This document shows positions 1-64,000 of a stretch of DNA of 64,000 nt, piece by piece. The position numbers and the translations under genes were made by a program. Below the pieces are notes generated by a model that saw only the letters and a program-made list of their open reading frames with translations, ran no database searches and was not told the DNA's origin. Source of the stretch: Methanotrichaceae archaeon. Its GTDB lineage: Archaea; Halobacteriota; Methanosarcinia; Methanotrichales; Methanotrichaceae. Where the stretch lies: the NCBI GenBank assembly GCA_013178225.1, contig JABLXE010000003.1, forward strand, positions 186,001 through 250,000, in the 5' to 3' direction. Numbering within the stretch: position 1 is the stretch's first letter; each line of letters starts with the position of its first letter.

Positions 1-598
1 AAATGATTATTCCTAGATCCCTAGCTCGAAGGGCATCTGCACAGGGATTATCGCCTTTGCAGGTTTTGTTATTGCCGTCAGATAGAAGTATTATAGTCTT
101 GACGGAGTCACGATCACCTGAACTCAGCATATCTATTGCTTTGTTTAAACCGAGACCTAAACAGGTTATTCCGCGGCCATCATTCTTATCAATGATCGTA
201 GCATTGATTGTATCATTGACAAGGCTGAAATTATTTACTGGTGGCATATTAGGGCCAATTGTGCTATTGAAGCTCACAAATCCGATTCGATCTCTGGAAT
301 CGTCCATGCCGGATACGAATTTCTTTGAGGCGCCTTTGGCAGCAGCCATGTGTGATCCAAACATGCTATTTGAGGTGTCAACTACCAGAACGGCATCAAC
401 GTCCCTTCTTGAAATGCCATTGCCTCCAGTTATATCAAGCTTTACAGTGGCAGTATCGGGATGTTCAGATCCTATGACATTAATTTTTTGAGGAGTTATT
501 TCATCATTGATGTCCAAAAAGCTGGATTCGCTAGTTGCATATGTAATATTAATAATTAGAGAGAAAACTATAATTATAAGAGATAAATTAGAATTCAT
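1..598 (-). CDS. Secreted von Willebrand factor A domain protein (partial, C-terminus off the left edge)
   Basis: The reverse strand is open from an ATG at 598 to the window edge, giving 199 codons with no stop. Residues 3-20 form a hydrophobic export signal. A VWA domain starts near residue 68. The metal-site motif DTSNS (residues 74-78, D-x-S-x-S) follows a hydrophobic strand, a conserved Thr lies in a GITCLG segment, and the later LLSDGNN supplies the Asp-Gly of the MIDAS. Such domains bind Mg2+ and mediate adhesion or assembly at the cell surface. The function of the whole protein cannot be told because its C-terminal part is missing. The gene is AT-rich compared with the window's core genes. 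Confidence 0.8.
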   Translation of the reverse strand, partial: MNSNLSLIIIVFSLIINITYATSESSFLDINDEITPQKINVIGSEHPDTATVKLDITGGNGISRRDVDAVLVVDTSNSMFGSHMAAAKGASKKFVSGMDDSRDRIGFVSFNSTIGPNMPPVNNFSLVNDTINATIIDKNDGRGITCLGLGLNKAIDMLSSGDRDSVKTIILLSDGNNKTCKGDNPCADALRARDLGIII

Positions 599-1872
599 TT
601 ATTAAGCCACTCCATTATGAATAATAAGGCAATCAGCAGGATTCAAAGAAGAATTATCTGAAATAGTCTCGTGCAAGCTGCAAGATATCTTCATCGCATC
701 CGCTAACTGTATCGTATCATATCCCTCCTCAATCCCTCGTAGACTTCAGATTCTTCCTTATATTTTACTTATAATTTCAATTTTAAATGCCAGACAGAAA
801 GATCTAGTATAAAATGCTTTCTAGGATACATTGAATATCTTGGAGATTTTTTATGCGTATTGATAAAAATTTCTTATAATAATTTTGGAATTAGAGCGCA
901 TAAAGATTAAAAAATTTTGTGAATGATGAGAGTATCAATATACGAATTCTGATATGAATCCCATAAAATTTTTGTTACAACATCATGTAAAGAGAGATTC
1001 CGTTCCTTTGTATGCCAGCTAAATAATAAAATGCATCGCGAAACGCAGATCAAGAGATCATATAGAATAGAAGCGTAATTTTTCTCATCATGAGATTTCT
1101 CCGTCTTAATTAAGCTAAAAGCCAAATATGTCGAATCTTCTTATTCCCGTGCCTCTGCTATCTCACCGACAATCCGTAACATCGATGATGCGCCTCATTG
1201 CGATCCATAACATCATAAACGATCGATCGCGGGAGAATGCGCCCAATGCTCTATTTTTCTGTTCAGTACCCATAAATTTGCCCCACCAATCAATCCGATT
1301 CAACTCCTGCCCCTCTTGGCAAGGCCCTTGTGTTTTCCTTCGACGCCAGTTGGACGAGACAGACGAGTCCAAATCCCAAAAAATTGAAACACTCCGATAA
1401 ATTAAAATCACAAAAGAACCAATGAGTAAAGCCAGGTGCATACATGACCCTAAAGACTATAGCCGTAATCCTTCTTGCAATAGTGATCCTTGGCTGGATA
1501 AGCTATATGCTGCTCTTAACTTAGTTATGTCCAGGGAAGCGAGCTGCTCCAAGAATGACCTGCGAAAGCCCATTTGCCATGAAATCGCAATAATTGGAAG
1601 GTGAAATCAAAGATTCAATTAAGACAATCTTTTCGTCTTTCTGAATCCTGCCATCGTGATACACTTTTTCAAACTGATATCACTATTCTGGCTGTATCTC
1701 TCAAATTGCTTGATTACCGGCCGCCATCTATCTTGTATCATTATGGCATTTGCAGGAAGATCATGCGGGTGTGGCGTGCTGAGCATTCCCCGGTCCACTC
1801 TTGTTACTATCAATCAAAAAATTGGCAGGCTCAGGTTGCGAAATTGGCTTGGCGACCTGGGCCCTCTCTTCC
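599..1872. other. Long AT-rich stretch without a convincing gene
   Basis: About 1.27 kb between the VWA gene start and the next clear gene end. Only short overlapping ORFs on both strands occur (for example 907-1125 minus, 1163-1441 minus, 1601-1921 plus), none with a recognisable domain or consistent start signals. The minus ORF at 1163-1441 reads somewhat protein-like in its second half but matches nothing I recognise. It may be decayed coding DNA or an upstream control region. One small hydrophobic ORF is listed separately. Confidence 0.5.
1444..1524 (+). CDS. Possible 26-residue membrane peptide or decayed N-terminal helix
   Basis: An ATG at 1444, preceded by a short GGTG, opens a 26-codon frame. 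After MTLK it is almost entirely one hydrophobic helix (IAVILLAIVILGWISYMLLL) and then stops. It looks like a signal anchor. It could be a free small membrane protein or the surviving first exported segment of a broken gene, since the following DNA does not continue the frame. No family was recognised. Confidence 0.25.
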   Translation: MTLKTIAVILLAIVILGWISYMLLLT

Positions 1873-2265
1873 TCATCCGGGTATCTCAAAGGCCTTCTTG
1901 GTGCTGGGCAGCAGACAGTAGATCAATATCAGACCGTTGATAATGATTGCAAAGGACATCGCCTCCCAGCTGGACCCTCCCAAGATGTATAGGAAAGCCA
2001 ATATCAGATTCAAACCTGATATGAAAACCAGGAATATCCATCCCTGAGGATCGACGTTCCAGAGCATGCGGAACACCCACAGGTAAATCAAGAATAGTAT
2101 TCCCCAACCGAGAGCTCCCCAGAAGTCAAAAGTCCAGAAACGCAGTTCCCCAATGTACATCGGAAGCAGATGCAACATCTGCAGCGTTACTATCAACGCC
2201 TGGGCTGCACCTAGTAGCGCAAAAATCGCCAACAACGTGATTACAAACGGTCTATCTTTCGCCAT
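1873..2265 (-). CDS. Small four-helix integral membrane protein, function unknown
   Basis: 130 residues with about four hydrophobic segments (roughly residues 7-29, 50-66, 75-93 and 102-118) separated by short loops, starting MAKDRPFVIT. It ends in a charged STKKAFEIPG tail. The start at 2265 is supported by a GGTG-containing segment just upstream. It lies 113 bp downstream of the DUF1269 membrane gene on the same strand and may share its transcript. No catalytic motif is visible, and no family is recognised with confidence. Confidence 0.65.
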   Translation of the reverse strand: MAKDRPFVITLLAIFALLGAAQALIVTLQMLHLLPMYIGELRFWTFDFWGALGWGILFLIYLWVFRMLWNVDPQGWIFLVFISGLNLILAFLYILGGSSWEAMSFAIIINGLILIYCLLPSTKKAFEIPG

Positions 2266-2378
2266 AAGTGAAACACCTTTATTTTAATTTCAATATTTAA
2301 ATTGATATATTTGCAGCGACATGAAGCATTTCCATAGTTTTTTTTCAACAAAAAAAATGATAGCCATTTCAGCTACCT

Positions 2379-2864
2379 TTAGGAGGCAAACGCATGCCTG
2401 AGTTTTTCCTCCTGTTCATTGGATAGCGAGGTCTTTATCACTTTTACATTCTTGTACTTTTTCAGGGTGTCTTCCACCTTATCGGGCACAACATCCTTCA
2501 CCAGCAGGAATAGCGCGGAATTGCCCGGCTGCAAGGTGTTCCCGACCTCCTTGATGAATTTGTCATCCACCCCCACATCGGCATACTTGCCCGCCAGAGC
2601 ACCAGCAGCGGCTCCGACTACCAATCCGAACACAGGCACGAAGAAGATCAGGCCGATCAGAAGGCCCCAGAAAGCCCCGCCCAGGGCGCCTGCTCCTGCC
2701 ATGCTGCTGATCTGCTTAACCTTGACTTTACCCTCCTTATCTCTTACTGCCACTGCCGCATCTTCCAGGCCGATCAATCGCTCCTTTTGCAGCTGCAACA
2801 AGTCGTCCCTCATGCGCTCAGCATCAGTTTCGTTATCAAATGCTAAAACTACCAGACTGCTCAA
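2379..2864 (-). CDS. DUF1269-family membrane protein
   Basis: 161 residues. An N-terminal soluble part begins SSLVVLAFDNETDAERMRDDL. It is followed by a glycine/alanine-rich double hydrophobic hairpin (roughly residues 55-95, with GAGALGGAFWGLLIGLIFFVPVF split by short turns) and a C-terminal soluble alpha/beta region containing a KVIKTSLS strand. This order and length are those of the DUF1269 (COG4803) family of small glycine-zipper membrane proteins. Their function is unknown; general-stress expression has been suggested for bacterial members. It is probably co-transcribed with the four-helix membrane gene downstream. Confidence 0.8.
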   Translation of the reverse strand: MSSLVVLAFDNETDAERMRDDLLQLQKERLIGLEDAAVAVRDKEGKVKVKQISSMAGAGALGGAFWGLLIGLIFFVPVFGLVVGAAAGALAGKYADVGVDDKFIKEVGNTLQPGNSALFLLVKDVVPDKVEDTLKKYKNVKVIKTSLSNEQEEKLRHAFAS

Positions 2865-3267
2865 ACTTTCGTCTCCTATTCAGTTTACCTCTACAAATTT
2901 GCAGATAAGTATGACACTCTATTCGAATATGAAGAGATGATAATGTAAACATCTTACCTGAATTACGTAACGTATGTATCTACACTTAAATTAACTAAAG
3001 AGAGAAAAATTTTGGAACGAATCTGGGACAACTTCATGAAATCAAGGTTGGATTGGGATCTGATCTCCCATTTTCAGTTTTTTTGGGGCTTTTCGCTGAA
3101 TTGTGAGTGAGGTCCAGAGAAATTATTGCCTCTGCGACTCTGTGGTTAGGAATAGCGGTTCACCACAGAGGCGCCGAGAACTGAGAAAAAATGCGATTCA
3201 AGTTCACTCCTGCTAAACGCCGAGGAAACGATTTCAGGCACAGCCTCTAATTCCCAGTTCACAAGCT
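2865..3267. other. Intergenic region with an inverted repeat
   Basis: About 400 bp between two minus-strand genes. Apart from the imperfect inverted repeat at 3128-3178, I see AT-rich sequence that may hold the promoter of the DUF1269 gene, and no gene. Confidence 0.5.
3128..3178. repeat. Imperfect inverted repeat of a dispersed CACAGAGGC-type element
   Basis: Left arm 3128-3146 and right arm 3162-3178 are inverted copies sharing ACCACAGAG-x-CGC-x-GAG, separated by about 15 bases. It lies 90 bp past the stop of the glucosidase gene, where it could act as a transcript-end hairpin. The same ACCACAGAGGC word recurs at 25157-25181, so it appears to be a short dispersed repeat of this genome. Confidence 0.55.
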
Positions 3268-6000
3268 CTATCCCATCTCTTTGCTCCCGGTTTCGAATCC
3301 GGCCATTTTGCCAACTTCGAGGGCTCGTTTTGAGTCCAGCAAGCCGTTAAGCTGAATCAGCTTGGCCACTACTCCAGTCCAGCCGGTCTGGTGGCTGGCA
3401 CCCAATCCTGCTCCGTTATCGCCGTGGAAATACTCATAGAATAAAATATAGTCACGCCAATGGGGATCGGCCTGAAACTTCTTCGAACTGCCAAAGACCG
3501 GCCGCCTTCTCGCGTTCTCCTCATCGGGCAGAAAAATCCGGATTAACCTCCTGGCAATCTCCTGGCTCACCTCGTAGAGGTTCATCAAGCGACCCGATCC
3601 CGTCGGGCATTCCACCTTGAAGTTATCGCCATAGTAAAGGTAGTACTGCAGCAGGGCACGGTAGATCAGAACATTGATCGGAAACCAGACCGGCCCTCGC
3701 CAATTGGAGTTTCCCCCAAAAGTGCCGCTGTTGGATTCTGCTGGCAGATAGTCCACACGGTACTCCTGGCCACCGACATAAAAGATGTAAGGATGGTTCT
3801 GGTGAACCTTGGAGAGGGACCGGATGCCATAAGGGCTGAGGAATTCGTTTTCGTCCAGCATGCGTGATAGAATGCGGCGCAGCCTCTCCTCATTTACCAG
3901 GGCCAAAATGCCTCGACCCCCAACACCCAGGTGCTGGCTACCTGTGGCATGGATACTTGTAAGAAGCTCGGGCATTTTCTGCAATCGCTCCATTATTCGT
4001 TTCTCCAGTAGAGGAGTGCGCTCTCGTTGCCAGGGCTCAATGACTGTAGTGGCACATAGCGGCAGAAGTCCTACCATCGAACGGACCTTGAGACGGGTAG
4101 CGTTCCCGTCGGGCAGTCGCAAAACATCGTAGTAAAAGCCGTCCTCCTCGTCCCACATCCCGTCTGACCCCAGGCGGTTCATGGCCGCACCAATGAAAAG
4201 AAAATGACTGGCAAACTTGGCGCTGAGGTCTTCGTATATTGGATCTGATGCCGCCAGCTCGATTCCTATCTCAAGCATATTTTGGCTGAAGAAGGCCATC
4301 CAGGCGGTCCCATCGGCCTGCTCCAGGTAACCTCCGGTAGGCAGCTGAGCGCTGCGGTCGAAGACGCCAATATTATCCAGTCCCAGGAAGCCGCCCTCAA
4401 AAACATTCTTGCCAAAGCGGTCCTTGCGGTTCACCCACCAGGTGAAGTTTACCATGAGCTTTCCAAAGATCCGCTTGAGATCGGCGATATCTCCAACTCC
4501 ACGCAAGGTTTGCTCGGTCCGGTATAGAAAGATGCTTGCCCAGGCGTGAACAGGTGGATTGACGTCGCTGAAATTCCATTCGTAAGCCGGAATCTGTCCG
4601 CTGGGATGAAGATAGATTTCTTTCAGCATCAAGTTCAGCTGCTGCTTGGCAAAGTCCGGGTCCACTATGGATAGGGCAACTGCATGAAAGGCCAGATCCC
4701 AGGCAGCATACCAAGGATATTCCCACTTATCCGGCATGGAAATTATATGCTCGTTTTGCATGTGGAACCATTCCCTGTTTCTGACCTGCTTGGGGTGAGA
4801 AGCCCAGGGATCGGCACCGTGTTCCTCCAGCCATTTTCCGACATCGAAGTAGTAGTATTGCTTGGACCAGAGCATGCCGGCCAGGGCCTGACGCATCACC
4901 TTGGTCTCTTCAGGTGAGACCGAAGACGGAATCACCGATCGATAGAAATCGTCCGCCTCCTTCCGGCGGGCCTTCAGGGTGGGCTCAAAATCCTTAAAGG
5001 GATCGGCCAACTCAGCTGGCGATGCTCGGCTAAGGCGAAGATACACCGTTTCCGCCTTGCCTGCACCAATGGTCAGCTGGTAGTGAGCGGAGGCTTTGGT
5101 TCCCATACCTTCCGGATTGATGGCATCGGTCTGCCCTTGTACCACGAAATCACTGATGCCATCCTTGACGAACGGACCGGCATTTTGGCCTGCAAAGAGA
5201 CGGACATTGTTGGTCTCATTCTCGGCAAAGAGCAGGGGAACATGTCCCTGGCCGTAAAGATAGTAATCGGGCAGGGTTTCCGTCAACTCGGAGCCGGTAT
5301 GATGTGCCAGGATCGCCCAGTCGTTCGTTTCCTGCAGCACCCTAAGAGCCGGCTTGGAGCCTCCCTCGGACCACGACCAGGTGTTGCGGAACCAGAGAGT
5401 TGGAAGAACATGGAGGATTGCCTCCTCAGGGCCTCGATTGTAGATGCTGACCTTGATCAGCATATCCTCAGGCGCTGCCTTGGCGTACTCCACAAATACA
5501 TCGAAGTACCGGTCCTCGTCGAAGATCCCAGTGTCGATTAGCTCGTACTCCGCCTCATTCCGGGAGCGCTCGTAATTGGCCTTCACCAGGTCGTTGTAAG
5601 GGTATTCCCCTTGCGGATATTTGTACAGATATTTCATGTACGAGTGCGTCGGGGTGCTGTCGAGATAGTAATAATATTCCTTCACATCTTCGCTATGGTT
5701 GCCCTCGCCGTTGGTCAGGCCAAACATTCGCTCTTTTAATATGGGATCTTTGCCGTTCCAGAGCGCAAGACAAAAACAGAGCAGCTGGTGATCATCCGAG
5801 ATTCCTGCCAGGCCGTCCTCGCCCCAGTGGTAGGCACGAGAACGGGCCTGGTCATGGCTGAAGTATTCCCAGGCGTTCCCGTCCGCGCTATAATCCTCCC
5901 GAACCGTTCCCCATTGGCGCTCGCTCAGGTACGGGCCCCACTTCTTCCAGGCCACGACATTATGATGCGCCTCCTCCAAACGTTTCTGTTCTATCTCCAT
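3268..6000 (-). CDS. GH63-like (MGH1-type) glucosidase
   Basis: 910 residues, no signal peptide, so cytoplasmic. The N-terminal half is a beta-rich domain (opening HHNVVAWKKWGPYLSERQW; YNRGPEEAILHVLPTLWFRNTW near residue 200). The C-terminal half is an alpha/alpha-barrel catalytic region rich in aromatic motifs (KWEYPWYAAWDLAFH, GGFLGLDNIGVFDRS, NSNWRGPVWFPINVLIYRAL, FHGDNGAGLGASHQTGWT). This arrangement and length fit the GH63/mannosylglycerate-hydrolase-like family annotated as 'glucosidase' in many bacteria and methanogens. The likely role is hydrolysis of an alpha-glucosidic storage or compatible-solute linkage; the exact substrate cannot be read from sequence. It stands alone, 166 bp divergent from the MFS gene. 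Confidence 0.85.
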   Translation of the reverse strand: MEIEQKRLEEAHHNVVAWKKWGPYLSERQWGTVREDYSADGNAWEYFSHDQARSRAYHWGEDGLAGISDDHQLLCFCLALWNGKDPILKERMFGLTNGEGNHSEDVKEYYYYLDSTPTHSYMKYLYKYPQGEYPYNDLVKANYERSRNEAEYELIDTGIFDEDRYFDVFVEYAKAAPEDMLIKVSIYNRGPEEAILHVLPTLWFRNTWSWSEGGSKPALRVLQETNDWAILAHHTGSELTETLPDYYLYGQGHVPLLFAENETNNVRLFAGQNAGPFVKDGISDFVVQGQTDAINPEGMGTKASAHYQLTIGAGKAETVYLRLSRASPAELADPFKDFEPTLKARRKEADDFYRSVIPSSVSPEETKVMRQALAGMLWSKQYYYFDVGKWLEEHGADPWASHPKQVRNREWFHMQNEHIISMPDKWEYPWYAAWDLAFHAVALSIVDPDFAKQQLNLMLKEIYLHPSGQIPAYEWNFSDVNPPVHAWASIFLYRTEQTLRGVGDIADLKRIFGKLMVNFTWWVNRKDRFGKNVFEGGFLGLDNIGVFDRSAQLPTGGYLEQADGTAWMAFFSQNMLEIGIELAASDPIYEDLSAKFASHFLFIGAAMNRLGSDGMWDEEDGFYYDVLRLPDGNATRLKVRSMVGLLPLCATTVIEPWQRERTPLLEKRIMERLQKMPELLTSIHATGSQHLGVGGRGILALVNEERLRRILSRMLDENEFLSPYGIRSLSKVHQNHPYIFYVGGQEYRVDYLPAESNSGTFGGNSNWRGPVWFPINVLIYRALLQYYLYYGDNFKVECPTGSGRLMNLYEVSQEIARRLIRIFLPDEENARRRPVFGSSKKFQADPHWRDYILFYEYFHGDNGAGLGASHQTGWTGVVAKLIQLNGLLDSKRALEVGKMAGFETGSKEMG

Positions 6001-6201
6001 GATTCCTCACTGATGCTTCCTAAATTGACGGTAACTTATCAAATAACTATAAATTGATATAGAGTTAATAGAATATAGCTTCATTGGCTGTAGAAGCCCT
6101 TGGGAGTCTGAAAGATGATTTTTCAACCAAGTCCAGAGGAGCGGGAATGATGCGGCTTCCTGAGTATGATTTACGGGAGAAGGATTTTTTGGAGCCGATC
6201 C

Positions 6202-7683
6202 ATGCCAGAAACCTACAAAAATGAGGTGAGCGCCTATAGATCATTGATCCTGCCGTTGGCGCTTGGCCAGTTCATATGCAGCTATGCCGCAACCAACATG
6301 AACGTGGCAATCAGCGCCATAGCCTACGACCTGGGAACGACTGTTAGCGGAATTCAATTGACGATCACCCTGTTCACCCTTACCATGGCTGCCTTGATGA
6401 TTCCCGGCAGCAAACTGACGGATATATGGGGACGCAAGTTCTGTTTCAGGATCGGCCTCATCGTTTACGGCCTGGGCGGCCTGATAGCAACGCTTGCTCC
6501 ATCTCTTGGACTTCTGACGGTTGGCTATTCGCTGCTTGAAGGAATCGGCTCCGCGCTCCTGATCCCACCTATCTATATATTGCTCACAGTCTCCTTTCCC
6601 GATGTTAAGTCAAGAGCCAAATCGTTCGGCATCATCAGCGCGGCAGCAGGGATCGGAGCGGCGGCCGGACCGCTGATCGGGGGGCTCATTACCAGCGGGA
6701 TCAGCTGGCGAGCTTCTTTCCTGGTTCAGGTTCTGGTGGTTCTGTACATAATCTTCTTGACCAAACGAATTGCGGACCCCGAATTAACAGGCCCCAAGCC
6801 TCATTTCGACTTAATTGGGGCGATTCTTTCGGCAGCTGGCCTGTTCTTCATTGTGCTGGGCATCCTTCTGTCCTCGACTTACGGATGGTTCAGGGCAGAA
6901 AAGGATTTCTCAATAGGAAGCAAAGTCCTGATTCCTGTGGGTGGAATCTCTCCCGTCTGGGTGGCAGTTGCCGTTGGTGCCGTTATCTTACTGTCGTTCT
7001 TTTTGCACATCCGGTCCAGAGAGCGTCACGGCAAAGAGCCGCTGATATCGACCCATATATTCCGCAACTGTACATCCAACCTGGGATTGGTGACGCAAAA
7101 TGTTCAATGGCTGATCATGCAGGGAAGCTTCTTCGTGATCTCGGTCTTCCTGCAAACGATCCGAGGATTCAACGCCATTTCCACGGGCCTGATACTCACC
7201 CCCACGACCATCGGAATCCTGGTCTCTTCGATGGCTGCAAGAAGACTCGCCTACAAATATTCTCAGCGAGCCCTTATCAGGTGGGGTTTTGCGATCACCA
7301 TCGTCGGCATGGTCCTTCTGGTCTGGCTGGCAAGCGCCACTTCGCCCATCTTCAACTTCGTCCCCGGTCTCCTTCTGATGGGACTGGGCATAGGGATCAT
7401 GCTCACTTCATCAGTCAACGTTGTGCAGTCTGCCTTCCCCGAAAAAGATCAGGGCGAAATCTCGGGCTTATCGAGAAGCGTCTCAAACCTGGGATCTGCG
7501 CTCGGAACTTCTATCGTCGGCTCGGTCTTGCTGACCACGTTTCTTCCTCAGACTCAGACCTTTGGCCTGGCTTTGATCACCCTTGTAGTCATTTCTGCTA
7601 TCGGTCTGGTTGCTGCATTGCTCCTTCCCGCAGATAAGGCCCAGTCTGAAGAAGCCTCAACAGCAGGGGAATCCGGAAGTTGA
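6202..7683 (+). CDS. MFS transporter, DHA2 (14-helix) drug-exporter type
   Basis: 493 residues from the ATG at 6202, chosen because GGAG lies about ten bases upstream and because the family starts shortly before the first helix; an in-frame ATG at 6166 lacks this. Motif A is visible after helix 2 (GSKLTDIWGRKFCFRIG), and the antiporter motif C region is GIGAAAGPLIGG in helix 5. About 14 hydrophobic segments follow, with a cytoplasmic loop containing RSRERHGKEPLIS in the middle, as in EmrB/QacA exporters. It probably exports organic compounds using the proton or sodium gradient; the substrate is unknown. Monocistronic by context. Confidence 0.88.
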   Translation: MPETYKNEVSAYRSLILPLALGQFICSYAATNMNVAISAIAYDLGTTVSGIQLTITLFTLTMAALMIPGSKLTDIWGRKFCFRIGLIVYGLGGLIATLAPSLGLLTVGYSLLEGIGSALLIPPIYILLTVSFPDVKSRAKSFGIISAAAGIGAAAGPLIGGLITSGISWRASFLVQVLVVLYIIFLTKRIADPELTGPKPHFDLIGAILSAAGLFFIVLGILLSSTYGWFRAEKDFSIGSKVLIPVGGISPVWVAVAVGAVILLSFFLHIRSRERHGKEPLISTHIFRNCTSNLGLVTQNVQWLIMQGSFFVISVFLQTIRGFNAISTGLILTPTTIGILVSSMAARRLAYKYSQRALIRWGFAITIVGMVLLVWLASATSPIFNFVPGLLLMGLGIGIMLTSSVNVVQSAFPEKDQGEISGLSRSVSNLGSALGTSIVGSVLLTTFLPQTQTFGLALITLVVISAIGLVAALLLPADKAQSEEASTAGESGS

Positions 7684-7892
7684 TGTCGAGGACCATTTAG
7701 CGCAACCCCGGTCTTATGACCAGAAGTCAGCCACGAAGAGCTCTAAATCTCCATTTCCGGAGCTCTCTCTGGCCTCTTGCAGCACGCTTTCACCATTTCC
7801 TGATTAAGGTCTGTGCAACAGAACTCTCGCTCCCTTCGGGCCGGATCAATAACGGCCACTTTGCATTCCAAAGTGATGAAGCGATTTCAGCA

Positions 7893-7905
7893 AACTATTT
7901 AAAAA
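7893..7905 (+). promoter_or_regulatory. TATA-like element before cdc48
   Basis: An ATTTAAAAAATAG tract lies about 80 bp before the cdc48 start, in the otherwise featureless 296-bp gap 7684-7979. The distance predicts a leader of roughly 50-60 nt. Assigned by resemblance to archaeal box A only. Confidence 0.45.
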
Positions 7906-7979
7906 ATAGAGCCCCATAACATTAGCAGAGAGCGGAAAAGTAAAGCACGATAGAAGTAAACCAGAGAAGGGTTGAAATC

Positions 7980-10259
7980 ATGACTAATGGTGAACCCGTG
8001 AGGCTAAAGGTAGCCGAGTCGAACCAGGGTGATGTAGGAAAGGGCATCGTCAGAATAGCTGAGGAGTATCTGCAAAAGATCGGCACTCGCCCCCTGGATG
8101 TGGTCGAGGTGGTAGGCTCCAGGCCCACCGCGGCCCTGGCCGTCAGCGCCTATTCCGCAGACCAGGGAATAGATATGGTCAGAATGGACGGCCTCATCAG
8201 GTCCAACGCCGGAACCAGCATCGGCCAGTATGTGGAGGTCAGGAAAGCCAGCTGGAGCGAGGCCAAACACGTGACCCTGGCCCCGGTCACACAAGGGATG
8301 CAGATCTTTGCCCCCGGAGATGTGCTTACCAAGGTATTTAACGGAAGGCCGGTCACCAGGGGCGACGTAATCTCCACTACAAGCGTCCGCAAGCCTCCAT
8401 CGGACAGCCTGGGTCGAGAGACCATGTTCGAGGAGATCTTCCGCGGATTCCTGGGCGCTCAAGCCTTCGGCCTGGGAGAGATCAAGCTGCGGGTGGTCTC
8501 GACCAGCCCCGGTGGAATAGTTAAGATCACTGAGACCACTGAGATAGAGCTGCTGCCTCAGGCGGTTGAACCACCAGAGCGGCCCGTTCCCTCCGTGGTC
8601 TATGAGGACATCGGCGGCATGAAGCCCATCATCACCAAGGTGCGGGAGATGGTGGAGCTTCCGCTCAAACACCCCGAGCTCTTCGACCGGCTGGGAATCG
8701 ACCCGCCCAAAGGAGTCCTGCTGCACGGACCGCCAGGCACCGGCAAGACCATGCTCGCCAAGGCGGTGGCCAACGAGAGCGATGCCTACTTCATAAGCAT
8801 CAACGGCCCGGAGATTATGTCCAAGTACTACGGGGAGAGCGAGAAGGCCCTGAGGGATCTGTTTGAGGAGGCCGAGAAGAACACCCCGGCCATCATATTC
8901 CTGGATGAGCTGGACTCAATCGCCCCCAAGAGGGGCGAGGTGACGGGCGAAGTGGAGCGAAGGGTGGTAGCCCAGCTTCTGTCCCTGATGGACGGCCTAA
9001 AAGAGAGAAAGAATGTGATAGTAATAGGCTCGACCAACCGCCCGGAGGCGCTGGACATGGCGCTCCGCCGGCCCGGACGCTTCGACCGGGAGATCGAGCT
9101 GGGCGTCCCGGATACAGAGGGCAGGAAAGAGATCTTCCAGATTCACACCAGGGGTATGCCGCTGCACGAGGACATAGACCTGGACGAGTTCGCCGATAGG
9201 ACTTACGGCTTTGTGGGGGCGGACATCTCGGCTGTTACCAGAGAGGCAGCCATGAATGCGCTTCGCCGCATCCTGCCGGAGATCGATCTGGACGAGCCCA
9301 CCATACCCAAGGAGATCCTGGACCGGCTAATCGTCTCGAAAGAGGACTTCGAGGCCGCCATGCGTGAGGTTCAGCCTTCAGCCATGCGAGAGATCTTAAT
9401 TGAGATCCCGAACGTCAAGTGGGAGGACATCGGCGGGCTTGAAAACGTAAAGCAGCTCCTGAAAGAGGCGGTGGAGTGGCCGCTTCGAAACGCCGAGAGC
9501 TTCCGACGGCTGGGAATTGAGGCACCAAAAGGCGTTCTGCTGTACGGGCCGCCAGGAACCGGAAAGACCATGCTCGCCAAGGCGGTGGCCAACGAGAGCG
9601 AGGCCAACTTCATCTCGGTCAAGGGGAGCACCCTTCTCTCCAAATGGTACGGTGAGAGCGAGAAGAGGGTAGAGGAGATATTCCGCAAGGCCAAACAGGT
9701 AGCGCCGGCCATAATCTTCCTGGACGAGCTGGACGCTTTGGTGCCCATTCGAGGCGGAGCGGTCGGCGAACCTCATGTGACCGAGAGGATCGTCAACCAG
9801 CTGCTTTCCGAGCTGGACGGGCTGGAGGAGCTGAGAGGCGTGGTGGTCATCGCTGCTACCAACCGGCCGGATATAGTTGATCCTGCACTGCTTCGCCCGG
9901 GACGCTTCGACGAGCTGATCCTGGTTCCTGTGCCCGATGCCCTATCCCGCCATAAGATCTACGAGGTCCACCTCAAGAAGATGCCCCTGGCGGAGGATGC
10001 GGACATCGATGAGCTGGTCAGCCTGACCGAGCAGTACACCGGTGCAGATATCGCTGCAGTGGCCCGAAAAGCGGGTCGGATCGCTCTTCGTGAAGATATG
10101 GAGACCCAGGAGGTACGCCAGGGCGATTTCCTGGCCGCAATCGAGGAGATCGCTCCGTCGGTCACCCCTGACACCATGAAGTACTACGCCCGCCTGGGCA
10201 CAGAGCTTCGCAAGAAAGCCTCACGTGAGGTGGAGCGAGGCGGAGAGATGTACGTCTGA
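7980..10259 (+). CDS. cdc48: Cdc48/VAT-type AAA+ ATPase with two AAA modules
   Basis: 759 residues, the usual size of archaeal VAT/p97 proteins. Residues 1 to about 190 form the substrate-binding N domain ([18 protein letters not shown] at the start). The D1 module has Walker A GPPGTGKT at 250-257, Walker [10 protein letters not shown] and the arginine-finger region [12 protein letters not shown]2 repeats this with GPPGTGKT at 523-530, IIFLDELDA and [10 protein letters not shown]. Both modules keep pore-loop-type aromatics ([16 protein letters not shown]). The hexamer unfolds proteins using ATP, typically upstream of the proteasome, whose alpha subunit is encoded at 45952. All catalytic motifs are intact. 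Confidence 0.97.
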
Positions 10260-10386
10260 CGGCAATCCTCAGACGGCCATCTCAAATTTTTGGTCCATTC
10301 AAATATTTTTAACTGCTTCTTCAGGCCGTGACCGCATCAGAGATGGCAGAGGCCGGCCTCAAACGATCGCGCAAATGAAAAAAAAA
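10260..10386. terminator. Convergent intergenic region with T-runs
   Basis: Between the stops of cdc48 (plus) and the pentapeptide gene (minus). It contains T-rich stretches CAAATTTTTGG and AAATATTTTTAACT, suitable as archaeal oligo-T terminators for cdc48, and an A-run just after the opposing stop. No gene. Confidence 0.5.
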
Positions 10387-11676
10387 TCAGTATCGAACCA
10401 TCAGCCTGCTGAGGGTGCCGATCAGCAGCAGCATCAGGCCCCAACCGATGAGGCGTTCCAGGATGGATGAGCAGATATGTCGCTTCAGCAGCCGGTGGTA
10501 CTCGTCATCGCCGAAAGGATACCATTCACGGGGAAGCGAGAGCAGTGTCGTGGCGGAGAAGGCCATGGATGCCTTCAGCCTCTGTTTGAACCGGTAGTCG
10601 TAGCTCATGGAACCCTTCCGCAGATTGGAACACAAGAACAACCCCAAATCCCAGGACTCGAAATACAGGCCGAAAAGGACGACCACCAGCACTCCGGAGA
10701 GTATGGGATTTTGCCAGCGGACCCCGTATCCGCAAGTGATCCAGGCAACGCTGTCCCAGATTCTCTCCGTCCATTCGTGGTTTGTTCGATTGGCCCTTTT
10801 CCATTCACGATACTGGTAGTAGCAGCTGTCTGCGTCGTCATACTGCCCTAGCTTCCTAAAATTGCCGATCAGCAGAATGTACCCTGGTTCATCGCTCAAC
10901 AGCTGATCGTGAATTGAGTCCCAGCTAATAATGAATTTATCAAATTTTATATTATTTACGTTGAGCGGTTTCTCGAAGACCACTCCCTGGAAGTTCGATT
11001 CTGAATCGAACTGGGCCTCGCTGAAATCGGCCAACCCGTTGAACTGGGTTCCTAAGAACAAGGCATTTCCACTAAATATTGCCTTTTGGAAGTTGGCATC
11101 TCCCTCGAAGACCGAGTTTTTAAAACGAACCTCATCGACGTTGAAATTGGCGAAATTGAAGCTGACGTCATCCTTAAAATTGCACAGATGGAAGTCGGCC
11201 AGATTTCCGTCAAACCTCGAGTTTCTAAAGGTCGAAAATCCAAAGAAAACCGATCTCCAGAAATTGGCCGCTCCTTCGAAAGCTGCGGAACGAAAAGATG
11301 CCCATTCGTGAAATTTGCACTGGCTGAAATTGGAATACTCCCGAAATTCCGCCTTCTTAAAAGATGCAGTACCATAAAAGTCGGTTTTTTCAAAGCTCAC
11401 CGGCTGATCAAAGATGGTTCCGTTGAAGGATATATTTCCCCTGATATCACAATCGATGATGCTGATGGGCGATCCGATCAACCTGGGAGACGAATCGTTG
11501 ACCGAATCCAGATTGACGTCCCCTGAGATAATCACGGACTCGTAATTCACAGGCTCGAGGTTTGCTATTTTCTCAACAACGACCACCGAGGATATGACCG
11601 GCAGATCACCTAGCCCGGGCGATGAAACCGCATTCAAAAGGATAATAAAAAACAAAAAAACTGGGAGTCGATTCAC
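10387..11676 (-). CDS. Exported pentapeptide-repeat protein with C-terminal membrane (channel-like) domain
   Basis: 429 residues. Residues 1-24 are a signal sequence. From about 60 to 270 the sequence follows the five-residue periodicity of pentapeptide repeats with central Phe/Leu (for example ASFRSAAFEGAANFWRS, NLADFHLCNFKDDVSF), which folds as a right-handed beta-helix. The C-terminal 180 residues have a linker (YYQYREWKRANRTNHEW) and hydrophobic segments near residues 325-345 and 405-425, with an intervening segment SATTLLSLP before the last helix. This resembles the two-helix channel-like ends seen on other pentapeptide proteins. Its function is unknown; the beta-helix would lie outside or at the membrane face. 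It is followed after 46 bp by no same-strand partner except the upstream TPR gene at 11723. Confidence 0.8.
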   Translation of the reverse strand: MNRLPVFLFFIILLNAVSSPGLGDLPVISSVVVVEKIANLEPVNYESVIISGDVNLDSVNDSSPRLIGSPISIIDCDIRGNISFNGTIFDQPVSFEKTDFYGTASFKKAEFREYSNFSQCKFHEWASFRSAAFEGAANFWRSVFFGFSTFRNSRFDGNLADFHLCNFKDDVSFNFANFNVDEVRFKNSVFEGDANFQKAIFSGNALFLGTQFNGLADFSEAQFDSESNFQGVVFEKPLNVNNIKFDKFIISWDSIHDQLLSDEPGYILLIGNFRKLGQYDDADSCYYQYREWKRANRTNHEWTERIWDSVAWITCGYGVRWQNPILSGVLVVVLFGLYFESWDLGLFLCSNLRKGSMSYDYRFKQRLKASMAFSATTLLSLPREWYPFGDDEYHRLLKRHICSSILERLIGWGLMLLLIGTLSRLMVRY

Positions 11677-11722
11677 GAAGCCTCCGACAAAGAGCGGCCC
11701 TCAGGTGCCCGCCCTAGGACCG

Positions 11723-12388
11723 CTATCCCTCCTGTTTGCTGCTCTGCTCACTTACACCGCATTTGGTTGATTTTTTAAGGGCGATCTCTGCCTCCTTGTT
11801 CTGCCCAAGCTTCAGATGAGCCTTGTACTTATCATACCAGGCATCTCCGAAATAGGGATCTGCTTCTGTGGCCTTATCGAAGCATTCCAGAGCTTTCTGG
11901 TAGTCTTCGTCTTGCAGGTAATAGTAAATGCCCTTATTGTTCCAGGCATGAGCATTTTCCGGACAGATCTTCAGAGCTCCATCGACCGAGGCAAAGGCGG
12001 CCTCATACTCCTCTAGCGAGAATTGGGCCCACCCCTTCTGGTCCAGGCACTGGCAGCAAGATGGATCTAGAGACAAGGCCCGATCAAAGTACTTGATAGC
12101 TCCCTCATAATCTTCATTGTTGTCGCTCAGGACCCTGCCCTTTCCATAGAGTGCCAAGAAGCGCTGCTCATCTGTAAGCCCGGAGCAATCTTCTATGGCC
12201 CAATCGAAGTATCTCTCGGCAACTTCAAAATCATGCGAGCCCGGCTGAATCTGATCCAGGGTCTTGTCTAGCTCGGAAATGCTCATATTTTGCCAGTCGT
12301 ATCCTTCATCTCCAGATGTCATCAAAAATATAATGAAGGGCACCATGGCGGTCAATAGAATCAATTTGAATTTTATAGTAATTTTCAA
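11723..12388 (-). CDS. Membrane-anchored tetratricopeptide-repeat protein
   Basis: 221 residues. Residues 7-24 are a hydrophobic signal or anchor. From about residue 60 there are at least four TPR units with the spaced Gly/Ala/aromatic/Pro pattern (DYEGAIKYFDRALSLDPSC, EYEAAFASVDGALKICPEN, DYQKALECFDKATEADPYF, GQNKEAEIALKKS). TPRs scaffold protein contacts. It lies 46 bp upstream of the pentapeptide gene on the same strand, so the two could form an operon acting at the cell envelope. No enzymatic motif was seen. Confidence 0.8.
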   Translation of the reverse strand: MKITIKFKLILLTAMVPFIIFLMTSGDEGYDWQNMSISELDKTLDQIQPGSHDFEVAERYFDWAIEDCSGLTDEQRFLALYGKGRVLSDNNEDYEGAIKYFDRALSLDPSCCQCLDQKGWAQFSLEEYEAAFASVDGALKICPENAHAWNNKGIYYYLQDEDYQKALECFDKATEADPYFGDAWYDKYKAHLKLGQNKEAEIALKKSTKCGVSEQSSKQEG

Positions 12389-12665
12389 GTCTGGAAACCC
12401 CCAAATAAATATCCATATTTAATCGATATAAAATTTGCGACAAGCAGGTTTGACCATTAATAAAACCATACTTTCAATTAAGCCATTGCCACAGCTCGTC
12501 TTATCTAGCATCGAGCCGATTGGCCGCCAATATCAGGCCAGGGCACCGATCTTCGGTACCAAGCAGAGCAGATAGTGCCCTTGGATTAATAGAGCGAACA
12601 TTATTTTAAAATTGGATTAAAATAAGTGCCGACGTATCAATCGCAAGATTTTTAAACTAATAAAT

Positions 12666-12776
12666 ATGAATATTAAGGAAAACCTAGCCAATCTTGGGTC
12701 TGTTGAGATTTTAAAATTGGATCCAACAAAAGCACAGAGAATTCTAAAAGATTGGGTTGGGGCTCTCGAAAACTAG
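12666..12776 (+). CDS. Possible 36-residue small protein before the TPR-like gene
   Basis: An ATG-started frame of 37 codons with amphipathic, protein-like composition (MNIKENLANLGSVEILKLD then PTKAQRILKDWVGALEN). It stops 20 bp before the start of the next gene. An AT-rich TTTTTAAAC/AATAAATA tract precedes it closely, so a transcript starting there might miss this ATG. It could be a genuine leader-coded small protein or a fragment. No family was recognised. Confidence 0.35.
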   Translation: MNIKENLANLGSVEILKLDPTKAQRILKDWVGALEN

Positions 12777-12796
12777 GAGAATTTGGAGGAATTTGT

Positions 12797-13075
12797 ATGA
12801 CCAGACCTGAATGGAGTAACGATGCGGACATGAAAACTGTCGACAATGCATTGAATAAGCGCAAGGATGAGGCCCTGAAAGATATCGAGAATGCTATGAA
12901 TAGAATGGCTGATCCTTCGAAGAAGGCCCACTCTTTAACTCACAAAGGGGTCATATTGTATCACAATAATGACTATGCTGGTGCCAGGGACGCTTTTGTG
13001 AAAGCAATTGTAATGGATTCCCGAGATAGTGACGCTATTACCAATCTTGGAAGGATGAACGAGAGAAAACAATAA
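12797..13075 (+). CDS. Small TPR-like protein
   Basis: 92 residues from ATG 12797, chosen because GGAGGA lies six bases upstream; an in-frame upstream start at 12752 has no such signal. An N-terminal charged helix (NALNKRKDEALKDIENAMNRM) is followed by one and a half TPR-type helix pairs (HSLTHKGVILYHNNDYAGARDAFVKAIVMDSRDSDAITNLGRM, in broken form here). There is no signal peptide, so it is cytoplasmic. It probably mediates protein contacts; the partner is unknown. It follows the 36-residue ORF by 20 bp. Confidence 0.65.
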   Translation: MTRPEWSNDADMKTVDNALNKRKDEALKDIENAMNRMADPSKKAHSLTHKGVILYHNNDYAGARDAFVKAIVMDSRDSDAITNLGRMNERKQ

Positions 13076-13470
13076 GATCAGGGGCGTGACAATCTCTATG
13101 CATACGATCTAGGCTTATTACCTGGGATGTTCACTAAAATGCAGATCCAGTAATCCTGCAAGGACCTTCAATTTAGTGCAAAGTCAATACAGCTTATTTC
13201 TCATATCAGTATTTTCATTCCTTATGTTCAGCACTATCAGCATTCCAATCATCATTTGGGATGAGGTTCTCCTCAGAATTTAAAACTTGCCTGCAAGAGT
13301 AACTCAAATGTACTTCACCACACGATGGTGTCAAGAAGCTAATTCCGATCAAAACAACACTTCTATTAATAAGTGTTAATATTATTTCTGACTAACGTTC
13401 TTAAAACATACTAATATTAGAAAAGTTCTTAAATTATGATGGATTAAGCTCAATTCCAACGGAGGAAATT
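13076..13470. other. Intergenic region upstream of the ABC-transporter operon
   Basis: 395 bp without a gene. It contains a perfect inverted repeat (13356-13377), a direct repeat of GTTCTTAAA (about 13397 and 13426) and an AT-rich TTAAATTA tract near 13430 suited as a TATA box. It is the likely control region of the transporter. Confidence 0.55.
13356..13377. promoter_or_regulatory. Perfect 7-bp inverted repeat, candidate operator
   Basis: AACACTT (13356-13362) and AAGTGTT (13371-13377) are exact inverted copies with an 8-bp AT-rich spacer. They lie about 95 bp before the leader ORF and upstream of the probable TATA box. The spacing of about 1.5 helical turns is compatible with a dimeric regulator. 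The regulator is unknown. Confidence 0.35.
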
Positions 13471-13521
13471 ATGATGCACGGAATTGATGAACTCGTTCTG
13501 ATACGGGGGAGGCTTCCATGA
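13471..13521 (+). CDS. 16-residue leader ORF translationally coupled to the binding-protein gene
   Basis: An ATG at 13471, six bases after a GGAGG, opens a 17-codon frame (MMHGIDELVLIRGRLP). Its TGA overlaps the ATG of the solute-binding-protein gene as ATGA. The strong ribosome site and exact overlap suggest translational coupling or a control peptide rather than chance. No homologous peptide is known to me. Confidence 0.45.
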   Translation: MMHGIDELVLIRGRLP

Positions 13522-15059
13522 GCCGGACCCTTGGACTGGCTGCCGCGGGCCTGATGCTCCTCATTCTCTGCAGCACGGCTCTTGCTGTCGATGAGGTGGA
13601 GGTTCTAACCATTGCCGACTCGACCGGCGACTGGGGGTTCCCATCGCCCTACGGCCACTACTCGCGCGGCCCCGGCTATGTGCGCATGAGCCTGATCTTC
13701 GACACCCTGGTGTGGAAAAACGAAAACGGCTTCGTCCCCGCGCTGGCGGAGAGCTGGGAATACCTGTCTGACGAAGACGCCTACGTCTTCAACCTGAGGG
13801 ACGACGTCACCTGGAATGATGCAGAACCCTTCTCTGCAGATGATGTGGTCTTCACCTTCGATTACATCGGCGACCACCCCTACCAGTGGGTCGATGCCGG
13901 CATTGTAAAAGACGTTGAAGCGCTGGACGAGAATACCGTTAAGATCACCCTGGAAAAGCCCTACGCACCCTTCCTGGACCAGGTGGCGGGCACCCTTCCC
14001 ATCCTTCCTGAGCACGTCTATCAGAGCGTGAACGACCCGGAAGGATTCCAGGAAGATGAAGCGCTCACAGGAACCGGTCCGTTCAAGCTGGTCGATTACA
14101 ATAAGGCCCAGGGAACCTACCTCTATGAGGCCAACGAGAACTACTACCAGGGATCGCCCAAGGTGAAGCAGCTGCGCTTCGTGAAGGTGAGCGAGGAGAT
14201 GGCAGGAGCATCGCTCAAGAAGGGCGATGTCGACGCCGCAGCGGTTCAGGGAGAGATGGTTGACGATCTAAAGAACGCGGGCTTCAAGGTAATCGAAGGC
14301 TCGCACGACTGGAACGCCAAGCTCATGATGAACCATAAGGCTGCGCCCCTATCGGACGTCAGGCTCCGCCAGGCCCTGGCCTACGCCATCGACCGCGAAG
14401 CCCTGGTGGACACGGCCCTTCGAGGCTACGGCCTGCCCGGCAGCCCCGGACTCTATGCCTCTGACAACCAGTGGTACAACCCCGACCAGGAGGAATACTC
14501 CTATGATCCCGACGAGGCAGGGGACCTTCTGGAGGATATGGGCTATTCCATAGACGGCCAGTACTATTCCAAGGATGGCAAACCTCTGGAGCTGGAGCTG
14601 CTGGTCACCTCTACCAACGAGCGCGCCGGCGAGATGATCAAACAGCAGCTGGAGGAGGCCGGAATTAAGGTCGATATGAGGAGCGTTGATTCCAAGACCC
14701 TGGATAGCCTGGTCGGCGAGTGGACCTTCGACCTGGCCTTAAGCGGCCACGGCGGCCTCGGCGGCGACCCTAATATCCTGAACAAGGTCATCATCGGCCA
14801 GGGATTCAACAGCGCCCGCTATGATGCCGACCCCAAGCTCACCGAAGTCCTGCAGAAACAGAACGCCGAGATGGACCCTGAAAAGCGGAAGACCCTGGTC
14901 TTCGAGGCCCAGGAGATCTACGCCCAGGATATGCCGGCACTGTCTCTGTACTACACCGATTCTTACTGGGCTTCCGATGACAAGGTGGACTTCTACTACA
15001 CCTACGGCGGCGTTGGAAGCGGCGTGCCCATTGCCATTAACAAGATGGCCCTGGTGTGA
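13518..15059 (+). CDS. ABC transporter substrate-binding protein, family 5 (peptide/nickel type)
   Basis: 513 residues. Residues 1-23 are a signal peptide ending ALA. The mature part has the family-5 pattern: LIFDTLVWKNENGFVPALAESWE, YVFNLRDDVTWNDAEPFSADDVVFTFDY, LTGTGPFKLVDY, LRQALAYAIDREALV and a C-terminal LVFEAQEIYAQDMPALSLYY, in order. It captures a peptide, nickel chelate or similar solute outside the membrane and delivers it to the permeases at 15778 and 16751. The start is supported by GGGAGG eight bases upstream and the coupling with the leader ORF. A T-rich tract near 15105 may end part of the transcript. The substrate cannot be fixed from sequence. Confidence 0.93.
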   Translation: MSRTLGLAAAGLMLLILCSTALAVDEVEVLTIADSTGDWGFPSPYGHYSRGPGYVRMSLIFDTLVWKNENGFVPALAESWEYLSDEDAYVFNLRDDVTWNDAEPFSADDVVFTFDYIGDHPYQWVDAGIVKDVEALDENTVKITLEKPYAPFLDQVAGTLPILPEHVYQSVNDPEGFQEDEALTGTGPFKLVDYNKAQGTYLYEANENYYQGSPKVKQLRFVKVSEEMAGASLKKGDVDAAAVQGEMVDDLKNAGFKVIEGSHDWNAKLMMNHKAAPLSDVRLRQALAYAIDREALVDTALRGYGLPGSPGLYASDNQWYNPDQEEYSYDPDEAGDLLEDMGYSIDGQYYSKDGKPLELELLVTSTNERAGEMIKQQLEEAGIKVDMRSVDSKTLDSLVGEWTFDLALSGHGGLGGDPNILNKVIIGQGFNSARYDADPKLTEVLQKQNAEMDPEKRKTLVFEAQEIYAQDMPALSLYYTDSYWASDDKVDFYYTYGGVGSGVPIAINKMALV

Positions 15060-15340
15060 GTCAGGCTCCAAGACACGGACAGCGGCGCGATCTGCCGCCC
15101 GTACTTTTTTTGAGATCCGGGGCTGGGTTCGTATTACATTCGTCCGTTTGAAGTGACTGTCAATATTATCTCGGCAATCAAATGACAATTCATATTCTGG
15201 CATGGGAAAGACATATTAATTGATAGCTAATATGGAAATATAGTGTTACTAAGGATTACGATTAAGATCCTGGGACCATGTCGATCTCTGAAGCCTAAAA
15301 TGTGAAATGTGAGTTGATACCCTTGCCAGAAGGAACTTCT

Positions 15341-15781
15341 ATGGCTTTGCGGCCCATCGGGGTCGTACACACCCCCTACCAGAAGCGAGAAGACATCCCC
15401 CGCCAGGGCAGGCTCTCTTCCGAGATCTGCGAGATCGAGGTGTTCGAGGAGTACGCCGCCGGGCTAAAGGACATCGAGCAGTGCACACACCTATTCGTCC
15501 TCTTCTGGCTGCATCTTTCCAATCGAGAGATGCTGACCGCCAGGCCGCCCATGGACGGCCAGGAGCACGGCGTCTTTGCCACGCGCTCGCCCAACAGGCC
15601 CAATCCCATCGCCCTGGACGTGGTCGAGCTGATAGAGGTTAACGAGAGAAAGCTCAAGGTTAAAGGGATGGACGCTCTGGACGGGTCGTGCCTTCTGGAC
15701 CTCAAGCCCTATTCGGCGGCCATTGACAGCTTTCCGCTGGCCAGGATCGGATGGGCCAAGGAAGGGGACATAGGAAGATGA
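15341..15781 (+). CDS. trmO: TrmO-family (TsaA/YaeB) SAM-dependent protein
   Basis: 146 residues from ATG 15341 (AAGGA nine bases before); a GTG at 15302 is a weaker alternative. The sequence carries the family core: LRPIGVVHTPYQKREDIPRQG, a central LFVLFWLH strand, and the signature GVFATRSPNRPNPIALDVVEL, then LDGSCLLDLKPY. Family members methylate N6-threonylcarbamoyladenosine 37 of tRNAs reading ACY codons, using S-adenosylmethionine. The gene lies inside the ABC-transporter cluster and its TGA overlaps the permease ATG (ATGA). This suggests either convenience of expression or a different, transport-linked role for this archaeal member. Confidence 0.85.
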   Translation: MALRPIGVVHTPYQKREDIPRQGRLSSEICEIEVFEEYAAGLKDIEQCTHLFVLFWLHLSNREMLTARPPMDGQEHGVFATRSPNRPNPIALDVVELIEVNERKLKVKGMDALDGSCLLDLKPYSAAIDSFPLARIGWAKEGDIGR

Positions 15782-16761
15782 ACGCTTCACGACCGCCACA
15801 CGGCAATTTTATCAACTACTTGCTGGCTCTGGTGGCCATCTTCTCCCTGAACTTCATACTGCCAAGGATGATGCCCGGCGACCCGCTTCACGCCATTTAT
15901 GGCGATGAGGCCCTGGTGGCCATGACTCCGCAGATGGAGGCCTACCTGACGGAGAAGTTTGCCCTGAACCAGCCCTGGTCCAGCCAGTTTACGGCCTATG
16001 CCAGCGGACTTCTGCAGGGCGACCTGGGCTACTCCTATTACTACAAAGACCAGGTGTCAACGGTGATAATGGGAGCTCTTCCCTGGACTCTGCTTCTTGC
16101 CGGGCTGGCCCTGATAATCGCCACGATTCTGGGTACAGCCTTGGGAATAGAGTCCGGCTACCGCAGGGGGCGACCTCTGGACAGGGGATTGATCGCCAGC
16201 CTCATGTTCCTGAGCGGCTTTCCCGACTTCTTCGTGGGAATTCTGCTGTTGCTGATATTCGGCGTCTGCCTGGGAGTAGCCCCCCTGTCGGGAGCCACTA
16301 CTCCTTACAGCGGTGCTACAGGCTTGGCTTACGCCCTGGATGTGGCTCACCACCTGATCCTGCCTCTTTCGGCACTGGTGCTGGTACAGCTGGGAGGAAT
16401 TTACCTGCTGACCAGGAACACCATGGTATCGGTTCTAAAGGAGCGATTCATCATGACCGCCAGGGCCAAGGGCTGCTCTGATAGTCGCATAAGATACGAA
16501 CATGCCGGAAGAAACTCGCTTCTGCCGGTGGTTACTGCCACCGGAATGAGGCTTCCTCAGATCATAACCGGCGCTCTCTTCATCGAGATCGTTTTCTCCT
16601 ATCCCGGCGTGGGCTCGCTTTTGAGCAGTTCCCTTGATGCCCGGGATTATCCGCTAATTCAAGGAATTCTACTGCTGGTAACAGTGGCCGTTCTGACAGC
16701 CAACCTGGGCGTGGACCTGCTCTATCGCAGGCTGGACCCGAGGGTGAGATATGCACACTAA
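15778..16761 (+). CDS. ABC transporter permease, DppB/NikB type
   Basis: 327 residues from ATG 15778, which overlaps the trmO stop and has AGGAAG upstream. The family N-terminus is present: one helix (LALVAIFSLNFILPRMMPGDP), then the extracytoplasmic segment ALNQPWSSQFTAYASGLLQGDLGYS. Five further helices and the cytoplasmic EAA-type loop (ERFIMTARAKGCSDSRIRYEHAGRNSLLP) follow near residue 225. It forms the channel with the DppC-type subunit encoded next (overlap of 11 bp) and couples to the fused ATPase. Confidence 0.93.
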   Translation: MNASRPPHGNFINYLLALVAIFSLNFILPRMMPGDPLHAIYGDEALVAMTPQMEAYLTEKFALNQPWSSQFTAYASGLLQGDLGYSYYYKDQVSTVIMGALPWTLLLAGLALIIATILGTALGIESGYRRGRPLDRGLIASLMFLSGFPDFFVGILLLLIFGVCLGVAPLSGATTPYSGATGLAYALDVAHHLILPLSALVLVQLGGIYLLTRNTMVSVLKERFIMTARAKGCSDSRIRYEHAGRNSLLPVVTATGMRLPQIITGALFIEIVFSYPGVGSLLSSSLDARDYPLIQGILLLVTVAVLTANLGVDLLYRRLDPRVRYAH

Positions 16762-17620
16762 TCCCCTCATGGATGTCCTGAGAGATCCCTTGGGAAAAGC
16801 CGGAATAATTTTGCTGGCGGCAATCACCCTGATGGCCGTCTTTGCTCCATTCCTGAGCGATTATTCGCCTAACCAATACACCGGAGAGATATTCAGCCGG
16901 CCTTCGGCGGAACACCCGCTGGGAACGGACTCCGTAGGCCAGGACATCTGGAGCAGGCTTTTATGGGGTGCCAGGACTTCTCTGGCCGTAGGAGCCGCAG
17001 TAGCTCTAATATCCACCATCTGCAGCATATTTATCGGAGCCACCTCGGCCATCTTCGGAGGCCTCTACGACCGGTTCTGGATGAGAATAGTTGACGCCAT
17101 GCTGGCCATACCCGCCATAATTGTGATGATCCTAGTGGCCGCGTACCTTCGCCCCGATCTCTTGATTTTAGTGCTGCTGCTCTCTGCCTTTTCCTGGCCT
17201 CCTGGAGCCAGAATACTGCGGGCTCAGACTCTGTCTCTAAAGGAGAGGATGCATGTGTCCGCTGCGGCCACGTTCGGAGCGGGCTGGAGCCATATCCTGA
17301 AAAGACACATCATCCCGGACCTCTCGCCTATCATCGTGGCGGTGATGATTGCCGACTGCCGAAGGGCCATCTTCATGGAGGCCGGACTGTCCTTTTTGGG
17401 GGTTTCTGATCCCACAATGGTCAGCTGGGGAAAGATCATGCATCAGTCGCTGCAATTCACCTACCTGGACGTGTGGCAGTGGTGGCTGGTTCCTGCTGGA
17501 ATTGCGCTGTCTCTGACGCTGGTCGGGCTGAGCTTGATTGGATTTTCGCTGGAATCGGCCATGGATCCGAGGCTGGCATCCAGACCCAGGAAAGAGATAG
17601 GAGGTGGAAGCGATGCTTGA
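16751..17620 (+). CDS. ABC transporter permease, DppC/NikC type
   Basis: 289 residues with six predicted helices. The N-terminal cytoplasmic part and first helix are followed by the diagnostic HPLGTDSVGQDIWSRLLWGAR segment (residues about 56-76). The EAA loop is HVSAAATFGAGWSHILKRHIIPDL, and the C-terminal GLSFLGVSDPTMVSWGKIMHQS and MDPRL match the family. It pairs with the upstream permease. The last eight bases overlap the ATPase gene, so the subunits are translationally linked. Confidence 0.93.
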   Translation: MHTNPLMDVLRDPLGKAGIILLAAITLMAVFAPFLSDYSPNQYTGEIFSRPSAEHPLGTDSVGQDIWSRLLWGARTSLAVGAAVALISTICSIFIGATSAIFGGLYDRFWMRIVDAMLAIPAIIVMILVAAYLRPDLLILVLLLSAFSWPPGARILRAQTLSLKERMHVSAAATFGAGWSHILKRHIIPDLSPIIVAVMIADCRRAIFMEAGLSFLGVSDPTMVSWGKIMHQSLQFTYLDVWQWWLVPAGIALSLTLVGLSLIGFSLESAMDPRLASRPRKEIGGGSDA

Positions 17621-19331
17621 GATAAAAGACCTGGTGGTTTCTTTTAACCGGTCCCCGGTTCTAAACGGCATAGACCTGAGCATCTCCCCCGGAGACTCTT
17701 TAGCCATCATCGGCGAATCGGGTGCGGGCAAATCTACGCTGGGCCTTTCAATAATCGGTCTGGTGGAAGGCGAGGTCAAAGGAAGGATACAACTGGGCCA
17801 AAGGGACCTTCTCACCCTCTCAGAAGACGAGATGCGATCTCTGCGCGGAAAAGAGATCGGCATGGTCTTTCAAAATGTGGAGGACGCTCTCAACCCGCTG
17901 CAGGAGATCAGCGATCAGGTTACAGAAGCCATGACCGTTCACGGCTTCAAGGCGGATGCGTCCAATCGGTCTCTGAGGCTGCTGGAGGCAGTGGGACTGG
18001 ACCGGGAGACCGCCGATAAATTCCCGCACCAGATGAGCGGAGGAGAGAAACAGAGAGCGCTGATCGCCATGGCTCTGGCCAACGATCCGCAGGTGCTGAT
18101 CCTAGACGAGCCCACCGCATCGCTGGATGCCCTCACCAAGAGCGACATTCTCGACCTGCTGAGGTCGGCCGTGGCCGGGAAGATGGCGCTGGTGATAACT
18201 CACGACATCGCCACCGCGGCCAAGCTCTGCAACAAGATAGCCGTTCTTTATGCCGGAAAGGTGGTGGAGACCGGACGGACCGAAGACCTGCTCTCGAGCC
18301 CCCGTCATCCCTACACTCGAGGCCTTATCCGCTCCTATCCCAACATGACCACCACCAAGGACCTGCAGGGAATACCGGGCAGAATGGCCCACGGCGTTGC
18401 TGGCTGCCCCTTTCACCGGCGCTGCACCCAGAAGATAGAGATCTGCACTCAGCAGGAGCCGAAGCTGTTGCCGCAGAAGGGACGGATGATCGCCTGTCAT
18501 CGAGGGGGAATAGTCCCGCTGCTGGAGCTGGATGGAGTCAACATATCGTTCGAGGCCAGGCGGGTGCTGAGCGATGTGAGCCTCACCCTTTATGAGGGAG
18601 AGACCCTGGCGGTCGTTGGCGAGTCGGGATCTGGAAAGACCACTCTCGCCCGGGCGGTGATCGGCCTTTACCAGCCTGATTCCGGCGGGATCACGCTGGA
18701 AGAGAAGGCAGTGACCAAGAGGGATCTGGATTTTTATAAGACGGTGCAGATGATCTATCAGAACCCCAAGGAATCGCTGAGCCACCGCATGAACGTCTTC
18801 TCCCTGGTAAAGGAGCCGCTGGACGTGCAGAGGCTGGGAAGCGCAGAAGAGAAAGCTCTGCGGGTGAAGCGGGCGCTGGGAGAGGTCGAGCTGCCGGCCG
18901 ATGACGACTTCCTGGGGCGCTATCCCCACCAGCTCAGCGGCGGAGAGGCCCAGCGAGTGGCAATCGCACGGGCCATGGTCCTGGAGCCCAAGCTGTTGAT
19001 CGCCGATGAGCCCACCTCGGCCCTAGATGCGAGCGTTCAGGCCAAGATACTCCGGCTGCTGATGGATCTGCAGGAGAAGCGGGGTCTTTCCATCCTCTTC
19101 ATCACCCACGACCTGGCCCTGGCCAGGAAGGTGAGCGACCGCCTGGCGGTGCTTCACCGGGGAAAAATTGTGGAAGAGGGGCCGACGAGTGCGGTGATAT
19201 CCTATCCGCGGCATGAATACACCAGAGTCCTGCTGGAACACGCCTCCAACCTGGGAGACGATCGAAATTCCGGCTGGTCAGACGAAAATGTGCTGCAAAT
19301 AGATCGCAGAGACGCCATTCTCTCAGCATAA
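17613..19331 (+). CDS. Fused double ABC ATPase (DppD-DppF type)
   Basis: 572 residues from ATG 17613 (GAGGTGG upstream); GTG 17604 is an alternative. Two complete nucleotide-binding domains lie in one chain. Domain 1 has Walker A GESGAGKST at 34-42 and signature MSGGEKQRALIAMAL. Domain 2 has GESGSGKTT at 336-344, LSGGEAQRVAIARAM and Walker B LLIADEPTSALDAS. Between them is the oligopeptide-transporter linker with Cys residues (GCPFHRRCTQKIEICTQ, about 268-284). In most organisms these are separate DppD and DppF proteins. All catalytic motifs of both halves are present, so both ATP sites should work. It powers uptake through the two permeases. Confidence 0.94.
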   Translation: MLEIKDLVVSFNRSPVLNGIDLSISPGDSLAIIGESGAGKSTLGLSIIGLVEGEVKGRIQLGQRDLLTLSEDEMRSLRGKEIGMVFQNVEDALNPLQEISDQVTEAMTVHGFKADASNRSLRLLEAVGLDRETADKFPHQMSGGEKQRALIAMALANDPQVLILDEPTASLDALTKSDILDLLRSAVAGKMALVITHDIATAAKLCNKIAVLYAGKVVETGRTEDLLSSPRHPYTRGLIRSYPNMTTTKDLQGIPGRMAHGVAGCPFHRRCTQKIEICTQQEPKLLPQKGRMIACHRGGIVPLLELDGVNISFEARRVLSDVSLTLYEGETLAVVGESGSGKTTLARAVIGLYQPDSGGITLEEKAVTKRDLDFYKTVQMIYQNPKESLSHRMNVFSLVKEPLDVQRLGSAEEKALRVKRALGEVELPADDDFLGRYPHQLSGGEAQRVAIARAMVLEPKLLIADEPTSALDASVQAKILRLLMDLQEKRGLSILFITHDLALARKVSDRLAVLHRGKIVEEGPTSAVISYPRHEYTRVLLEHASNLGDDRNSGWSDENVLQIDRRDAILSA

Positions 19332-19424
19332 TCGTTCACGGGCTTTTTTCATCTTTTTGGAGGGCAGCCGACGGTTACCATTATCTGCAGTCGCGGGCAG
19401 TGAAATTCAGGAGGACGAAAATCC

Positions 19425-20909
19425 ATGGACGACAATGATCATGTAGCTCACGCGATCCTGGAAGCCATCGCCAGCAGGGCAATGCTTGATCGAGGACTGC
19501 TCCCGGAATTCTCCCCTGAAGCGCTGGCCGAGCTGGCAGAGATATCCGGACCGGCAAGGGAGAAGGACGATCAGGTCCGCGACCTGAGGAAACTGCTGTG
19601 GGCATCAATTGACAACGACGACTCCCGCGACCTGGACCAGCTGACCGCAGCGGAGGCGCTCTCCGGGGGAAAAACGAGGATTCTGGTAGCTGTGGCCGAT
19701 GTGGACTCGCTGGTGAGGAAGGGCTCCGCGCTGGACCTGCAGGCCCAGCACAACACCACCTCGGTTTACACTCCGGCCAAAATATTTCCCATGCTTCCGG
19801 AGAAGCTGTCCACCGACCTCACCTCCCTGAACCCGCAGCAGGACCGGCTGGCAATCGTCATCGACATGGTGATTGGAAAGGACGGATCGGTCCAGGACTC
19901 CGGGGTCTACCGGGCGGTGGTCAGAAACTATGCCCAGCTGGCCTACAACGGCGTGGCCGCCTGGCTGGAGGGCGATGCCGAGATTCCCGAGGCCGCAGCG
20001 GCAGCTCCGGGAATGGCCGAAGGCCTGCGAACCCAGGATAAAGTGGCCCAACTCATGAAAAACTTCCGTCACCGCCAGGGCGCACTATCCCTTCAGACCA
20101 TAGAGGCCAAGGCGGTATTTGATGAGGGAAGCATCTGCGACCTGCTGGCCGAAGAGACCAACCGGGCCAAAGAGATAATCGAATACTTCATGATCGCGGC
20201 TAACGAGGTGACCGTTCGCTATCTCCGCTCCAAAAAATTCCCGACCATCCGCCGGGTGGTAAAAACGCCCAGACGCTGGGGTCGAATCATCGAGATTGCT
20301 GCCCAGCACGGGTTCAGGCTGCCGGAGGGTCCCGATTCCCGGGCGCTGGAACAGTTCCTGATAGGCGCGAAGTCCGCCGATCAGCTTCGATTCCCGGACC
20401 TCTCCCTGGCCGTAATCAAGCTGCTGGGAAACGGAGAGTACATGGCAGAGTCAGCCAAAAGTGAGGGGCTGGGGCACTTCGGCCTGGCCGTCCAGCATTA
20501 TACCCACTCCACTGCCCCCAACCGCCGCTACGTCGATCTGATCACCCAGAGGCTGCTGAAGGCAGCCATCGAGGGAAGGCCATCGCCCTACAAGATGAGC
20601 GAGCTGGAAGATCTGGCCGCCCACTGCACCGAGATGGAGGACCTGGTAACCAAGGTCGAGCGGCAGATGGGAAAATCTGCGGCGGCACTTCTCCTCAAGA
20701 ACAGAATCGGAGAGAGGTTTGAGGCCCTGGTGACGGGGGCTGCTCCCAAGGGCACCTGGGTCCGGCTAATCGATATGCCAGTTGAAGGGATGCTGAAGAG
20801 CGGCCAGCAGGGCCTTGATGTCGGCGACCGCCTCCGGGTGGAACTCATATCGGTAGACATAGAGCGTGGGTTTATCGATTTTAAGCGAGTTGGGCCCTCT
20901 AGAAGTTGA
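19425..20909 (+). CDS. RNB-domain exoribonuclease (RNase II/R family)
   Basis: 494 residues. A short N-terminal region precedes the RNB catalytic domain, which starts at IDNDDSRDLDQ (about 62-71); its acidic cluster (Asp residues) binds the catalytic Mg2+. Further family motifs are VADVDSLVRKGSALDLQA, FPMLPEKLSTDLTSLNP (PxxLS-type), EYFMIAANEVTVRYL and HYTHSTAPNRRYVDLITQRL. A C-terminal small beta domain may be S1-like (VTGAAPKGTWVRLIDM). It is shorter than bacterial RNase R and lacks N-terminal cold-shock domains. It hydrolyses RNA 3' to 5'. The start follows GGAGGACG by seven bases. It is separated from the ABC operon by 94 bp with T-runs. Confidence 0.9.
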   Translation: MDDNDHVAHAILEAIASRAMLDRGLLPEFSPEALAELAEISGPAREKDDQVRDLRKLLWASIDNDDSRDLDQLTAAEALSGGKTRILVAVADVDSLVRKGSALDLQAQHNTTSVYTPAKIFPMLPEKLSTDLTSLNPQQDRLAIVIDMVIGKDGSVQDSGVYRAVVRNYAQLAYNGVAAWLEGDAEIPEAAAAAPGMAEGLRTQDKVAQLMKNFRHRQGALSLQTIEAKAVFDEGSICDLLAEETNRAKEIIEYFMIAANEVTVRYLRSKKFPTIRRVVKTPRRWGRIIEIAAQHGFRLPEGPDSRALEQFLIGAKSADQLRFPDLSLAVIKLLGNGEYMAESAKSEGLGHFGLAVQHYTHSTAPNRRYVDLITQRLLKAAIEGRPSPYKMSELEDLAAHCTEMEDLVTKVERQMGKSAAALLLKNRIGERFEALVTGAAPKGTWVRLIDMPVEGMLKSGQQGLDVGDRLRVELISVDIERGFIDFKRVGPSRS

Positions 20910-21213
20910 TCTGCGGCCGACAATCCCGGCAGATCCCATCTTCTATTCAACACTCTTTTTCCCGGTTAAGAGGGCTAAAGAGGGCTCGACGTTCTCCAAT
21001 CCAATCGGAGATTCGAACCCGCGCTCATATAATTGAATCAGGATAGATTGGATTAGGATATTATCGATAACCTATTAATGGTCAAAACATCTATCAGTAA
21101 AGTTTTAACTGGTTGATTTAGGCAATCCGATTAGTGGCAAATTATTTAATCTGGTATCGGCAATAAACAACCAGTATATTTTTTCTTTGTGAGACGCAAA
21201 TTGAGGTACAATC
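20910..21213. other. Intergenic region, no gene seen
   Basis: 304 bp containing a short direct repeat AGAGGGCT (about 20968-20993), AT-rich sequence that may hold the promoter of the downstream zinc-ribbon gene, and a T-arm-like word on the minus strand that does not fold into a tRNA. Confidence 0.5.
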
Positions 21214-21582
21214 ATGATAGGAATTTGTCCGAGCTGTGGAAAGCCCTTCCAGATTGAAGCGGCCAAGGGCGGCGAAGGATGGGCCTATTGCGGCGATGTA
21301 TGTATCAATCCTGCCGATATGCCCACCGGTGAGAGGCTGATGGCCGATCAAGCCACCATCCTGTACGTCGATGGAAATATGCATGAGATGACCCGCGAAG
21401 AATACATAAAGGCTCACGGATTTGATCCGGAACCGGTAATGGCGGCCATAGACAAATGGCGCGAGGATCAGATCCGGGCTTGGGCGGCGTCTCAGGGAAG
21501 AAGCGAGAAGGAGATCCACGAGTGGCTTAAGGCATTTCCGGGACTCTCAGTCAGACGTCCAACCATCTGGGAGAAGAAGTGA
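21214..21582 (+). CDS. Small zinc-ribbon-like protein, function unknown
   Basis: 122 residues. An N-terminal treble-clef/zinc-ribbon-like motif CPSCGKPF (Cys 5 and 8) pairs with YCGDVC (about residues 28-33), giving a four-Cys metal site. The rest is soluble, with a charged helical C-terminus (DKWREDQIRAWAASQGRSEKEIHEWLKAFPG). There is no signal peptide. The small zinc site suggests nucleic-acid or protein binding. It is convergent with the CxxC protein gene at 21767. Confidence 0.65.
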   Translation: MIGICPSCGKPFQIEAAKGGEGWAYCGDVCINPADMPTGERLMADQATILYVDGNMHEMTREEYIKAHGFDPEPVMAAIDKWREDQIRAWAASQGRSEKEIHEWLKAFPGLSVRRPTIWEKK

Positions 21583-21715
21583 GATCGCGAAAGATACGAG
21601 GATAATTTAAAATTTTTAGATCTTTCAAACCGGAGAATGTAAGGTGACGGGAAATGCGGTTGACTGAGCCCGTTTTCCGCATTTTCCCAATTTTCCTGAA
21701 GCTAGTGCTACCTCA

Positions 21716-21758
21716 GATCAGCAAAGATCGATCAGCAAAGATCGATCGGCAAATGATC
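21716..21758. repeat. Three tandem 14-15-bp repeats
   Basis: GATCAGCAAAGATC occurs at 21716-21729 and 21730-21743, followed by a variant GATCGGCAAATGATC at 21744-21758. It lies in the gap between two convergent small zinc-finger genes, eight bases before the stop of the second. Confidence 0.8.
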
Positions 21759-21766
21759 CGACCAGT

Positions 21767-21985
21767 TTAAGATCTTCTCGGGGCCCTGGCAGGGCGGTGT
21801 TTCCGATAGCACTCATTACAGTAAACGGGCCTTGACCCGTCCGGCTTGAAGGGAACCTGGGTCTTCTTCCCGCATTCCGAGCAAGTTACTTCTGTCGATT
21901 CTCCCTGCGCACGATTAGTATTGGTGCTACCACCACGACTAGCGGCAATGCGATATCCATAATTTCTTGAAAACATTTGTGTCAC
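21767..21985 (-). CDS. CxxC-x17-CxxC zinc-binding protein
   Basis: 72 residues. The second half holds two Cys pairs, CSEC and CNEC, separated by exactly 17 residues (GKKTQVPFKPDGSRPVY). This is the pattern of the short CxxC-x17-CxxC domain found in archaeal and bacterial small proteins, and it should bind one zinc ion. It is followed by a basic tail (RKHRPARAPRRS), suggesting nucleic-acid contact. The N-terminal 30 residues are low in complexity and probably disordered. The exact role is unknown. Confidence 0.8.
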   Translation of the reverse strand: MTQMFSRNYGYRIAASRGGSTNTNRAQGESTEVTCSECGKKTQVPFKPDGSRPVYCNECYRKHRPARAPRRS

Positions 21986-22454
21986 TTACCTCTTTTATCG
22001 ATTCAAAGAATCGAAACCTGCTACATAATACATCTCAACAAATTTCTTCGAATCGACGCACTGCAGCGTATTATAAAAACATCCTATGGTACATATACCT
22101 ATTGGTAGAACAACGGCAAACGGATCTTGATTCCTCTGGCCCGGAAAAGAAACCCAGGGTTCTATTTTATGCCTTCCTGAGAAGCTGCTTTTTTTGCCGG
22201 CCCTCAGTTATTGCCAGAGGCCGGCATAACGGCGGGAGAGGGTGCCCCATCCAAATTTCCTGCAAAGCATTTTATGGCCCTGCGGGTCCTTCGAAACCGT
22301 TGAACGATAGACTGCCATCCCCGACAAGCTCTTTAAGCTACAGATGAAACTTAGATGGTTGCTGCTCCGAGTGAGGTCGACAGCATATTCATCCCTGCCA
22401 TCTCGCCCGGCACTTGACGGGACAATTAGGAGATCATCGAGGAGTAAAGAGCAC
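21986..22454. other. Intergenic region with an inverted repeat
   Basis: About 470 bp upstream of the P-type ATPase start. TGCCGGCC (22195-22202) and GGCCGGCA (22219-22226) form a perfect 8-bp inverted repeat directly after a T-run, on the wrong side for an oligo-T terminator on this strand. No other structure or gene was seen; an in-frame extension of the ATPase ORF to 22344 is considered untranslated. Confidence 0.45.
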
Positions 22455-25187
22455 ATGACGCTACAGCAGGCTCACCGCATTGCCGATCAGCAGGAGCTTT
22501 ATCGCGCTCTCGATTCGTCTCCGCACGGCCTGAGCCGGGCCGAGGCCGAAAGCAGGCTGTCGAAATACGGCAAGAACACCCTTCCTCAACCCCAGGCCAC
22601 CAGCGTGGCCCAGCTGTTCATCCGCCAGTTCAAGAGCCCCTTGATCTACATACTTCTGGCAGCAGCCCTGGTGTCACTGCTCTTGCAGGAGACCTCGGAT
22701 GCCTTCTTCATCACCGCGGTTCTGCTGATCAACGCCCTTATCGGGACCGTTCAGGAGTATTCGGCCGAGCGCAGTGCTGAAGCCTTGAGAGGCCTAGTCA
22801 CCACTTATTCACGGGTGCTCCGGGACGGGGAGGCCTTTGAGATCAACTCCCAGGAGCTGGTTCCCGGAGACGTGGTGCTGCTGGAAGACGGGTCTCGCGT
22901 CCCTGCCGACCTGAGGCTTACCTTTGACCATAGCCTGGAGATCGACGAGTCGCTGCTGACCGGCGAGTCGGTATCCGTATCCAAAGACCCCGAGGCAGCC
23001 GTCGATGCCGATGCGCCTCTCGGAGACCGGAAGAACATGGCCTTCGCCGGCACCATGGTCACGCGGGGCCGGGGGCAGGGCCTGGTGGTGGCCACAGGGC
23101 TGGAGACCGAGCTGGGGCATCTGGCTTCAACTCTGTTGAGCCGTCAGGAGACCAAGCCTCCACTGGTGGTGAAGATGGAGAAGTTCACCTCCAAGATTGC
23201 CAAGGCGGTGGGACTGACGGTGCTGGCCATCTTTGCCATAGAGCTGTATCGGGGATTGCCCTGGCAAGAGGTTTTCCTGGAGTCGGTGGCTCTGGCGGTA
23301 TCGGCCATTCCCGAGGGTCTGCCAGTGGCCATGACCGTGGCCCTGGCCATCGGCATGAACCGAATGGCCAAGAAAAACGTTATTGTGCGCCGCCTGGTGG
23401 CGGTGGAGACGCTTGGGTCCTGCAACTACATCGCCTCCGACAAGACCGGGACGCTCACCCTAAACCAGCTAACCGCCCGACTGATATCGGTTTTCGGCCA
23501 GCAGACCTGGGAGATCACCGGAGAGGGAACGATTCCCGAGGGCTGCATCAGGACGGTTCACGGCTCTCCTACCGAGAAGGAGGAGACGCTGATCAGGCGA
23601 ATAGCCCTGGTCTGTGCCCTCTGCAACGAGGCCTTTCTGGGACTTCGCAATGGAGAATGGGTCCATCATGGTGATGCTGTGGACGTGGCGCTGCTGGTGA
23701 TGGCCCATAAGGCCGGCGTGGTTCAGCCTGAGGCCCGCGCTGCATTTCCGCAGGTGGATCAGATACCCTTCGAGTCGGAACGCCAGTTCTCGGCCACACT
23801 GAACCGGGTCGATGGAGGGCTGCAGGTCCTGGTCAAGGGTGCGCCGGAAAAGATCGTGCGGATGTGCAGCTATATGGCCGCTCCTGAAGGTGACTGCCAG
23901 CTGGACCACGGCATGCTGGACACCCAGGCCCAGTCGCTGGCCAATTCAGGCTACCGGCTGCTGGCCCTGGCCTCGGGAAATATAGATCTGAAGCCCGGCG
24001 AGTCTTTTTCCGAGGAGCACCTGCGCGGCCTCACCCATCTGGGCTTCGTGGGAATGATCGACCCTCTCCGGCCTGAGGCCGGTCCGGCCATCGAGGAGTG
24101 CCGCAAGGCCGGCATCCGGATAGGGATGATCACCGGAGATCACCCCATAACCGCCCTAGCCATCGCCAGGGAGCTGAAGATGGCTGAGACCCTGGACCAG
24201 GTGGTGACTGGTCCCGATCTCAGGGCGGCGGAGGAGAAGGGGATAAAAGCCCTGGACCAGATCACCTCCAGGGCGCGGGTCTTTGCCAGAGTGGAGCCCA
24301 GACAGAAGCTGGACATCGTCTCATCGCTCCTGAGGCAGGGATACGTCGTGGCCGTTACCGGCGACGGTGCTAACGACGCTCCGGCCATGCACGCAGCGCA
24401 TGTGGGAGTGGCCATGGGGAAGGGCGGGACCGATGTGGCCAAGGAGAGCGCTGAGCTGGTGATCACCGACGACAACTTCGCCTCGATTGTGGCCGGCATC
24501 GATGAGGGACGGGTGGTGTACAGCAATGTGCGAAAGGTCATCTTCCTGCTGATCTCCACCGGCGCGGCCGAGATCGCCCTCTTCATCCTGGCGCTTCTGG
24601 CCGGTCTGCCGCTGCCGCTCCTGGCCGTCCAGCTGCTGTGGCTGAACCTGGTCACCAACGGGATTCAGGACGTGGCCCTGGCCTTTGAGCCTGCAGAGGG
24701 CGATGAGATGGAAAAGCCGCCCCGGCCTCCAAACGAGCCGGTATTCAACCGCATCATGCTGGAGAGGATCGGGCTTTCTGCCGCGGTCATTGGCGGCGTA
24801 TCCTTTGGGCTTTATAACTGGCTGCTGGGGATGGGCTGGAGCCTGGAGGAGGCTCGCAACAGCGTGGTGCTGCTGATGGTGCTCTTTGAGAACGTGCAGG
24901 TGTTCAACAGCCGGTCCGAGCTTCGTTCGGCCTTCAACCACGATCCCTTGAGAAATCGGCTTCTATTCTTCGGAACGCTGGCCGCGCAGGCGGTGCATAT
25001 CGCCGCCATGTACACGCCGGGCCTAAGCGACGTGCTGCAGATACAGCCGGTCACCCTGGAGCAATGGGTGATGCTGCTGCTTCTGGCCCTATCCATTCTG
25101 GTGGTGATGGAGATTCATAAGGCGTTTCGCAGAGGTCATCCCATCGACGTAATGGAACCACAGAGGCACAGAGGAACAGAGTCATAA
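22455..25187 (+). CDS. P2-type cation-transporting ATPase (Ca2+-like)
   Basis: 910 residues from ATG 22455, preceded by GGAG and matching the usual N-terminus; an in-frame ATG at 22344 would add 37 basic residues. Domain order is typical: an N-terminal cation ATPase segment (ALDSSPHGLSRAEAESRLSKYG), actuator TGES at 169-172, helix-4 ion site PEGLP at 286-290, phosphorylation motif DKTGT at 329-333 with D329 phosphorylated, nucleotide-binding KGAPE, hinge GDGANDAP from 636, and a C-terminal helical domain. PEGLP and the length favour the P2 (Ca2+ or Na+/K+-like) group rather than heavy-metal pumps. The final residues (EPQRHRGTES) are read from a dispersed repeat, so the native end may have been altered. 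Confidence 0.92.
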   Translation: MTLQQAHRIADQQELYRALDSSPHGLSRAEAESRLSKYGKNTLPQPQATSVAQLFIRQFKSPLIYILLAAALVSLLLQETSDAFFITAVLLINALIGTVQEYSAERSAEALRGLVTTYSRVLRDGEAFEINSQELVPGDVVLLEDGSRVPADLRLTFDHSLEIDESLLTGESVSVSKDPEAAVDADAPLGDRKNMAFAGTMVTRGRGQGLVVATGLETELGHLASTLLSRQETKPPLVVKMEKFTSKIAKAVGLTVLAIFAIELYRGLPWQEVFLESVALAVSAIPEGLPVAMTVALAIGMNRMAKKNVIVRRLVAVETLGSCNYIASDKTGTLTLNQLTARLISVFGQQTWEITGEGTIPEGCIRTVHGSPTEKEETLIRRIALVCALCNEAFLGLRNGEWVHHGDAVDVALLVMAHKAGVVQPEARAAFPQVDQIPFESERQFSATLNRVDGGLQVLVKGAPEKIVRMCSYMAAPEGDCQLDHGMLDTQAQSLANSGYRLLALASGNIDLKPGESFSEEHLRGLTHLGFVGMIDPLRPEAGPAIEECRKAGIRIGMITGDHPITALAIARELKMAETLDQVVTGPDLRAAEEKGIKALDQITSRARVFARVEPRQKLDIVSSLLRQGYVVAVTGDGANDAPAMHAAHVGVAMGKGGTDVAKESAELVITDDNFASIVAGIDEGRVVYSNVRKVIFLLISTGAAEIALFILALLAGLPLPLLAVQLLWLNLVTNGIQDVALAFEPAEGDEMEKPPRPPNEPVFNRIMLERIGLSAAVIGGVSFGLYNWLLGMGWSLEEARNSVVLLMVLFENVQVFNSRSELRSAFNHDPLRNRLLFFGTLAAQAVHIAAMYTPGLSDVLQIQPVTLEQWVMLLLLALSILVVMEIHKAFRRGHPIDVMEPQRHRGTES
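25157..25181 (+). repeat. Dispersed CACAGAG repeat at the 3' end of the ATPase gene
   Basis: ACCACAGAGGCACAGAG followed by GAACAGAG. It shares the ACCACAGAGGC core with the inverted repeat at 3128-3178. It encodes the last residues of the P-type ATPase, implying that the element was inserted at, or has replaced, the end of that gene. Confidence 0.6.
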
Positions 25188-25310
25188 GGTTATTACAGAG
25201 CGACAATATTGCCCACAAGTTACCCCTAAAATTCAGCGAAAGAGCCAATTCTGGTTTCATGGGACATGGCCTTTACACAACTGGCAGGCTGAGATCCGCC
25301 AGGTGGTGAG

Positions 25311-25430
25311 CGGATGGTCCGGGAGAAGAAGCAGCGGCTCCTGGCCTAGGCACAGGAGCTATGGACGCCGCAGAAGCCAAACAAGGTCGGGGCGGCGGAG
25401 ATGATCCGGGAGGATCGAGATGCCAGATAG
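25311..25430 (+). pseudogene. Decayed VapB-type antitoxin
   Basis: The frame ending at the TAG 25428-25430 reads ERMVREKKQRLLA, an in-frame TAG at 25347-25349, then AQELWTPQKPNKVGAAEMIREDRDAR. The C-terminal AAEMIREDRD-R pattern is typical of VapB antitoxins, which bind the VapC toxin through this tail. The stop codon interrupts it, and no N-terminal DNA-binding part is visible upstream, where the frame is closed near 25287. It overlaps the following PIN gene by eleven bases, the normal vapBC arrangement. Confidence 0.5.
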
Positions 25431-25831
25431 GGTGGTTCTGGATTCGAGCGTCCTCGCTGACATGTTTTTCAAGGAAGATGCTTCTTCCAGGGCCCTGAAC
25501 GCTGTTGTCAATCCCGATTTGGTCACCCTGGACCTGGGCAGTGGCTGAGGTTGGAAAAGTGGCCTGGAAGCTGGTCGTCCAGTCCGGAGAGAACAGAGAG
25601 CTGGCACTCACCGCTTTGCAGAAGTGCCTGAGTTTCATCTCCGAGGCATGCAATGTCGTCCGGGCACGGGATTTGACGGTGGATGCGTACCAGATCTTTA
25701 TGGAGGAAAGAGTTGCTTTCTACGATTCTCTATTTCTGGCGCTGGCCAGGAGGGAAAAAGCACCTCTTCTGACGCTTGATCAAAAGCTCTGCCAGAAAGT
25801 CCGGGATGAAACGAGCGTGCAGCTGATTTAG
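25420..25831 (+). pseudogene. VapC-type PIN-domain toxin with a frameshift
   Basis: The ATG at 25420 reads MPDRVVLDSSVLADMFFKED as in PIN ribonucleases (first catalytic Asp in VLDSS) but stops at 25546-25548. Joined after a one-base shift in the GGG near 25536, the sequence continues AVAEVGKVAWKL (conserved Glu) to the end at 25831. That stretch includes AFYDSLFLALA and LLTLDQKLCQKV, which hold the remaining two acidic residues. The restored protein would be about 136 residues, normal for VapC. Either a real inactivating +1 insertion or a sequencing error in a homopolymer explains this. The adjacent antitoxin is also broken, which favours true decay. Confidence 0.7.
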
Positions 25832-25878
25832 GTTTTGACGATAAAGCCCAAATACAAAGACTGGCAAGAGTTTATCGA

Positions 25879-26736
25879 ATGGAGAGGCTCACCGCTTATA
25901 TTTCCGGAAAGGTCCAGAAGACAGGATACCGGGCCCGGGTCGTCGATATTGCCAGGGCTCTGGGCCTGAAGGGCACGGTTGAGAACCTGGCCGATGGGAG
26001 AGTGAAGATAACCGCCGAGGGAGAGTCCGACCGCCTGAGATGGTTCGAAGAGGCAATCTCCATAAAAAATACCTTGATACAGGTCTCAACTGTCGAGAAG
26101 AAATACTCTGAAGCCGGCGGTGACTATGCCAATTTTTATAAGATGGTGGGACCAGGGGAGACAGATTCCCGGCTTGATGTAGCAGCAGTCCATTTGAGAG
26201 ATCTAATCGACGCCGTGAATAATATGAACAATAACCTCGGCGGAAAGATGGATCGCATGATCGATGGTCAGGAAGTCCTGATTAAAGGCCAGGATGTCCT
26301 GATCAGAGGTCAGGAGAAACTGGCGGAAGGCCAGGAAACTCTGATCAAGGGCCAGGATGTCCTGATTAAAGGTCAGGAGAAACTGGCGGAAGGCCAGGAA
26401 ACTCTGATCAAGGGCCAAGATGTCCTGATTAAAGGTCAGGAGAAACTGGCGGAAGGCCAGGAAACTCTGATCAAGGGCCAGGATGTCCTGATTAAAGGTC
26501 AGGAGAAACTGGCGGAAGGCCAGGAAACTCTGATCGAAGGCCAGGGCAAGCAAGGCGGGAAGATAGATACCGTGATCGATCTGCAAAAGGATTCGCTCGA
26601 CCAGCAGAGAGAACTCCTAGACGAAGTAAAGGACTCCAGAAAGGATCTGAAAGGCTACCTGGAGCAGAGGTTCGAGAAGCTCGAAAGCGAAGTGAGCGAG
26701 ATGAAGATCGCTCTGAAGGCCAGAGGAATAATCTGA
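25879..26736 (+). CDS. Acylphosphatase-domain protein with tandem 21-residue repeats
   Basis: 285 residues. Residues 4-75 are an acylphosphatase-like fold (AYISGKVQKTGYRARVVDIA, then LGLKGTVENLADGRVKI). The two catalytic residues of that family are in place: R18 in GYR and N36 in VEN. After a linker, residues about 132-224 are four and a third copies of a 21-residue unit built from three heptads (LIKGQDV, LIKGQEK, LAEGQET). The C-terminus is charged (KDSRKDLKGYLEQRFEKLES) and should form a coiled coil. Acylphosphatases hydrolyse acyl-phosphates, but the long repetitive stalk suggests a structural or signalling role. Related N-terminal domains occur in the genes at 27357 and 28127. Confidence 0.75.
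   Translation: MERLTAYISGKVQKTGYRARVVDIARALGLKGTVENLADGRVKITAEGESDRLRWFEEAISIKNTLIQVSTVEKKYSEAGGDYANFYKMVGPGETDSRLDVAAVHLRDLIDAVNNMNNNLGGKMDRMIDGQEVLIKGQDVLIRGQEKLAEGQETLIKGQDVLIKGQEKLAEGQETLIKGQDVLIKGQEKLAEGQETLIKGQDVLIKGQEKLAEGQETLIEGQGKQGGKIDTVIDLQKDSLDQQRELLDEVKDSRKDLKGYLEQRFEKLESEVSEMKIALKARGII
26278..26550 (+). repeat. In-frame 63-bp tandem repeat
   Basis: Units begin at 26278, 26341, 26404 and 26467, with a partial fifth at 26530. Each is 63 bp (21 codons), nearly identical at the DNA level. High identity implies recent expansion by slippage or unequal crossing-over; the copy number probably varies between strains. Confidence 0.92.
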
Positions 26737-26852
26737 ACCGCATCCCCTTATCGGGTAGCGCCTATCAGTTTCTTGCTAGTGATTTCCCCTTAAGGCACTC
26801 AATCCTGCCGATCAAGCAAAGATAGATGAGGGGACGTTTTCTCAATTAATTT

Positions 26853-26862
26853 CTTATAATTG
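26853..26862 (+). promoter_or_regulatory. TATA box of the 30-codon gene
   Basis: CTTATAATTG lies about 50 bp before the ATG at 26903. It predicts a start of transcription about 20 bases before the ATG and just ahead of a full Shine-Dalgarno (AAAGGAGGTGA at 26887-26897). Confidence 0.5.
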
Positions 26863-26902
26863 AAAGGATCCTAAACTCTTTTACGAAAGGAGGTGAGTTG
26901 TG

Positions 26903-26995
26903 ATGAGTTTAAAAGTAAAAATAGCTCTGACTACAGCCCTGCTATATGCCATGATGGCCGCACCGGGACTTGCTATAGTAATTGTCAAAAGATAA
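26903..26995 (+). CDS. 30-residue hydrophobic small protein with consensus expression signals
   Basis: The frame runs from an ATG at 26903 to TAA at 26993-26995. A complete AAAGGAGGTGA Shine-Dalgarno ends five bases before the ATG, and a TATA box sits at the right distance further up. The peptide begins MSLKVKIAL and has one hydrophobic stretch (TTALLYAMMAAPGLAIVIV), ending KR. It could be a small membrane protein or an exported peptide with a signal-like core. The strength of the expression signals is greater than that of most genes here. It lies between acylphosphatase-domain genes. No homologue is known to me. Confidence 0.6.
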   Translation: MSLKVKIALTTALLYAMMAAPGLAIVIVKR

Positions 26996-27228
26996 AATAG
27001 AAGAAGAGACATATCTTTCAACAGGGATTCTTGGTGCATCAAGTAATTTATTATAAAATGTAAGATATTAATTATTTCTATTGTTGATGCCTTGTTGATG
27101 CCTATGAGCAAGGCCAGAGACCACACGCGGTCATAGATCCCATGGCTATTTGAATCCGCATCCTATGAGTTGCAGAAGATAGGGTCTCAGACGGTTCGAG
27201 AGGCAACCCGCTGCCAGGTGGAGCTGTC

Positions 27229-27269
27229 GTTTCAATCCTTGTTTTCATGGAACTTGGCTCCTCGGACTC
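27229..27269. repeat. CRISPR-repeat-like sequence of a second family, copy 1
   Basis: It starts GTTTCAATCCTTGTTTTC and continues ATGGAACTTGGCTC-CTCGGAC. It shares the GTTTCAATCC end with the real array here but then differs. The continuation resembles the GTTTCAATCCTTGTTTT class of archaeal CRISPR repeats. No repeat-spacer periodicity surrounds it. Confidence 0.5.
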
Positions 27270-27356
27270 GACTAATTCAGAAAATGGCAAGAACCAAGCA
27301 GGAAAGAGCAGCCACCAGAGGAGTAAAATAGGCCTACAGATACATTAGAGGTGAGA

Positions 27357-27944
27357 ATGAAGCTCAAGGTCAAGATCACCGGCCCAAAAGTCCATGAGGT
27401 GGGCTACAGGGTATTCCTACTGAAACATGCCATGAACCTCGCACTACCTGGGCTATCCACATATAACTGGGAAGAAAACGGCCAACAGGAAGTAGTAGCC
27501 TTGATTGAGGGAGATGAGGCTAGAATCGCCGCCTTCCGGCAGATACTCGAGAAGACGAGGCCGGAGCTGGCTGACGTTTCCGGGGTGGTCTGTGAGGACT
27601 ATGATGGTGATGTGGGCCGGACAGGCGAAGTTGCCATGTTCTGCTCGTTTGTTCAACTGGACAAAGCTATCCCGCTACTGCTGGATATGAGAGACGACAT
27701 GAAAGCGGTGAGGAAGAACACGGACATCATCCCTGAAATGAGAGATGACCTCAAAGCGGTGAGGAAGAACACGGACATCATCCCCGAAGTGAGAGATGAC
27801 CTCAAAGCGGTGCGAAAAACTTCTGATATGACACTGGCCGAAATCAAAGGCCTGCGGGACGACATCCAACCAGGATTTGCGATGCAAATCCAGCAGATCC
27901 AAGCTGATGTCCGGGCTATAAAGGAACGCCTGGGCATGCCTTGA
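27357..27944 (+). CDS. Acylphosphatase-domain protein with 17-residue repeats (copy 1)
   Basis: 195 residues from ATG 27357 (AGAGGTGAG just upstream; GTG 27351 is an alternative). Residues 1 to about 75 are an acylphosphatase-like domain: KVKITGPKVHEVGYRVFLLKH keeps the catalytic Arg (R18), and STYNWEENGQQEV places an Asn (N37) at the second catalytic position. After a linker come 17-residue units (RDDMKAVRKNTDIIPEM, RDDLKAVRKNTDIIPEV, RDDLKAVRKTSD) and a helical end (IQQIQADVRAIKERLG) likely to form a coiled coil. There is no signal peptide. It has the same architecture as the gene at 25879 but different repeats. Function unknown. Confidence 0.75.
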   Translation: MKLKVKITGPKVHEVGYRVFLLKHAMNLALPGLSTYNWEENGQQEVVALIEGDEARIAAFRQILEKTRPELADVSGVVCEDYDGDVGRTGEVAMFCSFVQLDKAIPLLLDMRDDMKAVRKNTDIIPEMRDDLKAVRKNTDIIPEVRDDLKAVRKTSDMTLAEIKGLRDDIQPGFAMQIQQIQADVRAIKERLGMP

Positions 27945-28001
27945 TTACTTTCTTTCACAATCGAAAATTGGACAGCATCGGGTTTGGTTCTTGTCATTAT
28001 A

Positions 28002-28041
28002 GCTTCAATCCTTGTTTTCATGGAACTTGACTCTCGGACTC
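28002..28041. repeat. CRISPR-repeat-like sequence of a second family, copy 2
   Basis: GCTTCAATCCTTGTTTTC followed by ATGGAACTTGACTCTCGGAC. It is carried along by the 770-bp duplication and differs from copy 1 at a few positions; its first base pair change (GTTT to GCTT) breaks the canonical repeat end. Confidence 0.5.
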
Positions 28042-28126
28042 GACTAATTCAGAAAATGGCAAGAACCTACGGAAGGTGCAGCCACCAGAGGAGTAGAATA
28101 GGCCTACAGATACATTAAAGGTGAGA

Positions 28127-28732
28127 ATGAAGCTCAAGGTCAAGATCACCGGCCCAAGAGTCCATGAGGTGGGCTACAGGGTATTCCTACTGAAACATGC
28201 CATGAACCTCGCACTACCTGGGCTATCCACCTATAACTGGGAAGAGAACGGCCAGCAGGAAGTAGTAGCCTTGATTGAGGGAGATGAGGCTAGAATCGCC
28301 GCCTTCCGGCAGATACTCGAGAAGACGAGGCCGGAGCTGGCTGACGTTTCCGGGGTGGTCTGTGAGGACTATGATGGTGATGTGGGCCGGACAGGCGAAG
28401 TTGCCATGTTCTGCTCGTTTGTTCAACTGGACAAAGCTATCCCGCTACTGCTGGATATGAGAGACGACATGAAAGCGGTGAGGAAGAACACGGACATCAT
28501 CCCTGAAATGAGAGATGACCTCAAAGCGGTGAGGAAGAACACGGACGTTATCCCCGAAGTGAGAGACGATCTCAAAGCGGTACGAAAAACTTCTGATACG
28601 ACACTGGCCGAAATCAAAGGCCTGCGGGACGACATCCAACCAGGATTGAAGCTGGTGGCGAAAAAGCCGCGCAGCTTGGCGGCATCGCCCCGCATGGGGG
28701 CGTCAGAGTGCAGGGTCAGGCGGAGGATTTGA
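28127..28732 (+). CDS. Acylphosphatase-domain protein (copy 2, altered C-terminus)
   Basis: 201 residues from ATG 28127 with the same AAAGGTGAG leader as copy 1. It is nearly identical to copy 1 through the acylphosphatase domain (R18 and N37 retained) and the 17-residue repeats. Past DDIQPG it reads a different tail rich in Arg and Ala (KKPRSLAASPRMGASECRVRR) instead of the coiled-coil end. The junction coincides with the end of the duplication, so this copy lacks its native C-terminus and may be non-functional or a neofunctional variant. Confidence 0.65.
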   Translation: MKLKVKITGPRVHEVGYRVFLLKHAMNLALPGLSTYNWEENGQQEVVALIEGDEARIAAFRQILEKTRPELADVSGVVCEDYDGDVGRTGEVAMFCSFVQLDKAIPLLLDMRDDMKAVRKNTDIIPEMRDDLKAVRKNTDVIPEVRDDLKAVRKTSDTTLAEIKGLRDDIQPGLKLVAKKPRSLAASPRMGASECRVRRRI

Positions 28733-28799
28733 GGATCATTAGGCCATCCTACCTCTTAGGAGTTTCTATTCGGCTTAGCTAAACGATCTTCAGAGGTTC

Positions 28800-29018
28800 T
28801 CAAAAGTTCTTCACGGCTAATGCCAGCCTCCTTAGGATTAGGATCTCATTCAGTAATCCCTTCGGAACATCCTTGCCGTGGAAGGGAACTACGGTTGATC
28901 TCTTGGTTTCGAGATCATAGTAGAAGTGATGACTGCCGCGGATCCTTTCCAGCTCGAATCCGCATTTTTCGAGTATTCTCGCCAGTTTCTCAGGTGACAG
29001 GCTGGGTAGTTTTGCCAT
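28800..29018 (-). CDS. hicA: HicA-family mRNA interferase toxin, C-terminus altered
   Basis: 72 residues. The HicA double-stranded-RNA-binding-like fold is clear: LSPEKLARILEKCGFELERIRGSHHFYYDL, then STVVPFHGKDVPKGLLNEIL (shown in part). It includes the catalytic His in GSH (H30). The usual C-terminal helix would read KEAGISREELLR; that sequence is present in another frame immediately after LLNEIL, displaced by a duplicated ATCCTA plus a one-base change. As read, the protein ends ILRRLALAVKNF. It cleaves mRNA when free of HicB. It lies 35 bp downstream of hicB on the same strand. Confidence 0.8.
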   Translation of the reverse strand: MAKLPSLSPEKLARILEKCGFELERIRGSHHFYYDLETKRSTVVPFHGKDVPKGLLNEILILRRLALAVKNF

Positions 29019-29053
29019 CTTATCCAGGCGTCTATTTTCAAGATAATTGGCCT

Positions 29054-29290
29054 TCAGGCATTTGCTTCAACTGCAATTGTGCATATCATTGAATCATCAG
29101 TTTCGACTGGAACCTCCTCGCCACGCTCGATCATGCAGGCGACAAAGCCTTCAATGGCCTCTCTTGCCATTTCTAATGCCTCCTCTACGGTACGTCCAAA
29201 AGTCAGGCAGCCCGGAAGCGAGGGCACAATCACGGTATAGGTCCCATCCTCCTCTTTTCGGAGCAGGACTTTGTAACGCAAGGTCTTCAT
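29054..29290 (-). CDS. hicB: HicB-family antitoxin
   Basis: 78 residues with the HicB partial-RNase-H-like fold: LRYKVLLRKEEDGTYTVIVPSLPGC, then TFGRTVEEALEMAREAIEGFVACMIERGEEVP. There is no C-terminal DNA-binding domain, so this is the short form. It neutralises HicA. It is the first gene of the hicBA pair, opposite to the common hicA-first order but frequent in archaea. A palindromic TATA-type promoter lies 28-40 bp upstream. Confidence 0.85.
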   Translation of the reverse strand: MKTLRYKVLLRKEEDGTYTVIVPSLPGCLTFGRTVEEALEMAREAIEGFVACMIERGEEVPVETDDSMICTIAVEANA

Positions 29291-29317
29291 TACAATAGAC
29301 TTTGATTTGATGGTATT

Positions 29318-29330
29318 GGTATTTTATACC
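29318..29330 (-). promoter_or_regulatory. Palindromic TATA-box region of hicBA
   Basis: GGTATTTTATACC has perfect GGTAT/ATACC arms around an A/T core and sits about 30-40 bp before the hicB start on the minus strand. A second GGTATT precedes it. It would serve as promoter and possibly as the autoregulatory site of the toxin-antitoxin complex. Confidence 0.5.
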
Positions 29331-29349
29331 TGCTGTTGGGAGGGTCAAT

Positions 29350-29624
29350 CCCACATCCCGCAGGTGCAACATCCAAAACTTAGTATTTTTCCTGATAACG
29401 GTTTTCTGAAAATCACGTTGATGCGGTCATTTGGTATTGAGCCAAAGTTATATCCAACAATAATTATATTACCATCTCTTCTAAAGCCTTCTTGGCTTGC
29501 CAGGATAGTATAATATTGAGCAATATTTATTTTTACTTAAAACGGTTTTAACACCAAATTTTTATCATCAATTTGTCAACTCAAAAAATTCCAGATTTTA
29601 TTTGGCCCACCTGCGGGATGTGGG
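29350..29624. repeat. Non-coding element bounded by perfect 17-bp inverted repeats
   Basis: CCCACATCCCGCAGGTG (29350-29366) and its exact reverse complement CACCTGCGGGATGTGGG (29608-29624) flank about 240 bp of AT-rich DNA without a gene. TCAAT flanks the left arm and GTCAA the right, hinting at a short duplication. It is consistent with a MITE-like element or insertion-sequence remnant between hicBA and the CRISPR array. Confidence 0.6.
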
Positions 29625-29698
29625 GTCAATAGAAGGCCAAGGGCTTTTGGCTGTATTGTTGAGTATATTTCAAAAATTAGAAATTAATACGAAAATTG

Positions 29699-32102
29699 GT
29701 TTCAATCCCTGTCAGATTTTCAAGTTCACTGCAACTTTTCCCGCAGCCACCCTTCTGGTTCGCTACAGATATGTTTCAATCCCGGTCGGGTTTTCAAGTT
29801 CGCTGCAACGAGCATAGCCTGAAAGCCTACGAGAGCGGAGCTATGTTTCAATCCCTGTCGGGTTTTCAAGTTCGCTGCAACCTTGCGGCTCATTAATCGC
29901 AAGATCAAGTGCAAAGAGTTTCAATCCCGGTCGGGTTTTCAAGTTCGCTGCAACGTAACGCCCTTTGCGGTTGATTTTACCATTTCTTTTGTTTCAATCC
30001 CTGTCGGGTTTTCAAGTTCGCTGCAACAGTGGACGCCCTTCAGCCTCAAGCAATGGAAGATCCTGTTTCAATCCCTGTCGGGTTTTCAAGTTCGCTGCAA
30101 CACAATATTCCCCCTTCATTCCTGGCCCGCTCGCTTCTACTGTTTCAATCCCTGTCGGGTTTTCAAGTTCGCTGCAACAGTTCAGGAGAGGCTTCCAGGA
30201 TGGCCGGACTGTTCGCGTTTCAATCCCTGTCGGGTTTTCAAGTTCGCTGCAACCCTCTCCCTCCAGGACTGCGGCCACAAACTTCCGCCAGTTTCAATCC
30301 CTGTCGGGTTTTCAAGTTCGCTGCAACAGTATCCGCCTCCGTTGGCTGATCTTGGAGCTTATAACGTTTCAATCCCTGTCGGGTTTTCAAGTTCGCTGCA
30401 ACCCCTGTCATATATCGACGCCCTGAAGCTGACAGAGTTGTTTCAATCCCTGTCGGGTTTTCAAGTTCGCTGCAACAGGTGCTAGAGGTACGGAACATGG
30501 CTGGAGCAGTGAGGTTTCAATCCCTGTCGGGTTTTCAAGTTCGCTGCAACGGACTTCGTGATGAGGTCGGAGCGCTCCGGCGATCTGTTTCAATCCCTGT
30601 CGGGTTTTCAAGTTCGCTGCAACCTCTTACGACTCGCGTGAACTCCTGCCCCATGAAGCCGTTTCAATCCCTGTCGGGTTTTCAAGTTCGCTGCAACACG
30701 GGATGCAGTAATTGACTTCGGTCGGTGGTATAAGGTTTCAATCCCTGTCGGGTTTTCAAGTTCGCTGCAACACCAGGGGCAGATCTATTGCCAGATCTCG
30801 ATCGACTAGTTTCAATCCCTGTCGGGTTTTCAAGTTCGCTGCAACACCAGGGGCAGATCTATTGCCAGATCTCGATCGACTAGTTTCAATCCCTGTCGGG
30901 TTTTCAAGTTCGCTGCAACGATGATTTCGCCGTTCTGATCGTGCAGAACATCACCAGGTTTCAATCCCTGTCGGGTTTTCAAGTTCGCTGCAACCCATGA
31001 CATGGGGCGAGGTATTCGCATCACAGGACCAGGTTTCAATCCCTGTCGGGTTTTCAAGTTCGCTGCAACTCGACGCTTCCAGACGCGCCCGCTTTGCTGT
31101 AGACCTGTTTCAATCCCTGTCGGGTTTTCAAGTTCGCTGCAACCGAGTCGGCAGCAACGGCCTTAGCCGCTCCTAGCGCCTCGTTTCAATCCCTGTCGGG
31201 TTTTCAAGTTCGCTGCAACGCGATCGCTGCAGTGCAAGCGTTGCGGTAACTGCTGGTTTCAATCCCTGTCGGGTTTTCAAGTTCGCTGCAACTACTTCGT
31301 CTTCTTCCCCAAGGGCCTGCAGGAGCATAGGTTTCAATCCCTGTCGGGTTTTCAAGTTCGCTGCAACGGTGGAGATCTGGATGCTGCTTGGCCACAGGTT
31401 GATGTGTTTCAATCCCTGTCGGGTTTTCAAGTTCGCTGCAACATAAAAGCGTCCCACCATACCTACACGTTCGCCTTGTTTCAATCCCTGTCGGGTTTTC
31501 AAGTTCGCTGCAACGATCCTCGGCCAGATGAGGGGCTAACATGCGACGGGTTTCAATCCCTGTCGGGTTTTCAAGTTCGCTGCAACTTAACTGTTGAGCG
31601 TAATACTCGTTCTCAATTCTGCAGTTTCAATCCCTGTCGGGTTTTCAAGTTCGCTGCAACACACGCCCTCCCGGGACCATTTGAGGATCTTGGACTCGTT
31701 TCAATCCCTGTCGGGTTTTCAAGTTCGCTGCAACCTGGGCTGGAGGTCCTCGAGGTCAACATCCGGGGGGATGTTTCAATCCCTGTCGGGTTTTCAAGTT
31801 CGCTGCAACTGTTGCTAGTTTGGTTATCATTTTAATCACCTTAATGTTTCAATCCCTGTCGGGTTTTCAAGTTCGCTGCAACGCAAACTTAAGGGTTGCA
31901 AGCAGGTCTGTCAATGTTGTTTCAATCCCTGTCGGGTTTTCAAGTTCGCTGCAACGTTGCGCTTGCTGTTGCTCCCACCGCGTGATAATGGGTTTCAATC
32001 CCTGTCGGGTTTTCAAGTTCGCTGCAACTCACTGCCAACGAGGCCAGTGCCGAGAACTTCGATAGGTTTCAATCCCTGTCGGGTTTTCAAGTTCGCTGCA
32101 AC
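29699..32102 (-). CRISPR. CRISPR array, 33 repeats and 32 spacers (type I-D locus)
   Basis: 37-bp repeats begin GTTTCAATCCCTGTCGGG and end GTTCGCTGCAAC on the plus strand; spacers are 35-40 bp. Repeat starts run from 29699 (degenerate, with changes in the middle and end) through 29773 and 29918 (each with one T-to-G change) to 32066, the others being identical. Read on the minus strand the repeat ends ATTGAAAC, the standard 8-nt crRNA 5' handle. Together with the degenerate repeats at the left end, this places transcription right to left, the same direction as the cas operon. Spacers at 30772-30808 and 30846-30882 are identical. Short ORFs inside the array are artefacts of the repeat. Confidence 0.98.
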
Positions 32103-32214
32103 GGCACCCCTGGAATAGCTCTTTTGGGCTATAATCCTTTCTAAAAGCTCGAAAATCGCACCTGAAATAATGGACCTCTTCCGTACCAGGGCTTAATAAA
32201 GGTCCATGAAAAAC
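32103..32214 (-). promoter_or_regulatory. CRISPR leader between cas2 and the array
   Basis: 112 bp between the cas2 stop and the first (newest) repeat. On the minus strand it leads directly into the repeat. It is the expected site of the array promoter and of spacer integration, because the handle orientation and terminal degeneracy both put the leader end here. Its sequence is not obviously conserved with anything I know. Confidence 0.65.
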
Positions 32215-32481
32215 CTAGATGACATTGGACTTCTTTTCAGGAGTCTTCTCGCCCAAATCGGTGATGGCCCCAACGCAGCGCTCGCATAATTCATAGATGC
32301 GCACTTTGTCGCTTGCTCCGATCTCCGCCTTAATCTCATTTTCCATTTCCAGTCTCTGGATATCACTGATCTCCAGCTCAAAAACGCTGTACTGTTTCCA
32401 TGCCCCATAGCTCTCCAGGATCTTGAATACACGAGTACGGGTACGATTATCACTAATATCGTAGGTGATCGCTAACCTCAT
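32215..32481 (-). CDS. cas2: CRISPR adaptation protein Cas2
   Basis: 88 residues with the ferredoxin-fold start MRLAITYDISDNRTRTRVFKILESYG (in two parts: RLAITYDISD and the following helix), including the conserved Asp after the first strand, and a second strand YSVFELEIS. It forms the core of the Cas1-Cas2 integrase that inserts new spacers at the leader end next door. Its ATG overlaps the cas1 stop by four bases. It is the last gene of the cas operon and directly precedes the array leader. Confidence 0.95.
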   Translation of the reverse strand: MRLAITYDISDNRTRTRVFKILESYGAWKQYSVFELEISDIQRLEMENEIKAEIGASDKVRIYELCERCVGAITDLGEKTPEKKSNVI

Positions 32482-33470
32482 CGTTTGAACTCCAGCGGAT
32501 GGTATTCTCTTAGCTCTCCAGTTATGGCCTTACGAAGTAAAATAGCCTGCATCCTCACGGACTTTCGCCTTGAAACCGTATATTCGAACATGGGATGAGT
32601 GAACTCTTCCTGCATGTAGTCGTCAAACTTCTCCAGGTAGATCTTGAAGGCGTAGTCCTTGAGGTGGTTGTCTGCCCCAAAGTCGTCATGCTTGAGCATC
32701 TGCTTGTTGATGAGACGAAGCGAGAAAGCATCGCAGAATATGGGCCGGAACTCCTCCAGCAGGTCCAGTGCCAGTGCCGGTCTGCCGTGGCGGTCTGCGT
32801 GCAGTATGCCCAGGAACGGATCGAGGTTGTATTGGCGCAGGGCGCTTAAGACCTCGTTCTTCATCATGCTGTAGGTGAGCGAGAGAAGAGCATTGATGTG
32901 ATCCTGTGGAGGCCTTCTGGTCCGGCGCTCGAATGTCCAGCCTTCTGCCAGGCAGCTGTTGAGCAGGCCGAAATAGATCTCCGCAGCTTCGCCTTCTGTT
33001 CCCCGCAGCTCGTCCAGGTCTCGGGCCCTGGCAGTGAGATCCTCCAGCTCTGCCAGACGCCCGTTGTCGGGAACGTCCTTGCGGTTCAGCAGCGTGCGTG
33101 AGTTCCTGATCTTTCCCCGCACCATCTGCCTGGCGATCTTCAGGCCCTCCCTCTCAGATAGAGCGTACTGCCGCCGCCGGACTTCAGCAATGGTGTTCTT
33201 CTCCGGAACAAAGCTTCCCCGGTAGCGGCCGTTCTGGGTGAAGTAGTTGAGCACAATTCCGTGCTCGTTGGCCCTGGCCACAAAGGGTGTGGTGAAGTTG
33301 ACGTTGCCGAAGATGTTGATGGTGTCCACCTGGCCCATGGGAAATGATGCCAGCTCTCCCTCACCCTTCATGTAGACTGTTATGCGGCCGCCGTCCACTC
33401 CCACCTGGGCCCCCTGTTTGGTCACGTAGACCACGCTATCGTCGAAGATGCCTTCGCTGGCCTTGGTCAT
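32478..33470 (-). CDS. cas1: CRISPR integrase Cas1
   Basis: 330 residues. The N-terminal beta domain (VVYVTKQGAQVGVDGGRITVY) is followed by the helical catalytic domain. Its metal ligands sit in GTEGEAAEIYFGLL (Glu), ILHADRHGRPALALDLLEEFRP (His and Asp) and the following acidic residue. It catalyses spacer integration with Cas2. It overlaps cas4 upstream and cas2 downstream by ATGA junctions, as in type I-D adaptation modules where Cas4 assists PAM selection. Confidence 0.96.
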   Translation of the reverse strand: MTKASEGIFDDSVVYVTKQGAQVGVDGGRITVYMKGEGELASFPMGQVDTINIFGNVNFTTPFVARANEHGIVLNYFTQNGRYRGSFVPEKNTIAEVRRRQYALSEREGLKIARQMVRGKIRNSRTLLNRKDVPDNGRLAELEDLTARARDLDELRGTEGEAAEIYFGLLNSCLAEGWTFERRTRRPPQDHINALLSLTYSMMKNEVLSALRQYNLDPFLGILHADRHGRPALALDLLEEFRPIFCDAFSLRLINKQMLKHDDFGADNHLKDYAFKIYLEKFDDYMQEEFTHPMFEYTVSRRKSVRMQAILLRKAITGELREYHPLEFKR

Positions 33471-34054
33471 GCCTCTCGCCCTCCCCTTGCGCTTTCTCCT
33501 TCAAGCATTTCCGTCTCTTCAGGCATACAGTACTGCACTGTGCTGCACTTCTCGCATTTGTTCCTGTTCTCCGTGAAGTCGGGAATTTTATCGATGGTCA
33601 TGTTCTGGATGGCTTCCACCACCTCTTTTACTTTGTCCCGGTGCCAGTCGGTAATGGTAATCGCATAACGCTCATTGGTACCGAAAAGGTAAAGATAACC
33701 CATCCTTACCGGCTCGCCCAGGTAGTCCTCCAGCAGCATGCAGTAGGCGGCGAGCTGGACCTCGTCGTTGTCGAAATATGATTTGCCGTGCTTGCGCTCT
33801 ACCGGCGTTAGCTTGGTTTTTCCCTCCAGGAGGTCAATCTTCCCGTGCAGGTGGAGCTTTTCCGAACGCAGGTACATCTCCCGATACCACTGGCCTCTGC
33901 GACTCTGATGGGCATGGTCTGAGCGGCCTTCGGCCAGGACGAAGTTCAGGCCCTGGGTGTGGTAGAACATCAGGTAGTAAAGGCGGCGGGGGCAGTAGAG
34001 GTACTGGTTGAGGTCTGAGGTGTTGACGAGGGGGAGGCCACTTTCCATATTCAT
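33467..34054 (-). CDS. cas4: CRISPR-associated exonuclease Cas4
   Basis: 195 residues from the ATG at 34054, which overlaps the cas3' TGA by one base; an upstream in-frame ATG at 34087 lies inside cas3'. The iron-sulfur ligands are visible: C21 in YLYCPRRLYY and the C-terminal triad NKCEKCSTVQYC. The RecB-type nuclease core shows GKIDLLEG (Asp), TPVERKHGK (Glu-x-Lys) and EVQLAAYCMLL (the QxxxY motif). It trims and orients prespacers for Cas1-Cas2. The family size is normal. Confidence 0.93.
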   Translation of the reverse strand: MNMESGLPLVNTSDLNQYLYCPRRLYYLMFYHTQGLNFVLAEGRSDHAHQSRRGQWYREMYLRSEKLHLHGKIDLLEGKTKLTPVERKHGKSYFDNDEVQLAAYCMLLEDYLGEPVRMGYLYLFGTNERYAITITDWHRDKVKEVVEAIQNMTIDKIPDFTENRNKCEKCSTVQYCMPEETEMLEGESARGGREA

Positions 34055-36120
34055 CACTTTGCTGATAGTCTCTCGTGGATCACGCAATCAACGTAGATTG
34101 CATCCAGACCGATTGCCAGACTTCCATCCTTAAAATCAGTTAAAAATATATAATCATCTATATCATATAGTTTTTTTGATACTTTGCCTGTGTTTGAAAG
34201 GTATCTGCAAAACAACCCCGTAGCCTTAATATTATTTACGATCCGAGATATATCCAAACGGTCGTTAGGATTGCTGAAATTCTTCACTACGGGAAATATT
34301 CCATAGACCTTCTCAGGTCTCCGTTCTTCTTCGGGTATATCCATTTGGCTTGGATTTCGACCAACGAAAGACACATGTCTAGGTTTATCGATTAGATTAT
34401 TGATTACAGCATAGCCAACAACTCTTTCTGATACCTCTTCGATCCGTTTATGGTGCTCTTCAGGAACTACTTTTTTGAATTGTGATTTTGAGAAAACGTC
34501 CATGTGGGCCCAACGCAATAAGAAAAAAGCATTATATGTCCCTAATTTATTATTAATTGGGTCGAAGTAAGCGATATCTATACCATTGCCTCTAAAGCTA
34601 CTAAGCTCTTCCATCAATCCGAGCAATTCAGGTTTTGTGGATCTCTCCAGGTCACCTACATCCTCCACAATTTTTAATATATCTTTATCAATATCAGCTA
34701 AATAATGCTCTCGAATGAGCGCTAAGCCACTGCGGAAATAATTATCTTTTTTATCAGAAGGTAAACCTCCGGTTAATGGAGGGAACTTATGTTCATTTCG
34801 TATACCTCTTGCTTCATTTACACCAATGCCAAAGGCATTTTTATAGATATACTCATAGGCTTCAAGATATCCATATCTCCAACGAAAATTACTAGCAATC
34901 TTTGGATCATGCATAGTTTTTCGCAGATTCTCCTCCAATTGCTGGCGAGAAAGACAGTTAAAATTCTTAAAATAGTCAACTACGGCAGAAGGTGCAAAAC
35001 ATACTGACCTATACATTACTCCAGGAATGGGGTTTCTGAGCCTGCCAAACCGCTGCAAAAACTCGCTTACATTATGGCCTGAAAAAACTAAGCGCTGAAT
35101 AGCATAGTCTCCCTTAAAATCGATTCCTACCTCGACTGCTTTGTTTCCTATCAGAACATCGAAGGAGACGGTCATCGAGTCCTTTCTAAAACCACTGCGC
35201 TCACAGACGTTCCAGCCTGTCTCTCTACGAAGTACATCGCTGATCAGAGAAACCTCGTGAGCACTGTCAAAAATAATTGCCATTCGATTTCTGTCTTTGA
35301 ATTCCTGAAGCCAATTTAGATCGGATAATAGCATTTCCCCGGCCATGAAACGAGGTGCATGGCGAAACTCAAGTTCAACCCTTGGCATAATTGGTTTTTC
35401 ATCTACAATTTTGCTTTTAATACTGCTTTTTTCGGTATCAACAAGCTCTCCTCCGAGGACATTTTTAATTTTAGATTCGATCGTTTCATTTGGTGTTGCA
35501 CTGAGGAAAATAAATTTCCGCATTGCTGTGCCTTCAGTGCAAAGGACATCATGCAACATGAAAAGAATAATATCTGATTGACGCATGTCGTACAGGTGAA
35601 ACTCATCGAAGACTACTGTATTAATGAGATCTTTGAATACTGAATTGATATATTTATCATAGTAATATCCTTTTAGTGCGTATATAAAAATATCTGGATT
35701 TGTTATAATGATACCTCCGCCCTGACGGACCATTTTACGCACTATGTCTGTCAGAATCTCGCCCTTGGTTATCCTGTAGGATCGCTTATCTTTCATTAAG
35801 CCCAAGGTTTCCGCAGTAACGCATTTTATTTGCTTGTTTGAGTTCAAAGAGTCCCTGAGATGTTTAATAGATCGAAATTGGTCTTCAGCCAGTGCGTTGG
35901 TCGGATAAAGAGCAATTACGACACCCAAACCATTCTCCTTTAGAGCAGGGACTGCCCACGAATCTGTTTTCCCGGAACCTGTAGGCGAAGTAATAAAAAG
36001 AAAAAACTCCTCATAATTGCGTATCGTGTCCCGTGCAATTATCTGGTGCTTAAAAGGCAAATGATCGCCAATCAAAGGTTCGCTATCATACCGAGGAAGG
36101 GCAAGTTCATCAATAATCAA
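34054..36120 (-). CDS. cas3: Type I-D CRISPR helicase Cas3' (no HD domain)
   Basis: 688 residues, superfamily-2 helicase: Walker A SPTGSGKT at 45-52, motif II DEFH in TVVFDEFHLYD, motif III FLSATPN, and motif VI-like LQRFGRLRNP. There is no N-terminal HD nuclease; in type I-D the HD domain is carried by Cas10d instead. It unwinds target DNA for cleavage after Cascade binding. Its start overlaps the csc1 stop (ATGA). AT-rich, like csc1, csc2 and cas10d, whereas cas1, cas4 and cas6 are more GC-rich, which suggests separate origins of the interference and adaptation modules. Confidence 0.92.
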   Translation of the reverse strand: MIIDELALPRYDSEPLIGDHLPFKHQIIARDTIRNYEEFFLFITSPTGSGKTDSWAVPALKENGLGVVIALYPTNALAEDQFRSIKHLRDSLNSNKQIKCVTAETLGLMKDKRSYRITKGEILTDIVRKMVRQGGGIIITNPDIFIYALKGYYYDKYINSVFKDLINTVVFDEFHLYDMRQSDIILFMLHDVLCTEGTAMRKFIFLSATPNETIESKIKNVLGGELVDTEKSSIKSKIVDEKPIMPRVELEFRHAPRFMAGEMLLSDLNWLQEFKDRNRMAIIFDSAHEVSLISDVLRRETGWNVCERSGFRKDSMTVSFDVLIGNKAVEVGIDFKGDYAIQRLVFSGHNVSEFLQRFGRLRNPIPGVMYRSVCFAPSAVVDYFKNFNCLSRQQLEENLRKTMHDPKIASNFRWRYGYLEAYEYIYKNAFGIGVNEARGIRNEHKFPPLTGGLPSDKKDNYFRSGLALIREHYLADIDKDILKIVEDVGDLERSTKPELLGLMEELSSFRGNGIDIAYFDPINNKLGTYNAFFLLRWAHMDVFSKSQFKKVVPEEHHKRIEEVSERVVGYAVINNLIDKPRHVSFVGRNPSQMDIPEEERRPEKVYGIFPVVKNFSNPNDRLDISRIVNNIKATGLFCRYLSNTGKVSKKLYDIDDYIFLTDFKDGSLAIGLDAIYVDCVIHERLSAK

Positions 36121-36899
36121 CTTCGCATCCTCCTAAGGAAACGCACATCTATTGGCAGCACATCTTTAGAACCTAATTTAATATAAGAGCCCGAGAAACG
36201 TCCTTTCTGAAGCACGTCAAAAGGTTGCATCCTCTTGAACGATATATCTCCTAAAGGAACCGATTTAAGATCATCTATAAGCACAGGATGTGTAGTTATG
36301 TATTCACCTTCTGAAATGGAGGTGACGATCTCTTCCCACTCTATCAATGCTTTGCATCTTTTTTTGCCAAGTCGTACGTATGATGGCATATCGGGTCTAG
36401 TTCCATCGAAGGTTAGTACGTAAAATAGGAACCTTGCTCCCGGTTGAATTTGTTTTCTGGCACCATAGCGCCCTGTGGGAGTATTGGCATCGGAATCTGC
36501 TTTTGATAGGTTGTTCGATTGTACATACTCATCGCTTCTCGAGTTATTCAATTCGGTCGTGAATTCAGGTTTGTTGATTACTTTCGCAGGTGTTACGTAG
36601 ATAGTCTCAAAGAGCGACTCCGTATCTTCAAGGTATGTCGGATTTTGTTTTACAGAACTGCGGCCCCTTTTTGCTGGAAAATTTATATAATTACCTTTAG
36701 CGTATCCAAGAGCATAATACAACGCGGTGCTAAGGATAATAGGCTCCGTCGTGTAGTTATCCCCTGGTTCAACAGATGCGAAGAATAACTCGCTCATGAG
36801 CTCTAGCGTACCTTTAAAAGCGCGATTCTCATTTTTGTTCTGTGGTAGTAGGCTATTACTACTACCACTTTTTGATATCTGTTTAGCACCTGGAGGCAT
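36117..36899 (-). CDS. csc1: Type I-D Cascade subunit Csc1 (Cas5 family)
   Basis: 260 residues. A Cas5-like RAMP: the first strand and loop (FKGTLELMSELFFASVEPGDNYTTEP) are followed by the characteristic LSTALYYALGYAKGNY, then a variable insertion and a C-terminal RFLFYVLTFDGTRPDMPSYVRLGKKRCKALIEW segment (shown in part). It caps the 5' handle of the crRNA in the type I-D effector. It sits 10 bp after csc2 and overlaps cas3'. Identity rests on both sequence style and its place between csc2 and cas3'. Confidence 0.88.
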   Translation of the reverse strand: MPPGAKQISKSGSSNSLLPQNKNENRAFKGTLELMSELFFASVEPGDNYTTEPIILSTALYYALGYAKGNYINFPAKRGRSSVKQNPTYLEDTESLFETIYVTPAKVINKPEFTTELNNSRSDEYVQSNNLSKADSDANTPTGRYGARKQIQPGARFLFYVLTFDGTRPDMPSYVRLGKKRCKALIEWEEIVTSISEGEYITTHPVLIDDLKSVPLGDISFKRMQPFDVLQKGRFSGSYIKLGSKDVLPIDVRFLRRMRS

Positions 36900-36909
36900 T
36901 TTGATCTCT

Positions 36910-37941
36910 CTAAGCGCTTAAAAATGTACCTATTTTTGCAATTTGGTCCACCAATATTGATTTAACTACTTGATCGTCGCGAATATCTTCAAGAATATTC
37001 GAACTCTGAATCTCGCTGAATTTTAGATAGTTTATGCGCTGTTTATTAGAAAGCGATTCAAATGCATCTATTGCGATAGCCTTAATCTCATCTGTAGGCA
37101 AGGTATCTAAATACATGACTTCTTTCAGCCTTTCATCAACTTTTTTGCTATAGTCCGGATCCTTTTTATCGAGTCCCTGCTTAGCAAGTGTGAGCGCGAT
37201 CTCTTTAGCTACCTCTAGGCTCGAAGGACCTTCTCGATGGCTTGCGTAGATTCCAAGGATATGATTCTGAGTCTTTCCGAAACGTGTTCCTGTGGCCCCA
37301 TAGCGCGAATTACGATCAGTTATATTTAAAAAGAACAACACCTCTTCTGCAGTTGCATCCTTAAGGGTGACCACGCAAGGGAACAGAGTTCCTTCCTTGA
37401 AGAAATCCGGTTCACGGATAGCAGAAGTGGGCTCTTTTGAGTAATCGTCTCCCGGAGCATTCTGGAAAAACTCGTCCACTATTGCACTTAGCGCTCTTAT
37501 GGTATACGTCTCATCATACATAACTCGGGAAGTTATGCTCACGCCCTCTTCAGAGGCAGCGCTTCCAAATAGCGCACACTCCGGGCATCTTTGGCACATT
37601 TCGTTGACTTTCATGGTGCAGCCCTTCCAACCATCGTTGCCAATGACTCTGGACATTTCATTTGAGATTAGAGTGCGCTGCAACGCCTTTGCCTTTCTCC
37701 GGTCGCTGGCTACTTGCTTTCGGCCAAATAGCTTTCCTACAGTTTCTTCTATGCCGCCAACGCGGATCACTGCCGAGTTTGCTTCTATTCCGTCAGTCGT
37801 AAAACGGGCTGCACTTTTCAATTCTCTCAATATCAATACACTTACATAATTCTCCTTTGGTTTCTTCTCTGGTCTTTCAAGCGTGTACGGCTTTATGGCA
37901 TCTTTAAATTCAATTATGCTTTTTTTCTCAAAGTCACTCAT
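36910..37941 (-). CDS. csc2: Type I-D Cascade backbone Csc2 (Cas7 family)
   Basis: 343 residues. Contains the Csc2 hallmarks: LKSAARFTTDGIEANSAVIR near residue 41, a four-cysteine zinc finger C108, C116, C119, C122 (GCTMKVNEMCQRCPEC), then LFGSAASEEGVSITSRVMYDE and a late GATGTRFGKTQNHILGIYAS. Multiple copies coat the crRNA as the effector backbone. Its ATG overlaps the cas10d stop by four bases. Confidence 0.93.
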   Translation of the reverse strand: MSDFEKKSIIEFKDAIKPYTLERPEKKPKENYVSVLILRELKSAARFTTDGIEANSAVIRVGGIEETVGKLFGRKQVASDRRKAKALQRTLISNEMSRVIGNDGWKGCTMKVNEMCQRCPECALFGSAASEEGVSITSRVMYDETYTIRALSAIVDEFFQNAPGDDYSKEPTSAIREPDFFKEGTLFPCVVTLKDATAEEVLFFLNITDRNSRYGATGTRFGKTQNHILGIYASHREGPSSLEVAKEIALTLAKQGLDKKDPDYSKKVDERLKEVMYLDTLPTDEIKAIAIDAFESLSNKQRINYLKFSEIQSSNILEDIRDDQVVKSILVDQIAKIGTFLSA

Positions 37942-40900
37942 GTTTTGCCTCCTGTGCTTTTTGCGGATTCGACTTCAGCCTTCGCGGCCTTAAATGCAGC
38001 ATCCCTCTGGTAAAGGGTAGCCGCATAAAATCCATCAGAAAGATCATTGGACTTCTGCTTCAATTTCCCTGGTTGTCCATCAGCTATTTTATAAAATGCC
38101 AAGTCCACAAATGATTCAGCAAATTCTAATGTTTTGTCTGGATGATACATACCCGATTTATAATAGAATTGGTCATCACCAGCTCGCCTCATCATCTTCA
38201 ATAGGCTTCCTGCCACTGCATCAACGTAGTCTTCTCGCTTAAAGTCACCGTGTTTCTTGGCCTTAATCGCCTTTACAGATTCTCTAAATAGCCTTTCTAC
38301 CCGGTGAGGCTCATAGCCTTTGGGTATTGCAACTTTTAGACCAATATCTGCAAGTTCATGGATTGAATCTGCGGTCATCCTATTGCCTCCTGATCTATCC
38401 AGTCTTATCGCTTGATCTATCAAGCCAACTGCTGCATCTCCATCGTTTTCTGAATATCCTTTTGCTTTTTTGATGAAGATTCCGTCCTTGTTGCCTTTTT
38501 GATACTTGCGCTGTATCTCTTTCAATATGGCACTACCTGGAAAGAGACGAGTCCTGATTTTCTGTAAGTGTTTAGGCATCAATCCATCATCAAGTTCGTA
38601 CTCATACCCCAAATTTATGATAAGTGATGCCAACATAACTGAATTTTGAAGTTTTGACAAACTAATATTATCTCCGAAAATCCTTTTAACAGATGCATAC
38701 GGCGATTCAAGTTTCACAATTTCTCTGAATTCTTCGCCATTTGTTGCACAGATCGGATTCTCGCTAACTACAATACGACATCCAGTTGTTGCAGCAATGA
38801 TCATGCCCAAATAAGTACCCATAAACCAATATTCTGTGTCATTTTTTCGTGATTTGTTGAAAATGATGTCGTATGTCGAAAAGAGGGCTTTGAACCCCTT
38901 TCCCGAATATCTTAACATTTTTTGTCCGTAATCTGATGCGAGGTCTTTAGTTAGGACTTGGTATACAGGAACTTCTGATGATAGCATTTTTTGGGCGATC
39001 GCCCTTATGTTTGTTTGAGCATCTCCATCAAACATCCCAAGGGCATCTGAAAAGATCTCACTGAGAAGCGGCGTATAGAAATGATCTGGTATAAGCTTAT
39101 AATATATTTTTTTGTCACCGCCCTTTACTGCATGTCCCATACGTCTGAGTCCAAGCTCGATTACTACTGGCTCTGAAACCTCAAGTTTCGGTTTGGTCTG
39201 TGGAGGGCCAATTGGCAATCGGTTGGAATAAGTGTAGCCTAACATGCTCAAAGGTTGTGACGGAATACTCGGGGACTTTGAATCGTAAATGGTATCGTTA
39301 CTCAACTTGCATATTCCTGTTCCTTTTAGATACGCATCAAATTTGTTTAGCTTATTTTCAAATACGCCGTATGCCATAGACCCATTGAATTCGAGATTTT
39401 CTGAGATCCATACAAGCATCTTTTCTTTATATGGATATAAATACATAGACTCTAATTTATTCCAATCCTCAACAGAAATTTTGCTCTTATAGATATCTAT
39501 TAATTCATCAAGATATTTTAGTTTATCTTGATTAGCAGGGAGGTTTTTGAATGCTACACCATTTACTTCACGATCAAGAAGGTCACGAGCAATTGCATAA
39601 GAATAATTCCAAAAGCCTCCTACTTTATGATGGTCATCCTCTGAAGTGTCAGAGTAAGTGGATAGTCTATCTGTTAGCTCGCTGTTTACTCCAAACAACT
39701 TGCATGTCTCTGTTACTGCGTTATCTGTTTCTAATGCATGCAGTTTGATCAAAGGTTCGATGAACTGCATTCGTACGCCTGAAATTGCTCTTGAGTACGG
39801 TATTATCTCTCCGCCCCAGCCAATATCGACGCAAAAGTCCTCCTTTATATGGTGTCTGTATCCAACCTGGCTTGTCATCAAGCCAGTACCATTAATTTCA
39901 ATTTTTGAATAATTTACTTTTTCTCCATTAATTTCTACCTCTTGTGGTAGTAATGTGTACTTTCCTTTTTTCCGCTCTACACTTGAGCAATGAATTACCA
40001 CATCCCCTGCCTTAATCTCTTCATCATCTGCTTTTATGCTCTTGATCGCATTTGAAGGAATATCGATAACCTTCGCAGGTGGATACTGCATATCTGGCTC
40101 ATTGATATCGATTATAATAGTATTATTTTTAATATCAATTATAACCTTGCGATTTTTGGTATCTTCTTCGATCACAGCTGATGCCGTGAATGCAGAGAGG
40201 ACTTTCCTTAAGCCGGAATAGAAGAAATTAACATTATCAAATTTATACAATCCTTTACTGCCTTGTACGCTTTTATTTCTCTGAAGCTCTTTAGGGTCTG
40301 AAATCGCAGTATGAGCCTCATTTAATTTTTCCTTGAAGTGTCCATAAATATTTTCGATATCCTGCGCCGACTCCAGTTTGCATACGGTCCCCTCCCGTCC
40401 TACGTAGACGATCCCCCGTTCGAATATAAGAAGTGGAATTAAGCCTTTCTCTTTTGCCCAAGACGAGATGCCTGTGTGAACAAGATTGGAGAGTATTCCT
40501 GTCGATTCATTAAATTTATGATAATAAAAATCAAGGTCATCAGTTATCTGATCCAATTGCTTTTGCATGGATTCTGTAGCACACGGTACTTCGATGCTTG
40601 CAAGGGTATCTGCGATATCAGTCCACGGTTTATGTAGCATGAATCTGGTTGAGAGATTCGAATGATATCCAATACTACGATGTTGTGCTACTGCTACCGA
40701 TTGATAATCATGTGCATTCAACTTGGGCGCAAAATCAAATAATCCAAATTTTTTTGCCCAATTAGAGGCTTCCTCTTGGGAAATATCAAATTCTTCCTTC
40801 CAATCCTTTTCATTCAATTTATGAAGCTCATGTGCAACAAAAAGCGCAACTACCTCTTTCAATACCGATCTGTCCAATGGATATAGGTTACTACTATCGA

Positions 40901-41153
40901 GCGCCTCATTAAGTTCTATGATTGCCCAAACACCATTCCTGATGTGGCTAATCATTGGCTGGTCTACTTTTCCCATCTCAACGCTCTTTGCTGGCAGGTA
41001 AGCAACCCCAGAATCCAGCAATTTTGGATCAACCTGTTCGTAGTATTCTGCAAGAACATGGTATGAATCGGATTTGCTAATTGTTGGTAACGATTCCCTA
41101 TGCTTCCTAATCTCTTCAGCTGATATTGTGATTTCTGGTCTTCTAATTGTCAT
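37938..41153 (-). CDS. cas10d: Type I-D large subunit Cas10d (Csc3)
   Basis: 1071 residues from ATG 41153, which overlaps the cas6 TGA as ATGA; the open frame extends further upstream only because it runs through cas6. The N-terminal quarter is the HD-nuclease-type helical domain: VVALFVAHELHKLN (H108-E109, H111), NAHDYQSVAVAQHRS (H148-D149, H158) and GYHSNL (H164). The rest is a Cas10-like multidomain body without a visible GGDD cyclase motif, as usual for Cas10d. It cuts target DNA and recognises the PAM together with Csc1/Csc2. The first doublet is HE rather than the usual HD (see findings). Confidence 0.9.
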   Translation of the reverse strand: MTIRRPEITISAEEIRKHRESLPTISKSDSYHVLAEYYEQVDPKLLDSGVAYLPAKSVEMGKVDQPMISHIRNGVWAIIELNEALDSSNLYPLDRSVLKEVVALFVAHELHKLNEKDWKEEFDISQEEASNWAKKFGLFDFAPKLNAHDYQSVAVAQHRSIGYHSNLSTRFMLHKPWTDIADTLASIEVPCATESMQKQLDQITDDLDFYYHKFNESTGILSNLVHTGISSWAKEKGLIPLLIFERGIVYVGREGTVCKLESAQDIENIYGHFKEKLNEAHTAISDPKELQRNKSVQGSKGLYKFDNVNFFYSGLRKVLSAFTASAVIEEDTKNRKVIIDIKNNTIIIDINEPDMQYPPAKVIDIPSNAIKSIKADDEEIKAGDVVIHCSSVERKKGKYTLLPQEVEINGEKVNYSKIEINGTGLMTSQVGYRHHIKEDFCVDIGWGGEIIPYSRAISGVRMQFIEPLIKLHALETDNAVTETCKLFGVNSELTDRLSTYSDTSEDDHHKVGGFWNYSYAIARDLLDREVNGVAFKNLPANQDKLKYLDELIDIYKSKISVEDWNKLESMYLYPYKEKMLVWISENLEFNGSMAYGVFENKLNKFDAYLKGTGICKLSNDTIYDSKSPSIPSQPLSMLGYTYSNRLPIGPPQTKPKLEVSEPVVIELGLRRMGHAVKGGDKKIYYKLIPDHFYTPLLSEIFSDALGMFDGDAQTNIRAIAQKMLSSEVPVYQVLTKDLASDYGQKMLRYSGKGFKALFSTYDIIFNKSRKNDTEYWFMGTYLGMIIAATTGCRIVVSENPICATNGEEFREIVKLESPYASVKRIFGDNISLSKLQNSVMLASLIINLGYEYELDDGLMPKHLQKIRTRLFPGSAILKEIQRKYQKGNKDGIFIKKAKGYSENDGDAAVGLIDQAIRLDRSGGNRMTADSIHELADIGLKVAIPKGYEPHRVERLFRESVKAIKAKKHGDFKREDYVDAVAGSLLKMMRRAGDDQFYYKSGMYHPDKTLEFAESFVDLAFYKIADGQPGKLKQKSNDLSDGFYAATLYQRDAAFKAAKAEVESAKSTGGKT

Positions 41154-41998
41154 TTTTCCACCTCCCCCACCATCACCTTCACCGCTCCGCACCCGCGGGC
41201 CACCGCGCTCCCCACCCCGCTGTACTCCGCAAACCTGGCCAGCGCCAGAATTCCGTTCCTCATGCCCTCCGGCGCATTCTTGGCAAAAATATACCTGCAA
41301 CGGCCTTTGAATCCCGGCCTGAGTATCGGTCTTGGATGTCCCTTGACATTATCCATCACAGTATTCACCATCGCACTGTGCGTCTCGTAGGATAGCGGCT
41401 CCTCCATCAGGTAGCGGGCCATGTCGTCTCTTTCCAGAGCCATCCTCTGCCCTTCCGGACAGACCGCGTTCCATTTTGCCAGGAGCGAGGAGAAGACCGC
41501 CTCCCGGTGGGGAAACATCTCCATGACCTTGGTGTTGCGGTACTGGATACAGGTTGGAGAGATAAATTCAAACTCAAGGAATGTGCAGGTTTCCTTTCCC
41601 GCATCCATTAACAGTTCTTCAAAGCTTCTGCTGCTGCTTGCGGCCTCTTCCACCATCAGCGCTCCCTTTTCGAGCAATATGTCCTGCTCTCGCAGGATCA
41701 GCGGCTGGACTATGGCCCGGAAGATTTCCGCCTCCTTGGGATCGGTGATCCCGATACGAAAATTGTACCTATTGGCCGGGTCGAGACACTTGTGCCTGGG
41801 CCTCTGACTTCTTCCGAATTTCCCGTCCAGATGACTGAGCGATATTGAGCTTAGCGGCGAGTCGTGTGCCCGCCGCGAGGCTTTCTCGTCGCATCCGCGC
41901 ATGACGTTTAGGATTGCTGAATAGAGCTGGTAGCCCTCGCTCCATGGAATTTCTGTCGATTCCCTCGGGCGCACAACCAATGAAATCTTCTGCGGCAT
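41150..41998 (-). CDS. cas6: CRISPR endoribonuclease Cas6
   Basis: 282 residues from ATG 41998; an in-frame ATG at 42067 is rejected because a TATA box (TTTATATGG, about 42023-42031 minus) predicts transcription starting near 42000, and PQKISLVVRP is a typical first Cas6 strand. Two ferredoxin-like RAMP domains are present. The C-terminal glycine-rich loop reads GFKGRCRYIFAKNAPEGMRNG, followed by GVGSAVARGCGAVKV. It cuts the repeat RNA to leave the AUUGAAAC handle. It is the first gene of the operon and divergent from csa3. Confidence 0.92.
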   Translation of the reverse strand: MPQKISLVVRPRESTEIPWSEGYQLYSAILNVMRGCDEKASRRAHDSPLSSISLSHLDGKFGRSQRPRHKCLDPANRYNFRIGITDPKEAEIFRAIVQPLILREQDILLEKGALMVEEAASSSRSFEELLMDAGKETCTFLEFEFISPTCIQYRNTKVMEMFPHREAVFSSLLAKWNAVCPEGQRMALERDDMARYLMEEPLSYETHSAMVNTVMDNVKGHPRPILRPGFKGRCRYIFAKNAPEGMRNGILALARFAEYSGVGSAVARGCGAVKVMVGEVEK

Positions 41999-42048
41999 TT
42001 CGGATGGCGGTGAGATCTTAAACCATATAAACCTGTCGATATATGCAA

Positions 42049-42118
42049 TTAATGCATAATAATGCAAATGAGTATTTCAGTTTCATAATAGTGCAACGAA
42101 AAAACATTTATGCATTAA
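42049..42118. promoter_or_regulatory. Perfect 11-bp inverted repeats in the cas6-csa3 divergent promoter
   Basis: TTAATGCATAA (42049-42059) and TTATGCATTAA (42108-42118) are exact reverse complements; each contains ATGCAT. The right copy overlaps the probable csa3 TATA element (ACATTTATGC), while the left copy lies just upstream of the cas6 TATA box. They are the natural candidate sites for the wHTH domain of Csa3, allowing autorepression and activation or repression of cas genes. Confidence 0.6.
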
Positions 42119-42136
42119 ATGCTCTTGATTATTGAG

Positions 42137-42766
42137 ATGAAGACCTACATCTCCCTCTCCGGCTTCGACACCTCACAGATCGTCTCCCTGATAGTGAAAT
42201 ACGGAATCGAAGGCGGCGACCGCTTGATACTGATCCGCCCGGAGGATGAGACAGATCAGCGCGGTGAGGCCACTGTCCAGGCAGTAACGGCGCTCTCACT
42301 GCAGATCGACAGTTCAATCGATATCCAAATTCACCGCGTCGATCACCGGAATTTCGAGGGCATGGTGACCTCGATGATTGATCTGCTGGAAACGGCTGAG
42401 GGCACAGTCATAGCCAATCTATCTGGAGGCCCCCGTGAGCTTTTTTTGGCCTTCGCTGTGGCCTGCCTGGCTAAGTCTCACAAAATCAACAAGACCACCA
42501 ACTACAGCGATATCGATCGCGTCCTGAGAGAAATTGAGCTGCCAAGCATTGCCGCAACTGTTGATGAAAAGCTCAAGAGGGTACTTGAGGACGTCTCCCA
42601 CCACCAGCCCACTACCATCACCGACATCGCCCGTCGGCTGCAGATCTCCGAGAGCACCGCCTCCCGCCAGGTGGGCAGGCTTTTCGACCTGAAAGCTGTG
42701 GACCTGAGGCCGAGGGGCAAGACCAAGGAGGTGAGAATCACCCTCACCGGAAGGATGCTCATTTAG
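42137..42766 (+). CDS. csa3: CRISPR regulator Csa3 (CARF plus winged-helix)
   Basis: 209 residues from ATG 42137, chosen over ATG 42119 because MKTYISLSGFDTSQIVSLIVKYG matches the family start (shown in part: KTYISLSGFDTSQI) and because a TATA element about 27 bases upstream predicts a leaderless mRNA. Residues 1-125 form a CARF Rossmann-like domain with the ligand loop ANLSGGPRELFLAFA. Residues about 140-209 are a winged helix-turn-helix (TTITDIARRLQISESTASRQVGRL). CARF domains bind cyclic oligoadenylates. No Cas10 cyclase is seen in this window, so the signal, if any, must come from elsewhere. Confidence 0.93.
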   Translation: MKTYISLSGFDTSQIVSLIVKYGIEGGDRLILIRPEDETDQRGEATVQAVTALSLQIDSSIDIQIHRVDHRNFEGMVTSMIDLLETAEGTVIANLSGGPRELFLAFAVACLAKSHKINKTTNYSDIDRVLREIELPSIAATVDEKLKRVLEDVSHHQPTTITDIARRLQISESTASRQVGRLFDLKAVDLRPRGKTKEVRITLTGRMLI

Positions 42767-43032
42767 CCAATGGGCCTCAAGGTGAATTACATTCATGGGC
42801 GAAACCAATGAAGCCGTCTTAGAAACGGTAATAATCGAATCAAATGCAGAAAAGCTTGAAGGTCCGGCTTTCAGACATGGATATCGACTCAGTCGCTCTG
42901 CAGCACAGGGCAAGAGATCTCTGGTCTGAAATGGCAGATGCCTGAACGGAAAAGCAGTTCAAGCGCTCATGGTAAGCTCTACACGGCCTGCAGCAATGGG
43001 CTTGAAGCAGGAGCTTTTGCTTCAAAAGAACT

Positions 43033-43362
43033 CTAAATCTCGAAGATCCTTTTCAGCTTCTGATTGACCTCATCTCTCAGCCGTCCGTGAAACTCGCCGA
43101 GCACTCCTTCCGCCATATCTTTGCGCACTGTGGAGACTTTGGTTAACTTGAGTACAGATGTGACTTTCAATCCAGTCTTATAGAATTCCGGATCTTCCGC
43201 CATTATGAGCACGTCAAGATCTGATTGGATATCAGAAATCTTCGATGTGATAAAGGCCACAACAAAATCGCTCCTTCCCTCAAATATGACCATAGCAGGC
43301 CGCAGCTTCGCTGCTGTAAGGTCTGTGTAAGGGAACGGTATCAGGATAACTTTCCCCTTCAT
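43033..43362 (-). CDS. MazF/PemK-family mRNA interferase toxin
   Basis: 109 residues with the PemK-fold opening KGKVILIPFPYTDLTAAKLRPAMV, strand FVVAFITSKIS and the later KLTKVSTVRKDMAEGVLGEF. The conserved PF-x-D and RPA motifs of type II toxins of this family are present. It cleaves RNA when not bound by the antitoxin encoded immediately upstream (ATGA overlap at 43359-43362). Confidence 0.87.
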   Translation of the reverse strand: MKGKVILIPFPYTDLTAAKLRPAMVIFEGRSDFVVAFITSKISDIQSDLDVLIMAEDPEFYKTGLKVTSVLKLTKVSTVRKDMAEGVLGEFHGRLRDEVNQKLKRIFEI

Positions 43363-43547
43363 CTAAACCTGACCTTGAGATCCTCAATGCTGTAAAGATC
43401 CGGCTCGCCCTCGTATAAATCCGAAATCGCTTCCTCGGAGAGCTTCATGAGCCCAACAGTCATGCTCTCATCGAGCAAGTCATCCATTTTCTTGGAAATA
43501 TCAACGAGCATCTGCTTCATTTCTTTGACTTCGGCCTCAATATCCAT
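43359..43547 (-). CDS. Cognate antitoxin of the MazF-type toxin
   Basis: 62 residues from ATG 43547. The frame is open upstream with starts at 43559 and 43616, but the TATA box at 43571-43580 predicts transcription from about 43549, making 43547 (leaderless) the best start. The N-terminal helix (DIEAEVKEMKQMLVDISKKMDDLL) is coiled-coil-like and the C-terminus (SEEAISDLYEGEPDLYSIEDLKVRF) is acidic, as expected for a toxin-masking tail. No classical DNA-binding motif is seen. Identity rests on pairing and overlap with the toxin. Confidence 0.7.
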   Translation of the reverse strand: MDIEAEVKEMKQMLVDISKKMDDLLDESMTVGLMKLSEEAISDLYEGEPDLYSIEDLKVRFR

Positions 43548-43561
43548 CCATTCACTCATCT

Positions 43562-43591
43562 CTCGACGAATATTTAAATACCTTCGTCGAG
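43562..43591 (-). promoter_or_regulatory. Operator-like inverted repeat around the toxin-antitoxin TATA box
   Basis: CTCGACGAA (43562-43570) and TTCGTCGAG (43583-43591) are a perfect 9-bp inverted repeat flanking TATTTAAATA (43571-43580). Binding of the toxin-antitoxin complex here would block TBP. A tandem TACCGGATA pair (43623-43631 and 43632-43640) lies further upstream and may be a second site. Confidence 0.65.
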
Positions 43592-43766
43592 GCTTAGTCT
43601 CCTTTCGCCTCACCATCGTTAGTACCGGATATACCGGATATTCGCAAACGACGCCTCACAAAGTCTCTAGTACCCCGAAATCTCCCAAACCTTTATCTTC
43701 TAGAAGCTGGTTTTCAGGAGAGCCCGGAATGTAACCCCTGAGGTTGAACCGGTGAGGTGAACTTAA

Positions 43767-44354
43767 ATGCGATCTTTTTACAGCTACATAGGCGAAGCCT
43801 GGGAATCCCCCAGGGAGAGCTACGTAGGCGAGCTGCGGCAGAGCCGTCTCAAGGCCTGGCGCGGCGATATGACCGTTCAGAAGATAGAAAGGCCCACCCG
43901 CCTGGACAGGGCGCGCACCCTCGGCTACAAGGCCAAGCAGGGAATAGTCATGGCCCGGGTAAAGGTCAGGCGCGGCGGCCTTCGCAAGTCCCGTTACGTG
44001 CGCAACCGCAAGACCAGCAAGATGGGCATGGCCAAGATCACCATGGCCAAGTCCATCCAGAGAATAGCCGAGGAGAGAGCCGGGCGGCGCTTCCGCAACC
44101 TCGAGGTCCTGAACTCCTACTGGGTGGGCGAAGACGGCCGCCACAAGTGGTACGAGGTCATCCTGGTAGACCCGCACCACCCGGCCATACTCAAGGACAA
44201 GGACCTGAACTGGATCGCCGGCGGCGTCCACCGCGGCCGGGCAGTTCGGGGCAAGACCAGCGCCGGCAGAAAGGGCCGCGGCATGAGACACAAGGGCTTC
44301 GGAACCGAGAAGACCAGACCGGCGATCAGGGCCCGCGACGGAAAAGGAAAGTGA
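43767..44354 (+). CDS. rpl15e: Large-subunit ribosomal protein L15e
   Basis: 195 residues, highly basic, with the archaeal/eukaryotic L15e pattern: [12 protein letters not shown] near the start, [30 protein letters not shown], and the glycine-basic end [28 protein letters not shown] (shown in parts). It is a core protein of the 50S subunit. It is the first gene of the long RNA-processing/proteasome operon; a CTTTATCTTC tract at 43691-43700 may be its box A. The stop overlaps the next start as GTGA. Confidence 0.96.
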
Positions 44355-44767
44355 TCCGCAAGATCTCTTTTCGGGCCTTTGTGGCCGCAACCGAAGATGA
44401 TGGGCGCGTGAGGGAAGCGCTCAGCGTCTTCCTTCCTCTGGACAGCATCTCTTCTACCACCGTCTCCGGCCATTTCGGAAACGAGATCCAGATCCTCGAG
44501 GCCAGCCTGAAGAAGAAAGATGTCCAGTCCTTCTTTCACATCCTGCGGGAACAGCTTCCGAGAGAGGAGCTGATCCGGCTGCGCCGGGAAATTCCCGAAA
44601 GGGTGGACCAGGACAACCACTTTCACCTGCGGCTCGACAAGCAGGCGGCGTACAAGGGCACGGTCAGGCTTACCGAATCCAAGGACGCCATAGACATTTC
44701 CGCCACCGTCGAGACCTATCCCGCCCACCACGAGCAGGCTATCGCGACCATCGAGGCTCTGCTATGA
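44351..44767 (+). CDS. RNA-binding protein, COG1325/DUF54 exosome-associated type
   Basis: 138 residues from a GTG at 44351 that overlaps the L15e stop (GTGA). The sequence [52 protein letters not shown] and the ending [22 protein letters not shown] match the small alpha/beta RNA-binding family repeatedly found in archaeal exosome superoperons. A role in RNA processing is inferred from this context; no catalytic motif is known. The 3' end overlaps rnp3 by four bases. Confidence 0.85.
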
Positions 44768-45444
44768 GCTTTTATGAGTGCTGTGCCAGATCCCTCCCCG
44801 AGGGCTCTGACTCTCCCAGCCGCCTGGCCCTATCTGCCAGAAGGCTCGGCTATGCAGGAATCGTAATCTGCAACTCCGGCCAGAGCCCGGCCTTCCGTCC
44901 GGAGGCGGCTTCCGCAGTGCGGGGGATGGACGTGGCCTGGGGAGTGCAGATCAGGGGCCCAAACCCCAAAGCACTCCGCAGCCGGGTGGCATCCTTTCGA
45001 AACCGGGTCCCCTTCATAGCGGTCTCGGCATCCAGCGAAGACCTGGCCCGGGCCGCCTGCGAGGACCCGAACGTCGACGTGCTCATCCATTCCGAATCAG
45101 CCCGGCGGGGCCTGGGAATTGCCGCTGCACGCGCGGCCCGGCAAAACCAGGTGGCCATAGGCTTCGATCTGAGCCCCATGATCCGCCTGCGCGGAAGCCA
45201 CAGAATTCGCTGGCTCCGGTCGGCCCGCCGCAACCTGGAGCTGGCCAGAAAGTTCGACCTGTCCATGATCATCACCGCCAGCGCGGGCTCTCATCTGGAC
45301 CTCCGCTCCCCCCGGGACCTGATGGCCCTGGCGGAGCTGGCGGGATTCGAGGCCGAGGAGGCAGAACGGGCCCTCCGGCTTCCGGCATCTCTCCTGGACC
45401 TCAACCGGCGGCACTGGCTATCTCCCGGAGTGGAGCTTCTTTGA
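44764..45444 (+). CDS. rnp3: RNase P protein component 3 (Rpp30)
   Basis: 226 residues of TIM-barrel type: RLALSARRLGYAGIVICNSG, WGVQIRGPNPKALRSRV, VDVLIHSESARRGLGIAAARAARQNQVAIGFDLSPMI (in parts), SMIITASAGSHLDLRSPRDLMALAELAGF. It binds the RNase P RNA with Pop5 (encoded next) and helps it remove 5' leaders from pre-tRNAs. The ATG overlaps the preceding stop and its own stop overlaps the TTG of rnp2. Confidence 0.93.
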   Translation: MSFYECCARSLPEGSDSPSRLALSARRLGYAGIVICNSGQSPAFRPEAASAVRGMDVAWGVQIRGPNPKALRSRVASFRNRVPFIAVSASSEDLARAACEDPNVDVLIHSESARRGLGIAAARAARQNQVAIGFDLSPMIRLRGSHRIRWLRSARRNLELARKFDLSMIITASAGSHLDLRSPRDLMALAELAGFEAEEAERALRLPASLLDLNRRHWLSPGVELL

Positions 45445-45980
45445 GGAGCAAGCTACCGGTTCTCCGACCACGGAGACGGTACGTGATCTTCGTGGCCGAA
45501 TCCGAAGAGCCCCTGCAGTCAAAGGACCTGGCCCAGGAGATTCGCTCGGCTCAGATCTCGCTCTTCGGGGACGAGGGCGCTGCATCCAATTCGCTGAAGC
45601 TGATCTCTTTTCAGGCCGGCTTCGGCATCCTGCGCTGCGGGCACCTCTACATCCAGCAGACCAGGGCCCTCCTGGCAACTATCTTTTCTGTGGGCGGCAT
45701 TAGGGCTGCAATTCACGTAAAAGGCGTCTCGGGGACCATTAAATCCGGAACAGAAAAGTATATACCGAAACTCTGCAAAATAAGTGCTGAAAGCGAAGGA
45801 AGAAGAATCGAACTAGAGGAAGTTTCTGGGTGCATTATTCACAGCCGGGGCCGCGAGATCGACATCAATCCGGATGAGCGGACTCCCGGATTGGGCTCGG
45901 ACACCAGATACCTGGGACTGACCTCTTTTGATCTATGTGGAGGACATGACGATGCAGATGGCACCGCAGATGGGTTATGA
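45441..45980 (+). CDS. rnp2: RNase P protein component 2 (Pop5), with C-terminal extension
   Basis: 179 residues from a TTG start (TTGA overlap with the rnp3 stop). The Pop5 fold is seen in [52 protein letters not shown], and [15 protein letters not shown]. The core ends near residue 125; about 50 further residues ([19 protein letters not shown] onward) have no counterpart I recognise, and the last 29 bp overlap the start of psmA. With Rpp30 it activates the RNase P RNA. Confidence 0.88.
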
Positions 45981-46698
45981 CAGGGCAATTACCGTTTTCA
46001 GCCCTGATGGAAGGCTCTTTCAGGTCGAGTATGCCCGCGAGGCCGTGAGACGTGGAACGACGGCTGTAGGCGTAAAAGCAGTTGACGGAGTGGCCGTGCT
46101 GGTGGACAAGAGAATAACCAGCCGGCTGATGGAACCCAAATCCATCGAGAAGATATTTCAGATTGACACGCACATAGGCGCGGCCACATCAGGACTGGTG
46201 GCCGATGCCAGAATTCTGATAGACCGCGCTCGCGTGGAGAGCCAGATCAACCGCCTGGTCTACGACGAACCGATAGGAGTCGAGACCCTGGCCAAGAAGA
46301 TCTGCGACTTCAAGCAGCAGTACACCCAGTACGGAGGCGTCCGGCCTTTCGGCACAGCGCTTTTAATCATCGGTGCTGAGGAGGACAGGACCCGCCTCTT
46401 CGAGACCGACCCCAGCGGAGCGCTGCTGGAGTACAAGGCCACGGGAATCGGAGCCGGCCGGGCCGCGGTAATGGAGGTCTTCGAGGAGAAGTACCGGGAA
46501 GACCTGAAGATGGAGGAAGCAATCATCCTGGGCCTCGAGGCCCTTAACAAGGCTTCAGAGGGAAAGGTGGAGGCCGCCACCACCGAGATCGGTGTGATCA
46601 GGCTGGACGACCGGAAGTTCTTCAAGATGACCGAGAAGGAAGAGGCCGAATACATCGAGAGGATGAAGGCTCAGGCGGGCGAGAAAGGAGAAGAGTGA
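45952..46698 (+). CDS. psmA: 20S proteasome alpha subunit
   Basis: 248 residues from ATG 45952, chosen because GTGGAGG lies eight bases upstream and because [20 protein letters not shown] is the usual archaeal start; ATG 45946 is a near alternative. The signature [13 protein letters not shown], the gate-forming N-terminus and the later [18 protein letters not shown] and [17 protein letters not shown] are all present. Seven copies form each outer ring and gate entry to the beta chamber. The beta subunit is not in this window. It works with unfoldases such as the Cdc48 encoded at 7980. Confidence 0.97.
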
Positions 46699-47397
46699 AT
46701 GGTCAGACTGGAAGAGGCCGTTCCAGCCAGACTCAAGACCCACGGTACCACTTTCGAGGTTTTAGTCGAGCCGGAAGGGGCTCACGCCCTTAGAAGGGGC
46801 GAAGACCTGAGCCTGGAGGATATCCTGGCGGTCGAGGACGTATTTGAGAACGCCAGCCGGGGCGACCGCAGCGCTGAAGAGGACCTCCTCAAGGCCTTTG
46901 GAACCACCGATCCCCTGTCGATTGCCGGGACCATAATCAAGAAGGGCGAGATAAGCCTCACCGCCGAGCAGCGCAAGAGGTTCATCGAGAACAAGCGCCT
47001 GCAGGTGATAGAGGTGATCGCCAGAAATGCCATTAACCCCCAGACCAAGACGCCTCACCCGCCGGCGCGAATCGAGGCGGCCATGAAAGAGGCGCGGGTA
47101 AACATCGACCCTGCCAAATCTACCGACGAGCTGGTCAACATCGCCATGAAGGCCATCCGGCCGCTGATCCCCATCCGCTTCGAGGAGATCGAGGTGGCGG
47201 TCAAGGTCTCCCCGGAATACGCTCCCAAGGCTTACGGCGAGATATCCGCCTTTGGCAAGCTCACCCGCGAGGCCTGGCAGAACAACGGTTCCTGGATCGG
47301 AGTGGTCAAGATTCCTGCTGGCATGCAAAACGAGTTCTATGCTTTAGTCAACAGGCTGACCAAGGGCGAGGCAGAGACGAAGCTACTTAAGCATTGA
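46699..47397 (+). CDS. sdo1: Ribosome maturation protein SDO1 (SBDS)
   Basis: 232 residues with three domains: N-terminal FYSH fold (RLKTHGTTFEVLVEPEGAHAL), a helical middle (ISLTAEQRKRFIENKRLQVIEVIARNAINPQTKTPHPPARIEAAM in parts) and a C-terminal ferredoxin-like domain (IRFEEIEVAVKVSPEYAPKAYGEIS). It promotes release of the anti-association factor aIF6 from the large subunit. It begins immediately after psmA. Confidence 0.95.
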   Translation: MVRLEEAVPARLKTHGTTFEVLVEPEGAHALRRGEDLSLEDILAVEDVFENASRGDRSAEEDLLKAFGTTDPLSIAGTIIKKGEISLTAEQRKRFIENKRLQVIEVIARNAINPQTKTPHPPARIEAAMKEARVNIDPAKSTDELVNIAMKAIRPLIPIRFEEIEVAVKVSPEYAPKAYGEISAFGKLTREAWQNNGSWIGVVKIPAGMQNEFYALVNRLTKGEAETKLLKH

Positions 47398-47419
47398 GAG
47401 AGCTGGACGGAAAACTACT

Positions 47420-48085
47420 ATGGATCGCAAGGTGGTAATACCAGGTGATCTTCTCTCTGAGGATGCAAAGAGGTCAGGCGAGGGTACTTTTGTCAAAGAC
47501 GGACAGGTTTATTCCTTGCTTTACGGCCTTGCGAACTACAGGGATAAGATAAATGTAATACCTCTGGCGGGAAAGTACGTTCCTGCCCCGGGAGACAATG
47601 TCATAGGCGTGGTGAAGGACATCACCTTCTCCAACTGGATCGTGGACATAAATTCGCCATATGACGGGCTGCTTCACATCTCTGAATATCCGAAGAGGAT
47701 CGAATCGGATGAGATGTCCAAGTACCTAAGAATAGGCACCTCCGTAATGACCCGGGTAAAGGACGTGGACCCCACCATGAAGGTGGAGCTGACCTTAAAC
47801 GACCGCAAGCTGGGCATGATCAAGACCGGCCAGGTCATCGAGATCAGCCACACGCGCGTGCCGAGGCTGATCGGCAAGGGCGGCTCCATGATCAGCATGC
47901 TGAAGAAAGAATTGAACTGCAACATCTTCGTCGGCCAGAACGGACGAATCTGGATCAACGGGAGTGCAGACGATATGGATCTGGCCCTAAAGACCGTCCT
48001 TCTGATCGAGAAGGAGGCCCACACCAACGGCCTTACCGATAGGATCGTGGAATTCCTGAAGAAGGAGAAAGAGGCCAGAAGTTGA
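47420..48085 (+). CDS. rrp4: Exosome RNA-binding cap protein Rrp4
   Basis: 221 residues: an N-terminal domain ([24 protein letters not shown]), a central S1 domain ([31 protein letters not shown]) and a C-terminal KH domain with the motif [14 protein letters not shown]. Three copies cap the Rrp41/Rrp42 ring and feed RNA into it. Its stop at 48085 abuts rrp41 (TTGA overlap possible). Confidence 0.95.
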
Positions 48086-48090
48086 TCGCT

Positions 48091-48849
48091 ATGGATGAAA
48101 GCAATATATCATTCTTCAAAGACGGATGCCGCCTGGATGGCAGGAAGGCGGATCAGCTGCGGCCCCTCAAGATAGAAGTGGGCGTGCTGGCCAGAGCAGA
48201 CGGTTCCTGCTACATAGAGATGGGCGGAAACAAGGTGATAGCAGCAGTGTACGGTCCCCGGGAGGTACATCCCAGGCACCTGCAAGAGGTGACCCGGGCC
48301 ATCGTTCGCTACCGCTACAACATGGCCTCATTCTCAGTCGAGGAGCGGAAGCGTCCCGGACCGGACAGGAGGTCTTACGAGCTGTCCAAGGTCAGCCGGG
48401 AGGCTCTGGAGCCGGTCATACTGACCTCATATTTCCCCCGCTCGGTGATCGATGTTTTCGTGGAGGTTCTGCAGGCAGATGCCGGCACCAGGACCGCAGG
48501 CATAAACGCGGCCTCGGTGGCCCTGGCGGATGCAGGCATCCCCATGAAGAGCCTGATCTCCTCCTGTGCCGCAGGCAAGGTGGCAGACACCATAGTCCTG
48601 GACCCCATGAAGGAAGAGGACAACTTCGGCCAGGCCGACCTGCCCGTGGCCATGACTCCGAACGGAGACATAACTCTCCTGCAGATGGACGGAGGGCTCA
48701 GCCCGGCAGAGCTTCATGAGGCCGTGGAGATGGCCATGAACGGCTGCCGGCAGATCTATGAGCTGCAGAGAAAGAGCCTGGTTGACAAGTACAGCCAGCT
48801 GGAGAGCTTATCCCAGGTTCCCGAGCAGGAGGCTGAGGCCTGTGACTAA
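48091..48849 (+). CDS. rrp41: Exosome catalytic subunit Rrp41
   Basis: 252 residues from ATG 48091; a TTG at 48082 overlapping the rrp4 stop is a real alternative, since neighbouring genes use such overlaps. RNase PH fold: [21 protein letters not shown], the RNA/phosphate-binding [34 protein letters not shown], and the active-site acidic pair in [19 protein letters not shown]. It degrades or tails RNA phosphorolytically in a hexameric ring with the inactive Rrp42. Confidence 0.96.
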
Positions 48850-49618
48850 CGTCATCTCCGAGATTCGCAAGGATTACCTCTACAACCTGGTGCTCAAAGG
48901 ATCGAGGGGCGACGCCCGCAAGTTCGACGAGTACCGGGAGATCTCCATCGAGAGGGACGTGATCCGCAAGGCCGAGGGAAGCGCTCGCGTGAAGCTTGGG
49001 CTCTCGCAGGTTCTGGTGGGCGTGAAGATGCAGCCCGGAGAGCCTTTTCCGGACTCTCCCAATCGCGGCGTGATCATCACCAACGCCGAGCTGGTTCCAC
49101 TGGCCTCCCCGACCTTCGAGCCCGGCCCGCCCAACGAGGTGGGAATCGAGCTGGCCCGGGTGGTAGATCGCGGCGTGCGCGAGTCCAAGGCCGTGGACCT
49201 GGAGGCGCTGTGCATCGTTCCTGGAAAGCAGGTGTGGATCATATTCATCGATGTGCACATCCTGGACGACTGCGGCAATATCCTGGACGCTTCAAGCCTG
49301 GGCGCGATTGCCGCGCTTCTCTCGACCAAGGTTCCGGCCAGCAAGTTCGGCCTGGGCGAGGACTACCAGCTGCCGATCAGGGATATTCCCATCGCCACCA
49401 CGGCCATCGAGTTCAGCGACGTGCTGATGTTCGACCCCGATGTCGATGAGGAATCGATCGCCAACACCAAGCTCACCGTCATCTCTACCGCTGACGGGAA
49501 CATCTGCGGCATGCAGAAGAGCGGCAAGGGTACCCTCAAACCCGAGCAGGTCTACCGCATCGTTGATATAGCATGCGAACGGGCTAAGGAGATCCGGGAA
49601 AAGTTTCTGGAAGTATAG
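48842..49618 (+). CDS. rrp42: Exosome subunit Rrp42
   Basis: 258 residues from a GTG at 48842 overlapping the end of rrp41; the longer in-frame ORF from 48758 lies inside rrp41. RNase PH fold with [51 protein letters not shown] and the C-terminal [19 protein letters not shown]. It lacks the acidic catalytic pair of Rrp41 and serves as structural partner in the ring. Confidence 0.95.
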
Positions 49619-49621
49619 ATC

Positions 49622-49906
49622 ATGGTCAAGCAAACTACTAAGGGCAAGAAGAGCAGATCTGCAGCGCGATTTGGGCCCAGATACGGCAGAAAGTCGCGAA
49701 AGCTGGTGGCCGATATCGAGGAGAAGGCCAAGGCCCTGTACGACTGCCCGCAATGCGGAAGAGCAAAGGTTAAGAGGGAGAGCTCGGCTATCTGGAGCTG
49801 CAGGAAGTGCGGCTACACCTTTGCTGGCGGCACCTACACGCCGGAGACATCTCTGGGTCGATCTGTGGCGCGCTCGGTCAGGAGAGCTCTCGGAGAAGAG
49901 CAGTAG
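49622..49906 (+). CDS. rpl37ae: Large-subunit ribosomal protein L37Ae
   Basis: 94 residues. The basic N-terminus (KGKKSRSAARFGPRYGRKSRK) precedes a zinc ribbon with CPQC and CRKC pairs, followed by GYTFAGGTYTPETSLG, as in archaeal L37Ae/L43e. It begins three bases after the rrp42 stop. Confidence 0.96.
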   Translation: MVKQTTKGKKSRSAARFGPRYGRKSRKLVADIEEKAKALYDCPQCGRAKVKRESSAIWSCRKCGYTFAGGTYTPETSLGRSVARSVRRALGEEQ

Positions 49907-50044
49907 ATGGCCTACAAGTGTACCAGGTGCAAAAAGACCGTTGAGGTCGATTACGAGTACAGCGGCATTCGCTGCCCCTACTGTGGTCACCGCATCCTGA
50001 TGAAGGAGCGGCCTACCACGGTCAAGAGGCTGAAGGCGGTCTGA
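49907..50044 (+). CDS. rpoP: RNA polymerase subunit P (Rpb12 homologue)
   Basis: 45 residues; starts directly after the rpl37ae TAG. Zinc ribbon with CTRC (residues 5-8) and CPYC (residues 23-26) pairs and a basic end ([18 protein letters not shown]), the size and pattern of archaeal RpoP. It joins the Rpo3/Rpo10 part of the polymerase. Confidence 0.93.
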
Positions 50045-50142
50045 GGCAGGGCTTAGGCCTGCCCCGGACATGGCTTTTCGGTGATCCCGCTTTTGAGCGC
50101 CGGACCACCCCGAAAAGCGCTGCCCTCAATCCGGAACCCCGC
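50045..50142 (+). other. Structured spacer between rpoP and pcc1
   Basis: 98 bp in an otherwise tightly packed operon. Two perfect stems can form: GGCAGG/CCTGCC (50046-50051 with 50059-50064) and GCTTTTCGG/CCGAAAAGC (50074-50082 with 50111-50119). No ORF fits. It may be an RNA-processing site or a decayed gene position. Confidence 0.5.
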
Positions 50143-50370
50143 ATGAACTGCTGTGCCGAATTCGTCTTTGAGACCGACCAGCCTGGCAAAATTTACCAGG
50201 CGCTATCCCCGGAGCTTGAAGACGAAGTCCATCGATCATCCGTTGATCTGGTGGTCGAGGACACCTCCGTCAGGTTGAAGATACGGGGCGAGGATGTGGT
50301 TTCCCTCAGAGCCGCTTTGAACACCTGGATCAGATTGGTCAAAATTGCATTCGAGATGGTGAATTTATGA
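50143..50370 (+). CDS. pcc1: KEOPS complex subunit Pcc1
   Basis: 75 residues, typical for Pcc1: a two-strand, two-helix protein with AEFVFETDQPGKIYQALSPELE, RSSVDLVVEDTSVRLKIRGEDVVSLRAALNTWIRLVKIAFEM (in parts). It dimerises the KEOPS complex, which makes threonylcarbamoyladenosine in tRNA, the modification recognised by the TrmO family (gene at 15341). Its end overlaps pfdB by four bases (ATGA). Confidence 0.88.
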   Translation: MNCCAEFVFETDQPGKIYQALSPELEDEVHRSSVDLVVEDTSVRLKIRGEDVVSLRAALNTWIRLVKIAFEMVNL

Positions 50371-50729
50371 GTGGTGAGTTACCTCCGCAGATACAGAATC
50401 AGCTAGCTCAGATCCAGCAGCTGCAGCAGCAGATGCAGGCGGTCATGACGCAAAAGTCCCAAATAGAGGGACTGATCAGAGAAACCGACGCCGCCTTAAG
50501 AGAGCTTGATAAGGCCAGCGACGATGCCGTGATATACAAGAGCGTGGGCGAGCTGCTATTCAAAGCCGACAAGCCGAAGCTCTCCGAAGAGCTTAAAGAA
50601 AGGAAGGACATGATGGATCTTCGCTTGAAGACCATGGTCAAGCAGGAAGAGCGCATCCAGAGCCGGTTCAACCAGCTGCAGGAACAGCTCAAGTCGTCTC
50701 TTGGACAGATGCCCGCCAAGGGCGGCTAA
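50367..50729 (+). CDS. pfdB: Prefoldin beta subunit
   Basis: 120 residues: two long coiled-coil helices (QIQNQLAQIQQLQQQMQAVM at the N-terminus; MDLRLKTMVKQEERIQSRFNQLQEQLK at the C-terminus, in part) joined by a beta hairpin (AVIYKSVGELLFKADKP). Four beta and two alpha subunits form the jellyfish-shaped chaperone that hands unfolded protein to the thermosome. It is the last protein gene of the operon before the tRNA. Confidence 0.95.
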   Translation: MSGELPPQIQNQLAQIQQLQQQMQAVMTQKSQIEGLIRETDAALRELDKASDDAVIYKSVGELLFKADKPKLSEELKERKDMMDLRLKTMVKQEERIQSRFNQLQEQLKSSLGQMPAKGG

Positions 50730-50744
50730 AATCTTGAATAATGC

Positions 50745-50819
50745 GGGCCCGTGGCTTAGCCAGGATATAGCACCGGGCTTCTAACCCGGGGGTCGCGGGT
50801 TCGAATCCCGCCGGGTCCG
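50745..50819 (+). tRNA. tRNA-Arg (anticodon TCT)
   Basis: A 75-nt cloverleaf: acceptor GGGCCCG (50745-50751) pairs with CGGGTCC (50812-50818), with one G-U pair. The anticodon stem CCGGG/CCCGG encloses loop CTTCTAA, giving anticodon TCT, and the T arm is GCGGG-TTCGAAT-CCCGC. CCA is not encoded. No intron. It reads AGA/AGG arginine codons. Confidence 0.96.
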
Positions 50820-50842
50820 CCTGCATTTTATCAGGAGAAGAT

Positions 50843-51028
50843 ATGTGCGAACTTGACGTCTATGTCGTTTCCGGAGACACGCGCGAGAAAGTCATGGAAA
50901 GCGTGGTCAGGCTTACCACCAGAAACGGCAAAGTGCTGCTGGATGGAATACTGGGCGAATCAAAGGAAGTCGAGGGAAGACTGGACTCAGTGAATATTAT
51001 CGCTCAGGAAGCCGTCATATTGCGATAA
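50843..51028 (+). CDS. CooT-family small nickel-binding-type protein
   Basis: 61 residues starting MCELDVYVV; the Cys at position 2 is the nickel ligand described for bacterial CooT. The pattern GDTREKVMESVVRLTTRNGKVLLDGILGE (in part), then KEVEGRLDSVNIIAQEAVIL, matches the small beta-barrel family common in methanogens. It may bind Ni2+ for CODH or another nickel enzyme, or have another role. It lies 23 bp after the tRNA, preceded by GGAGAAGAT. Confidence 0.75.
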   Translation: MCELDVYVVSGDTREKVMESVVRLTTRNGKVLLDGILGESKEVEGRLDSVNIIAQEAVILR

Positions 51029-51102
51029 TTTAAGTAACTTGAAGAGCTATATTTTCTAGCAAAAAAAAGGCTTATGCCCTTGATAAAGGGAAGTGGGTTA
51101 GC

Positions 51103-51663
51103 ATGAGCTACAAGATTTTGATTTATGCACTGTTAATATCCTTGGCATTGGCCACTGCCGCATGTGTGGCCCAGAGCAGCGCCAGCGGAAACGGGGGCTT
51201 GCCCGCGCTTCCGAAAGACAACCTTCCGCAGGGCTTTGCGTTCCTGGCCGAAAAGAACTCATCGACTGCTGGCGTCAACATCACCGACGAGATAAAGGAC
51301 TTCTACGGCCAGCAGGAGATCGGTCCGGTGGACGCTGTTGTAGGCATCTACACCTGGGCCCCTCTCGGACAGGGCTATGACTCCAAGATCACATATCTCG
51401 CGCTGCAGGACAACGAACACGCTCAGGCCGCAGCGGCCAACTACAGGTCTCTGCCGGAATACCAGAATCCTCCCTACAGGGGCGTCGACAGGTTCTCAAA
51501 CGCCATCATCAACGGCCATGATGTCACCCAGATAATGGATGTCACCGGTGACGGCAGCCCCAGATATCTCTATCTCTGGGACACCGGAAACCTGGTGGTT
51601 CTGGTGGAGGGAAACGAGAGCCTGGGCCAGAGCCGTGACCTGGCAAGCGCTACCGGGCTCTGA
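51103..51663 (+). CDS. Putative exported lipoprotein, function unknown
   Basis: 186 residues. An N-terminal hydrophobic segment (ILIYALLISLALATAA) is followed by Cys 21, resembling a lipobox, and a Ser/Gly-rich linker. The mature domain (GFAFLAEKNSSTAGVNITDEI, VVGIYTWAPLGQGYDSKITYLAL, VTQIMDVTGDGSPRYLYLWDTGNLVVLVEGN) is compact alpha/beta. No family was recognised. It is followed by a T-rich terminator. Confidence 0.65.
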   Translation: MSYKILIYALLISLALATAACVAQSSASGNGGLPALPKDNLPQGFAFLAEKNSSTAGVNITDEIKDFYGQQEIGPVDAVVGIYTWAPLGQGYDSKITYLALQDNEHAQAAAANYRSLPEYQNPPYRGVDRFSNAIINGHDVTQIMDVTGDGSPRYLYLWDTGNLVVLVEGNESLGQSRDLASATGL

Positions 51664-51665
51664 GG

Positions 51666-51690
51666 CCCGCTTTTTCTTTTTAAAAATTTA
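51666..51690 (+). terminator. Oligo-T terminator after the lipoprotein gene
   Basis: GCCCGCTTTTTCTTTTTAAAA directly follows the stop codon. The runs of five Ts are typical of archaeal intrinsic termination. The gap to the convergent deoxyhypusine synthase gene is only 68 bp. Confidence 0.6.
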
Positions 51691-51731
51691 GAATAGACAG
51701 CTCTGCCAGACTGCCCCAACGGTCTGCTTTT

Positions 51732-52775
51732 TTACGCTTTCTCAGCAGAGGTCCGGTAGCTCAACTTCAGTTCAGGCTCTGCCCAATCGAACGCCGGAGG
51801 GAATTTCCGCTTGCGTCCGGAAGACTTCAGAGCCTGGACCACCACCGGCACGGTGACTGTTGCATCCGAGAAGACCTGTACCTTGCGGGCTTCTTTGGCC
51901 ACCTTTCCCCAGGAGACCGCCTCCTCGAAGGTGCAGCCCGAGAGACCGCCCCAGTGCGGCGAGTCCGCAGTGTACTGGATGGCGTAGCTGTGCCCGCCGG
52001 AATAGACGCCTATCAGCTCGGCTATCACCTCGGTCTGCTGTATGAAGTTCTTGGGAACTCCACCGCCGATATACACGACGCCGGTCTTGGTGGACTTCTC
52101 GACCATCTGGGTGATCTCGTCCACGTCCTTTATCTGGTCCACCATGACCCTGTGCCCTTCGCGATAGGCCATGACCATACCTATTCCCCAGGAGCTGTCA
52201 CCCAGAGCGGGCACGAAGATCGGAACCCCGGCCCGGTGAGCCGCGCCCAGAATGGTGGTGTCGGGAAGCCCCTTTCCGGCCATATGCATCAGCTCGCGCG
52301 AAGAGTACCGGTAGCCAGGATCCAGTTTCTTCACGAAATCGGAGATGTAGTTGTCTGCCCTGTGAAGCTCGACCTCGGAGACGAAGACATCGTAGATCCT
52401 ATCGATCTTGCACTCGTTTAGATAAGCATCATCGGCACAGGCGCTCCCCTGGAAGTGGACGATCCCCAGACCCTCGCACAGATCGTGGAACAGGTTGGCT
52501 CCGGTGCTGACCAGACAATCTACCATTCTCTCCCTGATCAGGTAGGCTATGAACTCCGCAAGGCCCGCGGGAACCATGGCCCCCGCCAGGCCCAGGAATA
52601 TGGTCGCCTCCCCGTCCAGCATCTTCTCCCATATCCTCAGGGACTGCCCCAGCTGTCCACCCTGAAAGCCCATCTGGCCCATGTCTTTCACCAGGTCGTA
52701 AACGCCCCTCTCCTTCATGGATATGGTCGTCCGGACCTTTTTGCCATCGCAGATGAAGCTATGACCGTGATCCAT
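51732..52775 (-). CDS. dys: Deoxyhypusine synthase
   Basis: 347 residues. Family motifs in order: GFQGGQLGQSLRIWEKM, IFLGLAGAMVPAGLAEFI (NAD-binding), CLVSTGANLFHDLCEGLG, VYIGGGVPKNFIQQ, and the active-site lysine in SWGKVAKEA (K291). It transfers the aminobutyl group of spermidine to a lysine of aIF5A, the first step of hypusine formation. It is divergent from the arginine decarboxylase gene, whose product leads to agmatine and polyamines, so the gene pair unites precursor supply and use. Confidence 0.95.
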   Translation of the reverse strand: MDHGHSFICDGKKVRTTISMKERGVYDLVKDMGQMGFQGGQLGQSLRIWEKMLDGEATIFLGLAGAMVPAGLAEFIAYLIRERMVDCLVSTGANLFHDLCEGLGIVHFQGSACADDAYLNECKIDRIYDVFVSEVELHRADNYISDFVKKLDPGYRYSSRELMHMAGKGLPDTTILGAAHRAGVPIFVPALGDSSWGIGMVMAYREGHRVMVDQIKDVDEITQMVEKSTKTGVVYIGGGVPKNFIQQTEVIAELIGVYSGGHSYAIQYTADSPHWGGLSGCTFEEAVSWGKVAKEARKVQVFSDATVTVPVVVQALKSSGRKRKFPPAFDWAEPELKLSYRTSAEKA

Positions 52776-52870
52776 AATGATTCCTCAAAGCAGTTGGCGG
52801 AAATAGCGCCCGCAGACGTTATAAGATTATGCTTTTGGGGACCGGGGCAGCAGTTCATTTTGCATCAAGG

Positions 52871-52880
52871 TTTATATACC
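52871..52880 (+). promoter_or_regulatory. TATA box of the speA leader
   Basis: TTTATATACC lies 157 bp before the speA ATG. Transcription would start near 52902, giving a leader of about 125 nt that contains the hairpins and upstream ORF described separately. Confidence 0.6.
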
Positions 52881-52915
52881 AAAACCGACCCTAAAGCAAA
52901 GTTCGATACGACTTT

Positions 52916-52939
52916 CCCCAGCCTCCCTGGGGGAGGTGA
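52916..52939 (+). promoter_or_regulatory. Alternative hairpins masking a Shine-Dalgarno in the speA leader
   Basis: CCCCAG (52916-52921) can pair with CTGGGG (52927-52932), or CCTCC (52922-52926) can pair with GGAGG (52932-52936). The two are mutually exclusive. The second hides the GGAGGTGA ribosome site of the upstream ORF. This layout resembles a translational switch. Confidence 0.4.
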
Positions 52940-52942
52940 CGG

Positions 52943-53041
52943 GTGCGGGCATCTTATCGACAGTTCGGGTCATGGCAAGGAGAAAGATGGAGAGCGAGGG
53001 TTTTGGCAAAAGCCGAGGGCAGATTAAATGTGGAAGGCTGA
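52943..53041 (+). CDS. Arginine-rich upstream ORF overlapping the speA start
   Basis: A GTG at 52943, six bases after GGAGG, opens 32 codons ending TGA at 53039-53041, inside the first codons of speA in another frame. Six of 32 residues are arginine (positions 2, 6, 15, 17, 19, 27), including the cluster ERWRAR. Because speA encodes arginine decarboxylase and has only a weak ribosome site of its own, a translation-coupled or attenuating leader peptide is plausible. No homologue is known to me. Confidence 0.4.
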   Translation: MRASYRQFGSWQGERWRARVLAKAEGRLNVEG

Positions 53042-54968
53042 AGATTCGATAGATCTCTACGGAATAGAGAACTGGGGCAACGGCTACTTTTCAGTAAATG
53101 ATAAAGGAAATATCGTCATACTTCCAAATAAAGACAGCTATCAGTACGCGGATGTAATGGAGCTGATAGAGGAGATAGCGGATAACAAAGACCTGGACTT
53201 TCCCATTCTCCTGCGCTTTCCCCAGATCCTAGAGGACAGGATCAACGAGATCACCGGCTCGTTTCTCTCGGCAATTGAGGAGTTCAAATATCAGGGGACC
53301 TATCATCCGGTCTTTCCCATGAAGGTCAATCAGAGAAAGGAGGTAATCGAGTACATCCTCAAGTACGGGGCCAAGTACAATATCGGTCTGGAGGTCGGGA
53401 CCAAGGCCGAGCTGCTGGCAGCCCTATCTCTGGGCCCCCCCAAAGAGGCTCTGCTGGTGTGCAACGGCTACAAGGACCAGGATTACCTGCGGCTGGCCCT
53501 GAGCATTCACAATGTCAATAATATAATCATAGTAGTGGACCTCTTCGAGGAGATCTTCGATATCCTGAAGTATTCGAGACAGATGGGAGTCATCCCCAGG
53601 ATAGGCATGCGGGTCAAGCTCTTCTCCCGCGGCTCCGGGCGCTGGGTGGAGTCCGGCGGCGAGTCCGCCAAGTTCGGCCTCTCCACCGCCGAGGCCCTGG
53701 AACTGATGAAGATCTTGAAAGACAACAACATGGGAGAGAGCCTGAAGATGATTCACTTCCACATCGGCTCTCAGATCACCGACATTCGCACCATCAAGAA
53801 CGCCATGAACGAGGCAGCCCGCATCTATGCCAAGGCCAGGAAGATCTCCGACATCGAGTATCTCAATGTGGGCGGCGGGCTGTCGGTGGACTACAACGGC
53901 TCCAGCACTGCTACTCCCTCAAGCGCCAACTACACTTTGCAGGAGTACGCGAACGACGTGGTGTACACCGTGCAGAAGATATGCGAGGAGGAAGGCGTCC
54001 CCTGTCCGACCATCGTCTCAGAAAGCGGCAGAGCCATTGCCGCCTACCATAGCATGCTGATCTTCAAGATCATCGGCCGGAAGAACGCCAAAGACTCTTT
54101 TCTGAAGCCTCCCAAAGAGGAGGACCCCATTCAGATCGAGGACCTGTGCTGCGCCTTCAAGGAGATCGACATCGAGAACTACAAGGAGCATTATCACGAT
54201 GCCCTGCAGTACCGGGACGAGCTTTACAACGCCTTTAACCTGGGAAACATCGGGCTGGAAGAACGGGCCAAGGGAGAGACACTGTTCTGGATGGTGTGCA
54301 AGAAGGCCGCGTTTTATGCCAAGCAGGCAGAGGACGAGTCCGAGGAGTTCCTGGAGCTCAAGAAGCTGGTGAGCCAGAAGTACATCGGCAACTTCTCGCT
54401 GTTCCAGTCTGTGCCCGATATGTGGGGAGTGGAGCAGATCTTTCCCACCATTCCACTCCACCGCCTGGAGGAGATGCCCAGCGAGCACGGCACCATCGTC
54501 GATCTGACCTGCGACTCTGACGGCGAGATCAAGCGCTATGCGGGAGACAGCGAGGGACGGGAGTACCTGGAGATGCACACTCTAGTCGAAGACGAAGATT
54601 ATTACCTTGGAATCTTCCTGCTGGGTGCTTACCAGGACACGCTGGGGGATTTTCACAACCTGCTGGGCAGCGCACATGAGGTCCACATAATGGTGGAGGG
54701 AACCGAGTGGTGGATCTGCCAGAAGGTGGAGGGAGACACCTGCCGCAAGCTGCTGGACTTCTTCAACTACGAGACCAAGGACTACATCTGGGAGATAATG
54801 GACCGCTGCGTGGAGAAGAAGCAGTGTATAGACAAGAAGGGGCTCGAGCAGATCGAGTCTCAGCTCAACCGCACCCTCAAGGGCTATACCTACTTCATCG
54901 ACAAGCCTAACGGAGACGGACGGGCTAGGGTCCAGGAAGCTGAAACGGAGCCACCCTGCCGCCGCTAG
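53028..54968 (+). CDS. speA: Biosynthetic arginine decarboxylase, PLP-dependent
   Basis: 646 residues of the alanine-racemase-fold class. Motifs: IENWGNGYFSVNDKGNI at the start, the PLP lysine K99 in FPMKVNQRKEV, HFHIGSQITDI, LNVGGGLSVDY and ESGRAIAAYHSMLIF, with a conserved C-terminal region. It converts arginine to agmatine for polyamine synthesis. Most archaea use a pyruvoyl-type enzyme, so a bacterial-style SpeA suggests acquisition by gene transfer. The C-terminal end (ARVQEAETEPPCRR) is variable. It is divergent from deoxyhypusine synthase. Confidence 0.93.
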   Translation: MWKAEDSIDLYGIENWGNGYFSVNDKGNIVILPNKDSYQYADVMELIEEIADNKDLDFPILLRFPQILEDRINEITGSFLSAIEEFKYQGTYHPVFPMKVNQRKEVIEYILKYGAKYNIGLEVGTKAELLAALSLGPPKEALLVCNGYKDQDYLRLALSIHNVNNIIIVVDLFEEIFDILKYSRQMGVIPRIGMRVKLFSRGSGRWVESGGESAKFGLSTAEALELMKILKDNNMGESLKMIHFHIGSQITDIRTIKNAMNEAARIYAKARKISDIEYLNVGGGLSVDYNGSSTATPSSANYTLQEYANDVVYTVQKICEEEGVPCPTIVSESGRAIAAYHSMLIFKIIGRKNAKDSFLKPPKEEDPIQIEDLCCAFKEIDIENYKEHYHDALQYRDELYNAFNLGNIGLEERAKGETLFWMVCKKAAFYAKQAEDESEEFLELKKLVSQKYIGNFSLFQSVPDMWGVEQIFPTIPLHRLEEMPSEHGTIVDLTCDSDGEIKRYAGDSEGREYLEMHTLVEDEDYYLGIFLLGAYQDTLGDFHNLLGSAHEVHIMVEGTEWWICQKVEGDTCRKLLDFFNYETKDYIWEIMDRCVEKKQCIDKKGLEQIESQLNRTLKGYTYFIDKPNGDGRARVQEAETEPPCRR

Positions 54969-55047
54969 AGATCTGGGGCAGCCCATTTTCTTCAATCGTT
55001 CTCTTTTCCTCTGCAGATCCGGACAGACTTAAGTACCCGGTTCGTAC

Positions 55048-55061
55048 AAGACTTGAGTCTT
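55048..55061. promoter_or_regulatory. Palindrome before the large exported-protein gene
   Basis: AAGACTTGAGTCTT has perfect 6-bp arms and lies 44 bp before the ATG at 55105. It may be an operator; nothing more can be said. Confidence 0.3.
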
Positions 55062-55104
55062 AATAAGTGAGGAAATAAGGTCTGAGGAGGAGGGCTAAGA
55101 GGAT

Positions 55105-58100
55105 ATGATCGGCCAGAGATTGCTATTTTATTTGCTGTTTGCCGCTGCACTTTTTCCGGCTGCAGCAGGAGAGGAGACGGGCCTTTCGGAGACGTCGTCT
55201 CCTGGGGGCTGGATGGAGAACGTAAATCCCGCCGACTACGCGCTGCTGGCGGCGGACTTGAAGGACCCCTTCAGGTTCGAGGGCGAGATCAACGCCCAGG
55301 CCAGCAGCACCGGGTATGCAATCACCACCAGCAAAGGCCTGGAGAGGCAAAACGTCTCCTTTCTGGAGCTGATACAGGAAGTTGGGATCAAGGGCATGCG
55401 AGAGGATTGCAGCGGCTTTCTCTCGCTCTATGTCGCGGTCTTTGAGACTCCTGAGCAGGCAGTAGCCTTCTGCCAGGAACATTTCCAGGACTTCGGCTTC
55501 ACCGCGGACTTCCAGGGCTTCACTCCCGGCTACAACGGCCTCGGAGACCCGCGGCTGGAAGGCAAGGGCGCATCCAGCACCAGGGGCCATATCGTCCAGT
55601 ACCAGAACATGGTGGCCAGGATCTCCGATCTGGGATGCATCAGCGAGATTCCCGAAGGGACCGTTGCCTCGTTTGCCAGGCTGTGGCTGGATAAAGTCAG
55701 CCGGATCAAATCTCCCGAAAGGCCGGATCTGCACCTGGACCCCGATCGCATCTACCTTTCATACCATCAGGATAACAATCTACTGCCCACAGAAATTTCA
55801 GCAGACAGCCAGGCAGTGGCAGTGGAAGTCGAGAACGCGGGAGCAGTTGAGGCCAGAGACGTTCGCCTGCAGCTATACCTGAAAAAAGGTGAGGAGCTGC
55901 AGCCCGTAGGCCGGCCGGCTTATGTGGGAGACATCCCGGCCGGGTCTACCAAATCGGGGACCGCTTTCTGGGACCTGGAAGGAAAGAACATTGAAGGAGC
56001 GGTTCTGCAGGCCCAGGCCTTCATGCTGAACGGAAAGGATGCAGACGAAGAGGACAACAACGCCTCAATTACGGTCAACATCTACTATGCGCATAACGGT
56101 AACAGGGCTTACAGCTGGATCGATGATACCTATAGCTTCGACAACTACGGCTTTGATGGCCGGGAGACCGAGGAGATGGTAGAGGGGCTTTTGGCCACCG
56201 CGGTTGGAAACATGCAGGCGGACGCCGATTTCCTTTCAGCCATGCAGAGGCTGCTCTTCCCCTCGACCTTCATGAAATTCTGGAACTATTCGGCAAAGAG
56301 CATGGAGATGGGCGCGGGAGGACACTGCTACGGGATGTCCGCTACCTCGGGCCTGTATTTCATGGACCCTGAAGCCAGGCCCTTATCAAAGCCCGCCTCG
56401 CAGATGAGCCTGGAGGAGGCATCCACCAACATCGCCATCTATCACCGGGCGCAGATGCTGCCCCTGTGGACGGCCATGATGAGCGACTTCCGCTTCTTCC
56501 AGAGGGATCAATCTCCAGCCAAGTGTCATCAGGCGGTGAAGGACGCTCTCAAGGACTCGCGTCTTCCAGTGATAATCGAGTTCTTCGGCCGGATAGACAA
56601 CAGCTCTGCCGGCCACGCTGTCTTGGCCTACAAGCTGATCGAGGTACAGGGGCGCGAGCCGGTGGTCTACGTCTACGACCCCAACTTCCCGGTGTCCAAA
56701 GCCAGGCCGCCCCGGCCCATGCCGCAGATAACTCTGACCCTCTCCAATTCCAACTGGAAGAACCCGAGCTACATGGGCTACATGTGGGCTTATGCCGGCG
56801 CTATTTCGGCACATCCGGTCTACAGACAGATTCCGCTGCAGGAAGTGAATGCGCTGGTTCCGTCCCTCAAGAAGAGCCTGTACGAGATGGCCGGGTTCCT
56901 GAAGAAGGCCAACGCCGTCATGGCGGTCCTGAGATGTCCTGCCGACGCGGTCTTTGTAGATGAGCAGGGCAGGAGAACAGGCGTCGCAGACGGCCGGACC
57001 GTCAACGAGATTCCCGGTGCAGAGGTCCTGACCGAGGGTGAAGTGGAGATCTACCTGCTTCCGGCAGAGGGCAGGTATTCGCTTTCCATCGCCTCCACCG
57101 GCCAGGGCAGCGTGGATCTGGATGTGATCCGCCCAGAGGACGGGTCCGCAGGCATCACCTCCTTCCAGGACATGACTGTTCAGACCGGAGTAGAGATCAC
57201 CGGCACAATTCAGGCCGGAGGAGAGATCTCGACTCTGCAGTCCGGCTCGCAATCGATCCCGCCCACCCTGGAGGCCTCGGTCGACCTGAGCGGCTTTGGC
57301 GGCGAGGCCCAGGGCCAGGATCAGGCCGGGGATAGCAGCTCAGGAGAAGAGGTCCAGGCCCAGGAGGAGCTGATACTGGAGGTCAATACCCTGGGGGGAG
57401 TGGCCAACGGTCCCACCAGCCCGGTGCAGTTCACGCTTGACCGCGCCCGCCTGATCACCAGGATTCGCACCTACCACTGGAACTATGGCTCCGGTCAGAC
57501 CCTGGGAACGATATCCATAGAGGATGCCTCCGGAAACCTGTACGGGCCGTGGACAGCCACCGGCGAGCCGGGAATGGGTGCAGTTCCGGATGCCTACTGG
57601 ACGGTCCAGCCCGATCTGGAGCTTCCGGCCGGCGTTTACACCATAGTTGACTCAGATCCCGAGACCTGGTCGCAGAACAGCGAGACGGGTGGAAGGGGAG
57701 TCAGCTGGATCTGGGGACAGAGTGTGCAGGAAAACGAGGTCCCTGAAGAGCAGATCCTGAAGGTCGATACCCTGGGGGCGGTCAGCAACTACCCCTTCAC
57801 TCCCACCACCTTCTCGCTGGACCGGCCGGCGACCATCACCAAGATACAGACCTATCACTGGAACTACGGCTCCGGCCAGACTCCGGGAACGATATCCATA
57901 GAGGACGCTTCCGGAAACCTGTACGGACCGTGGACGGCCACCGGCGAGCCGGGAATGGGCGGAGTTCCGGATGCCTACTGGATTGTGCTTCCCAGGGTGC
58001 AGCTTTCGCCCGGCGTTTATACTATAGTTGACTCCGATCCCGAGACCTGGTCGCAGAACGACGAGACGGGCGGCAGGGGAATCGCCCATGTCTGGGGTAT

Positions 58101-58419
58101 CCCCAGCCAGAGTGCGGTGGGCACAGCCGGGTCCAGCGACTGGAGCGGCACCTGGAACACCGACTGGGGGCCGATGCAGCTCCAGCAGTCCGGGAATCGG
58201 GTGAACGGGACCTACACCCACGATCAGGGGCGAATTGACGGGACCGCGTACGGAAACCGGCTGGTCGGCACCTGGTCCGAGGCTCCCTCCTACAGCCCGC
58301 CAGGCGATGCCGGAGATATGGAGTTCATGATGTCAGAGGACGGCCAGTCCTTCTCCGGAAGCTGGAGGTACGGATCGGATGGCGGCTGGTCCGGAGGATG
58401 GACCGGGTCGCGCCAGTGA
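55105..58419 (+). CDS. Large exported protein with papain-like triad and repeated C-terminal domains
   Basis: 1104 residues. Residues 1-21 are a signal peptide. A CARDB-like beta domain follows (about 235-330, [22 protein letters not shown]). A cysteine-peptidase-like core comes next, with [15 protein letters not shown] (C408), [11 protein letters not shown] (H504) and YVYDPNFP (D525), the order and spacing of a papain-type triad. The C-terminal third has two near-identical domains of about 120 residues ([41 protein letters not shown]). It ends in a lipocalin-like [21 protein letters not shown] segment. There is no C-terminal anchor, so it is probably released or surface-bound. A role in extracellular proteolysis or cross-linking is inferred from the triad only. 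Confidence 0.7.
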
Positions 58420-58486
58420 ATCTAAGGGCCCCGGGGTTTTGCAAGCCGGGCCCATAATTTTTAACTCTCGGGATCGCCAGAGGGCA

Positions 58487-60466
58487 GTGGTGAAACCTGA
58501 GGCTGACGTAGGCCGGCTGGCCCTGGCGCTTCCGGGAATCCTGGGAGGAGCATTTGCCATCTTCATAGGCTGCCTGGTGCTCCTCTTTTCGCTTCCATCG
58601 CTGGGACGAGAAGGTTATTACGGCTTCTTGATGTCTCCTGCAGCCGGAGCGGTGATCTACATTCTGCTGGGGCTGCTGGGCATGACAGGTGCGGCCTGCG
58701 GAGCAAAGGCCGTCCGGGCCCATAGCCTGGCGGGCGCAGCCAGCCTGCTGGGTCTGGCCGGAGCAATCATACTGGCCCTGTTCCAGGAATGGGCAGCCTG
58801 TGCGGCCTTGATGGCCCTGGCAGCGCTTTGCTGGGCTGCGGTCAGGGCCGGGAAAGGACCAATTCTCCTTCTCCTGGCGGGCCTGTCGGGATTTCCCCTG
58901 GGCCAGGCGGCCATGAACTTTCTTCCTTACGGCTGGAAGACCTGGGCGATCTCCGGAACGCTGATGACCTTCGGCTTCATCCTGCAGGCAGGAGGAGACC
59001 GCCTCCGCCTTCTGCCTCTCTGGTCTCAAGAGAGGGGACCTGCTCGGACCGTTTCCTGCATCTTCTACCCGCTCCTGGGCCTGTTGCTGCTCTTTTCCAT
59101 AGTGGCGGCGCTAATCCAGGTCCCGGCAGAGGATTCCACCGTTGACGTGAGGGTCGAAGGAAATTCTTCTGCCGATTCCCTGTGGTGCTTTGGGGGATCA
59201 GGTGGAGCCGGCCCAAACCTGAGCGACTGCGACTGCCGAAATGACGGACAAGCGACGGCTTCCGAGCATAAGTCGGTTTGCGGTGGAGATGGGCTGAACG
59301 CCAAGATCCTCTCGCCGGGAGACGTGACCTCCCACCCCCGAGGAGAGCCAGTGACCTTTCAGGCAGCTGCCTGTGGAGAAGGTCCCTTCAGATTTCGCTG
59401 GGAATCAAGCATCGACGGCTCCATCGGAGAAGGAGAAAGACTTGAGAAGTCCAACCTCTCCCCGGGACAGCACAACATAACGCTCACCGTCGCCGACAGC
59501 ACCGGAGCTGCCGCCTCCGCGTGGATCGTGCTCAGAATAGCTGAGCCCTGGATTTGTGCAAATGTGAGCCCACGGCCTCAGTACTATCCGCTGGACACTC
59601 CCTGCCGGGATTTGTGGCCCAATGGCTCCCGGAGCTGCCAGCAGTTTGAGGTCTGCCATCCCGGCCTGGACTACATCGTGGCCGAGGCCGTGGACTGCTG
59701 CGACGGCACGCCCACAGCGGGATCGGCATGCTCCTTCGCCTGTCAGAACGCAGGAGGGGACAAAAAAATGTGCCGGGGCCTCTACATAATCAAGTCCTTC
59801 GGCCCCGATGCCCGCTACATGAAGGGCTATGCCCTGTTCAAGGCCTGCTGCTCGGGCTACCCCGAGTGCACCCGCACCTGCGGACGGAACCTGGCCGGGA
59901 CCTGCTCTTTCCGAGAGGGCTTCAATCAAAATGTGAGCCGCCTCTCCTGCTTTCCCGGCGTGTGGGGAGTTGACTCCTGGAGGTCCGATGCGAACCTGAG
60001 CCAGAACAGCGCCTCTCTGGGGCTCCTCCCGGCCCACGCCACCGTGAATATTCTACAGACCGGCGTCTGTGCCGACTACTCGGCGGCTGTGGTCACCGCC
60101 CTGCGAAAGGCCGGGTACGGCAAAGAGGAGGCCCTTTACACCGCCAGCACCGGCTACGATCTGCCGCTCTTGGGAGACCATCCCGGCCACGCCTACGGGC
60201 TGGCAGAGCTTTCCGGAGATGGAATGTACCATTTCGTGGACACGACCGGCAACGGCGAGGGGATCAACCTCCGCGGCCTGCCGCATTACTTCTGGTTCAC
60301 AGGCTGCTTCCTGGGGCAGCCGGTAAAAATCCGGGTCTTCGACTGGTGGGTGGGATACTGCAGCCAGACCTCTAATTGGGGCTACAACGATGCAGGGGCC
60401 TTCAGAACCCCTGACAATTCGAGGATCGTCGGATGCTCGGCCCTGGCCGGCAATTGCTCGTCTTAA
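58487..60466 (+). CDS. Membrane protein with external transglutaminase-like domain
   Basis: 659 residues from GTG 58487 (GTG 58490 equally possible); the frame is open to 58379, but that part overlaps the previous gene. Residues about 10-210 hold six hydrophobic helices. Then follows an external PKD-like domain (VTFQAAACGEGPFRFRWESS, NLSPGQHNITLTVADS), a Cys-rich segment with many pairs (CCDGTPTAGSACSFACQNAGG) and a transglutaminase-like core: C528 in TGVCADYSAAVVTALR, H568 in GHAYGLAEL and D585 in FVDTTGN. The triad is complete, so amide cross-linking or peptidase activity outside the cell is plausible. It follows the papain-like gene by 67 bp on the same strand; joint function at the envelope is likely. 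Confidence 0.75.
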   Translation: MVKPEADVGRLALALPGILGGAFAIFIGCLVLLFSLPSLGREGYYGFLMSPAAGAVIYILLGLLGMTGAACGAKAVRAHSLAGAASLLGLAGAIILALFQEWAACAALMALAALCWAAVRAGKGPILLLLAGLSGFPLGQAAMNFLPYGWKTWAISGTLMTFGFILQAGGDRLRLLPLWSQERGPARTVSCIFYPLLGLLLLFSIVAALIQVPAEDSTVDVRVEGNSSADSLWCFGGSGGAGPNLSDCDCRNDGQATASEHKSVCGGDGLNAKILSPGDVTSHPRGEPVTFQAAACGEGPFRFRWESSIDGSIGEGERLEKSNLSPGQHNITLTVADSTGAAASAWIVLRIAEPWICANVSPRPQYYPLDTPCRDLWPNGSRSCQQFEVCHPGLDYIVAEAVDCCDGTPTAGSACSFACQNAGGDKKMCRGLYIIKSFGPDARYMKGYALFKACCSGYPECTRTCGRNLAGTCSFREGFNQNVSRLSCFPGVWGVDSWRSDANLSQNSASLGLLPAHATVNILQTGVCADYSAAVVTALRKAGYGKEEALYTASTGYDLPLLGDHPGHAYGLAELSGDGMYHFVDTTGNGEGINLRGLPHYFWFTGCFLGQPVKIRVFDWWVGYCSQTSNWGYNDAGAFRTPDNSRIVGCSALAGNCSS

Positions 60467-60666
60467 ACGGACCTCGCACCCCAGGGGGCCTTCAGCGGGA
60501 ATCGATACACGCAGCTCTGCCATTGGGACGGTGAATCATTGATCGATTCTCATGGCAGAGCACCAGGCAATTATATAATGGTTGGCTTAAAAGGGGCTTT
60601 CTCAAAGAGATCTTATAGTAATAATGGTTATACTATATGCGACAGTTTCCTGAGGTGAATGAAAGG

Positions 60667-61179
60667 ATGACTTTGCGAATGGAATCTGCAGGGATTGCAA
60701 TTCTGGCAGCCCTTCTCCTGATCAGCACCGCCGGATCGGCACAGGATGAGATGATAGATAGAGAGATGGCCCAGACTTTAGATGGAGAAAGAGTGGTCAT
60801 GGGCGTTGAGATGGCACCCCTGGAGGGAGTGGTCTTCCTGCCAGGCATCGATCTCACAGGAGTCTATATGGGCAAGCCCGACGGGGTCTATTACCTTCGC
60901 CAGATGGGAAATAGCGTTTATTGGTACGGTGAGCAGAAATCTCAGAGCTATCCGCCTTTCTGGTCGAACGTAGGAATCGGAACCCTCAACGGCAATCAGC
61001 TCACAGTGAACTGGGCGGATATTCCCAAGGGAGCCACCATGAACAGCGGAACCGCGGTCCTGGAAGTATCACAGCCGCAGGGAATGACCGTCCTGACGGT
61101 TTTGCAGCAGACCGGCGGGATGGCCACCACCCAGATGGTGAGGTTCGACAGCCCCGGCACGGGATACCTGCCGCCCTGA
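60667..61179 (+). CDS. Exported small beta-rich protein (lipocalin-like repeat)
   Basis: 170 residues from ATG 60667 (GAGGTGAATG upstream; ATG 60637 also in frame). Residues 4-24 form a signal peptide (AGIAILAALLLISTAGSA). The mature part shows the pattern DLTGVYMGKPDGVYYLRQMGNSVYWYG, then VGIGTLNGNQLTVNWADIPKG and GTAVLEVSQPQG (in parts). This resembles the final domain of the large protein at 55105 (GTW...GNRVNG). A TATAATGG-type element near 60572 may be its promoter. Function unknown; probably a secreted partner of the two preceding gene products. Confidence 0.6.
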   Translation: MTLRMESAGIAILAALLLISTAGSAQDEMIDREMAQTLDGERVVMGVEMAPLEGVVFLPGIDLTGVYMGKPDGVYYLRQMGNSVYWYGEQKSQSYPPFWSNVGIGTLNGNQLTVNWADIPKGATMNSGTAVLEVSQPQGMTVLTVLQQTGGMATTQMVRFDSPGTGYLPP

Positions 61180-61232
61180 TAAAAAAACCCGCGCAAAATA
61201 TAGAAAAGATCGCGGCTGCCAAATGACGGGCC

Positions 61233-62570
61233 TCAGCTCTTGGCTTTGGCCCTCTCATCTTTGGCGTACACGTCCCTGCGATCCACGATCTTCCGGGATT
61301 TGCCCGCAGTCCGGGGGATGGTGCCCTTCTCCACCAGGTCGATCTTGCTCCTCACGTTCAGAACTGACTTCAGCTTCTCTTCAACCTTCCTCTGCATCCG
61401 GGAGAGGTCCTGCAGCTCTCCGGTGAAGGCCTCGTCCTTCATCTCCACCTGAATGGTCAGCTCATCCAGTCCGTGGGTCTTGCGGTCCACAACCACCTGG
61501 AAGTAGTCGCCGATCTCGGGCATGCTCATGAGCACATCCTCGATCTGGCTCGGGAAGACGTTGATCCCGCGCACAATCAGCATGTCGTCGGCCCGGCCCA
61601 GGAAACGGTGCAGTTTTCGTGAGGTCCGGCCGCAGCTGCAGTCATCCTCTAAAACGTAGGTCACATCGCCGGTGCGGTACCTGAGAAGGGGCATGGCCTC
61701 TTTGCTAAGCGAAGTGATCACCAGTTCGCCCGGCTCGCCCGGAGCGCAGGGATTGTCCTCCTTGTCGAGTATCTCGATCAAGAAGCTGTCCTCCCAGATG
61801 TGCAGGCCGTTCTGCTCCTGGCACTCGAAGGCCACGCCGGGCCCGCACATCTCCGACAGGCCGTAGGAGTCGTAGGCCTTGATGTGAAGCGCCTCTTCCA
61901 GGTCCTTTCGGGCCTCATCCGACCAGGGCTCGGCTCCGAAGCAGCCGATCCTGAGCTTCAGGTTGTCGACTACTCCCCTGGCCTTGGCAGTCTCGGCCAG
62001 GTAGAGGGCATAAGATGGCGTGCAGTGCAGCACTGTTACCCCGAAGTCCTGCATGATCTCCAGCTGGCGCTCTGTGTTTCCAACTCCTGAAGGCACAGCC
62101 ATAGCCCCCATCCTCTCGATCCCGTAGTGCACTCCCAGCCCGCCGGTGAAGAATCCGTAATTGACCGCGTTCTGGAAGATATCGCCTTTGGTCACCCCCA
62201 CCATCACGAAGTCGCGGGCCATGATGTCCGACCAGCTCTCGATATCATTCCTGGTGTATCCGACTACGGTGGGCTTTCCGGTCGTGCCGGAGGAGGCGTG
62301 AACGCGCACCACTTCATCTCTTGGAACCGCAAAGAGGCCGAAGGGATAGTTCTCCCGCAGGTTGACCTTCTTGGTGGTGGGAAGCCGGGAGAGGTCTTTC
62401 AGGCTCTGGATGTCCTGAGGGGCGATCCCCATCTCCTTCATCTTGTTATGGTAAAAGGGAACGTTTTGGTAGACCTTCTCAACTACGCTCTTGAGCCTCT
62501 TTCGCTGAAGTTCTTCCAGCTCGGGCCGGCGCATTAGCTCAAATTCAGGTTGCCAGTAATTCATCGTCAT
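61233..62570 (-). CDS. paaK: Phenylacetate-CoA ligase family enzyme
   Basis: 445 residues of the adenylate-forming superfamily. The ATP loop HASSGTTGKPTVVGYT lies near residue 92; later motifs are DSYGLSEMCGPGVAFECQEQNGLHIWED and LLRYRTGDVTYVLEDDCSCGRTSRKLHRFLGRADDMLIVRGINVFPSQIEDVL (in parts). The C-terminal lid ends TAGKSRKIVDRR. Methanogens carry several such ligases, used for activating aryl-acetates as growth supplements; the true substrate is unknown. ATG 62564 is a near alternative start. Confidence 0.9.
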   Translation of the reverse strand: MTMNYWQPEFELMRRPELEELQRKRLKSVVEKVYQNVPFYHNKMKEMGIAPQDIQSLKDLSRLPTTKKVNLRENYPFGLFAVPRDEVVRVHASSGTTGKPTVVGYTRNDIESWSDIMARDFVMVGVTKGDIFQNAVNYGFFTGGLGVHYGIERMGAMAVPSGVGNTERQLEIMQDFGVTVLHCTPSYALYLAETAKARGVVDNLKLRIGCFGAEPWSDEARKDLEEALHIKAYDSYGLSEMCGPGVAFECQEQNGLHIWEDSFLIEILDKEDNPCAPGEPGELVITSLSKEAMPLLRYRTGDVTYVLEDDCSCGRTSRKLHRFLGRADDMLIVRGINVFPSQIEDVLMSMPEIGDYFQVVVDRKTHGLDELTIQVEMKDEAFTGELQDLSRMQRKVEEKLKSVLNVRSKIDLVEKGTIPRTAGKSRKIVDRRDVYAKDERAKAKS

Positions 62571-62755
62571 TACCCTGTGATTTTGAGGTAGCTGATAACA
62601 TGCTACACGCTGCCATGAGTGATGAAGTCAGGGTATATCAATCGTTCCCTGCAGACGGCAAAACGGACATTGCCGGACAGCAGTGCACGAATCTCAGGCC
62701 AAAACGGAAAAAGAGCGGAAGGAAAAGGCAATAGCTAAAATGGACAAAGGAGAGC

Positions 62756-64000
62756 CTAGCGCCCTTCCAGGCGCTTCTTCAGGCTCTCCAGCTCTCCGGT
62801 CTTGTAGAGGTAGGCTCCGGCTCCGATGGCGATTAGCAGCACCAGTATCAGAGCTATCAGGGCCCAGTTATTCTGACTCTTTTCGACCGAGATCGTCGAA
62901 CTCTGTCCGTCCACGCTTACCTGGTAGGTTCCCACTTCAGCGGGCTTGTAGCTGAAGGTCTCCGTGGCGTTCTCGCCAGGGGGAACCGTGACTTCCCTGG
63001 TCTCCACCACTTCATCGTTTACCTTGAACTCCAGAGTTCTGCTGTCCGGCTCGCTCCCCAGGTTGTGGATGTTGGCGACGACCTTCACGTTCTGGCCGGT
63101 TCCAGCGGTCTCCGGCGCTTGCAGGCCCACGACCTCGACCGGCGAGGCTACTGTGACCTTCCTGGTCGCGGCCTCGAAGCCCTCCTTCTCAGCCCTTATG
63201 ATGGAGTCGCCGGTTGCATTTGCAGCATAGGTGAGCGTGCCCACCGCCCCGGTGGTTCCTATATCCTGGCCGTCAAAGGACAGGTTTGCACCCTCCACAG
63301 GAGTCTGGTTCAGGCCGGTGGTGACGGTTATCACGAAGTTCTCTCCCTTTAAAACCTCAGAGGGGGCCGCAATTGCGAGCACGTTAGCCATGGCCTCGCT
63401 TGCCCTTGCCATCCTGGCCGCAGCTACGGAGGACATGACCTGCATGCTGGCCCGGCCTTCGTCAAAGCCCGTCTTCTTGGCGATCACCTCAAAGGTTCCG
63501 ATGGTCCTGGGAGTATAGCTGATCGAGCCTGAGGCATCGGTATTCCCGATGGTTGAGCCCGCCACAATCACCTGCGCTCCGTTAACCGCGTCGCTGCCCG
63601 ATTTGACGGTGATCTTGACCGTCTGGTCCAGCACCGCCTCAGAGATATTGATGGAAATAGGCTTTCCGCCAACCGACTTCAGGGCCACTGGAGCGAAGTT
63701 CCTGATGTCGTTGTCCGCCACCACGAACATCAGGTTGTCCATGATACTGACGGTCTTTCCCCGGCTCAGGCTGATTGAGCCGTCGTTTTGCATCTCTATG
63801 CCGTCATCAGAGAGGCTCTCGACCTTCATCTTGCCGTGGGCCTCGCCTTCTTCCACCGACTCAGGTGAATCTGAAACCTGGAAGATGCCGTCTACCGTTG
63901 CCAGATCGGCTTCGGTTCCCCGGAAAACGCTCTGGACATGGGCGGCGATTATGGGCACATCCTCTCCACCGATATCCACCTTATAGAGGTAATTTGAGGA
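62756..64000 (-). CDS. S-layer-type surface protein (partial, N-terminus off the right edge)
   Basis: The frame is open from the window edge to TAG 62756-62758, at least 414 codons; the seven codons before the GTG at 63979 (SSNYLYK) show that the gene continues upstream. The visible N-terminal part matches the S-layer duplication domain of Methanosarcina-type proteins: VPIIAAHVQSVFRGTEADLATVDGIFQVSD, GKTVSIMDNLMFVVADNDIRNFAPV (in parts). Two Ig/PEGA-like domains (TVKITVKSGSDAVNGAQVIVAGSTIG) and a CARDB-like domain (VVGLQAPETAGTGQNVKVVANIHNLG) follow, then a single C-terminal transmembrane helix (WALIALILVLLIAIGAGAYLY) with a short basic tail. It is anchored in the membrane and probably forms or decorates the cell-surface lattice. 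Confidence 0.85.
   Translation of the reverse strand, partial: SSNYLYKVDIGGEDVPIIAAHVQSVFRGTEADLATVDGIFQVSDSPESVEEGEAHGKMKVESLSDDGIEMQNDGSISLSRGKTVSIMDNLMFVVADNDIRNFAPVALKSVGGKPISINISEAVLDQTVKITVKSGSDAVNGAQVIVAGSTIGNTDASGSISYTPRTIGTFEVIAKKTGFDEGRASMQVMSSVAAARMARASEAMANVLAIAAPSEVLKGENFVITVTTGLNQTPVEGANLSFDGQDIGTTGAVGTLTYAANATGDSIIRAEKEGFEAATRKVTVASPVEVVGLQAPETAGTGQNVKVVANIHNLGSEPDSRTLEFKVNDEVVETREVTVPPGENATETFSYKPAEVGTYQVSVDGQSSTISVEKSQNNWALIALILVLLIAIGAGAYLYKTGELESLKKRLEGR

Follow-up and report, generated by a model that had tools for sequence, protein, structure and literature searches.

An upstream open reading frame overlapping the start of the arginine decarboxylase gene is conserved in Methanotrichaceae and probably steers ribosomes to it

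The speA locus and its leader

Methanotrichaceae is a family of acetate-eating, methane-producing archaea. The window, a stretch of 64,000 nucleotides from a genome of this family, carries on its forward strand speA, which encodes a biosynthetic arginine decarboxylase of 646 aa (positions 53028..54968; NF003763 at 765.7 bits and TIGR01273 at 681.2 bits, above cut-off). Its ATG at 53028 is immediately preceded by an in-frame TAA. A deoxyhypusine synthase gene (51732..52775, reverse strand) diverges from speA, and in most genera it is the divergent neighbor, with a promoter region common to two polyamine/hypusine genes; no deoxyhypusine synthase match was found beside speA in genus g6 (L011-L015, L044) or at L024, L025, L006 and L039.

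The speA promoter is marked by a TATA box, TTTATATA, at 52871..52878 on the forward strand. Most Methanotrichaceae speA leaders have such a box, with a stretch like CTCTAAAGCAAAGTTCGATACGA after it. Given the position of the box, the speA mRNA is predicted to start near 52900 (approximately 52898-52902). This lies upstream of 52945, the position beyond which, according to the earlier sequence-only reading of this DNA, a transcript start would speak against a regulatory leader. The literature searched yielded no mapped transcript starts for Methanosaeta, and a terminator scan of the leader region found nothing; a sigma-70 promoter scan was set aside, the model not being relevant to archaea.

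Within the leader, an upstream open reading frame (uORF) of 32 codons begins with GTG and spans 52943..53041 on the forward strand, in the frame that lies one base back from that of speA (f2). Its stop codon, TGA at 53039..53041, takes its T from the end of speA codon 4 (GCT) and its GA from the beginning of codon 5 (GAA); the uORF overlaps speA by 14 nt out of frame. The uORF is preceded by the Shine-Dalgarno (SD) sequence GGAGGTGA (52932..52939, forward strand), with a duplex energy of -15.8 kcal/mol, compared with -6.4 kcal/mol for the GAGGG (53015..53019, forward strand) that serves as a weak speA SD and lies inside the uORF, both calculated with an assumed archaeal 16S tail. The elements named in the sequence-only reading are therefore present as described: the GTG-started frame with its six Arg codons, the ribosome site ahead of it, and the termination inside speA in another frame; its description of the speA ribosome site as poor is fair for the window.

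The same cannot be said of the hairpin switch proposed there, in which CCTCC:GGAGG pairing hides the uORF SD and a competing CCCCAG:CTGGGG stem frees it. The CCCCAG:CTGGGG pairing continues into CUUUC:GGAGG to give a single 10-bp stem, CUUUCCCCAG / CUGGGGGAGG (52912..52936, forward strand; -15.2 kcal/mol), which buries the uORF GGAGG and is not conserved as sequence, and the alternative CCUCC:GGAGG pairing (-7.5 kcal/mol) hides the very same GGAGG. Since both stems bury the uORF SD they do not form an on/off pair, and they are absent in relatives. No mutually exclusive hairpins hiding and freeing a ribosome site or terminator were found in the window, and the window leader folds no more stably than its shuffles (z = +0.78).

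Two other readings of the frame were considered and rejected: a second GTG frame, opening at 52936 (38 aa, ending at 53052), whose start was not found in that frame in relatives, and a fusion of the uORF with speA through a +1 frameshift, set aside because the peptide lacks conservation and the codon just ahead of the TGA varies. When the window leader was shuffled preserving dinucleotides, 29% of the shuffles contained an open f2 frame with a start of any kind between -110 and -60. The uORF is thus unremarkable in the window genome alone, and only comparison with relatives lifts it above chance.

Conservation of the frame and of its stop codon

speA was found in 47/50 Methanotrichaceae genomes, representing all 11 genera, and the comparison covered 47 distinct speA leaders. 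One speA, L023 (G014:C2:2307392-2309277), gives two separate matches (residues 1-519 and 522-633) with a TGA inside the second, and is possibly broken or split. An f2 uORF with its stop at +11 is present in eight of the 11 genera; within g2 (Methanothrix), L003 and L008 have it as well. It starts at -85 in the window genus, g4 and g9, at -91 in g8, at -94 in g7 and g11, and, in the larger sets, at -88..-94 in g10 (nine species) and at -106 in g6 (six species). The start codon is ATG in every uORF-bearing leader but that of the window, and SD-like sequences precede most of these starts, being weak in some g10 members (L019).

As a chance baseline we used shuffles and within-gene columns in place of a genome-wide rate of such uORFs. 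The leaders are largely unalignable between genera, so that the genera can be treated as approximately independent observations. Dinucleotide shuffles give a per-genus chance of an f2 uORF of 0.14-0.36, about 0.2 expected, and at that rate finding it in 8/11 genera has a probability of roughly 3e-4 (hand calculation). Counting stop codons across the uORF in 16 leaders that carry it gave 0 in its own frame and 25 and 26 in the other two; these leaders were selected for carrying the uORF, which makes the shuffle test the fairer one. Indels in g10 are multiples of three inside the uORF, but not in the leader upstream of it.

The stop codon provides a separate line of evidence, as the uORF TGA can form only if speA codon 4 ends in T. 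Each of the 22 uORF-bearing species whose gene is complete has GCT, GTT or ATT at this codon, the amino acid varying, and among 327 columns it is the only one with T throughout in these 22 species, third-position T averaging 15%. With one species per lineage it is again the only 9/9 T column, out of 377, the next best reaching 8 and 7. At four-fold sites divergence from L001 is 50-67%, and the further genus pairs compared give 54-68%. Of about 24 leaders without this uORF, six (L007, L024, L032, L037, L042, L043) have a broken stop, against 0/23 with it (p ~ 0.01 by hand, with phylogeny ignored), and in Methanothrix leaders without a stop at +11 the next stop comes at +68 or +71. We take this pattern as good comparative evidence for translation of the uORF and for the importance of its ending near the speA start. 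Trp is fixed at speA codon 2, making a 4-nt ATGA overlap impossible, and +11 would be the first stop that the conserved speA start permits in f2.

The encoded peptide behaves differently. The uORF pN/pS ratio is 1.02 in g6 and 1.30 in one g10 set, with 0.57 and 0.35 in two small sets, and the peptide as judged by these ratios is not conserved. From this comparison the uORF is real and conserved in Methanotrichaceae through its start region, its frame and its stop, the last held in place by a base of speA that could otherwise vary, and selection on frame and stop suggests that it is translated. The expectation that relatives would share the leader's features was thus borne out for these three elements and not for the Arg codons or the stems.

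Conservation is not universal. There is no f2 uORF in g3 and g5, and it has been lost in part of Methanothrix, whose speA leader is unstable and where L033, L034 and L050 carry a uORF in another frame with its stop at -8 of speA. L004 and several other Methanothrix leaders are shorter by about 90 nt; comparison of L004 with L033 suggests that the loss was a deletion between GGTTTCATGG direct repeats, both of which remain in L033. In L031, L032 and L043 the leader is lost, leaving the TATA box at -42, a 5' UTR of about 16 nt and no clear SD. Eight Methanothrix leaders (L004, L007, L033, L036, L037, L039, L040, L042) contain at -19..-2 a five-codon ORF of the form ATG-GRG-AAG-NNN-RRG-TGA, which stops one base ahead of the speA ATG (e.g., MEKTE-stop, MGKAK-stop) and may be a shortened coupling ORF or merely an SD-rich spacer. 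The losses in Methanothrix and the absence from g3 and g5 indicate that the uORF device is not essential.

How the uORF may act on speA

That the start site, frame and stop are kept, and the peptide and Arg codons are not, suggests that the uORF probably acts by steering ribosomes to speA rather than by sensing arginine. The explanation we favor, with a probability of about 0.5, is that the uORF is translated, works largely independently of its peptide, and is coupled to speA by termination-reinitiation. Ribosomes would initiate about 90 nt upstream of speA at the uORF's own SD and finish 14 nt inside speA, from where they would reach back to the speA AUG and SD, about 8 nt behind the P site, and reinitiate. 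In traversing the uORF they would open any structure over the speA start. The output of speA would be set by how often the uORF is initiated, with the control point at the uORF SD, at the end of a structured 5' leader.

Several features are consistent with this proposal. Start codons and SD-like sequences are present at the uORF, and it stops at or near the main start: TGA at +11..+13 in the eight genera and in L003 and L008, and a stop at -8 in L033, L034 and L050. In g6 a GCGAUGG:CCAUCGC hairpin is predicted to enclose the speA SD and start, and a ribosome on the uORF would open it, which counts for coupling. Against it stand the 14-nt overlap, longer than the usual 1-8 nt, the two small sets with pN/pS below 1, and the speA SD of g10, which is strong on its own (-11 kcal/mol) and argues against coupling being required. 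Hiding of the speA SD, moreover, is not above shuffles over 21 leaders (mean z 0.44). Occlusion of the uORF SD is likewise at shuffle level over 21 leaders (mean z 0.17); the exceptions to shuffle-level SD hiding are L010, L020 and L034. Translation, reinitiation, positive coupling and the uORF SD as the regulated step are inferred.

A rather unlikely alternative is that the uORF is inhibitory: ribosomes on it would mask the SD and start of speA and reduce its translation, the stop at +11 would do no more than limit the damage, and less uORF initiation under some conditions would give more speA. Repression accounts equally well for a translated frame and predicts the locked stop just as coupling does, if long out-of-frame reading is harmful. 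It gains from the window uORF SD being far stronger than that of speA, from the strong g10 speA SD sitting inside the uORF, and from the Methanothrix lineages L031, L032 and L043, which deleted the uORF and kept speA. Were the uORF only repressive, however, a stop ahead of the speA SD would suffice and none near the start would be called for, yet most leaders with a uORF have its stop at +11 or -8. Sequence fits either sign of effect on speA, and between the two we favor coupling.

The sequence-only reading had instead suggested that arginine supply or polyamines could act through the peptide. Such sensing, by slow decoding of Arg codons or by arrest of the nascent peptide through arginine or polyamines, we consider improbable. 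Six Arg in the window uORF and 5-8 in many others (range 0-8) speak for the idea, as does the way Arg codons often overlie the speA SD. Part of this Arg, however, is supplied by the AGGAGG of the speA SD read in f2, and outside the SD zone the enrichment is not significant (32.6 versus 24.8 expected from composition, genus-weighted). Low-Arg uORFs (0-2) are common (L003, L005, L033, L034, L049, L050), with 0-2 Arg in Methanothrix and 1 in L005; in one close set 14 Arg codons were kept and 14 lost, and the larger sets show no purifying selection. Neither a conserved peptide nor a conserved run of Arg codons, as would mark an amino-acid-sensing leader, was found among the relatives, and a peptide free to change speaks against this proposal. 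What survives of the broader suggestion, that a uORF in an archaeal speA leader affects speA translation, has strong comparative support, apart from the Arg signal and the stem switch.

Another reading, in our estimate highly improbable, makes the leader mainly a structured RNA, riboswitch-like or protein-binding, with the open frame secondary. Its support comes from g6 (L011-L015, L044), where over -160..0 of speA the leader is conserved as nucleotides without codon bias: the uORF stretch differs by 2.8%, compared with 26.7% at speA four-fold sites, about ten-fold more conserved, and one compensatory change, C-G to A-U, occurs in the uORF start hairpin. This leader is a candidate structured RNA, and the nucleotide constraint, the compensatory pair and the predicted speA-start hairpin suggest that RNA structure adds to the constraint in g6. 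Against it, no fold common to genera was found among the leaders compared, and an Rfam 15 covariance search of 52700..53200 returned no match apart from a sub-threshold engA hit inside speA at chance level. Such a reading also leaves the open frame and the locked stop unexplained. That these are chance, functionless ORFs in a purine-rich leader is hardly credible, for although such a frame has a single-genome probability of about 0.15-0.35 and is missing from g3, g5 and part of Methanothrix, chance does not account for the same frame in eight genera together with the codon-4 T.

Relation to known systems and significance

In bacteria and eukaryotes, uORFs with a regulatory role are well documented. 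Termination-reinitiation coupling has been proven in archaea, in Haloferax (PMC6728339), and coupling by short uORFs is known in bacteria from iraD (PMC5574718) and ppe2 (PMC11260477). The speA uORF resembles that of Escherichia coli iraD, which is also short, with a stop overlapping the main start region and the uORF initiation site as the controlled step, as proposed here (PMC5574718); it differs in that iraD is bacterial, is controlled by CsrA via the coupled short ORF and has an SD shown to be hidden, whereas the speA uORF is archaeal with a 14-nt overlap. The ppe2 uORF of Mycobacterium tuberculosis is likewise out of frame with an overlapping stop; it lies under a B12 riboswitch and must be translated for expression of the main gene, as coupling would have it for speA (PMC11260477), but the speA leader has neither its 4-nt AUGA overlap nor its riboswitch aptamer. 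Archaeal, like the speA uORF, are the overlapping gene pairs of Haloferax volcanii, in which the upstream stop also falls at the downstream gene start (PMC6728339, PMC10666635). There the overlaps are mostly 4, 1 or 8 nt, longer ones being rare (PMC10666635), and the pairs encode full-length proteins at -4/-1/-8 nt, in contrast to the short, non-conserved peptide and -14 nt of the speA uORF. The leader ORF of enterobacterial speF (PMC6386406; named SpeFL in PMC8429421 and others) also precedes the gene of a polyamine-route amino acid decarboxylase; its peptide is specific and is read in response to the amino acid. The speA uORF, in contrast, has a non-conserved peptide, and the evidence lends no support to an amino acid signal.

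In the literature searched we found no archaeal example of a family-wide regulatory uORF with backward reinitiation; the archaeal reports there were small-ORF catalogues (e.g., Methanosarcina mazei Ribo-seq, PMC11456600) and studies of coupled gene pairs with reporters. The synonymous-base test used here is applicable wherever a uORF overlaps a gene, even if the peptide lacks conservation and homology-based uORF finders fail. As a tentative proposal that goes beyond coupling itself, polyamine or arginine status might set speA through uORF initiation and backward reinitiation across 14 nt, family-wide, with the information lying only in the start, the frame and a stop locked by a synonymous base. 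The speA uORF, present across a methanogen family with its stop under measurable selection, offers a concrete, testable archaeal case.
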